Shown here one piece after another: positions 1 to 31,359 of a stretch of DNA of 31,359 bases. Positions within the stretch are counted from its first letter, which is position 1, and each line of letters begins with the position of its first letter. A model generated the notes under the pieces. It did not search any database. It was not told the origin of the DNA and saw only the letters and a list, made by a program, of their open reading frames with translations. The position numbers and the translations under genes are program-made. This DNA is from a virus, in the IMG/VR virus record IMGVR_UViG_3300044535_000029, positions 1-31,359 of that record; one strand, 5' to 3'.

Positions 1-1
1 C

Positions 2-256
2 CAATTTTATAGGACATACCGAAAACCTTTAGAAGTAGAATTGATTGTACACGATAGAGACGAAGATTTACTTAACAAAGTAGAAGATGAGTTATCAAAG
101 ATGCACTGGTACAAAGCGGAACTTTTAAGAGTGTACGCTATTAAACATAACTGCAACGCTAAAGAATTAAGCAGGGTTACAGGCATCCCGTATATGTCAA
201 TCCATAGGGAACTTAAGCTAACTAAACGAGAACTAAAAAAACAATTACGCAAATGA
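2..256 (+). CDS. HTH-like small protein, 5' partial
   Basis: The reading frame is open from the window edge, so the gene very likely starts upstream; the TTG at 41 is only the first start-like codon inside the window. The C-terminal half (HNCNAKELSRVTGIPYMSIH, then a Lys/Arg-rich tail) reads as a helix-turn-helix: a helix, a turn at TGIP, then a recognition helix. This suggests a small DNA-binding protein, perhaps a regulator or a terminase-type DNA-recognition protein. It overlaps the next gene by ATGA, so they are probably co-transcribed. The target is unknown. Confidence 0.55.
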   Translation, partial: QFYRTYRKPLEVELIVHDRDEDLLNKVEDELSKMHWYKAELLRVYAIKHNCNAKELSRVTGIPYMSIHRELKLTKRELKKQLRK

Positions 257-486
257 TAATAATAGCAGCAATATGCTTTGCAATATTCTTTGTAGAGATA
301 CACCAATTTCATAGAAAATGGAAATTAGATTTTAAGCCTTTTAGTTGCACGAGTTGTTTAGCAGCTTGGACAGGATTGGCTTTATATTTATTACCTGCAA
401 TATGTACCGATGTTATTGCGTTTGTATTTATACCAGGAGTGTTAGCACCTTTACTTTCAAAACTAATGTGGAACTTATGGAAATAG
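253..486 (+). CDS. Small membrane protein with CxxC motif
   Basis: A 77-residue protein with a hydrophobic N-terminal segment (about residues 1-14) and further hydrophobic stretches at about 36-72. Between them lies FSCTSCLAAWTG, a CxxC followed by an aromatic-Gly helix start. This motif occurs in small phage membrane proteins of unknown function, some assigned to DUF1360-like families, but the match here is by eye only. The start overlaps the upstream stop (ATGA). It probably sits in the host inner membrane. A role in envelope modification would fit the glycosyltransferase genes downstream but is not shown. Confidence 0.6.
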   Translation: MIIIAAICFAIFFVEIHQFHRKWKLDFKPFSCTSCLAAWTGLALYLLPAICTDVIAFVFIPGVLAPLLSKLMWNLWK

Positions 487-764
487 AACACAAGAACTTT
501 TTAGACGAACACGTTGGTAATTGGCATACAGTCCAAAATGGATATGTGCGTAATATCGACTTAGACATCTTAAAAATGTATGAGCATATTTACCGCAAGT
601 ATATGAGCCCAGATTTTATACTTACAGTTTGGTGCGGTAATTGTATCTTCGATATGATTAAACGCTTATATACTTGGTACGAAGCGCAACCTAATGACGA
701 TTTAGTAATTACATTTATTACTGACGAAGTTAAAAAACCTAAAAATAAAAAAAAGAATGGCTAA
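477..764 (+). CDS. Hypothetical protein, 95 aa
   Basis: I placed the start at the ATG at 477, which overlaps the end of the upstream gene by 10 bases; a longer frame reaches back to 345 but would lie fully inside the upstream gene in another frame. The product begins MEIEHKNFLDEHVGNWHTV, has a central conserved-looking segment (SPDFILTVWCGNCIFDMIKRLY, split as SPDFILTVWC and GNCIFDMIKRLY) and ends in a Lys/Asn-rich basic tail. No catalytic motif is visible. The two cysteines in WCGNC could bind metal or form a disulfide. It overlaps the next gene by 8 bases, so it belongs to the same transcript. Function unknown. Confidence 0.65.
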   Translation: MEIEHKNFLDEHVGNWHTVQNGYVRNIDLDILKMYEHIYRKYMSPDFILTVWCGNCIFDMIKRLYTWYEAQPNDDLVITFITDEVKKPKNKKKNG

Positions 765-1236
765 CTTTATCCACCCTACCGCTATCATTGGCGATAACGT
801 AATTATCGGAGATGGCAACTACATTGGTGCTTATTGTATAATTGGCGACAAAGCCGAGCATAAGAAGTTCTGGCAAAAAGAAAAAGGCAAAGTATACATT
901 GGCGATAACAATATTATCACAGGACTTGTAACAATAGACGCAGGAACGGAGATTGACACATTCATTGGTAATAATTGTTTCATAATGAAACACGCACACA
1001 TAGGACACGACTGCACAATCTTAGACAATGTTACTATAAGTTGCGGAGCAAAAATAGGTGGGCATTCTATTATTGACAAAGGTGCTAATATAGGACTAAA
1101 CGCAGTCCTACACCAGTTTGCAAACGTAGGAGAAAATTGTATGATAGGCGCAAGTGCTTTCGTAAAAGGAGATGCAAAACCAAATACTAAATACGCAGGA
1201 GTACCTGCACGAGAAATCGGCTCAAACATAAGATAA
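757..1236 (+). CDS. Left-handed beta-helix (LpxA-like) acyltransferase
   Basis: A 159-residue protein made almost wholly of hexapeptide repeats: IHPTAIIGDNVIIGDGNYIG at the start, then repeated [IV]G-D/N-x-x-[IV] turns to about residue 145, ending with TKYAGVPAREIG. That last motif is typical of hexapeptide acyl- and acetyltransferases. It resembles the N-terminal part of UDP-GlcNAc O-acyltransferases and sugar O-acetyltransferases. His residues in MKHAHIGHDC (about residues 74-83) sit where the catalytic His of the LpxA family lies. It is about 100 residues shorter than LpxA and lacks the C-terminal helical domain, so a sugar acetyltransferase is more likely than lipid A synthesis. It heads a cassette with two glycosyltransferases. 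Confidence 0.85.
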   Translation: MANFIHPTAIIGDNVIIGDGNYIGAYCIIGDKAEHKKFWQKEKGKVYIGDNNIITGLVTIDAGTEIDTFIGNNCFIMKHAHIGHDCTILDNVTISCGAKIGGHSIIDKGANIGLNAVLHQFANVGENCMIGASAFVKGDAKPNTKYAGVPAREIGSNIR

Positions 1237-1919
1237 TGAAAGTAGCTATTTTATTACTTACTCTTAATAGGCACGATTTAACGCAGCGTGTAATTAACCA
1301 TAACTTTGCGAACAAAGGCTATGATGCTGACTGCTTCTTAATAGATAATGGAAGCGACACGCACGAAACGTTTAACTACCCGTTTGCAGGTTATGACTTA
1401 TCTAAAGAAAAACGAGGCATAGCAGCAGGAGTAAACGCAGGACTTAGGCTTACTACAAATTACGATGCGGTTTGTTTATTAGCCAATGATATATTACTTC
1501 CTGAGAATTGGTTGTCAAATTGGGTTATGTTTTCTCAACGTGTGTCAAAAACTGGCATTATTGGAATACATTGTGTAGAAGCCTTGCCGCCATTAGAAGA
1601 CGGCATACATAAAATACATACACCATTTGGCGATAACTTTATTACTCGTGAACTCATTAATGCAATAGGTGGTTACAATACCGAGTATGACCCATACGGA
1701 ATGCAAGATAGTGATTATGCAACAAGGTCATTGATTGCAGGGTTTACTAACTATTACGTTCCAGATATGAGGTCGGAGCACATAGGACACGATGTAGGTA
1801 ACGGCACGGAATATCGTAGAATGAAGGACGAAAGCTTTGCAAAGGCACAAAAAATATGGGATAAAAACCAAGACAGATATTACAACCAAAAAGATATAAG
1901 ATGCGAATACTTTGTATAA
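1236..1919 (+). CDS. Family 2-like glycosyltransferase
   Basis: A 227-residue GT-A fold protein. The N-terminus MKVAILLLTLNRHDLTQRVI and the strand CFLIDNGSD (about 33-41) are the nucleotide-binding start of GT2 enzymes. KRGIAAGVNAGL (59-70) matches the family's 'N.G.a.a.N.g' segment. LLANDILLPENW (81-92) stands where the DxD metal motif normally lies, with Asn-Asp instead of Asp-x-Asp. QDSDYATR near residue 155 matches the C-terminal acidic acceptor-site motif. The start overlaps the upstream stop by one base (TAATG). It likely transfers a sugar to a virion protein, host glycan or modified DNA base; the acceptor cannot be told from sequence. Confidence 0.85.
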   Translation: MKVAILLLTLNRHDLTQRVINHNFANKGYDADCFLIDNGSDTHETFNYPFAGYDLSKEKRGIAAGVNAGLRLTTNYDAVCLLANDILLPENWLSNWVMFSQRVSKTGIIGIHCVEALPPLEDGIHKIHTPFGDNFITRELINAIGGYNTEYDPYGMQDSDYATRSLIAGFTNYYVPDMRSEHIGHDVGNGTEYRRMKDESFAKAQKIWDKNQDRYYNQKDIRCEYFV

Positions 1920-2902
1920 CTTCAGCTAATAGTGGAGTTGGATTACATAGAATAATGATGCCAATAGTACACTTACAAAAGGAGTACGCACTTATTACTG
2001 ATGTACTTAATGACGAACTACTTGAGCAGGGTTGGGATATTGTGTTAATGAATAGAATGCTTAATGAAATAGATGCAAAGCAAATGGACACTTGGCGCAC
2101 TAAGTACGGCTTTAAGTTAGTAGTAGACAATGACGATTACTGGGAACTTAGCGAAACGCATCTTTTATTCTATAAATACAAATACGATAACATAGGCAAA
2201 CAAATTACTGATTACTTAGAGATTGCAGACCTATGCACTTGCACACACGAAAGGTTAGCAAGTGAGATAAGCCAATATAATAAGAACGTTCACATCTTAC
2301 CAAACGCATTACCTTATGGGCAAGAGCAGTTCCAGGATAACAAGACCGAAGATTACAAGGTTAGATTATTTTGGAGCGGTAGCGGAACGCACGAAAGAGA
2401 TTTAGAGATACTAAGGCAGCCGTTCAAAAGGCTACAAGGTATGAATATAAGAACTGTAATAGCAGGTTACAACGATGCGGAGAAACCTATCTGGGATAAA
2501 ATGATTGATAGTTTTACTTGTGGTTTAAAGCTAAACCCTACAATCTATAACTATGCAAGGGTAACGGAATACATGGGCGCTTACACCGATAGCGATATTT
2601 CAGTTATTCCTTTAGTAGATAACAAGTTCAACGCTATGAAGTCAAACTTAAAGGTATTAGAAACGGCTGCTAAAAAGAACCCTGCCATAGTTAGCTATGT
2701 CAATCCTTACTTAGATATGCCCGTGCATTATGTTAAAAGCCAAAAGGATTGGTATAAACATATAAGAGATTTAGTAAGCGATGCGGATATGCGAAAGGAA
2801 AGCGGACAAAAGTTATTTGAGTTCTGCCAAAAGAAATATAACTTTGACGAGATAAATTTAGACAGAAAGTATATTTACAATAAACTAATTTCTTATAGTT
2901 AA
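1901..2902 (+). CDS. GT-B type glycosyltransferase (GT4-like)
   Basis: A 333-residue protein starting 19 bases inside the previous gene. The N-terminus MRILCITSANSGVGLHRI is a Rossmann-type opening with the 'SGVGxHR' pattern of GT4-like and CgeB-like enzymes. KLVVDNDDYWELSETH is a segment often seen in phage glycosyltransferases. The C-terminal donor-site half contains LFWSGSGTHERDLE and later ISVIPLVDNKFNAMKSNLK followed by VLETAA, matching the E-x7-E-like nucleotide-sugar site region. Together with the preceding GT2 and acyltransferase genes it forms a three-gene glycan cassette. It is the last gene before a short gap of about 40 bases. Confidence 0.85.
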   Translation: MRILCITSANSGVGLHRIMMPIVHLQKEYALITDVLNDELLEQGWDIVLMNRMLNEIDAKQMDTWRTKYGFKLVVDNDDYWELSETHLLFYKYKYDNIGKQITDYLEIADLCTCTHERLASEISQYNKNVHILPNALPYGQEQFQDNKTEDYKVRLFWSGSGTHERDLEILRQPFKRLQGMNIRTVIAGYNDAEKPIWDKMIDSFTCGLKLNPTIYNYARVTEYMGAYTDSDISVIPLVDNKFNAMKSNLKVLETAAKKNPAIVSYVNPYLDMPVHYVKSQKDWYKHIRDLVSDADMRKESGQKLFEFCQKKYNFDEINLDRKYIYNKLISYS

Positions 2903-2943
2903 ATTTTTAATTATTAATCAACGGAAAATTTAATGGGGAAGCT

Positions 2944-3198
2944 ATGAGAAAACACACACAAATATATTTGCAGGGGATGGGTTATAAAACAACGGACTTC
3001 ATTCCTTGCGAAGTGTGTGGCTCACAGGCAGTGGATTGCCACCACATAGAAGCGAGGGGAATGGGTGGCAGTAAAGACAAAGACACGATTGAGAACCTAA
3101 TGGGTTTGTGTAGGAAGTGCCACATAGAATACGGAGACAAAAAACAATATAAAGAGTTTTTAAAAGACATACACGCAAAGAATTATGGCAAAGGGTAA
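2944..3198 (+). CDS. HNH domain protein
   Basis: An 84-residue protein that is essentially one HNH domain: IPCEVCGSQAVDCHHIEARG, then GMGGSKDKD, then ENLMGLCRKCHIEYGD. The two CxxC pairs (CEVC and CRKC) bind a structural zinc, and the DCHHIE segment holds the catalytic His with the Asn of IENL completing the motif. HNH proteins next to phage terminases often help packaging-related DNA cleavage, for example HK97 gp74; that fits its place just before the terminase block. A homing endonuclease is less likely because the protein is so short and has no DNA-recognition domain. GGGGAAG lies just before the ATG, an unusual purine-rich site for this genome. Confidence 0.85.
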   Translation: MRKHTQIYLQGMGYKTTDFIPCEVCGSQAVDCHHIEARGMGGSKDKDTIENLMGLCRKCHIEYGDKKQYKEFLKDIHAKNYGKG

Positions 3199-3307
3199 CG
3201 AGAATAAAAACAAAATCAGCTTTGGCAAACGCAAAAGAGGCTCTGCAAAGAAGTCCTTTAACAAGCACACGCCAAGAGAAAAAGCTTATAGAGGACAAGG
3301 TAGATGA
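3185..3307 (+). CDS. Small basic protein, 40 aa
   Basis: A short frame that overlaps the HNH gene by 14 bases and the following gene by ATGA. The product is very basic (about a third Lys/Arg), with KISFGKRKRGSAKK and KSFNKHTPREKAYRGQGR. The ending KxYRGQGR resembles small basic proteins of other Bacteroidota phages, which I recall without being able to check. The charge suggests nucleic-acid binding, such as DNA condensation or packaging help. No other domain fits in this length. Confidence 0.7.
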   Translation: MAKGNENKNKISFGKRKRGSAKKSFNKHTPREKAYRGQGR

Positions 3308-3525
3308 GAAAACTAAACGCTATATGGCTACTCTTGACGCACAAAGCTTACTTCCTTGCAGTATGTAAGACGGGTAAAAACGGAGATGATATGACCACTA
3401 TAGGACACTACACCTATGCAATGGCAGAAACTTTAATTAACAAACATATAGCAGACGTAGATACTTACCTCGACCAAGAAGATGCTTTAGACGAAGCAAA
3501 CGATATAATTAACGGAATACTATGA
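3304..3525 (+). CDS. Hypothetical protein, 73 aa
   Basis: Begins MRKLNAIWLLLTHKAYFLAV, an amphipathic to hydrophobic start that could be a helix rather than a true membrane segment. It then has a likely helical region (YTYAMAETLINKHIAD) and an acidic C-terminus (DQEDALDEANDIINGIL). It is linked by ATGA overlaps on both sides to the small basic gene and the methyltransferase gene, so it is translated from the same message. I do not recognise a function. Similar short proteins are common beside terminases in Bacteroidota phages. Confidence 0.6.
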   Translation: MRKLNAIWLLLTHKAYFLAVCKTGKNGDDMTTIGHYTYAMAETLINKHIADVDTYLDQEDALDEANDIINGIL

Positions 3526-4799
3526 TACAAAACGTACCAATCAACACAGTAAAGGCAAACCCAAACAACCCCAGAATAATTAAAGACGATAAGTTTGCAA
3601 AGCTTGTAAAGTCAATTAACGAGTTCCCACAAATGCTAAACCTTAGACCTATTGTAGTAAATGACGATATGGTTGTTCTTGGTGGCAATATGAGATTAAA
3701 GGCTTGTAAGGAAGCAGGACTTAAAGAGATACCAATCATTAAGGCAAGTGAATTAACCGAGCAACAGCAAAAGGAGTTTATAGTTAAAGACAACGTAGGA
3801 TATGGCGAGTGGGATTGGGATGACCTTGCTAACAATTGGGATGTAGATGAGTTAACCGAATGGGGATTAGATATTCCAGGATTTGTTAATGAGGAAACAA
3901 TACCAGAAGTTGAAGAGGATGACTTTGATGTTCCAGAAGGTGGCATTGAAACAGATATAGTTCCAGGAGACCTATTTGAAATCGGACAACATAAATTACT
4001 ATGCGGAAGTTCAACAGAAACAGATACCTGGGAAAGATTGTTTCAAAAAGAATTATGCGATATGGTTATGACAGACCCACCATACAATGTAAACTATGAA
4101 GGTGGTACAGGTTTAAAGATTATGAATGACCAAATGACAAACGACTCCTTTTATCAGTTTTTATATGATTTCTATACTGCATTAGGAAGTTATACAAAAC
4201 CAGGTGGTGCTTGGTATGTTTGGCACGCAGATAGCGAAGGAGCAAATTTTAGACAAGCATTTAAGGACTCAGGATTATTATTAAAGCAATGCTTAATATG
4301 GGTTAAGAACGCATTGGTAATGGGTAGACAAGATTATCACTGGAAACACGAGCCTTGCCTTTATGGTTGGAAAGAAGGAGCAGCACATTACTTCACAGAC
4401 GATAGAACGAAGACAACTGTTATTGAAGATATTGCAGATTACAGAAAACTAAGTAAAAAAGAATTGCTTGACTTAGTTAAGGAAATGACATCAGACAAAC
4501 AAAAGACAACAATAATACATTGCGATAAGCCTTCTAAAAATGATGTTCATCCTACAATGAAGCCAATTAAACTATTAGCACCATTGATTGAGAATTCATC
4601 TAAAATAGGAGAATTGGTAGCAGACGGCTTTTTAGGTTCAGGTTCAACAATGGTAGCAGCACATCAACTCAAAAGAAGATGTTACGGCACAGAACTTGAC
4701 CCAAAGTACTGCCAGGTTATAGTAGACCGAATGATTAACCTCGACCCAACATTAGAAGTTAAAAGGAATGGTCAACCTTATGTTAAAACAGAAGCATAA
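3522..4799 (+). CDS. ParB-like domain fused to DNA methyltransferase
   Basis: A 425-residue fusion. Residues 1-90 are ParB/Srx-like: KANPNNPRIIKD, then LRPIVVNDDMVVLGGNMRLK with the family's GGxxR motif. A linker rich in Asp/Trp/Glu follows (about 95-150). The methyltransferase part has DPPYNVNYEGG (185-195, catalytic motif IV) before HPTMKPIKLL and FLGSGSTMVAA (370-380, AdoMet-binding motif I). That order is the beta class; DPPY suggests N6-adenine or N4-cytosine methylation. The region in between (about 240-330) would hold the target-recognition part. No partner restriction endonuclease lies nearby, so it is an orphan enzyme, plausibly protecting phage DNA from host restriction or marking packaged DNA. 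Confidence 0.93.
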   Translation: MIQNVPINTVKANPNNPRIIKDDKFAKLVKSINEFPQMLNLRPIVVNDDMVVLGGNMRLKACKEAGLKEIPIIKASELTEQQQKEFIVKDNVGYGEWDWDDLANNWDVDELTEWGLDIPGFVNEETIPEVEEDDFDVPEGGIETDIVPGDLFEIGQHKLLCGSSTETDTWERLFQKELCDMVMTDPPYNVNYEGGTGLKIMNDQMTNDSFYQFLYDFYTALGSYTKPGGAWYVWHADSEGANFRQAFKDSGLLLKQCLIWVKNALVMGRQDYHWKHEPCLYGWKEGAAHYFTDDRTKTTVIEDIADYRKLSKKELLDLVKEMTSDKQKTTIIHCDKPSKNDVHPTMKPIKLLAPLIENSSKIGELVADGFLGSGSTMVAAHQLKRRCYGTELDPKYCQVIVDRMINLDPTLEVKRNGQPYVKTEA

Positions 4800-4803
4800 C
4801 AGA

Positions 4804-5163
4804 ATGAGCAAAGAACATTTGATACCATACAAACCAGGACAATCAGGAAACCCAAACGGCAGACCAAGAAAGTATGTAAGCCTACTCAAAGAGCAAGGAT
4901 ATAAACTTGCTGAGATAAACGATACCATACAAGCTATGATGTCAATGGACTTAGAGGAACTAAAAACAGTATGGGATAACCCTAAGGCAACAATACTTGA
5001 AAAAACGATTGCAGCAGCTATGCGTAAGAGCTTAGAGAAGGGCAGCCTTTATAGTTTAGAAACTTTGCTAACCCGTGTTTATGGTAAGCCTAAGGAACAA
5101 ATGGATATTCAAACAGATAACAGGATTGAGATAGTATTTGTAGACGGCAAGACAATACTTTAA
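4804..5163 (+). CDS. terS: Probable terminase small subunit (DUF5681-like)
   Basis: I chose the ATG at 4804 because it gives MSKEHLIPYKPGQSGNPNGRP; the frame also opens at 4768 inside the methyltransferase gene. The motif KPGQSGNPNGRPRK is the hallmark of DUF5681-type phage proteins, many of which sit directly before TerL and are taken as small terminase subunits. The rest is helical (EINDTIQAMMSMDLEELK, AAAMRKSLEKGS). This role fits recognition of phage DNA for packaging. It joins TerL by TAATG. Position and motif support the call; no DNA-binding HTH is obvious, so it could instead be another packaging accessory protein. Confidence 0.7.
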   Translation: MSKEHLIPYKPGQSGNPNGRPRKYVSLLKEQGYKLAEINDTIQAMMSMDLEELKTVWDNPKATILEKTIAAAMRKSLEKGSLYSLETLLTRVYGKPKEQMDIQTDNRIEIVFVDGKTIL

Positions 5164-6311
5164 TGCGAATAGAACTACCTAACGGACATATAAACCAAAA
5201 GAAGATACTTGACTGCGAAGCCAGGTACATAGTTGTAATGTGCGGTCGAAGGTTCGGCAAATCGGAGTTAAGCCAAATTAAATGTATTACAACCGCAATC
5301 AAAGGCGGTCAGGTTGCTTACATAACACCTACCTATAAATTGGCAAAGGTATTCTTTGAGAAGTTATGCAATAGCCTTCCGTTCCCTAATAACAAATCGG
5401 ACTTAAATATCAGCTTCCCAAATGGTGGCAAGGTTGAGTTCTTTACGGGGGAACGATTGGATAACCTGAGAGGGCGAAAGTTTAACCTGGTAATCGTAGA
5501 CGAGGCTTCCTTTATACCTAATCTTGAAGACGGGTGGCTCAACTCAATAAGACCTACCTTAACGGACTATAAGGGTAAAGCTATATTCCTTAGCACCCCA
5601 AAAGGCAAAAACTACTTCTTTAGTTTGTTTAGCAAAGCCGAACCCGATTGGCAAAGCTTTAAGTTTACTACATACGATAACCCTTACATTGACCCACAAG
5701 AGATAGACGATGCCCGAAGGCAATTACCTGAGGTTGTATTCGAGCAGGAGTATATGGCAAACCCTGCCGAGAACGCAGCAAACCCATTTGGTAGCCAACA
5801 TATACGCAAGTGCATACACCCAGTAACAACAATGCCCGTAGTAGCTTATGGAATTGACTTAGCCAAGTCGGTCGATTGGACTGTAATAGTAGGCTTAGAC
5901 GAAGACGGAAATGTGGCTTATTTTGACCGCTTTCAAATGGATTGGCACAATACCAAGCAAACTATCCTTAGGCTGCCTAAATGCCCTATCCTTGTCGATT
6001 CTACGGGGGTTGGCGACCCTATCCTTGAAGACCTACAAAGAGAAGGAGTAATGATACAAGGCTTAAAGTTCACAAGTTCAAGTAAACAACAACTAATGGA
6101 AGGACTTCAGGCTGCCATACATCAAGGTAAGATTGGCTATCCTGAGGGGATAATAAGCCAGGAGTTAGAAGTATTTGAATATATGTACACGGCAACGGGG
6201 GTAAAGTACTCCGCACCTTCAGGCTTCCACGATGATGCCGTAATGGCTTTAGCTTTGGCTTGGCAGAACTTCAGCCTTAAACGTGGCACGGGTAGGTACA
6301 ACTTCCTATAA
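5163..6311 (+). CDS. terL: Terminase large subunit
   Basis: A 382-residue packaging motor. The ATPase domain has the Walker A-like CGRRFGKSE (27-35), ITPTYKLAK (adenine/motor segment), Walker B LVIVDEAS (109-116, catalytic Glu114) and the coupling motif LSTPKGK. The nuclease domain (RNase H fold) has GIDLAKSVDWT with Asp232, VDSTGVGD with Asp279, and HDDAVMALALA with Asp357/Asp358, the three acidic metal-binding clusters. It is somewhat shorter than many TerL proteins (400-550) but has all motifs, so it is complete. It cuts concatemeric DNA and drives it into the prohead through the portal. It ends the first gene block; a non-coding gap of 124 bases follows. Confidence 0.95.
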   Translation: MRIELPNGHINQKKILDCEARYIVVMCGRRFGKSELSQIKCITTAIKGGQVAYITPTYKLAKVFFEKLCNSLPFPNNKSDLNISFPNGGKVEFFTGERLDNLRGRKFNLVIVDEASFIPNLEDGWLNSIRPTLTDYKGKAIFLSTPKGKNYFFSLFSKAEPDWQSFKFTTYDNPYIDPQEIDDARRQLPEVVFEQEYMANPAENAANPFGSQHIRKCIHPVTTMPVVAYGIDLAKSVDWTVIVGLDEDGNVAYFDRFQMDWHNTKQTILRLPKCPILVDSTGVGDPILEDLQREGVMIQGLKFTSSSKQQLMEGLQAAIHQGKIGYPEGIISQELEVFEYMYTATGVKYSAPSGFHDDAVMALALAWQNFSLKRGTGRYNFL

Positions 6312-6340
6312 TTTACCGCTTATCCTTGATATTTACCGCT
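6311..6340 (+). repeat. Short direct repeat after terL
   Basis: ATTTACCGCT occurs exactly at 6311-6320 and again at 6331-6340, a 20-base period (about two helical turns). The pair begins at the terL stop codon and precedes the promoter at 6371. Two copies one helical face apart could be a protein-binding site, but two copies in AT-rich DNA may also be chance. Confidence 0.4.
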
Positions 6341-6370
6341 CATCACAATTTTTAAAAAAAAGTTTGCTCA

Positions 6371-6404
6371 TTTGATTGTGGAATGTGTAAAGGTTGTATA
6401 TTTG
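6371..6404 (+). promoter_or_regulatory. Bacteroidota-type promoter
   Basis: TTTG at 6371-6374 and TATATTTG at 6397-6404 match the Bacteroidota -33 (TTTG) and -7 (TAnnTTTG) elements, with 22 bases between. It lies in the gap after terL and drives the small-gene cluster. The leader ends in ACAAAACACAATG, with no Shine-Dalgarno. The same 22-base layout recurs at 28845-28878. Confidence 0.8.
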
Positions 6405-6435
6405 ATATATCAATTAACCACAAACACAAAACACA

Positions 6436-6636
6436 ATGAAAACAAACTACACAACTTTACACATTGCAAATGATGACTTAAAATTAATATTACAATCATT
6501 ACACGCAGAAAGAATGTCAAGAATTAATATAGGTTATTTAAAATTTGAAGACATTGATAGATTAGAGCATATATTAGGAGTAACATTAAATTCAGAAACT
6601 TTAACCAACGCAGATAGTTCTGCTATGAATTCATAA
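6436..6636 (+). CDS. Hypothetical protein, 66 aa, first gene after promoter
   Basis: Begins MKTNYTTLHIANDDLKLILQ, with helical segments around DLKLILQSLHAERM and FEDIDRLEHILGVTL, and a Ser/Thr/Asn-rich tail. Its position about 30 bases downstream of a strong promoter suggests abundant early or constitutive expression. No motif identifies it. Small helical proteins in this place in phages are often host-takeover or regulatory factors, but nothing in the sequence proves that. Confidence 0.7.
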   Translation: MKTNYTTLHIANDDLKLILQSLHAERMSRINIGYLKFEDIDRLEHILGVTLNSETLTNADSSAMNS

Positions 6637-6647
6637 AACTAAACACA

Positions 6648-6734
6648 ATGAAAAAAGAAACCGCACAACTTTTAGCCGTATTTTTAGTAGCTTGTTACCT
6701 TATTGGGCAACTTCAAGACATATACTCAAAATGA
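6648..6734 (+). CDS. Micro-membrane protein, 28 aa
   Basis: ATG at 6648, preceded by AAACACA, the same leader seen before other genes here. The product is MKKETAQLLAVFLVACYLIG plus a short polar tail: two Lys, one hydrophobic span (about residues 7-21), then QLQDIYSK. It overlaps the next frame by ATGA, which supports translation. One membrane-spanning helix is expected with the basic N-terminus in the cytoplasm. Function unknown. Confidence 0.55.
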   Translation: MKKETAQLLAVFLVACYLIGQLQDIYSK

Positions 6735-6856
6735 TTTACACTATCTGCCTTCTGCTAATTGCAACAGGTTTTGTAATGGCAGCATTAACTGACTATTTAA
6801 TTAAACACAATGACCCAAAGCACAAAAGAATATATAGACAAATACTACGCAAGTGA
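6731..6856 (+). CDS. Micro-membrane protein, 41 aa
   Basis: Starts by ATGA overlap with the previous micro-gene. The N-terminal half (IYTICLLLIATGFVMAAL) is a membrane span; the C-terminal half is charged and basic (KHNDPKHKRIYRQILRK). Its end overlaps the next gene by 47 bases, which is long but seen elsewhere in this window. Possibly an inner-membrane anchor or superinfection-exclusion type protein; this is a guess from size and topology only. Confidence 0.5.
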   Translation: MIYTICLLLIATGFVMAALTDYLIKHNDPKHKRIYRQILRK

Positions 6857-7022
6857 GCCTATTAGTATTATGATGAATAACATCGATGCGACTTACTTAG
6901 AGATACTTACTTATTGTAAAGAGAAAGGATATGAACCTGCAAAGCGTAGGTTAAGAAGTCCAGAAGATAAGTCAGAAATTGGTTTTTTTGATATTGATAA
7001 TTACAAACCCGAAACAATATAA
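6810..7022 (+). CDS. Hypothetical protein, 70 aa
   Basis: ATG at 6810 preceded by AAACACA. Product begins MTQSTKEYIDKYYASEPISI and continues with YLEILTYCKEKGYEPAKRRL, a likely helix followed by a basic patch, then an acidic/polar end (GFFDIDNYKPETI). No recognised domain. It lies between the micro-membrane genes and a 154-residue gene whose ATG begins one base after its stop. Confidence 0.6.
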   Translation: MTQSTKEYIDKYYASEPISIMMNNIDATYLEILTYCKEKGYEPAKRRLRSPEDKSEIGFFDIDNYKPETI

Positions 7023-7023
7023 A

Positions 7024-7488
7024 ATGGAACTTCAACAAATTTTTGAAACAACAAAAGAACAAAGGACTGAGTTTACGCATCAATTAATTGAACGCTTAAA
7101 CGCAGGGGAACTTGACCCGTTAAAAACACATCTCCAGGTTAAAGCCTTAGAGGATATGCTCGAAACACTAAAGGCAAATAAGGACTACAAAGATGCAGTA
7201 TTACAAGCAGCCGTACTTAATGGCAAGGACTTTGAGTATATGAGCGCAAAGTTCAACATTAGAGAAGTAGGCGTTAAGTATGACTTTAGCAAATGCGAAA
7301 GTCAGGCATACGAGGAAATAATGACCGAGTACAATAGCGCAGCTAAAGCCAAAAAGGATATGGAAGAGTTCCTTAAAAAAGTTCCGCATCAAGGTCTTGA
7401 TATTATTAACGGAGTTACTGGCGAGGTTACAAAAGTTTACCCTCCTGCCAAGAGTAGCACAACAAGTGTAGCCGTATCATTAAAGTAA
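7024..7488 (+). CDS. Hypothetical helical protein, 154 aa
   Basis: I chose ATG 7024 (MELQQIFETTKEQRTEF) over an in-frame start at 6979 that lies inside the upstream gene. The protein is mostly helix and charged: LDPLKTHLQVKALEDMLETL, CESQAYEEIMTEYNSAAKAK, KDMEEFLKKVP. It ends in a polar Ser/Thr-rich tail (PPAKSSTTSVAVSLK). A coiled-coil or bundle fold is likely. Proteins of this look sit between terminase and tail genes in Bacteroidota phages, but I cannot name a family. Confidence 0.7.
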   Translation: MELQQIFETTKEQRTEFTHQLIERLNAGELDPLKTHLQVKALEDMLETLKANKDYKDAVLQAAVLNGKDFEYMSAKFNIREVGVKYDFSKCESQAYEEIMTEYNSAAKAKKDMEEFLKKVPHQGLDIINGVTGEVTKVYPPAKSSTTSVAVSLK

Positions 7489-7496
7489 TAAAAATA

Positions 7497-7589
7497 TTGT
7501 ACTTCTTTGCAATTTGCTTACCTTTGGCAGCGTTATGCTACATAGGTGGGCATCTTGCTTATGAGATAATGTTAAAACTTCGGAAATGA
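7497..7589 (+). CDS. Possible micro-membrane protein, TTG start
   Basis: A 30-residue frame starting at TTG 7497 and ending in ATGA with the next gene. The product (YFFAICLPLAALCYIGG, then HLAYEIMLKLRK) has one hydrophobic span and a basic C-terminus, like the micro-proteins at 6648 and 6731. It fills a gap that would otherwise be non-coding. The non-ATG start and short length keep confidence low. Confidence 0.4.
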   Translation: MYFFAICLPLAALCYIGGHLAYEIMLKLRK

Positions 7590-7804
7590 CACCTAAACAA
7601 AAAGCTAATAGCTTGTGTATGAAGTTTTTGATACAAACAACTACTGACATACCATACGGAATAAATAAAACTATTGCTAAAGAATGTGCCTTAATAGCAG
7701 TAGATGAAATAATTGCTTCTAACCCTATTGCCTTTGACGAAGACGATAACTGCATAGCAAAACAATGGTGGAAAGAAGTTAAAACAGAAATAGAAAAATT
7801 ATGA
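7586..7804 (+). CDS. Conserved phage-type small protein, 72 aa
   Basis: Reads MTPKQKANSLCMKFLIQTTT, then AKECALIAVDEIIASNP, a negatively charged patch (DEDD), and a helix ending WWKEVKTEIEKL. The patterns ALIAVDEII and YW/WWKEVKxEIEKL are common in short phage proteins found near the structural genes of Bacteroidota phages (recalled, not searched). It overlaps the next gene by ATGA. No biochemical role is evident. Confidence 0.7.
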   Translation: MTPKQKANSLCMKFLIQTTTDIPYGINKTIAKECALIAVDEIIASNPIAFDEDDNCIAKQWWKEVKTEIEKL

Positions 7805-8427
7805 GTTGGAATAAAATATCGGTATGGCAGTACCAACAAATGCACCCTTTAATGACAAACCCACCAGAAAACTTAACGGAGTTTGAATTAGAGTGTAAGT
7901 TAGTAGGCATAGTCAATAACCTTACGGACAATCAAGTTCTTAATCTACCTAAAGACAAGCTGAACAAATACAGGTCGGAGATAATATTCCTTAAAGATAA
8001 CTACGAAGGTACTCCTGTAAATAGGGTAAGAGCCAATGGCAGAACGTATAGATTTATCCAAGATGCAAAGGACATTAACGCTTCACGATACATTGAAAGC
8101 AAATATTTTTGTAAGGAACTTATACCTAACCTACACAAGATAGCGGCATCTATTACTATTCCACAACAAAGAAAATGGCTTAAATACATAGACCTTCCTT
8201 ACGATTCGGACAAGCACCAAGAGTATGCTAACGACTTTTTGTTTGCCAATTTTAAAGAGGTTTATTATTCGGTTGTTTTTTTTTATCAAGTATTCAACGA
8301 TTGGACTCCAATTACCCAGGACTTTTTGGAGAAGAGCCTAATAAAGGAGAATATGGAACAGGACAAAGCACAAAAGGTGGCAGCAATTTTATGGAGTATT
8401 TTGGGTGGCAATACTGCACAAAAATAG
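7801..8427 (+). CDS. Putative tail assembly chaperone (G-like)
   Basis: A 208-residue, mostly helical protein beginning MSWNKISVWQYQQMHPLM, a start typical of tail-assembly-chaperone-like proteins of Bacteroidota phages. Its 3' part overlaps by more than 120 bases with a second open frame in the -1 phase. A run of nine T at 8276-8284 holds the slippery heptamer T TTT TTT in the correct phase. Lambda gpG/gpGT and many siphophages make a short chaperone and a frameshifted long form before the tape measure gene; this fits in content and in position (upstream of the tail genes). Sequence identity to a known family was not tested. Confidence 0.7.
   Translation: MSWNKISVWQYQQMHPLMTNPPENLTEFELECKLVGIVNNLTDNQVLNLPKDKLNKYRSEIIFLKDNYEGTPVNRVRANGRTYRFIQDAKDINASRYIESKYFCKELIPNLHKIAASITIPQQRKWLKYIDLPYDSDKHQEYANDFLFANFKEVYYSVVFFYQVFNDWTPITQDFLEKSLIKENMEQDKAQKVAAILWSILGGNTAQK
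8276..8284 (+). other. Candidate -1 frameshift (slippery) site
   Basis: Nine consecutive T. In the gene starting at 7801 the codons are GTT TTT TTT TAT, so 8277-8283 reads T TTT TTT, a canonical X XXY YYZ heptamer. A -1 slip enters a frame open to 8555. A small hairpin (ATTGG-ACT-CCAAT, 8300-8312) lies 16 bases downstream, farther than the usual 5-9 bases. RNA polymerase slippage on T9 could have the same effect. Confidence 0.65.
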
Positions 8428-8555
8428 TATCGGAGTACGAAGCCATACCTTTACAAGATGCTTATGAGCTTAAAATAATACATTACTTAAATAGCTTATC
8501 GTATTTAAAAGCCAAGTCGGACTTTGATTCCGAAGCCATTAGGAAGATAAAATAA
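8283..8555 (+). CDS. Frameshift extension (T-like domain) of the chaperone
   Basis: The -1 frame is open from the slippery site to the TAA at 8553-8555. If used, it joins 161 residues of the upstream protein to 90 new residues, giving a product of about 251. The first part is linker-like (GEEPNKGEYGTGQSTKGG); the second is a compact helical domain: FMEYFGWQYCTKIVSEYEAI, then LQDAYELKIIHYLNSLSYLK. The 'GWxY...L.DAY...YLN.L.YLK' pattern resembles the T part of GT-type fusions. An independent gene from ATG 8391 (54 residues) is possible, but no gene start is needed if frameshifting occurs. Confidence 0.6.
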   Translation, partial: LSSIQRLDSNYPGLFGEEPNKGEYGTGQSTKGGSNFMEYFGWQYCTKIVSEYEAIPLQDAYELKIIHYLNSLSYLKAKSDFDSEAIRKIK

Positions 8556-8556
8556 G

Positions 8557-8610
8557 ACCCCAACACCCCCAGACATACCCTGCCAATTTTGGTGGGGTTA
8601 GTTATTTTTA
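8557..8610 (+). terminator. Weak possible terminator
   Basis: ACCCC at 8557-8561 can pair with GGGGT at 8594-8598, followed a few bases later by GTTATTTTTA. The stem is short and the loop long and C-rich, so this is a weak candidate. Its place, right after the chaperone pair and before a promoter-like box at 8620, supports a transcript boundary here. Confidence 0.3.
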
Positions 8611-8619
8611 GACCTTCCT

Positions 8620-8627
8620 TATATTTA
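8620..8627 (+). promoter_or_regulatory. TATATTTA box, 5 bases before a GTG start
   Basis: TATATTTA resembles the Bacteroidota -7 element (TAnnTTTG with a final A). It ends exactly five bases before the GTG of the next gene, as at 17475-17482, so transcription would begin at or very near the start codon. No TTTG lies at the usual distance upstream (the nearest is 28 bases away). Confidence 0.45.
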
Positions 8628-8632
8628 TTAGC

Positions 8633-9343
8633 GTGAGTATTACTAAAAATCAAATTAAGGCTTTAAGAGATGGCTTTCTTGATAAGATAGAAGGTGGGGA
8701 TTATAGCATTGTTAATAAAGACGAACTGCCATTACTTGAAAAAGTATTATATGAGTACGGGATAACCTTTAACAATGCTATCCAAAAAAACCTTGAAAAG
8801 TCAGGCTCAATAGCTTCTGGTAAGTTAGCAGAACCTTCGTTCCCAGTTGTTAAAAAGTTTGGTACTAAATACGTTATGTACTTAGGTTATCCTACGGGAA
8901 GCGAACAAATAAAATATTATGACTTTGTAAATAAAGGGGTTAAAGGCTACAAAAGTGGAAAGCCGAACAATACCCCGTATGCTTTTAAAAACCCATATCC
9001 TAATAAGAAAATGGCTAAAAGCATATTAACTTGGCTTAGTGAATCAAAGAGCAAGGTTAGTACTGATAACGTAAATACAAATAGAAAAGGGGGGATAGAC
9101 AAGACGGAAACCAAAAGACAAAGTTTAAAAAAAGTATTAAGCGGAACTGATAAAAAGAAAAGCCTTGCTTATGCTATATCTACATCTATAAAGAGAAAAG
9201 GTATTGAACAAACTAAATACTTTGACAAAGCTATTGAGAGTGTATTTAATGATAAATTTACTGAGGAATTGGCATACGCTATGATTAGTGATATGGCAGT
9301 TAAAATATCTGGTAAGGTAACAAAAGAAATAAAAGGCAAATAA
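8633..9343 (+). CDS. Putative tail completion protein (gp10-like)
   Basis: A 236-residue protein with a GTG start. The central region has SGSIASGKLAEPSFPVVK, then KYVMYLGYPTGSEQIKYYDF and VNKGVKG, an order of motifs like HK97-gp10-type neck/tail-completion proteins ('tGsLa.Si....g.....vG.p...Yy.fv..G..G'). The C-terminal third (LAYAISTSIKRKGIEQTKYF, then a long helix) also matches the 'kGi..t.f...a' part of that family. It would sit at the head-tail or tail-terminator interface. The gene is longer than typical gp10 (about 150), and the call rests on pattern similarity only. Confidence 0.5.
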   Translation: MSITKNQIKALRDGFLDKIEGGDYSIVNKDELPLLEKVLYEYGITFNNAIQKNLEKSGSIASGKLAEPSFPVVKKFGTKYVMYLGYPTGSEQIKYYDFVNKGVKGYKSGKPNNTPYAFKNPYPNKKMAKSILTWLSESKSKVSTDNVNTNRKGGIDKTETKRQSLKKVLSGTDKKKSLAYAISTSIKRKGIEQTKYFDKAIESVFNDKFTEELAYAMISDMAVKISGKVTKEIKGK

Positions 9344-9346
9344 TAA

Positions 9347-10561
9347 ATGGCAATAACAATAACAAGTACTCCTGCACCCTATTCGTCTATGCACGATAAT
9401 CTGTGGTTCGTATCAAGTTCTACTAATAGCGGAACAACAAACTTTAAATTTGTGTATGATGTATACATAAACGGCAGCCAGGTTATTAGGTCTAAAGTAT
9501 TCCCTGCGCCAAGTGCAGAAGGTAGCTATGGGGTGTTTAACGCTTCTCCAATGGTTAGAAGTTTTGTTACTAACTACTTTGAGCCTTCTGGTAACTCAAT
9601 ACTTGTAGCTTCAAATGACAAGATAAAAGTAGATTATGACGTAAGGATTGGCGAGGAAGTTAGCGGTGTTACAACTACTAACTTAGCATCTGGTAGCTAC
9701 TCAGCTTACAACTTTGTACCGCCATTGTTTGCAGATATATTCTTAACAAAGAACAAAACACCTTTAGTGTTATCGAACTATTACGATAATTTACTATTGG
9801 AAAACTTTACAGATGACTTCTTAACTGAACGTGATACCGATGACATTACGCTTGAATACGGAGATAATTTTTACATTACGTTCCTACGCATAGCAACGGG
9901 CGGTTACTCAGCTTGGGTTGAGGTGTTGGCTCCTGGAGATGTGGTTACTAATACTGTAAGCGGAGACATTACGTTAAGCGGTCAATTCAATATGTTTAAC
10001 CTACAAGCAGAACACATAAACGATTGGGCAAGTGGAACGATTATAGATGAGAATACATACGGCTATAACTTCTATTTAAAAAGAGGTGGCGCACAAACAA
10101 GGGTTATTAAATTAAGACATAAGTGCTATCCTAAATACCAGCAATTTAATCTTGAGTTCTTAAATAGATTAGGCGGTTGGGACACAAAGAAGTTTGCTCT
10201 TGTAAATAAAAGGTCAAGCGAATATCAAAGAGCATCATACAGGCGAAGCGATTGGCAGCTTGTAGGTGGACAAATGACAAATATAGATGGATATAACAGG
10301 TATAACGAAACGACTTTCAACTATGCTATTCAGCATAAGGATAAATATAAGCTTACTTCTGATTGGGTTAGCGAACAAGATTATTCGTGGTTATCTCAGC
10401 TTGTATCGAGTCCTATTGTATATATGGAAGTTCTTGGTGCATACTTCCCTGTTACCATAACCACAAGCAATTACGAGTATAAGTTAGAAAGCGCAGATAA
10501 ACTATTTAACTTTGAGATTGAAGTAGAAGTAGGTAAATACTTAACAAGCCAATTTAGATAA
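9347..10561 (+). CDS. Structural tail protein, beta-rich, 404 aa
   Basis: Beta-strand-rich throughout, with a Thr/Ser-rich N-terminus (MAITITSTPAPYSSMHDNLW), an Ig- or FN3-like region (KFVYDVYINGSQVIRSKVFP) and a C-terminal part with many aromatics (YEYKLESADKLFNFEIEVEV). It lies between the completion-like protein and the 683-residue tail protein and joins the latter by TAATG. Size and place suit a distal tail or baseplate component. I know similar proteins from Bacteroidota phages only as conserved and uncharacterised. Confidence 0.7.
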   Translation: MAITITSTPAPYSSMHDNLWFVSSSTNSGTTNFKFVYDVYINGSQVIRSKVFPAPSAEGSYGVFNASPMVRSFVTNYFEPSGNSILVASNDKIKVDYDVRIGEEVSGVTTTNLASGSYSAYNFVPPLFADIFLTKNKTPLVLSNYYDNLLLENFTDDFLTERDTDDITLEYGDNFYITFLRIATGGYSAWVEVLAPGDVVTNTVSGDITLSGQFNMFNLQAEHINDWASGTIIDENTYGYNFYLKRGGAQTRVIKLRHKCYPKYQQFNLEFLNRLGGWDTKKFALVNKRSSEYQRASYRRSDWQLVGGQMTNIDGYNRYNETTFNYAIQHKDKYKLTSDWVSEQDYSWLSQLVSSPIVYMEVLGAYFPVTITTSNYEYKLESADKLFNFEIEVEVGKYLTSQFR

Positions 10562-12612
10562 TGATTAGCACTGAGATATACGTAGAAGACAGGAAGATTG
10601 ATTTATTGCAGGATATATCTACCGAGTTCACTTATGCCATTGATGACGTAAACGAGTTCGGTAGTCGCAATACTTCCTTTAGTAAAACAATAAGCATACC
10701 AGGAACGGCAACTAACAACTTGGTGTTTGGTTATATCTTTGAACTTAACAACGCAAATTTTACGGATAACACCTTACCGAACGTCGGGTATAACTACAAC
10801 GTAACTAAACAAGCCAACTGCAAAATCTTTATTGATAAAGTGCAAATATTCAAAGGCAGTTTAAGAATATTAGAGATAGTAATAGACAAAGAGACAATCG
10901 AGTATCAATGCAGTGTCTTTGGCGAACTTGGTGGGTTTATTAATCAGTTAGGTAATAAGCGTTTAGAAGATTTAGATTTTAGCGCATATAACCATACTTA
11001 TAGCGTAGCAAATATAAGTTCGAGTTGGGATAACACGGGCGGTTCTGGTTACTATTATCCTCTTATTGATTACGGGAATGTAAGTACAGGAGTTAATGGT
11101 GTGCTTAAAAAAGATTTTCAATATACAACTTTTAGACCTGCTTTGTATGTTAAAGAGTATATGCAAAAGATATTTGCAGGAACTGATTATACCTTTAACT
11201 GCCCGTTCTTTAATAGTGCTTTATTTAATAGGTTAATCATACCGCATAACCAAACTTCTATTACTGCTTTAAACAATACAAGTTTAAACGCAGCAGCTAA
11301 TCAGCAATCAATGTTACTAACAAGTAATCCTTATGTTCAGTATACTTTAGTAATACAAGGTAGTTTTACACTTGACGGAACGAATACTTTATTTACTTAT
11401 GGTGGCACAAGTTTAACAACAAATGTACAAGTTACCTTAACGGGTACAGTTACTATCTTCGACCCTAACCAACCAAACTACTCAGTAATACTTAGAAAAA
11501 ATGGGTTGCAAATTGGCTCACAAGATTTTGATGCAAGTGTTAGACCTTTTATGACTTGTGATTTTACAGTTCAAGGAGTAACATTTGCTAACACAGACAC
11601 AATGCAAGTTGAAATATTAGGAACTAATATGTCTATTGATATTGTATTTGGGGAAATTAAAATAACAACAAGCACACCTACGCAAGTACAGATTAACTTA
11701 GGAGAAACAATTAAGGTAAGTGAAACAATCCCTAAAGGTATATTCCAAAGAGATTTCTTTTTAAGCATTGTAAAAATGTTTAACCTTTACGTTTATGAGA
11801 ATAAGTTTAACGACAAAGAACTTGTTATTAGTCCGTTTGTGGACTTCTATCCTACTACTTCAGCTACGGCGGAAGATTGGACTAACAAAATAGATAGAGC
11901 AAAGCCTTTAAGCATTAAGCCAATGAGTGAGATTAACGCTCGTTACTATAACTACAAGTTTAAACAAGATAATGACTTCTACGGGGAGAACTATCGTAAG
12001 AAGTACACCGAAGGTTATGGAGATTTTATTTTTGATACTGAGTTTGACTTCGTAAAAGAAACGGACACTTTAGAATTAATATTTGCTTCGTCTGTATTGT
12101 TTCAACAAACAGGGCAGGACAAAGTATTCCCTGCTATCTATAAAAAGTCAAACTCTAACAACGCAGAAGATAGAATGGATAGTATTATACGAATAATGCA
12201 AACAAAGAAGATTACGGGCGTAGAAAGTTGGAACATTATGAACACTACTACCAACTTAGCATCTTATACAAGCTATGGTTATGCAGGTCACTTAGATGAC
12301 CCTATTAACCCTACTAATGACATAAACTTTGGCGCACCTAAAGAACTACAATTTAGTCCTAATACTTATCCAAGCACAAACGTATTCAACGCATTTCATA
12401 GTCCTTACCTTGCTGAGATAACAAGTAAGGATAGTAAGCTATTAACTTGTTTTGGTTTATTGGATATTGTAGACATTTTCAATTTAGATTTTAGTAAGTA
12501 CATCTGGATAGATGGGGTATTGTTTAGGCTTAACAAGGTCGAGAACTTTAACCCAATGGAATACAACACTACTAAACTATCATTCCTTAAAGTAATAGAA
12601 ACACAATACTAA
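10561..12612 (+). CDS. Large tail/baseplate protein, 683 aa
   Basis: The N-terminus ISTEIYVEDRKIDLLQDIST leads into a strand-rich domain: RNTSFSKTISIPGTATNNLVF, NCKIFIDKVQIFKGSLRI. 'FSKTISIPGT...N...F' is typical of a conserved Bacteroidota phage tail protein seen next to the tape measure gene. The middle (about 170-390) is Asn/Thr-rich and beta; the C-terminal part (DKELVISPFVDFYPTT onward) could be the hub-like domain. It probably forms the tail tip (Tal or hub role). No peptidoglycan hydrolase motif is visible. TAATG overlaps link it to genes on both sides. Confidence 0.65.
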   Translation: MISTEIYVEDRKIDLLQDISTEFTYAIDDVNEFGSRNTSFSKTISIPGTATNNLVFGYIFELNNANFTDNTLPNVGYNYNVTKQANCKIFIDKVQIFKGSLRILEIVIDKETIEYQCSVFGELGGFINQLGNKRLEDLDFSAYNHTYSVANISSSWDNTGGSGYYYPLIDYGNVSTGVNGVLKKDFQYTTFRPALYVKEYMQKIFAGTDYTFNCPFFNSALFNRLIIPHNQTSITALNNTSLNAAANQQSMLLTSNPYVQYTLVIQGSFTLDGTNTLFTYGGTSLTTNVQVTLTGTVTIFDPNQPNYSVILRKNGLQIGSQDFDASVRPFMTCDFTVQGVTFANTDTMQVEILGTNMSIDIVFGEIKITTSTPTQVQINLGETIKVSETIPKGIFQRDFFLSIVKMFNLYVYENKFNDKELVISPFVDFYPTTSATAEDWTNKIDRAKPLSIKPMSEINARYYNYKFKQDNDFYGENYRKKYTEGYGDFIFDTEFDFVKETDTLELIFASSVLFQQTGQDKVFPAIYKKSNSNNAEDRMDSIIRIMQTKKITGVESWNIMNTTTNLASYTSYGYAGHLDDPINPTNDINFGAPKELQFSPNTYPSTNVFNAFHSPYLAEITSKDSKLLTCFGLLDIVDIFNLDFSKYIWIDGVLFRLNKVENFNPMEYNTTKLSFLKVIETQY

Positions 12613-14603
12613 TGGCAGACGAAAAATTAAATTTACAGATTATCATTGACACAAAAGAAGGTGAGGACAATGTAGATAATCTTAGTGACAAAACGAAAAA
12701 AGCATCGAAATCTGCTAAAGAAGGTCAGGGTGCGTTTTCTACTTTAGGTAATACTGTAAAATCTTTAGGAATAGTTACTGTAATTGCAGGTGCTTTTAAC
12801 TTTTTTAAAGAAGCACTTAGCAAGAACCAGAAAGTAGCTGATAGCGTAGCTGCGGTCTTTAATACAATATCTACTATTGTTTCTACTCTTGTTGACATTT
12901 TTATCGAAGTTACATCGCAAGTAGGTAAAAATACAAATGGCTTTGCTGCGCTGGGTAAGGTGTTAAGCGGAGTATTTACACTTGCAGTTACTCCTTTAAA
13001 GTTAGCATTTGACGGACTTAAATTAGTTATTAATGAAATACAACTTGCTTGGGAGAAGTCACCTTTAGGAGATGGCGACCAAAAAGTTATTAAGGAACTT
13101 ACCGAAAACATTAATAAAACTAAGGATAGTTTAAAAGAAACAGGCAAAGATGCGGTACAAGCAGGTAAGGATATTTACAACAACTTTGGAGAAGCAGCTA
13201 AGTCGGTAGGTTCTGTTGTTAGTGGTGTAGTAGAAAAAGCATCTAAGATTAACGTGGCTGCGGTATACGAACAAGCTAAGGCAACAATCGCTTTACAGAA
13301 TAGCGCAAAGATAGCCGCTGCACAATTAGCAGGTCTTGTAGAAAAATACGATAGACAAGCGGAGCAGTTAAGACAAATTAGAGATGACGAATTTAAAAGC
13401 GTAGACGAAAGGATTGCAGCCAATAATCAATTAGCTAAAGTTTTAGACGAACAAGAGAAAGCACAAAAGAAACTTGCACAAGCAAAGGTAGCTGCGGCGG
13501 CTGCCGAACTTGCACAAAATAAAACAAGTGTAGATTTACAAGCTGCATTAATAGAAGCACAAAACGAAGTGGCTGCGGTAGAGGCAACTGTAGCAGGATT
13601 GAGGTCGGAACAATTAGCCAATGCCGTAGCATTAACAAAAGAAAAACTTGAATTAGACAAATCAGTTGCAGCAAGTGCAAACAAGATAGCACTTGACCAA
13701 AGGAAATTCAATGCAGATTTAATTAAAGACGAGGTATTAAAACAAACTACTAAAAAGCAGATAGCTGAAGACGAAGCAGCTTTAGAATTAAAAAGGTTAC
13801 AAGATAACATTAACAATACTAAAGCAGGTACACAAGCAAGAGCAGATGCGGAAATTGCTTTTGCAGAAAAAAAAGCAGAAATCTCAAACCAAATCTTAAC
13901 CTTAGATAATAGTATTGCACAAGCAAGGCTCGACAAGGAAGCTAAATTTAGAAACGACTCTATTGCATTAGCACAAGCAGATTATGAATTAAACAAAGCT
14001 TTGGGCGAGGCTACATTCCAAGACCAATTCGACTTATACGATAGGAGAAGGGAATTAGAAAGAAAGGAAATGGAAGCGAGGAAGGCAACGGCTACCGAAT
14101 TAGAAACCTTTGATAAGCAAACCGCAACAGGTAGAATTGCAATAGAAAAAGCGGTACAAGACCAAAAGTTAGCAATACTTAACACAGGTATTAATACTGC
14201 TATTGAGATAGTAGGTAGGGAATCGGCAGCAGGTAAGGCTTTAAGTATTGCACAAGCAGTAATGAATACTTACACGGGTGCGACAAGGGCATTAAAAGAC
14301 GTTCCGTTCCCTTTCAATTTTATTGCAGCAGGTAGCACAATCGCACAAGGTTTAGTAAGTGTTAAAAAAATTATTAGCACACCTTTGCCAGGAGTTGGTG
14401 GAGGAAGTAGTGGAAGTACCCCAAGCTTAAATGCTTCTGCACCTGTTGCCCCACCGCAACCACAAGCGCAAACAACTACATTAGATAGCCAATCTATTAA
14501 TGCACTGGGTAACCAAACTGCAAGAGCCTATGTTGTAGAAAGCGATGTAACGGGTAGCCAACAACGTATTGCAGCTATTCAGCAAAGAGCAAGGTTCGGT
14601 TAA
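12612..14603 (+). CDS. Tape measure protein
   Basis: A 663-residue protein with an N-terminus rich in Lys/Asp, then two hydrophobic segments (VKSLGIVTVIAGAFNFF near residues 50-67 and STIVSTLVDIFIEV near 86-101), then a long Ala/Glu/Gln/Lys coiled-coil region (about 200-530), and a Gly/Ser/Pro/Gln-rich end. This profile is that of a tape measure: the rod-like middle sets tail length. At about 0.15 nm per residue the tail would be near 100 nm. No lytic domain is visible. Many antisense frames in this gene come from its Ala/Gln-rich composition and are not genes. Confidence 0.85.
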   Translation: MADEKLNLQIIIDTKEGEDNVDNLSDKTKKASKSAKEGQGAFSTLGNTVKSLGIVTVIAGAFNFFKEALSKNQKVADSVAAVFNTISTIVSTLVDIFIEVTSQVGKNTNGFAALGKVLSGVFTLAVTPLKLAFDGLKLVINEIQLAWEKSPLGDGDQKVIKELTENINKTKDSLKETGKDAVQAGKDIYNNFGEAAKSVGSVVSGVVEKASKINVAAVYEQAKATIALQNSAKIAAAQLAGLVEKYDRQAEQLRQIRDDEFKSVDERIAANNQLAKVLDEQEKAQKKLAQAKVAAAAAELAQNKTSVDLQAALIEAQNEVAAVEATVAGLRSEQLANAVALTKEKLELDKSVAASANKIALDQRKFNADLIKDEVLKQTTKKQIAEDEAALELKRLQDNINNTKAGTQARADAEIAFAEKKAEISNQILTLDNSIAQARLDKEAKFRNDSIALAQADYELNKALGEATFQDQFDLYDRRRELERKEMEARKATATELETFDKQTATGRIAIEKAVQDQKLAILNTGINTAIEIVGRESAAGKALSIAQAVMNTYTGATRALKDVPFPFNFIAAGSTIAQGLVSVKKIISTPLPGVGGGSSGSTPSLNASAPVAPPQPQAQTTTLDSQSINALGNQTARAYVVESDVTGSQQRIAAIQQRARFG

Positions 14604-14623
14604 ATGATAACAATTTAAAACAC

Positions 14624-14633
14624 TTAATATTTA
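14624..14633 (+). promoter_or_regulatory. TTAATATTTA box, 5 bases before protease ATG
   Basis: TTAATATTTA ends five bases before the ATG at 14639, the same distance as the TATATTTA boxes at 8620 and 17475. It may be a -7-like element for the head genes with a near-leaderless transcript. No -33 TTTG is seen. Confidence 0.4.
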
Positions 14634-14638
14634 CGAAT

Positions 14639-15223
14639 ATGGACTTACCTGTTTATTTATTAGATATTAGCGAGGATATGAATGACGATGCAGAAGTGGA
14701 TTACGTGGCACTCGTAGACAAACCTGCTATTCAAAAGAATTGGAACGCCTTTAAAAACCAACAACGCTTTGAAGTGGTTAGCGAAGACAAGCGTATTATT
14801 AGCGGACCATTAATGTTGGCAGATGTCCCGATATTCCGCAGTGACTCTACTTATGGAGATTATTATGTTGTTTTCTCTAAAGATACAATATTTAAGATTG
14901 CTCAAAAGTTTTTCAAAAGAGGTTATCAATCAAACGTAAACTTAATGCACTCTCCTGACCAACAAGTAGACGGAGTTACTATGTTTGAAAGCTTTATTAC
15001 TGATGCAAGTAGAGGCATACAACCAATGAAGGGTTTTGAAGATGCACCTGACGGCTCGTGGTTTGGCTCATTCAAGGTAGACAACGAAGGCGTGTGGAAT
15101 GATGTTAAAGAGGGCAAATTTAAAGGCTTTAGTGTAGAAGGGTTATTTACCTACAAGACAAAGCCAAGCAAAGAACAAGAACTTATGAACGCAATAAAGG
15201 AAATATTGCAACAGGTTAAATGA
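14639..15223 (+). CDS. XkdF-like prohead protease
   Basis: A 194-residue protein with the features of the XkdF-type phage serine protease family (peptidase S78-like). NVNLMHSPDQQVDGVTMFES (99-118) carries the expected catalytic His104; then GSWFGSFKVDNEGVW (139-153) and KEGKFKGFSVEGLF (157-170) with the likely nucleophile Ser165. The N-terminal segment VDYVALVDKPAIQKNW is also typical. It would cleave scaffold and capsid delta domain during maturation. It sits directly before a scaffold-like gene and the capsid gene, the standard order in that part of head modules. Length is normal for the family. Confidence 0.85.
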   Translation: MDLPVYLLDISEDMNDDAEVDYVALVDKPAIQKNWNAFKNQQRFEVVSEDKRIISGPLMLADVPIFRSDSTYGDYYVVFSKDTIFKIAQKFFKRGYQSNVNLMHSPDQQVDGVTMFESFITDASRGIQPMKGFEDAPDGSWFGSFKVDNEGVWNDVKEGKFKGFSVEGLFTYKTKPSKEQELMNAIKEILQQVK

Positions 15224-15241
15224 TAAACAAAATCTTTTATT

Positions 15242-15249
15242 AATATTTA
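15242..15249 (+). promoter_or_regulatory. AATATTTA box upstream of scaffold gene
   Basis: AATATTTA occurs in the short gap before the scaffold gene, 10 bases before the ATG at 15260. It resembles the box at 14624. The longer distance and lack of a -33 element make this a weak candidate. Confidence 0.3.
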
Positions 15250-15259
15250 AACAAAAAGA

Positions 15260-15850
15260 ATGATGAACGCAAAAGATGCAATTATGCAAATTAGGGCTTT
15301 ATTCGAAGATATGCCAATGGTAGATGCTCCTGCGCCTACTCCTGCACCTATCGAAGAGGTACCTGTTACATTCGCAGAATATAGCCTTTTAGATGGTACA
15401 AAGGTTATGATTAGCGAACTTGCTATCGGTGGTCAAGTTACATTGGAAGACGGAAGTCCTGCACCAATGGGAGAACACCAATTAGCAGACGGCACTAAAA
15501 TTGTTTTAGACGAAGCCGCTAAAATCTTATCTATTGAAACTCCAGAAGCAGAAGCTAAAGAAGCTGACGAAACTCCTGCTGAAATGGGTAAAAAGATGGA
15601 CGAGAAAATGGCTGACGAAATTTCTGTTTTAACTGAAGAGAACGAAAAGCTTAAAACAAAAGTAGCGGAATTAGAGGCAAAAGTTAAGAATGGCTTTAGT
15701 CAAGTAGCTGAGTTAATAGAAGCACTTACAAAGACACCTAACGCTGAACCTATTGCGCAACCAAAACAAACATTCGGTTCTAACGTAACTACAAAGGAAA
15801 TGAAGTACGATAGATTAGAAAAATTTAGAAACGCTTTATTAAACAAATAA
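15260..15850 (+). CDS. Putative scaffold protein
   Basis: A 196-residue acidic, low-complexity protein. The N-terminal half has two DGT/DGS-type units (LLDGTKVMISELAIGGQVTL, then EDGSPAPMGEHQLADGTKIV), a pattern common in capsid scaffold or protease-scaffold proteins. The middle is Ala/Glu-rich, followed by a coiled coil (LTEENEKLKTKVAELEAKVK, about 128-147), and the end is basic (KYDRLEKFRNALLNK), as expected for a capsid-binding C-terminus. It lies between protease and capsid genes. The start could be ATG 15260 or 15263; the difference is one Met. It is expected to be degraded by the protease upstream. Confidence 0.75.
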   Translation: MMNAKDAIMQIRALFEDMPMVDAPAPTPAPIEEVPVTFAEYSLLDGTKVMISELAIGGQVTLEDGSPAPMGEHQLADGTKIVLDEAAKILSIETPEAEAKEADETPAEMGKKMDEKMADEISVLTEENEKLKTKVAELEAKVKNGFSQVAELIEALTKTPNAEPIAQPKQTFGSNVTTKEMKYDRLEKFRNALLNK

Positions 15851-15862
15851 AAATAAAATAAA

Positions 15863-16816
15863 ATGGGATTTGATGTATCTGCATTAGCAAACTATACAAA
15901 AGAAAACGAAGCTCTACTTGTAACTTCATCTGTATTGGGTGCAAAAACTGCGTCTCTTATTAAGAGCGCTGGTGGAATTATGGTTGGAGTTAAAAGCTCT
16001 GAGAAGATTAATATAATGCAAACTGATGCTATCTTTCAAGATGGTGCATCTTGCGGTTTTAATGCTTCTGGCTCTACAACTTTTACTCAACGTACTGTAA
16101 CTCCTGGTAAAATTAAAGTAAACGAAGCTTTATGTCCTAAAGACCTTGAAGCAAAGTATTTACAAAAAGCTTTACCTACTGGTTCTTATTATGATTCTAT
16201 TCCTTTTGAGCAAGAGTATAGCGAAAAGAAAGCTAAGACAATCGCTGCTCAATTAGAAACTGCGTTATGGCAAGGCGACACCTCAAGTGTCAATGTTAAC
16301 CTTAACCGCTTCGATGGTCTTGTAAAATTAATCGGTGCTGCTTCAGGTGTTGTTGCTGCAAACGCTTCAACTTTTATCTCAGGTGCACCTTTAAGTTCAA
16401 TTACTGCTGCAAACGTAATCTCTATCTTTGATGGTGTTTACCAAGCAATTCCTGCACAAGTTGTAGCTGCTGAAGATATGACTATTTTCTGTGGTCAAGA
16501 TTTATTTAGAACTTACACTATCGCTCTAAAAAATAGCGGTTCTTTCAATTATCAAATTGATGTAAAAGCTGATAGCGAGTTCGTACTTCCTGGTACTACA
16601 ATCAAAGTTATTGCAGTTGCAGGTCTTAACGGAACTAACAAAGTTTACGCTATGCGTTTATCTAACTTGTTCTTAGGTACTGACTTATTGAACGAGGAAG
16701 AGAAGTTTGAAATTTTCTATGCTAAAGAAGCTGACCAAGTACGTTTCGTATCTGAGTTCAAAATGGGTGTAAACATTGCCTTCCCTGACGAAGTAGTGAA
16801 GTTTATCCTTGCATAA
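15863..16816 (+). CDS. Major capsid protein
   Basis: A 317-residue protein after the scaffold gene with a very A-rich leader (AATAAAATAAAATGGG), consistent with high expression. The sequence MGFDVSALANYTKENEALLV, then DGASCGFNASGSTTFTQRTV and ALCPKDLEAKY, has the look of Bacteroidota phage capsid proteins; the C-terminal part (VLPGTTIKVIAVAGLNGTNK, then a region of short strands and RLSNLFLGTDL) is like the A-domain and ending of HK97-fold coat proteins. Codon use is biased toward T-ending codons compared with nearby genes. It ends just before a strong terminator. Position and size support the call more than any single motif. Confidence 0.85.
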   Translation: MGFDVSALANYTKENEALLVTSSVLGAKTASLIKSAGGIMVGVKSSEKINIMQTDAIFQDGASCGFNASGSTTFTQRTVTPGKIKVNEALCPKDLEAKYLQKALPTGSYYDSIPFEQEYSEKKAKTIAAQLETALWQGDTSSVNVNLNRFDGLVKLIGAASGVVAANASTFISGAPLSSITAANVISIFDGVYQAIPAQVVAAEDMTIFCGQDLFRTYTIALKNSGSFNYQIDVKADSEFVLPGTTIKVIAVAGLNGTNKVYAMRLSNLFLGTDLLNEEEKFEIFYAKEADQVRFVSEFKMGVNIAFPDEVVKFILA

Positions 16817-16822
16817 TTTATA

Positions 16823-16852
16823 GGGGGATTGAAATATATCCCCCACTTTTTT
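16823..16852 (+). terminator. Strong intrinsic terminator after capsid gene
   Basis: GGGGGAT (16823-16829) pairs perfectly with ATCCCCC (16838-16844), an 8-base loop, and TTTTTT follows from 16847. It sits seven bases after the capsid stop and only 21 bases before the next ATG. Confidence 0.85.
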
Positions 16853-16873
16853 AAACTAATTAATTTTTAAAAT

Positions 16874-17395
16874 ATGCCTTGCGCTTTAACTCAAAATTAT
16901 ACCTTAGATTGTAAAGACAGTTTAGGCGGTATAACCGAAGTTTATTTTGCAGCAGCAGCAGACGTTACCTCTACAACCGAGGCAAGTGGTGTTATTACCG
17001 CACTTGTTAAGGCAGCAGGTAAGAAGTTCTATAAGTACGAACTTGTAAAAGGTACTTCTCAAATCGTTGAGAATATCAATGCAAACGTACAGAACGGAAC
17101 TGTATTCTATGCTCCAGAATTAACTATCGTATTAAACAAATTACAAGCTAATACAAGAAACGAAATCTTGTTATTGGCTCAAAACACTTTAGTAGCAGTT
17201 GCCAAAGATAACAATGGCAAATACTGGTACTTAGGTAAAACAAGAGGCTTAGACCTTACCGCAGGTAGTGCAGGTACAGGAACGGCTGAAGGTGATAGAA
17301 GTGGTTACACTTTGACTTTTACAGGTGCAGAAGCAGCTATGGCTCCAGAGGTTAACTCTACTGTAGCAGCAGCTTTAACTACTCCTGGTTCTTAG
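16874..17395 (+). CDS. Probable major tail tube protein
   Basis: A 173-residue protein, MPCALTQNYTLDCKDSLGGI at the start, then EVYFAAAADVTSTTEASGVI, VENINANVQNGTVFYAPELT and a glycine-rich loop SAGTGTAEGDRSGYTLTFTG. This pattern is recurrent in Bacteroidota phages next to the capsid gene, where it is usually taken as the tail tube protein. Size, beta-rich composition and the pair of terminators around it fit an abundant virion protein. A head decoration protein is the main alternative. Its own start is preceded by an A/T-rich sequence with no clear promoter, so read-through of the capsid terminator may set its level. Confidence 0.65.
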   Translation: MPCALTQNYTLDCKDSLGGITEVYFAAAADVTSTTEASGVITALVKAAGKKFYKYELVKGTSQIVENINANVQNGTVFYAPELTIVLNKLQANTRNEILLLAQNTLVAVAKDNNGKYWYLGKTRGLDLTAGSAGTGTAEGDRSGYTLTFTGAEAAMAPEVNSTVAAALTTPGS

Positions 17396-17420
17396 GTTGT
17401 TTTGGTTTTGTATATAGATG

Positions 17421-17450
17421 CCCTCGGACTTAATTGTTCGGGGGTTTTTT
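17421..17450 (+). terminator. Strong intrinsic terminator after tail tube gene
   Basis: CCCTCGGAC (17421-17429) pairs with GTTCGGGGG (17436-17444), nine pairs including two G-U, six-base loop TTAATT-type, followed by TTTTTT (17445-17450). It separates the capsid/tail-tube genes from the portal operon. Confidence 0.85.
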
Positions 17451-17452
17451 AT

Positions 17453-17482
17453 TTTGCAAACAATCGTGATAGTTTATATTTA
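17453..17482 (+). promoter_or_regulatory. Promoter for portal operon
   Basis: TTTG (17453-17456) and TATATTTA (17475-17482), 18 bases apart, match the Bacteroidota -33/-7 layout apart from the final base. It lies directly after the terminator and only five bases before the GTG at 17488, so the message may be leaderless. Confidence 0.6.
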
Positions 17483-17487
17483 TAGTT

Positions 17488-17862
17488 GTGATAAGATTAA
17501 CTAAAGGGCAAACCCAAAACATAATACTTACCTTGACTGAGAAGCAGACGCTTACAAGTCCTAACTATCTATTTGTTTTCGAGAATAGAAGTACAAATAC
17601 TGAGATTAAATTTGTAAGGCTAAACAATACGGATATAAGCGCTTACAAGGAAAGGTACAACGAGTTCACTATTGTAGTTAATAGCTTCTTTAATACGGCT
17701 TTAAACGGGCAATATACCTACACAATCTACGAACAAGCAAGTACATCAAACCTAAACCCGACAGGCTTAAACCTGCTTGAAAGCGGCATTATGGAACTCG
17801 AGGGTACAACTATATCATTCACAGAATACGAAACAACAAGCACATTCACAATTAGACAATAA
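17488..17862 (+). CDS. Conserved structural protein, 124 aa
   Basis: GTG start at 17488. The protein is beta-rich: IRLTKGQTQNIILTLTEKQT, YLFVFENRSTNTEIKFV, YTYTIYEQASTSNLNPTGLN, then LESGIMELEGTT. 'LTLTEK..L..P.YLFVF.n...' and 'YEQ.S..N..PTGLN' recur in Bacteroidota phage genomes next to portal and connector genes (from memory). An immunoglobulin-like fold is likely, suggesting a head decoration or fibre/whisker role, but no assignment is proven. It joins the portal gene by TAATG. Confidence 0.65.
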   Translation: MIRLTKGQTQNIILTLTEKQTLTSPNYLFVFENRSTNTEIKFVRLNNTDISAYKERYNEFTIVVNSFFNTALNGQYTYTIYEQASTSNLNPTGLNLLESGIMELEGTTISFTEYETTSTFTIRQ

Positions 17863-19835
17863 TGGAAATAAAAGTATTGACATTTGCGGAAGCAAAGCAG
17901 CCTGAATATAAAGAAAAAAAAGGCGAAGGGTATATGCAGTATGGTCAAAACAATGACTATCCGCAGTACCTATTAGACCTATTTAACAAATCTGCAAAGC
18001 ACAACGCTATCATTCGTGGCAAGGTTAATTACATTGTCGGAAATGGTTGGGCTGGGGAGCAAGATATTGTTAAGAAGGTTAATAGAGAGGAAACCCTTAA
18101 CGACCTAACTAAAAAGGTTGCTTTAGATTTAGAACTATTTGGCGGTGCTTATATCCAAGTTATTTGGTCTGTTATGGGCGGTCAAGTTGCTGAGTTGTGG
18201 CATTGTGATTATACTAAGATAAGAACCAACAAAGACAACACGCAGTTTTGGTATAAAGACGATTGGAAAGCTACACGCAATCAAGAAAAAGCTGAGATAT
18301 ACAATGCGTTCAATCCTGCTAATCCACAAGGGGTGCAAATACTTTATGTAAAGGAGTATCGCCCAGGAATTAATGTTTATAGCCTTCCTGGTTATTTCGG
18401 TGCTTTGAATTACATCGAAAGTGATGTAGAAGTTAGTAAGCACGTTTTGGGTAATGCTCAAACAGGGTTTTCTGCAAGTAAACTTATTACCTTACCAAAC
18501 GGAGAGCCAAGTCCTGAAGAGAAACGCCTTGTTAGTAAGCAGTTCGATAATATGTATACGGGTGCAGACGGCAAGAAGTATTTACTTGCGTTTGTAAACG
18601 ATTTAACTCGTAAGCCTATTGTAGACGATTTAGGTGCAAGTGATTTAACTAAAGAGGACTTTAGCCGAGTAGATGAGTTAATACAAACTAACATATTTAG
18701 TGGACACCAGATTACAAGTCCTGACTTGTTCGGTATTGCTACTCCAGGTCAATTAGGTAGCAGACAACAGATGCGTGATAGCTACGAGATATTCCGTAAT
18801 ACTTACGTTCACTACAAGCAAATGCAAATTGAAGGCATATTTAATATGTTAGGACAATATGCAGGAGTTACTGAGGAATTAAAACTTCAGCCTGTAGACC
18901 CGATTGGTATTGACTTTAGCGAAAGCGTAATTAAAGAAGTAGCACCTAAAGAATGGATATTGGAGAAGTTAGGTATTGACCCTACTAAATACGGATTGCC
19001 TACCGAAACTGAGCAACCAATGGCAGCAAGTCCTTTAAATGTGAACGAGCATATTAAAGGCTTAAAAGGTCGTGAATGGCAAAATATGCAGCGCATTATT
19101 CGTGACTATAACAAGGGTAAGATTACAAGGGAACAAGCAAGTTCTATGCTTAAGGGTGGTTATGCTTTAAGTGATGACGAAGTAGCGACTTGGTTAGGTG
19201 CTGAGGAATTAGAGTTTAGCGAAGATGACTACAAGATATTCTATGAGTTCGGAGAGGACAGAGAGCAATTTGAAATTTTCAAAAGTAAAAAAAGGTTTAG
19301 TGACGATGACGACTATCAAGCCTTTGCTGATGTAAACCAATTAGAGGCAAACGTATTAGACCAAATTAGCAAACAAAAGAATATTACGCCAGAAGTATTA
19401 TCTGAAGTTTTGCAAGTTACTATCCCTGAAATTTTAGCTATTTTAAAAAGCTTAGAAGACAGAAAATTATTAGTTGCTATTTCTAAAAAGATAGGCAGGG
19501 GAGATGAGTCAAATGTAATTGTTGAAAGGGAATTAGTAAAGCCTTTAAGCAAAATAGTTGGCGAGGTTAAACCTTCTACAAGTGAAATGCTTATACGCTA
19601 TTCTTACGAATGGATATCTGGCTTTAGTGATGCTAACATAGGAACGAGTAGACCATTTTGCGTACACTTATTAAAAGCTAAAAAAATGTATAGCAGAAGC
19701 GAAATTGAATCAATGAGTTCAAGGCTTGGTTATAGTGTCTGGAATAGAGGCGGCGGTTGGTGGAATGACAATGGCAGAATTTCTCCAAGTTGCAGACACG
19801 AGTGGAAAACAAACGTAGTAAAGAGAAAAAAATAA
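17862..19835 (+). CDS. Portal protein with winged-helix and MuF-like extension
   Basis: A 657-residue protein. Residues 1-380 read as a portal: YMQYGQNNDYPQYLLDLFNK, IRGKVNYIVGNGW, LFGGAYIQVIW, RQQMRDSYEIFRN and the usual 'KEWILEKLGI' near the end of the core. A region after 390 (GREWQNMQRIIRDYNKGKIT) is a helical segment common to portals of these phages. About 494-560 reads as a winged-helix fold (LEANVLDQISKQKNITPEVL, then LLVAISKKIGRG). About 597-650 has RPFCVHLLKAKKMYSRSEIE and GGWWNDNGRISPSCRHEW, matching the C-terminal motif of MuF/gp7-type head morphogenesis proteins. So a minor head protein is fused onto the portal. The gene ends four bases before the next. Confidence 0.85.
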   Translation: MEIKVLTFAEAKQPEYKEKKGEGYMQYGQNNDYPQYLLDLFNKSAKHNAIIRGKVNYIVGNGWAGEQDIVKKVNREETLNDLTKKVALDLELFGGAYIQVIWSVMGGQVAELWHCDYTKIRTNKDNTQFWYKDDWKATRNQEKAEIYNAFNPANPQGVQILYVKEYRPGINVYSLPGYFGALNYIESDVEVSKHVLGNAQTGFSASKLITLPNGEPSPEEKRLVSKQFDNMYTGADGKKYLLAFVNDLTRKPIVDDLGASDLTKEDFSRVDELIQTNIFSGHQITSPDLFGIATPGQLGSRQQMRDSYEIFRNTYVHYKQMQIEGIFNMLGQYAGVTEELKLQPVDPIGIDFSESVIKEVAPKEWILEKLGIDPTKYGLPTETEQPMAASPLNVNEHIKGLKGREWQNMQRIIRDYNKGKITREQASSMLKGGYALSDDEVATWLGAEELEFSEDDYKIFYEFGEDREQFEIFKSKKRFSDDDDYQAFADVNQLEANVLDQISKQKNITPEVLSEVLQVTIPEILAILKSLEDRKLLVAISKKIGRGDESNVIVERELVKPLSKIVGEVKPSTSEMLIRYSYEWISGFSDANIGTSRPFCVHLLKAKKMYSRSEIESMSSRLGYSVWNRGGGWWNDNGRISPSCRHEWKTNVVKRKK

Positions 19836-19838
19836 CAA

Positions 19839-20420
19839 ATGAGCTTAAACACATTATTCATAAGCGTACAGAATATTAAAGATAGGTCTGGCTTACACGC
19901 TAACGTAGACGAGAAACTTGTATTGCCTGAGATTAAGACCGCACAAGATATGTACATCTTACCTGCGCTTGGTAGTGCTTTATACAATCGTTTACAAGCA
20001 GGTATCACGGCTAACAACTTAAACGCAAACGAGGTTATCTTATTAGACCAATACATAGCAGATACTTTAGTGCATTATGTACTTAGTGAGTTGCCAATGG
20101 GTTTGTCTTATCAGTTCTACAACAAAGGCTTGTTAAGGAAGGGTGGCGAGAATACAGAAAACCCTTCTATGCAAGATATGATTGATGTGGCAAATAGATA
20201 TAAGGCTCGTGCGGAGTTCTACAAGCAAAGAATGATTAAATACCTAAAAGAATATTCTACCCTCTATCCTGAGTACCTTAACCCTGGAAGTGGCATTGAT
20301 GCAATACACCCTGAGAACGATGCTTACACAACGAGCATTTGGTTAGGTGATTTTGATTGCTGCGCAGGTAAAAGCTTCGAGGAACTTTATCAAGGGAATA
20401 GAGGTTGTAGTGATTGCTAA
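19839..20420 (+). CDS. Putative head-tail connector protein (DUF6712-like)
   Basis: A 193-residue protein, MSLNTLFISVQNIKDRSGLH, then ANVDEKLVLPEIKTAQDMYI with LPALGSALYNRL, VLSELPMGLSYQFYNKGLLR, and a helix in the middle (MQDMIDVANRYKARAEFYKQ). This is the pattern of the DUF6712-type family found beside portal genes in Bacteroidota phages, likely a gp6-like connector. The C-terminus is Cys-rich (DFDCCAG...GCSDC), which could bind metal and is unusual for connectors. Gene order (portal, connector, completion protein) supports the call. Confidence 0.7.
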   Translation: MSLNTLFISVQNIKDRSGLHANVDEKLVLPEIKTAQDMYILPALGSALYNRLQAGITANNLNANEVILLDQYIADTLVHYVLSELPMGLSYQFYNKGLLRKGGENTENPSMQDMIDVANRYKARAEFYKQRMIKYLKEYSTLYPEYLNPGSGIDAIHPENDAYTTSIWLGDFDCCAGKSFEELYQGNRGCSDC

Positions 20421-20422
20421 TT

Positions 20423-20554
20423 ATGAGTAAAGTAACAACAATAAAAAACCAAAATAAGCTTCGTGTTTATTTAGAAAAAATTAAGAATGAGCCTGACATT
20501 AAACCAAATCGTCAAACAAATAACGACACTCGGAAACGACCACGAACAAATTAA
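20423..20554 (+). CDS. Possible small basic protein, overlapping
   Basis: A 43-residue frame from ATG 20423, three bases after the connector stop. Product: MSKVTTIKNQNKLRVYLEKI, then a basic Asn/Arg-rich end. It fills the only gap between the connector and completion genes and overlaps the latter by 68 bases in another frame, where its sequence becomes low-complexity, as expected if only the first half is selected. It may be real or just an open frame; no motif decides. Confidence 0.35.
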   Translation: MSKVTTIKNQNKLRVYLEKIKNEPDIKPNRQTNNDTRKRPRTN

Positions 20555-20930
20555 CTTTGTTTACTTCGGAGATGTATGGGAACGTTTGTCTAATGGCGAG
20601 GTTACTTACCCTGCTATGTTTTACACTTTAACAGGTGCTACTATAAACGCTAAAAATATTACCTATAATTTTAGCCTTTATTTTATGGACAGAATGTTAA
20701 TGGAAGAAACAAACGAAACCGAGGTTTTATCGGATATGACTTTAGTAGGTCAAGACATAGTGGCTCAGTTAAGATACCCTAAAGCTATTTGGGAAATAGG
20801 CGATACTGCTCCTTTGACTTACTTTACAGAGAGCGACCCCGACTATCTTGCAGGAGTTAAGATAGATATTACAATGGAATTACCTTACTTAAACGATAGG
20901 TGTCAAGTGCCTTCAATATACCAATACTAA
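20487..20930 (+). CDS. Putative head/tail completion protein
   Basis: A 147-residue protein beginning MSLTLNQIVKQITTLGNDHE, with YFGDVWERLSNGEVTYPAMF, YTLTGATINAKNITYNFSLYFMD (a run of strands) and VLSDMTLVGQDIVAQL. 'F.GD.WE.......YP...' then strands and 'N..EVLSDmt..a.Diia.L' is a pattern of conserved small proteins next to connector genes in Bacteroidota phages, likely a tail terminator or completion protein. Start chosen at ATG 20487 because a stop codon lies in frame just upstream. It ends one base before the fibre gene. Confidence 0.65.
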   Translation: MSLTLNQIVKQITTLGNDHEQINFVYFGDVWERLSNGEVTYPAMFYTLTGATINAKNITYNFSLYFMDRMLMEETNETEVLSDMTLVGQDIVAQLRYPKAIWEIGDTAPLTYFTESDPDYLAGVKIDITMELPYLNDRCQVPSIYQY

Positions 20931-20931
20931 G

Positions 20932-23900
20932 ATGATAGGAAAAAAAATTAACCAATTAGCAACCGAGTTAGCACCTGCTTCAACTGATTTAACAATCATT
21001 GGCAATCCGACAACAGGAGTAAGTAAGAAGATTACACTTGCTCAATTAGGTGCGATTTTTAGCGGTGCAGTTTCATTTTATACTAACCTTGCAGCGTTCC
21101 CGACACCTGGCACAACTGATGTTATCTATTGTGCTAAAGACACACAGAAACTTTATTTGTGGAGTGGTTCGGCTTATGTAGAAGTATTCCCTTCACAAGC
21201 TTTATTAGACACTTACCAATTAAGAAGTGAGAAGGGCAACGCTAATGGCTATGCTTCTTTGGATAGTGGCGGTAAGGTTCCTATAAGTCAGCTACCAAGT
21301 TCTATTATGGAATACAAAGGAACTTGGAACGCATCTACTAACACCCCTACACTTGCAAATGGAACGGGCGACACGGGCGATGTTTATATTTGTAACGTAG
21401 CAGGAACTGTAAACTTTGGCGCAGGTCCTATTACTTTTGCGGTTGGCGATTATGTGATTTATTCAGGAACTATTTGGCAGCGTTCAAGCGGTGCGGTAGG
21501 TACTGTAACAAGCGTAGCTTTAACAGTTGGTGGCGATGCTATAAGCGTATCGGGTAGTCCTTTAACAACAAGCGGAACTTTAGCTTTAGCGTTTAGCGGT
21601 ACTACATCACAATACATTCGTGGTAATGGTACACTTGCTAACTTCCCTACTTCTTTAGTAACGGGTAGTGGCACTACAAACTTTGTTTCTAAGTTTACAA
21701 CAAGTTCTACGATAGGAAGCAGTCAAATTTATGACGATGGAACAAGTGTACTTATAGGCACAACTGGTACCTTACCAAATATTAAGGTAGGTATTTATTC
21801 AAGCACTCAAAGGGCATTGGAAGTTGTGTCTACAAATGCAAATGCTTTGTTTGTTCAAAGTCCTGCTGCTTTTATTATGAGTATTAGTAACGGAACTTGG
21901 GTAACTCAATTTACAAATACAGGTCGCTTAGATTTAGCAGGAGATTTATTAGTTAATACTATTGCTAACGCTACTACCGACACGGATAGATTTTTAGTAA
22001 GTGATAGCGGAGTTATTAAATACAGAACGGGTGCGGAGTTATTAAGCGACATCGGTGGTGCAAGTGCATCGGGTTACGTTCCCTACACGGGCGCAACGGC
22101 TAACTTAGATTTAGGAACGCATACTTTAATTGCTGCTAAAGGTACTTTTTCAAGTTCTGGTAGTGGCGATACAGTTGGCATAACACATTCAAGCGGTAGT
22201 GGTATTGCTTTAAATATTACAAAGGGTGGTAATGGCGAAGGCTTATACATAAACAAAACAAGTGGTAGTGGTAACGCTGCGACAATCATAGGTACTTTAA
22301 ACGCAACTACTTTAGTTAAGTCGGGCGGTACATCTGCACAATTTTTAAAAGCCGATGGTAGTGTAGATAGCACTTCTTATGGCACGGGTTCGGTAACATC
22401 GGTAGGCTTATCTTCTGCAACAAGCGGAGTAACTATCGCATCAACACCTATTACGACAAGTGGAAATATTACTATTGATATTGCTAATTCAAGTGGTTCA
22501 CAAAATGGTTTATTATCAAGCACCGATTGGACTACGTTTAACAATAAGCAAAACGCTTTAACCAATCCAGTAACGGGTACAGGTACTACAAACTACCTAC
22601 CTAAGTTTACAGGTGCAAGTACAATAGGAGATAGTGTTATTCAAGAGTCAAGTTCTAATATTGGTATAGGTGTAACACCAATTAGTAAATTTGATATTAA
22701 TGTTGGTGCAAGTGGAGCTAGAAGGTTTTTAGTTAATTATGATGATAGTATAATTACTATAAAAGGTTCAAACGCAAGTGGCAATGGAGAAACACTAAGA
22801 ATAATTGCTGATAATATTAGGTTTAATACAGGTACGAGTGGTAGTGGCACTGAAAAAATGCGTCTTGATTTATCAGGCAATTTAGGATTAGGAGTTACAC
22901 CGAGTGCGTGGTATAGTACAGATGGTTATGCAGCTTTACAAGTAGGAAATGCAAGTTTGTTTGGTAGAAATTCTGCTAATTCGGAACTTTATTTAGGAAC
23001 TAATGTGTTTGCTAATAGTTCAGGGAACACAATTTATATTACATCAAATTTTGCATCAAGATATGAGCAAAGAGATGGTGTTCATAAATGGCAAATCGCT
23101 CCTTCAGGAACGGCAGGTAACGCTATATCCTTTACCCAAGCAATGACGTTAGATGCGAGTGGTAGATTGGGAATTGGTACTACATCTCCAACAACAAATC
23201 TACAAGTATATCAAGGAGCAACGGCAGGTAATAACTATGTTGAAGGTACTATTCAAGTAGGCGGTACAAGTTCTACTTTAGGTGGTGCTTTTAGTTACGC
23301 TGCACAAAATTCAGGATATGTTAATATAACTAATTTAAACAATGGCGGTGGTGCAAATGCAAGAATAAGTTTTGGTTTTGGAGCAATTACAAGTGGACTA
23401 CCTGCTAATAATGTAATGACCATAAACCAATCAGGTAACGTAGGTATAGGTACTACATCGCCAAGTTATAGATTAGTTGTTAATAGTGGAACTGATGGTA
23501 TTTCAGCAGGAATTGCAGGTTCTACTTATGGAATTAGATTTGACAATGGTGGAACTTTTAGTTCTGGTATGTCAACAATACACGGAGTTGATACAACATT
23601 AACAGGAAGCTATCAGCCTATAATGATTAATGGTTCTGATGTAAGATTTGGAACAAGTGCTACCGAACGTATGCGCATAACAAGTGGGGGCAATGTGGGT
23701 ATAGGTAGCACTGTTGCTACAAGTAAAATTCAAATAACTTCTACTTCAGCAGGTGCGGCAACGATAGCAGCATTTTTGGTTAATGAAAGTCGTGATATAA
23801 ATACTGAAGTCAGATTAGCTTTTGCGGCTAATACAAATAATGATATATCAAGCAATAGATACTCTTATATTTCTACTCTAAATACAACAGGGGATTCTAA

Positions 23901-24354
23901 TGGTCAGTCAATGATTTTTGCCACAAATGAAAATGGTAATTCTGCCCTAGAACGTATGCGCATAACAAGTGGGGGATTGATATTTATGAATAATTTAGGC
24001 GGTTATTCAGGCTCTTATGCAGATGTTAGATATGATACATCTTCAAAAGAATTGTTTTATCAAACATCTTCTTTAAGATATAAGGAAGATATTAACAATC
24101 TTGAAAACACTTTATCTAAAATTAATCAGCTTCGAGCAGTAAGATATAAGGATATAAAAACACAAAAATATAATTGTGGTTTTATTGCAGAGGAAGTTAT
24201 TAATATTATACCAGAAGTTGTATTTAAAAAAGAAGTAGACGGAGAATTAAAAACAGAAGGTATTAACTATTCGGACTTTACACCTTTTATTATTAAAGCT
24301 TTACAAGAACAACAGGCTCAAATCAACGATTTAAAATCACAATTAAACAAATAA
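20932..24354 (+). CDS. Tail fibre with C-terminal S74 intramolecular chaperone
   Basis: A 1140-residue Ser/Gly/Thr-rich protein. The N-terminus (IGKKINQLATELAPASTDLT) is a virion-attachment type segment seen in other fibres. The middle holds repeated units: TGSGTTNFVSKFTTSSTIGS and TGTGTTNYLPKFTGASTIGD, several VGIGTTSP-type repeats, and two ERMRITSGG segments. From about residue 1047 (SLRYKEDINNLENTLSKINQ, then AVRYKD, YNCGFIAEEV, IPEVVF) it matches the peptidase S74 chaperone that trimerises and then cleaves itself; the cleavage Ser would be Ser1047 or the adjacent Ser. A short coiled-coil end (LQEQQAQINDLKSQLNK) follows. It is the probable receptor-binding fibre. Confidence 0.9.
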   Translation: MIGKKINQLATELAPASTDLTIIGNPTTGVSKKITLAQLGAIFSGAVSFYTNLAAFPTPGTTDVIYCAKDTQKLYLWSGSAYVEVFPSQALLDTYQLRSEKGNANGYASLDSGGKVPISQLPSSIMEYKGTWNASTNTPTLANGTGDTGDVYICNVAGTVNFGAGPITFAVGDYVIYSGTIWQRSSGAVGTVTSVALTVGGDAISVSGSPLTTSGTLALAFSGTTSQYIRGNGTLANFPTSLVTGSGTTNFVSKFTTSSTIGSSQIYDDGTSVLIGTTGTLPNIKVGIYSSTQRALEVVSTNANALFVQSPAAFIMSISNGTWVTQFTNTGRLDLAGDLLVNTIANATTDTDRFLVSDSGVIKYRTGAELLSDIGGASASGYVPYTGATANLDLGTHTLIAAKGTFSSSGSGDTVGITHSSGSGIALNITKGGNGEGLYINKTSGSGNAATIIGTLNATTLVKSGGTSAQFLKADGSVDSTSYGTGSVTSVGLSSATSGVTIASTPITTSGNITIDIANSSGSQNGLLSSTDWTTFNNKQNALTNPVTGTGTTNYLPKFTGASTIGDSVIQESSSNIGIGVTPISKFDINVGASGARRFLVNYDDSIITIKGSNASGNGETLRIIADNIRFNTGTSGSGTEKMRLDLSGNLGLGVTPSAWYSTDGYAALQVGNASLFGRNSANSELYLGTNVFANSSGNTIYITSNFASRYEQRDGVHKWQIAPSGTAGNAISFTQAMTLDASGRLGIGTTSPTTNLQVYQGATAGNNYVEGTIQVGGTSSTLGGAFSYAAQNSGYVNITNLNNGGGANARISFGFGAITSGLPANNVMTINQSGNVGIGTTSPSYRLVVNSGTDGISAGIAGSTYGIRFDNGGTFSSGMSTIHGVDTTLTGSYQPIMINGSDVRFGTSATERMRITSGGNVGIGSTVATSKIQITSTSAGAATIAAFLVNESRDINTEVRLAFAANTNNDISSNRYSYISTLNTTGDSNGQSMIFATNENGNSALERMRITSGGLIFMNNLGGYSGSYADVRYDTSSKELFYQTSSLRYKEDINNLENTLSKINQLRAVRYKDIKTQKYNCGFIAEEVINIIPEVVFKKEVDGELKTEGINYSDFTPFIIKALQEQQAQINDLKSQLNK
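23665..23975 (+). repeat. Exact 26-bp direct repeat in fibre gene
   Basis: The same 26 bases occur at 23665-23690 and 23950-23975 (start GAACGTATGCGC, end CAAGTGGGGG), in the same frame, coding ERMRITSGG-type segments. The unit contains the perfect palindrome TATGCGCATA. Spacing between copies is 285 bases, a multiple of three, so recombination between them would keep the frame. Confidence 0.9.
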
Positions 24355-24355
24355 T

Positions 24356-24685
24356 ATGACAACTTTTAAATGGGTAGTATCACAAATGGACACCGCACCG
24401 AGCGAAGATGGTTTAACCGACGTAGTTAAGGTAGTGCATTGGCGTTACCAAGCAGAACAAGTAGACGGAGACAAAACTTACAATGCCGAGGTATACGGAG
24501 CAATGGGTTGTGCTACACCTTCGGACACGGACTTTACCGCTTATGACGATTTAACTTACGAGCAAGTATGCGAGTGGTTAGTTGCAGGTAACAACGTAGA
24601 AGCTATGGAGTTAAACTTAGATACTCAAATCGAGAACCTAAAAAACCCACCCATTGTAAATTTACCTTTGCCGTGGAATAAATAA
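24356..24685 (+). CDS. Small protein after fibre (DUF7936-like)
   Basis: A 109-residue acidic protein: MTTFKWVVSQMDTAPSEDGL, then TDVVKVVHWRYQAEQVDGDK, GAMGCATPSDTDFTAYDDLT and YEQVCEWLVA. The pattern 'F.W.v.qm......g....V..vhWr..a..' followed by a 'F..y.dLt.e.v..W' segment is seen in small phage proteins just after fibre genes, some of which carry the DUF7936 label. A fibre assembly or capping role fits its place. The promoter at 24667 overlaps its end, so the next gene starts a new unit. Confidence 0.65.
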   Translation: MTTFKWVVSQMDTAPSEDGLTDVVKVVHWRYQAEQVDGDKTYNAEVYGAMGCATPSDTDFTAYDDLTYEQVCEWLVAGNNVEAMELNLDTQIENLKNPPIVNLPLPWNK

Positions 24686-24701
24686 AATCTATATATCTTT
24701 A
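24667..24701 (+). promoter_or_regulatory. Promoter before lysis region
   Basis: TTTG (24667-24670) and TATCTTTA (24694-24701) with 23 bases between, similar to the TTTG-22-TAnnTTTG layout seen at 6371 and 28845. It overlaps the end of the upstream gene. The next ATG is at 24716, after AAATTTAAACA. Confidence 0.55.
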
Positions 24702-24715
24702 CAAAAATTTAAACA

Positions 24716-25102
24716 ATGAAATACAAACAACTATTACAATTAGTAAGCAGCATTAATGTCGTAATTGGCAACCAGGACACAAAGACACAAAAGAAGCTTT
24801 TTAAAATCTATGAGAAAGTTAAAGCCTATCACGAGGACTACCAAGCAGAAGTTGAAATCTTACGTTTAGACAATGCCCAAACCGACGATAAGGACTGCTT
24901 ACTTTTAGATGACAAAGGGAATTACAAGTATTCTAAAGAAGGCATCAAGAAGCTAACTAAAGACATTGAAGCTTTAAATGATAAAGAATTTGACTTTGTA
25001 ATAATTAACGTAGTCAATCCACAAGGTCTCGAGGACTTTACTTTTTTAGAAGATTGGACTAATGGCATCGAATTTAACAAACAAGAAGACATCGAACTAT
25101 AA
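24716..25102 (+). CDS. Hypothetical protein, 128 aa
   Basis: Begins MKYKQLLQLVSSINVVIGNQ, then a Lys-rich helix (KTQKKLFKIYEKVKAYHEDY), a charged middle with an acidic patch (DDKDCLLLDDKG) and an acidic C-terminus (LEDWTNGIEFNKQEDIEL). No signal peptide or membrane span. It is the first gene after the promoter at 24667 and leads into the membrane-protein cluster, joined by TAATG to the holin-like gene. Conserved in similar phages by my recollection; function unknown. Confidence 0.65.
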   Translation: MKYKQLLQLVSSINVVIGNQDTKTQKKLFKIYEKVKAYHEDYQAEVEILRLDNAQTDDKDCLLLDDKGNYKYSKEGIKKLTKDIEALNDKEFDFVIINVVNPQGLEDFTFLEDWTNGIEFNKQEDIEL

Positions 25103-25272
25103 TGGCAAATAACCACCAAGCAGACCAATCAACAATCGTTTCTTTAGTAAGTGCTACAATTAGCATTACAAATATTCAACCGCTATTCACATTGATTGCA
25201 AGTTTGGTGGCTATCGTTTCAGGTCTTATGGCTATTCGCTACTACTACAAAATGACCAAAAAGCTTAAATGA
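25102..25272 (+). CDS. Holin-like membrane protein, 56 aa
   Basis: ATG 25102 overlaps the upstream TAA by one base; the end overlaps the next gene by ATGA. The product has a polar N-terminus (MANNHQADQSTIVSL), one strong span (LFTLIASLVAIVSGLMAI, about residues 28-45) and perhaps a weaker one before it, and a basic tail (RYYYKMTKKLK). Size, membrane span and basic end suit a holin or antiholin. It opens a row of five envelope-protein genes before the endolysin. A second holin candidate lies at 27083. Confidence 0.6.
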   Translation: MANNHQADQSTIVSLVSATISITNIQPLFTLIASLVAIVSGLMAIRYYYKMTKKLK

Positions 25273-25700
25273 GAATAATACTTTTAGCCTTATTACTTAC
25301 TTCGTGTGCATCAGTTAAGAAGGCATCGGAGCGATTAGATAGCACTGTAGTTAAAACCTTTGACTCGGTGCGTGTAGTCGTTTTCGATAGCGTTACCAAA
25401 GTAGTAGAAAAAGAGGAATATTTTACCAAGACCATTACTTACTACGATACTTTGTGGGTTACTAAGGATAGTATGATAACTATTCCTAAGTACACGGAGA
25501 CCTATACAAGAGGCACAAAAGAGAAACAAACGGATAGTAAGCAGACCAAGACGGACTCAATGGCTCTTAATCGCACAGAAAGTACCCAAATTTCTAAGAT
25601 AATTAAAACTAAGGATAAGTCCTTTAGCGAATTCTATAAGGCTTTAATTGCTCTTATATTGATAATTACGCTAATCTTATTCTTTTGGAGACGTAAATAA
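25269..25700 (+). CDS. Lipoprotein with C-terminal membrane span (u-spanin-like)
   Basis: A 143-residue protein with a short signal and lipobox (MRIILLALLLTSC, lipid-modified Cys13), a beta-prone middle (DSVRVVVFDSVTKVV, TKTITYYDTLWVTKDS) and a C-terminal membrane segment ending in WRRK (ALIALILIITLILFFW, about 124-140). Outer-membrane lipid anchor plus inner-membrane C-terminal anchor is the topology of unimolecular spanins such as T1 gp11, which fuse the two membranes at lysis. A Bacteroidota lipoprotein of other function is possible, but the lysis-cassette position supports the spanin reading. Start ATG 25269 overlaps the previous stop. Confidence 0.65.
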   Translation: MRIILLALLLTSCASVKKASERLDSTVVKTFDSVRVVVFDSVTKVVEKEEYFTKTITYYDTLWVTKDSMITIPKYTETYTRGTKEKQTDSKQTKTDSMALNRTESTQISKIIKTKDKSFSEFYKALIALILIITLILFFWRRK

Positions 25701-25701
25701 T

Positions 25702-25974
25702 ATGGCAAAAGCAGCAAAAAGCGTAAACGTATCGGCTAACCCGTTACCTATTACATTCAAAGAGTTTAGCAAGAACCCTGTCGTGGGTATGCTATTTTTA
25801 TGTATCTGCGGTATCAGTTACTTGTATATCGACAATGCAAAGCGTAACGAAAAGCAAGACGAAAAAATAGGCAGCTTGTATGAAATGGTGCGTAAAAGTG
25901 ATAGCAGTAACGCAGCAAGTACGGCTCGTCTGGAAATGGCAGTAGACCTGAAGGCTCTAAAAAAGTTTAAGTAA
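25702..25974 (+). CDS. Inner-membrane protein, i-spanin-like
   Basis: A 90-residue protein: a polar N-terminus of about 26 residues, a membrane span (VVGMLFLCICGISYLYI, about 28-44), then a charged, probably coiled-coil tail (NAKRNEKQDEKIGSLYEMV, ending LKALKKFK). Predicted N-in, C-out. This matches the i-spanin (Rz) layout of one N-terminal span and a periplasmic helix, and its partner could be the lipoprotein gene that follows at 25974, joined by TAATG-like overlap. A holin or tail-length-type membrane protein would be alternatives. Confidence 0.55.
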   Translation: MAKAAKSVNVSANPLPITFKEFSKNPVVGMLFLCICGISYLYIDNAKRNEKQDEKIGSLYEMVRKSDSSNAASTARLEMAVDLKALKKFK

Positions 25975-26264
25975 TGCGCTATTTATTATTTGTTGCTTTG
26001 ATAGGTTGCGGAACTAAGACCGATAACCAGATTAAAGAATTGCAAGACAAAGTAAAACAAAGCCAAGTGCAGAGTGAAGCGGTGCAGGGTGTGGCTTCCC
26101 AGGATAACAAGAAGGTAATAACTAAGACAGTGAAAACAATAGTTACCTTAAAACAAGAAGTAAAAGAATTAAAAACGGAACTAAATGAAGTTAAGGCTAA
26201 ATTGGACTCCGCTAATTCTGTTGATACTAATAGCACCAAGTTCCAGTTACGCCCAATACGTTAA
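25974..26264 (+). CDS. Small lipoprotein, o-spanin-like
   Basis: A 96-residue protein with a short signal and lipobox (MRYLLFVALIGC, Cys12), then almost entirely coiled coil (IKELQDKVKQSQVQSEAVQG, LKQEVKELKTELNEVKAKLD). A lipid anchor with a periplasmic helix fits an o-spanin (Rz1) partner for the preceding inner-membrane protein, though Rz1 proteins are often Pro-rich, which this is not. Its last 80 bases overlap the start of the next gene in another frame, like the nested Rz/Rz1 genes of lambda. Confidence 0.55.
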   Translation: MRYLLFVALIGCGTKTDNQIKELQDKVKQSQVQSEAVQGVASQDNKKVITKTVKTIVTLKQEVKELKTELNEVKAKLDSANSVDTNSTKFQLRPIR

Positions 26265-26625
26265 AAAGATAGGCGGCGAGGATAAGATTGTTATTAGCCG
26301 TACAGAAGGCGAGAAGATTAACAACTCATTTGATAGCCTAACTAATTTAGTAAGCTACCAAAACACACGAATAGATAGCTTAATTAAAGCTAACATCAAG
26401 ACAAGGGATAGCCTTCGCATTGATTTACTTACCCTTAAAGATACCCTTACCCAACGCAATAAAATTGCGATTGATACGTTAAGCGATTATCGTAATAGGT
26501 ACTATAAAAACATAGCAATATACGAGCAGTACGAAAAAGCGGTGCAGTTTGAAATAAAACTACATAGGCTTAATTCAGTTTTGTTTGCTATGCTAACATT
26601 CTTTTTATACTCACAAATAAATTAA
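26185..26625 (+). CDS. Exported protein with C-terminal membrane span
   Basis: A 146-residue protein starting inside the preceding lipoprotein gene (80-base overlap). The start is supported by a clear signal peptide, MKLRLNWTPLILLILIAPSS, with likely cleavage after SYA. The mature part is helical with repeated D-S/T-L units (FDSLTNLV, RIDSLIKA, RDSLRIDLL, LKDTLTQR, IDTLSDY), then a C-terminal hydrophobic segment (SVLFAMLTFFLYS, about 130-142). It spans the periplasm from an inner-membrane C-terminal anchor. It may be part of the spanin set or a signal-released lysis regulator; no known family is recognised. Confidence 0.65.
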   Translation: MKLRLNWTPLILLILIAPSSSYAQYVKKIGGEDKIVISRTEGEKINNSFDSLTNLVSYQNTRIDSLIKANIKTRDSLRIDLLTLKDTLTQRNKIAIDTLSDYRNRYYKNIAIYEQYEKAVQFEIKLHRLNSVLFAMLTFFLYSQIN

Positions 26626-26626
26626 A

Positions 26627-27073
26627 ATGCAATTAAACGACAAAGGCAAAGACCTTATTAAATTATTCGAGGGCTGCAAATTAGTAGCTTACAAATGCAG
26701 TGCTGCAAAAGATACTATCGGTTATGGAAATACTTTTTACGAAAACGGAACACCTGTAAAGCCTGGAGATAAGATTACCCAAGAACGAGCAAATGAGTTA
26801 TTTGAAATTATAGCTAAAGAGTTTGCTGACAAAGTTGCTCCATTAGTTAAGAGTTCGGTTACACCTAATCAGTTTGCTGCGCTTACAAGCTTTGCCTATA
26901 ACGCAGGTATTGGAAACCTAAAGAGTTCTACTTTATTAAAGAAAGTAAACGCTAACCCTAACGACACTTCTATTGCTTTAGAATTTGCTAAGTGGAACAA
27001 GGCAGGTGGGAAAGTATTAGCAGGACTTACAAGACGTAGAGAAGCAGAAACTAAATTATACTTCACACCTTAA
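26627..27073 (+). CDS. Endolysin, GH24 lysozyme
   Basis: A 148-residue lysozyme of the T4/lambda-R21 type. Catalytic segment: LIKLFEGCKLVAYKC with Glu15, then TIGYGNT with Thr30; the Asp20 equivalent of T4 lysozyme is Cys24 here, giving a Glu-8-Cys-5-Thr spacing. Other family signatures are VTPNQFAALTSFAYNAGIG (near residues 83-101) and the C-terminal RRREAETKLYF. It hydrolyses peptidoglycan from the periplasm. No signal or SAR anchor is seen at the N-terminus (it is polar: MQLNDKGKDL), so it needs a holin to reach the wall. Start is one base after the upstream stop. Confidence 0.93.
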   Translation: MQLNDKGKDLIKLFEGCKLVAYKCSAAKDTIGYGNTFYENGTPVKPGDKITQERANELFEIIAKEFADKVAPLVKSSVTPNQFAALTSFAYNAGIGNLKSSTLLKKVNANPNDTSIALEFAKWNKAGGKVLAGLTRRREAETKLYFTP

Positions 27074-27082
27074 ATTAATATT

Positions 27083-27301
27083 ATGAAATGGTTAGCCAAT
27101 TTATTATCAGACGAAAGAGGTAGCGTGTCTACAAAGCGAGTTATTGCTTTACTATCGGCTTTATTTATTTGTATTACCTTATTAGCTAATAGCTTTACGC
27201 ATCAAGAAATTGCCCCTTCGGATAAACTTGTAGATGCCGTAATGGTTATTTGCATAGCTGCAATGGGTACTACTACAATAGATAAATTCAGCCAAAAATA
27301 A
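27083..27301 (+). CDS. Holin-like protein, two membrane spans
   Basis: A 72-residue protein: polar/charged N-terminus with RGSVSTKRV, first span (VIALLSALFICITLLANSF, about 20-38), short loop with HQEIAPSD, second span (VDAVMVICIAAMGTTTI, about 50-66), and a short polar end. N-in C-in two-span layout and a place directly after the endolysin fit a class II holin. The 'RGS.S..R' start is often seen in holin-like proteins of Bacteroidota phages. Either this or the 25102 protein could be the active holin, the other an antiholin. Confidence 0.65.
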   Translation: MKWLANLLSDERGSVSTKRVIALLSALFICITLLANSFTHQEIAPSDKLVDAVMVICIAAMGTTTIDKFSQK

Positions 27302-27304
27302 ACA

Positions 27305-28039
27305 ATGCTAAAATCAAAACGCAAACGACTATTCTTTGACATCGAAACCTCGCCCAACGTCGGCTTTTTCTGGAGTGCCGGATATAAGCTTAATGTAACT
27401 GCGGATAGCATTATTAAAGAACGTGCTATCATTTGTATATGCTATAAGTGGGAAGACGAAAAAGAAGTTTACTATTTACAATGGGATAGCAAACAGAATG
27501 ACAAAAGAATGTTACAAAGTTTCGTAGAAGTAGCAAACACGGCTTCGGAACTTATAGGGCATAATGGCGACAAGTTCGACTTAGCTTGGATTAGGACACG
27601 CTGCTTGTTTCACGGGATTGAGATGTTTCCTAAATACGTTACAATCGACACGCTTAAGGTAGCACGTCAAAAGTTTAGATTTAATAGCAACAAGCTTAAT
27701 TACATAGCCGACTACTTAGGTATCGGGCAAAAGATTAAAACCGAATATAGTTTATGGAAGGACATTGTCTTGCATAAGGACAAAGTGGCTATGGCTAAAA
27801 TGATTAAGTACTGCCAAAAAGATGTTGTATTATTAGAGCAGGTATTTAACGCACTTAAAAACCACATCGAACCTAAAACACACTATGGCGTTATATTCGG
27901 ACAAGATAGAGGCTCTTGCCCTGAATGTGGAAGCGATGAGATAGTTATACAAATGAGGCGTACAACTGCAACAGGAGTAAAGAAAATATTATACAAGTGC
28001 AAAACTTGTTTTAAGATACATAGCAAAACCGACAAATAA
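27305..28039 (+). CDS. DnaQ-like 3'-5' exonuclease with zinc ribbon
   Basis: A 244-residue protein. Exo I: FFDIETSP (Asp12, Glu14); Exo II: IGHNGDKFDLAWI (His86, Asn87, Asp92); Exo III: YCQKDVVLL (Tyr169, Asp173). These are the metal-binding acidic positions of the DnaQ/PolB exonuclease fold. After about residue 200 a zinc ribbon follows: CPECGS (Cys205/Cys208) and CKTCFK (Cys232/Cys235). No polymerase domain is fused. Likely roles are DNA end processing for recombination with the Erf annealase downstream, or turnover of host DNA. The zinc ribbon probably binds DNA. Confidence 0.88.
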   Translation: MLKSKRKRLFFDIETSPNVGFFWSAGYKLNVTADSIIKERAIICICYKWEDEKEVYYLQWDSKQNDKRMLQSFVEVANTASELIGHNGDKFDLAWIRTRCLFHGIEMFPKYVTIDTLKVARQKFRFNSNKLNYIADYLGIGQKIKTEYSLWKDIVLHKDKVAMAKMIKYCQKDVVLLEQVFNALKNHIEPKTHYGVIFGQDRGSCPECGSDEIVIQMRRTTATGVKKILYKCKTCFKIHSKTDK

Positions 28040-28243
28040 ATGGATAGTAAAATACTTAGCTTAGTTATTGAAGACATGCGTAGCCGTGAGCAAGTAGGTA
28101 AAAAGAAGTACAACTGCACAATGGACAGGGAAGATTTATCGACAAGCGAATGGATAACACATTTGAAGCAGGAACTACAAGATGCGATTTTATATTTAAC
28201 CAAACTTGAACAAATACACAATGCGCCTCAAAAAGATATTTAG
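28040..28243 (+). CDS. MazG-like small phage protein
   Basis: A 67-residue helical protein: MDSKILSLVIEDMRSREQVG, then KKKYNCTMDREDLSTSEWIT and HLKQELQDAILYLTKLEQIH. The pattern 'R...GkkKY...ldr.dls..eWl.H..eE..DailYl.kl' is common in phages; the EL..D spacing in the last helix recalls the metal-binding ExxE/ExxD helix of MazG-type nucleotide pyrophosphohydrolases. Such enzymes lower ppGpp or hydrolyse dNTPs, but the first pair of acidic residues is not clearly present, so activity is uncertain. It starts directly after the exonuclease stop. Confidence 0.7.
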   Translation: MDSKILSLVIEDMRSREQVGKKKYNCTMDREDLSTSEWITHLKQELQDAILYLTKLEQIHNAPQKDI

Positions 28244-28649
28244 CTTCGGCAACATCTTAGATAGAGATACCTACGAGCAACTAAGGGAATTAGATTATAC
28301 CAATCCTAACTTTAAGGGTTGCGCTGACGAGTTTCAGTTCAATCGTGAATGGTGGGTTATGCTTGACCAAGGCGAGATAGTTGCTTACTGCGGTTCTATT
28401 TACTCCAAAGGCATCTGCATATTTAACAGAGCGTGGGTTAAGAAAACACATAGAGGGAAGGGCATACAAAGACGAATGATTAAAACCAGGTTAAAAGCTG
28501 CTTCTACCTTTTGCCATATAGCTATTACATATACAACATTAGACAACTTCCCTTCAGCTAATAACCTAATCTCGTGTGGGTTTAAGCTTTATTTACCTGA
28601 GTATTCTTATGGGGGTAGCGACAAACTTTACTTCCAAAAATTACTATAA
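28221..28649 (+). CDS. GNAT-type acetyltransferase
   Basis: I chose ATG 28221 rather than the TTG at 28206; it overlaps the MazG-like gene by 23 bases. The 142-residue product has the GNAT acetyl-CoA pocket: AWVKKTHRGKGIQRRMIKTR (71-90) with R78-G-K-G-I matching the Q/R-x-x-G-x-G/A motif, followed by a strand and NFPSANNLISCGFKL, which holds the family's ...N...S/A..l...GF... motif. NREWWVMLDQGEIVAYCG is the preceding beta-sheet. The substrate is unknown; phage GNATs may modify host proteins or antagonise toxins. It ends the second block before the control region. Confidence 0.85.
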   Translation: MRLKKIFSFGNILDRDTYEQLRELDYTNPNFKGCADEFQFNREWWVMLDQGEIVAYCGSIYSKGICIFNRAWVKKTHRGKGIQRRMIKTRLKAASTFCHIAITYTTLDNFPSANNLISCGFKLYLPEYSYGGSDKLYFQKLL

Positions 28650-28669
28650 AGTTTCACTTTAGTACAACA

Positions 28670-28693
28670 AAAAGTAGTAAAACTACTACTTTT
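28670..28693 (+). terminator. A-stem-T inverted repeat, weak terminator
   Basis: AAAAGTAGTA (28670-28679) and TACTACTTTT (28684-28693) are a perfect 10-bp inverted repeat with the loop AAAC. With the A-run and T-run in the arms it could act as a bidirectional terminator, but the stem is AT-rich and no long T-run follows, so an operator is also possible. Confidence 0.5.
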
Positions 28694-28736
28694 GGCTGCA
28701 TTTTACTTCCGACTTTGTCAAGTTATACCTTTACTT

Positions 28737-28754
28737 TGTACGTTCTGGCGTACA
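28737..28754. promoter_or_regulatory. Palindrome, possible operator
   Basis: TGTACG and CGTACA flank TTCTGG: a perfect 6-bp inverted repeat with a 6-base centre. In a non-coding region upstream of a strong promoter, this has the form of a dimer-binding operator. No regulator gene is certain; the HTH protein at 29980 is one candidate. Confidence 0.45.
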
Positions 28755-28770
28755 TAATTGGTAATAAACT

Positions 28771-28786
28771 GCACAATTTGATGTGC
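28771..28786. repeat. Inverted repeat GCACA/TGTGC
   Basis: GCACA (28771-28775) and TGTGC (28782-28786) with centre ATTTGA; four T follow. It could be a short hairpin or a second operator. The surrounding region 28650-28894 holds no supported gene. Confidence 0.35.
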
Positions 28787-28844
28787 TTTTATCCTATATA
28801 AGCCACATTATTTGCAACAAGGTTACAAAAATATATTTTTTAAT

Positions 28845-28878
28845 TTTGCACTTTGTATTGTGTATTGTTGTATATTTG
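28845..28878 (+). promoter_or_regulatory. Bacteroidota-type promoter for replication genes
   Basis: TTTG (28845-28848) and TATATTTG (28871-28878) are separated by 22 bases, the same layout as at 6371-6404; both boxes are preceded by GTTG and the leader ends in ACAAAACACAAATG. It drives the genes from 28895. Confidence 0.8.
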
Positions 28879-28894
28879 TTGAAACAAAACACAA

Positions 28895-29101
28895 ATGACA
28901 CATTTAACCAACTACCAATTGTTTCAGTATCAGCGATACGGGAACATCTTAATTGACGGGAGCAGGAGTACAACAAACCCTTACGACCCTGCTCTATTGC
29001 CTAAAAACTACGATTACGAAGATGACGATTACACGTTTACTCGTTGGGTAGAACACAATGCAGAACTTGAACTTTTAAAAAACGAATTATATGAAGATTG
29101 A
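28895..29101 (+). CDS. Hypothetical protein, 68 aa
   Basis: First gene after the promoter. Product begins MTHLTNYQLFQYQRYGNILI, has a Ser/Thr/Asn/Pro-rich stretch, then a strongly acidic segment (YDYEDDDYTF) and an acidic helix (WVEHNAELELLKNELYED). Net charge is very negative. Small acidic phage proteins at such a site can be DNA mimics or regulators, but no specific similarity supports this. It overlaps the next gene by 11 bases. Confidence 0.7.
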   Translation: MTHLTNYQLFQYQRYGNILIDGSRSTTNPYDPALLPKNYDYEDDDYTFTRWVEHNAELELLKNELYED

Positions 29102-29288
29102 ATTTGTAAAAGAAACTAAGCCAGACGGCACGATATTCTACTACACTTTAGTAGATAACAAATACGATAGCGCAAGTATGTACTTGGAATATTCACAAGC
29201 TTACGAGTACTTTGTAAGCCTAAAGAAAAGACAAGAACCGATTATCGAAATTTTAGAACACTATAACATAGACATACAAAACAAATAA
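29091..29288 (+). CDS. Hypothetical protein, 65 aa
   Basis: ATG 29091, within the end of the previous gene. Product MKIEFVKETKPDGTIFYYTL starts with a beta-hairpin-like pattern, then a helix (SMYLEYSQAYEYFVSLKKRQ) and a charged end. No known motif. The next ATG (Erf) comes one base after its stop, so it is part of the recombination/replication operon. Confidence 0.65.
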   Translation: MKIEFVKETKPDGTIFYYTLVDNKYDSASMYLEYSQAYEYFVSLKKRQEPIIEILEHYNIDIQNK

Positions 29289-29289
29289 A

Positions 29290-29823
29290 ATGAGCCTAAT
29301 TAAAATTCAACAGGAATTAAAAGCACCTAAAAACCAATTCAATGCTTTTGCTAAATACAAGTATCGAAGTGCAGAAGATATTATCGAAGCTGCAAAACCT
29401 ATCTGTCATAAGTACGGCTACGCTTTAATGCTTAGCGATGAGGTTATAGAAGTAGGCGGTAGAGTTTATGTAAAGGCTACTGCTTGTCTAAGTAACGGAG
29501 AAGATAACATCACTTGCACGGGTCTTGCTCGTGAAGAGGAAAACAAAAAGGGAATGGACGCTTCGCAGATTACAGGAGCAGCAAGTAGCTATGCCAGGAA
29601 GTATGCTCTTAACGGGTTGTTTGCAATAGACGATACTAAAGATGCAGATGCTACCAATGAGCATAAAGACGAAGTAAGCGAAGGGCAAAAGGCGTTCTTA
29701 ATTGAGCAGTTAGATAAGACAAAGTTTACTCAGGAACAAAAGTATAAAGCTATTGAGAAAATCAAAGCTATCAAGAGTTTAGACGAATTTAACAAGATTA
29801 AAGAAACAATAAAGAAAAGCTAA
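29290..29823 (+). CDS. erf: Erf-family ssDNA annealing protein
   Basis: A 177-residue recombinase. The core is FAKYKYRSAEDIIEAAKPIC (20-39), LSDEVIEVGGRVYVKATACL, then GMDASQITGAASSYARKY (88-105) and ALNGLFAIDDTKDADA (106-121). The 'Q.tGaa.SYarKYaL.glF.iddt.DaD' motif identifies the Erf superfamily, which anneals single strands for phage recombination and circularisation. The C-terminal part is charged and helical, likely for oligomers or SSB contact. The 3'-5' exonuclease at 27305 could supply single-stranded ends. It joins the next gene by TAATG. Confidence 0.92.
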   Translation: MSLIKIQQELKAPKNQFNAFAKYKYRSAEDIIEAAKPICHKYGYALMLSDEVIEVGGRVYVKATACLSNGEDNITCTGLAREEENKKGMDASQITGAASSYARKYALNGLFAIDDTKDADATNEHKDEVSEGQKAFLIEQLDKTKFTQEQKYKAIEKIKAIKSLDEFNKIKETIKKS

Positions 29824-30059
29824 TGAGGGAACTATTACCATTTGAAAGGCAGATGCTACTTGCAGAAGTTTACCATTACGCTTGGTATAACGAAGAGGCA
29901 TACGAGGACTTATTAGCCTTTATTAAAAAGTATGAAAACAAATTAGACAAACCTGTATTTTTTAACCCAATCAATAACAATGACACAGAAACAACAAATC
30001 TTGAACCACTTGCTTTCGGGCAAAACATTGACACCAATCCAGGCTCTAACGAAATTTAA
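29823..30059 (+). CDS. Hypothetical protein, 78 aa
   Basis: TAATG coupling to the Erf gene. The N-terminal half is helical and acidic (MRELLPFERQMLLAEVYHYA, then YNEEAYEDLLAFIKKYENKL); the C-terminal part is polar and low-complexity (NPINNNDTETTNLEPLAFGQ) and coincides with an 80-base overlap with the next gene. Only the first half seems under its own constraint. Function unknown. Confidence 0.6.
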   Translation: MRELLPFERQMLLAEVYHYAWYNEEAYEDLLAFIKKYENKLDKPVFFNPINNNDTETTNLEPLAFGQNIDTNPGSNEI

Positions 30060-30189
30060 TAGCCTGAGATTATCGGCAGTTATCTTTGAATTAAAACGCA
30101 AAGGATATAAGATACAGTCCGACTTAATTAACGTAGGTAATAAGAAACAACCTAAATTTGTAAGTAAATATTCACTAATAAAAAAGTAA
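29980..30189 (+). CDS. Winged helix-turn-helix protein
   Basis: A 69-residue protein, MTQKQQILNHLLSGKTLTPI then QALTKFNSLRLSAVIFELKR and KGYKIQSDLI, ending YSLIKK. The order 'qIl.hL..G..ltp..Al..F...RL.a.I..Lr..Gy.I' is the phage helix-turn-helix domain (HTH_39-like) with a C-terminal wing. It probably binds DNA as a regulator, perhaps at the palindromes upstream (28737, 28771). The N-terminus lies within the preceding gene by 80 bases, but its conserved pattern begins right at this ATG. Confidence 0.8.
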   Translation: MTQKQQILNHLLSGKTLTPIQALTKFNSLRLSAVIFELKRKGYKIQSDLINVGNKKQPKFVSKYSLIKK

Positions 30190-30192
30190 AAA

Positions 30193-30387
30193 ATGGAACA
30201 AAAAAAATGGAGTGCAGGTGCTTGGAAAAAGCAAACCGCTAAAGGAGAAGTAATTAATTTTACAATCAATGATGTTAAATACTCAATGTGGGTTAATGCT
30301 TACAAGACCGAGGATAAGCAACCCGATTACAAGATTTATGTAAATGATTTTAAACCTAAAGAAGACACGGAAGGATTGCCGTTTTAA
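30193..30387 (+). CDS. Hypothetical protein, 64 aa, OB-like
   Basis: Starts MEQKKWSAGAWKKQTAKGEV, then strands INFTINDVKYSMWVNAYK, KQPDYKIYVNDF, and an acidic end (KEDTEGLPF). The pattern 'G.W.k.t..G...i.f.i....y.m..n.yK...kqPDy.I' is seen in conserved phage proteins, some labelled DUF736-like. The acidic end DTEGLPF resembles the C-terminal tip of SSB proteins (DDDIPF), so a single-strand-binding role near the annealase is possible but unproven. Confidence 0.6.
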   Translation: MEQKKWSAGAWKKQTAKGEVINFTINDVKYSMWVNAYKTEDKQPDYKIYVNDFKPKEDTEGLPF

Positions 30388-30389
30388 TT

Positions 30390-30818
30390 ATGCTAACGAG
30401 AAATAAAGATGTTTCAATAAGACAACTAAAGGAGTTATATTATGCCCAGCGTAATACCCACGTTAAATTGCACGAAATGATGTCGCAGTTAGGGTTGTTA
30501 GGTATAGAAGATAACGAGCCTTTAGGTGCGGATATAGGTGCGAGAAGCATCGTTAAATTAGTTGAGGAAGTATTTGAGTGCGATATATCAAGAAGGGATA
30601 GGTCTTTACGAACTACCTTTGGTCGCAAGGCTGCCGCTTATTTACTTAGAAGGTATACTAAATTGAACCTCAAAGAGATAAGCGCATACACTGGCACTAA
30701 AGACCATACTACCGCAATTCATAACATTAAACAAGCAAATAACCTAATTGACACGGAAGATTGGTTTAAAGACAAAATGAAAAGAATTTGTCAAAAAATT
30801 GAAATTATCGAAAATTAG
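30390..30818 (+). CDS. DnaA domain IV-like protein without ATPase
   Basis: A 142-residue protein. Residues 50-120 match the DnaA DNA-binding domain: ARSIVKLVEEVFECDISRRD, FGRKAAAYLLRRYTKLNLKE, then ISAYTGTKDHTTAIHN. The signature is KDHTTAIHN (104-112), equivalent to DnaA's R-D-H-T-T-V-x-H, which reads the DnaA box. The N-terminal 45 residues are helical, with no Walker motifs or AAA+ domain. It could bind origin or regulatory DnaA boxes and help or block host initiation. It lies just before the leader RNA and replication gene, whose promoter overlaps its 3' end. Confidence 0.85.
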   Translation: MLTRNKDVSIRQLKELYYAQRNTHVKLHEMMSQLGLLGIEDNEPLGADIGARSIVKLVEEVFECDISRRDRSLRTTFGRKAAAYLLRRYTKLNLKEISAYTGTKDHTTAIHNIKQANNLIDTEDWFKDKMKRICQKIEIIEN

Positions 30819-30828
30819 TGTATATTCG
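30799..30828 (+). promoter_or_regulatory. Probable promoter of the leader RNA
   Basis: TTG (30799-30801) and TATATTCG (30821-30828), 19 bases apart, resemble the -33/-7 elements with two mismatches. It overlaps the end of the DnaA-like gene. Transcription would start near 30835, just before the first hairpin of the leader. Confidence 0.45.
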
Positions 30829-30841
30829 CAACATAAATATA

Positions 30842-30935
30842 AGACACATTAAGGAAGAGCGAACCCATAATGTGTTTAGTGGTTAAATAATAAAGACCCT
30901 TGAAGTTCGCTCCTTCTTGGGTCTTTTCTTTTTTT
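30842..30935 (+). ncRNA. Structured leader RNA: paired hairpins with complementary loops
   Basis: Hairpin 1: ACACATTA (30844-30851) and TAATGTGT (30868-30875), perfect 8 bp, extendable by A-T and G-T outside; loop AGGAAGAGCGAACCCA. Hairpin 2: AAAGACCC (30892-30899) and GGGTCTTT (30919-30926), perfect 8 bp; loop TTGAAGTTCGCTCCTTCTT, then a T-rich tail to 30935. Loop 1 GAGCGAAC (30857-30864) is fully complementary to loop 2 GTTCGCTC (30905-30912); with C30913 bulged, five more pairs extend this to 13. The loops can kiss, or pair instead of the stems. A six-codon frame (30870-30890) lies between. The T-tail ends at the ATG of the replication gene. All of this is seen in sequence; the regulatory role is inferred. 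Confidence 0.75.
30892..30930 (+). terminator. Intrinsic terminator just before the replication gene
   Basis: Hairpin 2 of the leader (8-bp stem with three G-C pairs, 19-base loop) followed by TTTTCTTTTTTT, with the T-run directly abutting the ATG at 30936. Termination here would cut off the replication gene, so read-through must be regulated or partial. Confidence 0.7.
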
Positions 30936-31359
30936 ATGGCAAAACGATTTACAGACACGGAAAAATGGAAAAAACCTTTTATCCGTAACCTTTCAGCACC
31001 TTACAAACTTCTATGGCTTTACATTTGTGATGACTGCGACCACGCAGGAATTTGGCAAGTAGACATTGATGTAGCCAGGATAAGAATAGGCGAAGATATT
31101 AACGAGCAAGATGCGGTTAAATTTTTTGGAGATAAGGTTGTTAGAATTGATAATGGCAATAAATGGTACATACCTTCCTTTATAGATTTTCAGTACCCAA
31201 GCGGACTTAACCCAGACAACAAAGCACACGGCGGAATTGTTAAAATGCTCATTAAATACAAATTAATAGATGACCAACTTAAGCCCCTTAGTAGCCCCTT
31301 GCAAGGGGACAAGGTTATGGTTATGGATAAGGTAATGGATAAGGATAAGGTTAAAGAAG
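30936..31359 (+). CDS. Replication protein, 3' partial
   Basis: The frame runs from ATG 30936 past the window end (141 codons visible). Product: MAKRFTDTEKWKKPFIRNLS, then APYKLLWLYICDDCDHAGIW, QVDIDVARIRIGEDI, WYIPSFIDFQYPSGLNPDNK and AHGGIVKMLIKYKLI, then a repetitive K/D/M/V-rich part. The N-terminal domain is the one found in phage replication-initiator or DnaD-like proteins of Bacteroidota phages, often followed by a K-D repeat linker and a C-terminal domain (not visible here). It follows the DnaA-like gene and the terminator-bearing leader RNA, so its expression is probably controlled by that leader. Confidence 0.75.
   Translation, partial: MAKRFTDTEKWKKPFIRNLSAPYKLLWLYICDDCDHAGIWQVDIDVARIRIGEDINEQDAVKFFGDKVVRIDNGNKWYIPSFIDFQYPSGLNPDNKAHGGIVKMLIKYKLIDDQLKPLSSPLQGDKVMVMDKVMDKDKVKE
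31295..31308. repeat. Perfect 14-bp palindrome in replication gene
   Basis: CCCCTTGCAAGGGG is fully self-complementary; a second CCCCTT copy lies just upstream (31284-31289). It is GC-rich in an AT-rich gene. It lies just before the hexamer array at 31313, which suggests a binding site or cruciform rather than coding need alone. Confidence 0.6.
31313..31354 (+). repeat. Seven degenerate GGNNAN hexamers
   Basis: Consecutive units GGTTAT, GGTTAT, GGATAA, GGTAAT, GGATAA, GGATAA, GGTTAA. They code the V/M/D/K linker of the replication protein. Such tandem units inside an initiator gene recall the iterons of the lambda O gene. The array may continue beyond the window. Confidence 0.65.

Follow-up and report, generated by a model that had tools for sequence, protein, structure and literature searches.

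A conserved two-hairpin leader RNA with complementary loops, a candidate attenuator, upstream of a phage replication gene

We analyzed a 31,359-base virus record in IMG/VR (the window) and found, directly before the ATG of a replication gene, a compact leader in which two hairpins carry exactly complementary loops. Comparison of homologues showed that the predicted RNA has two stems and a loop-loop pairing of the intact hairpins. We put the probability at roughly 60% that the leader is an RNA-only attenuator of the phage replication operon, in which a kissing complex formed on its own terminator would set the level of replication protein. The structure is widespread, has strong covariation support and no Rfam entry, and lies where the start of phage replication could be decided. 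Since the two matched loops change together, its function is directly testable by swapping one loop or both.

Organization of the leader in the window

Among the genes upstream of the leader are those for an exonuclease (27305-28039), an Erf-like protein (29290-29823) and a small protein with a motif of the DNA-binding DnaA domain IV (30390-30818; Bac_DnaA_C, E 3e-11). The last of these genes lies directly upstream of the leader, and its end contains the TTG of the promoter described below. It is separated by 117 bases from the replication gene, and this gap holds the -7 element, both hairpins, the linker and the U-run. The replication gene (30936-31359) is the first operon gene behind the leader and is represented by its 5' part, the contig ending inside it. 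The leader and the replication gene are on the plus strand.

Directly 5' of hairpin 1 we found a Bacteroidota-type promoter (30799-30828) that was absent from the original prediction, with TTG at 30799-30801, a 19-nt spacer and the -7 element TATATTCG at 30821-30828. TTG plus TAnnTTTG is the Bacteroidota promoter consensus. Transcription would start at about 30833-30838. TAnnTTYG was present 5' of loop 1 in 115 of 119 distinct leaders, compared with about 4% of shuffled 40-mers in an earlier count, and the TTG upstream of the -7 element was mostly at 19 nt. When the antisense strand within the element was searched for this promoter type only, TAnnTTYG was found in 0 of 118 leaders, with about 7% per leader expected by shuffling.

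Hairpin 1 (30842-30877) is predicted to fold by pairing of 30842-30851 with 30868-30877 around a 16-nt loop, and its stem, ACACATTA/TAATGTGT, has 8 Watson-Crick pairs, or 10 with the flanking pairs included. Loop 1 carries the kissing segment GAGCGAA(C) (GAGCGAAC, 30857-30864), the exact 8-base complement of the segment (G)TTCGCTC (GTTCGCTC, 30905-30912) in the apical loop of hairpin 2; a longer, bulged match is also present. Between the hairpins lies a linker (30878-30891) that is almost invariant within group A, the group of leaders of the window type, and neither a second copy of the linker motif nor iterons were found in the window. Hairpin 2 (30892-30926) has a terminator-like stem, AAAGACCC/GGGTCTTT (30892-30899 with 30919-30926), and an inner 4-bp stem, GAAG/CTTC (30902-30905 with 30913-30916), which had not been noted before and which turns loop 2 into a closed 7-nt loop. 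The predicted energy of hairpin 2 alone was -15.4 kcal/mol.

Folding of a 121-nt region gave -30.3 kcal/mol (z -3.8), a value that 0 of 200 shuffles matched, and the minimum-energy fold included both hairpins. The combined score for the two stems and the loop pairing was 58.9 for the real sequence and 41.3 for the best of 3000 dinucleotide shuffles, none of which reached the real value. Folding and shuffling thus bore out the two adjacent hairpins with complementary loops described in the original prediction. Its observation that a U-run touches the ATG was also correct; the run (30924-30935) ends at the base adjoining the ATG at 30936.

By sequence, the layout is that of an intrinsic terminator, a GC-rich stem and then a U-run before the ATG, and it is kept throughout all groups of leaders. 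A consensus terminator scan with a loop limit of 8 nt did not list the site, where the 8-bp stem encloses 19 nt. In homologues the U-run is kept beside the ATG at a distance of 0-14 nt, and the terminator loop ends 20-35 nt before the ATG. With at most 14 nt between U-run and ATG, a further promoter would not fit there, and the terminator-like hairpin has to be passed for the operon to be expressed. Elsewhere in the window, a further hairpin of strong terminator-like form lies in an intergenic region (17420-17460) and has a long U-run, with no kissing partner seen. We rejected a second similar element at 17369-17460, which gave a weak model match (16.6 bits, E 0.15) and in which no hairpin 1 with a matching loop was seen.

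Homologous leaders and covariation of the paired loops

We collected homologues from IMG/VR relatives of the window protein, from contigs with the group A linker, and from relatives of two other replication proteins that stand behind the same leader. Selecting for listed loop pairs together with a U-run and an open frame, we found the architecture again in at least 119 distinct leaders, which have 20 loop sequences among them. Group A comprised six loop alleles (GAGCGAA, GTACGAA, CTGCGAA, CTACGAA, AGTCCAG and AGTCGAG), and in each case hairpin 2 carries the exact complement. Group B, which has a different linker, has 7-nt loops closed by their own stems (GTTGCAG, GTCGGAT, GTACGAG, GTAGGAT, GTACCAG, ATGCGAC, GTCGCAT and GTCGTTT, and also GTCAGAT, identified partly by eye). 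Rarer loop types were GTGGAT, AGGGAAG, GTGGCAC, GGGACG, TATTGCGC and GGGCAT, together with GTAGTAG, identified by eye. The TTTGACC loop type occurs in a contig of a Bacteroidetes MAG (L544), and the phages that carry the leader probably belong to Bacteroidota.

The pairing between the loops was maintained through sequence change. In 13 distinct group A sequences, selected partly by complementarity, all 7 pairs of the kissing helix formed in every sequence, 5 of them with two-sided changes and none with one-sided changes. The hairpin 1 stem kept 99% of its pairs in 13 homologues, with two-sided changes at 2 of 9 pairs, and two-sided changes were present in the hairpin 2 stem as well. In group B, where a 7-nt loop pairs fully with a 7-nt loop, 77 of 77 cells were paired in 11 sequences, likewise selected partly by complementarity and trimmed and aligned by hand to the two hairpins; 6 of the 7 pairs had two-sided changes, and both stems covaried too. 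Controls with slid columns and with shuffled sequences fell far below the real pairing in both groups.

We also examined 71 distinct group A leaders that had been found by the linker, with pairing not required. A perfect 7-bp loop match was present in 69, and the other two each had a single mismatch, G.G in L394 and A.C in L306 (on the same contig as L499); there was no G-U pair among 497 cells. The six group A alleles in this set differ by two-sided changes. Two pairs of loci amount to natural mutants. In the region of the element, L306 and L368 differ at the mismatched base and nowhere else, a natural single mutant, and the elements of L260 and L263 differ by a G-C to C-G swap across the two loops, a natural double mutant. 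The original prediction had proposed a kissing-loop leader and had named compensatory changes in homologues as the check on it; they were found in loops and stems alike.

The gap between the loop segments was 38-42 nt in 16 of the 20 loop types, despite differing sequences and stem lengths, and the other four types had gaps of 46, 49, 58 and 75 nt, with one example each. A gap this nearly constant suggests that pairing within one molecule is favored.

Genes behind the leader

For the replication gene of the window itself, Pfam and PHROG gave no match, and a fold search with a model of the Rep1 N-domain (mean pLDDT 71) returned no significant match. In the same place elsewhere in group A, the first gene encodes a DUF1376-like protein, with a DUF1376 match below Pfam's cut-off, or a Lin1244_N protein. 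The Lin1244_N type is annotated as a replication initiation protein in isolates, in two of which a DnaC-like helicase loader is adjacent, and its C-terminal part (residues 118-269) matches contigs with Rep1. This annotation and the C-terminal match support naming the window gene a replication gene. Rep1, DUF1376-like and Lin1244_N proteins interchange at one locus behind the same leader (L260 1839-2561, L257 9563-10294 and L280 8015-8821), and several of these proteins, whose N-terminal domains are unrelated, share a C-terminal tail.

Many contigs carry an insertion between the U-run and the replication gene, consisting of an HNH gene (by matches below Pfam's cut-off), a GIY-YIG gene or some other small gene, and it is this inserted gene that the leader then precedes. 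Examples are L001 (2640-3017) and L014 (2687-2998), and there are other loci where the leader lies 300-450 nt before the replication gene. Comparison of these loci showed that the predicted leader keeps to the 5' end of the operon, independent of the downstream gene.

Turnover of loops and leaders

A tree of 91 distinct Rep1 genes, 69 of which have the leader, with 18 loop types among them, shows at least 30 changes of loop type, even between nearly identical rep genes. Loop alleles are not bound to one particular replication protein. Within group A, variation is greatest in the loop segments; the linker and the outer stem hardly vary. Group A leader haplotypes recur across the rep tree, so whole-leader exchange is likely to be part of the turnover, and selection for diverse loops is possible.

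No leader was detected in about a quarter of Rep1 relatives, which indicates that the leader is not essential to this replication protein. One well-supported Rep1 clade of 13 is without it. In one member of this clade (L228) a 65-aa frame with no Pfam match (1793-1990) lies directly 5' of the replication gene, and it might replace the function of the leader.

Proposed mechanism and alternatives

We propose that transcription from the Bacteroidota-type promoter starts a few bases before hairpin 1 and would yield a leader RNA of about 100 nt. Hairpin 1 would fold first, and the apical loop of hairpin 2 would then pair with loop 1 through 7-8 Watson-Crick pairs, joining the two hairpins, both intact, in a kissing complex. 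Hairpin 2 and the U-run would act as an intrinsic terminator directly before the ATG, so that many transcripts would end as a short RNA and only read-through transcripts would express the operon. The kissing contact would set the efficiency of the terminator and hence the amount of replication protein. We lean toward kissing helping termination, because kissing would keep hairpin 2 intact. We assume that intrinsic termination operates in these uncultured hosts, and the U-rich stretch before the ATG could matter for translation.

The original prediction had described an attenuator with mutually exclusive states. Its anatomy is consistent with that name, as a promoter, hairpins, a terminator-like hairpin and a U-run closely before the ATG are all present in the leader sequences, but the exclusive states did not stand. 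In a classical two-state attenuator, long-range pairing between the regions of loop 1 and loop 2 would break both stems and compete with the terminator, as the extended bulged complementarity around the two loops of the window might suggest. However, most homologues lack this extension, their match being confined to 7-8 bp inside the loops, and the hairpin stems covary in their own right. The exclusive fold was also predicted to be 4.5 kcal/mol weaker than the two hairpins (-22.5 vs -27.0 kcal/mol), with the kissing bonus excluded. The conserved pairing is that between loops of intact hairpins, and since the stems are intact under the loop pairing and the exclusive fold is predicted to be weaker and its extension is not conserved, the RNA-only kissing attenuator is favored and we regard the two-state version as very improbable. 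It is unlikely, too, that the leader works mainly by translational control, with the hairpin near the ATG limiting ribosome access, with or without kissing, and termination being minor. The group A hairpin 2 stem does end about 9-17 nt before the ATG, but the GC-rich stem that runs directly into a U-run is a terminator layout kept in all groups, and leaders also precede inserted genes with other 5' coding sequence. We give the least credence to attenuation by a leader peptide, which would be encoded by a six-codon frame (MCLVVK) beginning in the 3' arm of hairpin 1. Although 77 of 83 group A leaders keep this frame whole, the other six break it, conservation extends to every base rather than following codons, and group B has no ATG there.

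The turnover of the loops bears on a further possibility, that the short terminated RNA acts in trans as a specificity RNA. Its loops would pair with nascent leaders that carry the same allele, and expression of the replication gene would fall as copies accumulate or as a like phage superinfects, as with the copy-number and immunity RNAs of plasmids and phage P4. The concentration of variation in the loops, their repeated change between nearly identical genes, and the freedom of loop alleles from any one replication protein all favor such a role. However, both loops are on the same RNA at near-constant spacing, so that pairing in cis should win, no antisense TAnnTTYG site was found in the 118 leaders searched, and recombination alone, by cassette exchange of the recurring haplotypes, could explain the turnover. 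We consider action in trans a minority possibility that falls well short of the RNA-only kissing attenuator. We hold it slightly more doubtful still that the self-complementary leader is an allele-specific device for copy number or superinfection immunity in Bacteroidota phages, in which the short RNA would recognize only leaders of its own allele and matched loop pairs would turn over under selection for specificity. If the leader also acts in trans, it would represent a protein-free immunity or copy-control system in Bacteroidota phages, from which orthogonal RNA attenuators could be taken for use in that phylum.

Comparison with known RNA systems

No Rfam 15 covariance model matched the window up to E 5 or matched L544, and among 12 loci of other groups the only match was to RF01814, at 29.9 bits against a 55-bit cut-off. 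The suggestion that this may be a new RNA family therefore holds as far as Rfam 15 goes. In the literature, taken as open-licence papers only, we found analogues but not this element, and a description elsewhere is possible. The nearest systems by working principle are the P4 CI RNA, the pT181 attenuator and the RNAI/repZ system of I-complex plasmids, and the leader could be matched to none of them in every defining feature.

In satellite phage P4, processed CI RNA pairs in trans with two target sites, seqA and seqC (PMC4825925). The proposed leader resembles it in RNA-only control of a phage replication operon by leader termination, and complementary segments lie in the same transcript, within the replication-operon leader, in both. 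Unlike in P4, the partner here is the loop of the terminator-like hairpin and the segments are 38-42 nt apart in most types. In pT181-type control, an antisense RNA comes from the other strand and an anti-terminator pairs with the 5' arm of the terminator (PMC4878617). The pT181 system, which controls plasmid copy number, also has a replication-gene leader with an intrinsic terminator, here recognized by sequence, and kissing hairpins. The present leader differs in two respects. No antisense promoter-like TAnnTTYG was found in the 118 leaders searched, and loop 1 has its conserved pairing with the apical loop of hairpin 2 and not with the 5' arm of that hairpin.

I-complex plasmids combine kissing between RNAI and stem-loop I with a pseudoknot in ColIb-P9 repZ RNA, and the kissing partner is the antisense RNA (PMC10724649 and its references). 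As in the present leader, loops pair upstream of a replication gene, and loop changes define specificity groups. The in-cis pseudoknot of ColIb-P9 involves the ribosome-binding region of repZ. Loop 1 of the present leader pairs instead with the terminator loop, and the leader has no conserved translated frame, MCLVVK being limited to most of group A. C4 antisense RNA of phages (Rfam RF01695) is complementary to a site on its own transcript, but the leader had no Rfam match to C4. With regard to a riboswitch, for which a conserved unpaired ligand-binding core would be expected, the linker is nearly constant within group A but differs in group B. Mycobacterial extrachromosomal prophages demonstrate that RNA can serve phages in controlling replication.

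Occurrence in isolates and other collections

A blastn search of isolates with the region and a tblastn search with the window protein matched only Pseudanabaena phage Pan5. Its Rep1 relative (ON968456.1 35854-36660; L376 5001-5804), with 55% identity over the matched part, lies behind an HNH gene; no leader was seen there by eye, and this was the sole Rep1 match in the phage collection. Eight phage records with DUF1376-like or Lin1244_N proteins had no such leader before the gene. The window protein had no match in plasmids and no relative in the collection of genome contigs. In a contig binned as Sphingomonadaceae (L547), the region upstream of 1354 has the promoter and a hairpin 2 with the loop CTGCAAC, and hairpin 1 has apparently been lost, through either a natural deletion or a misassembly.
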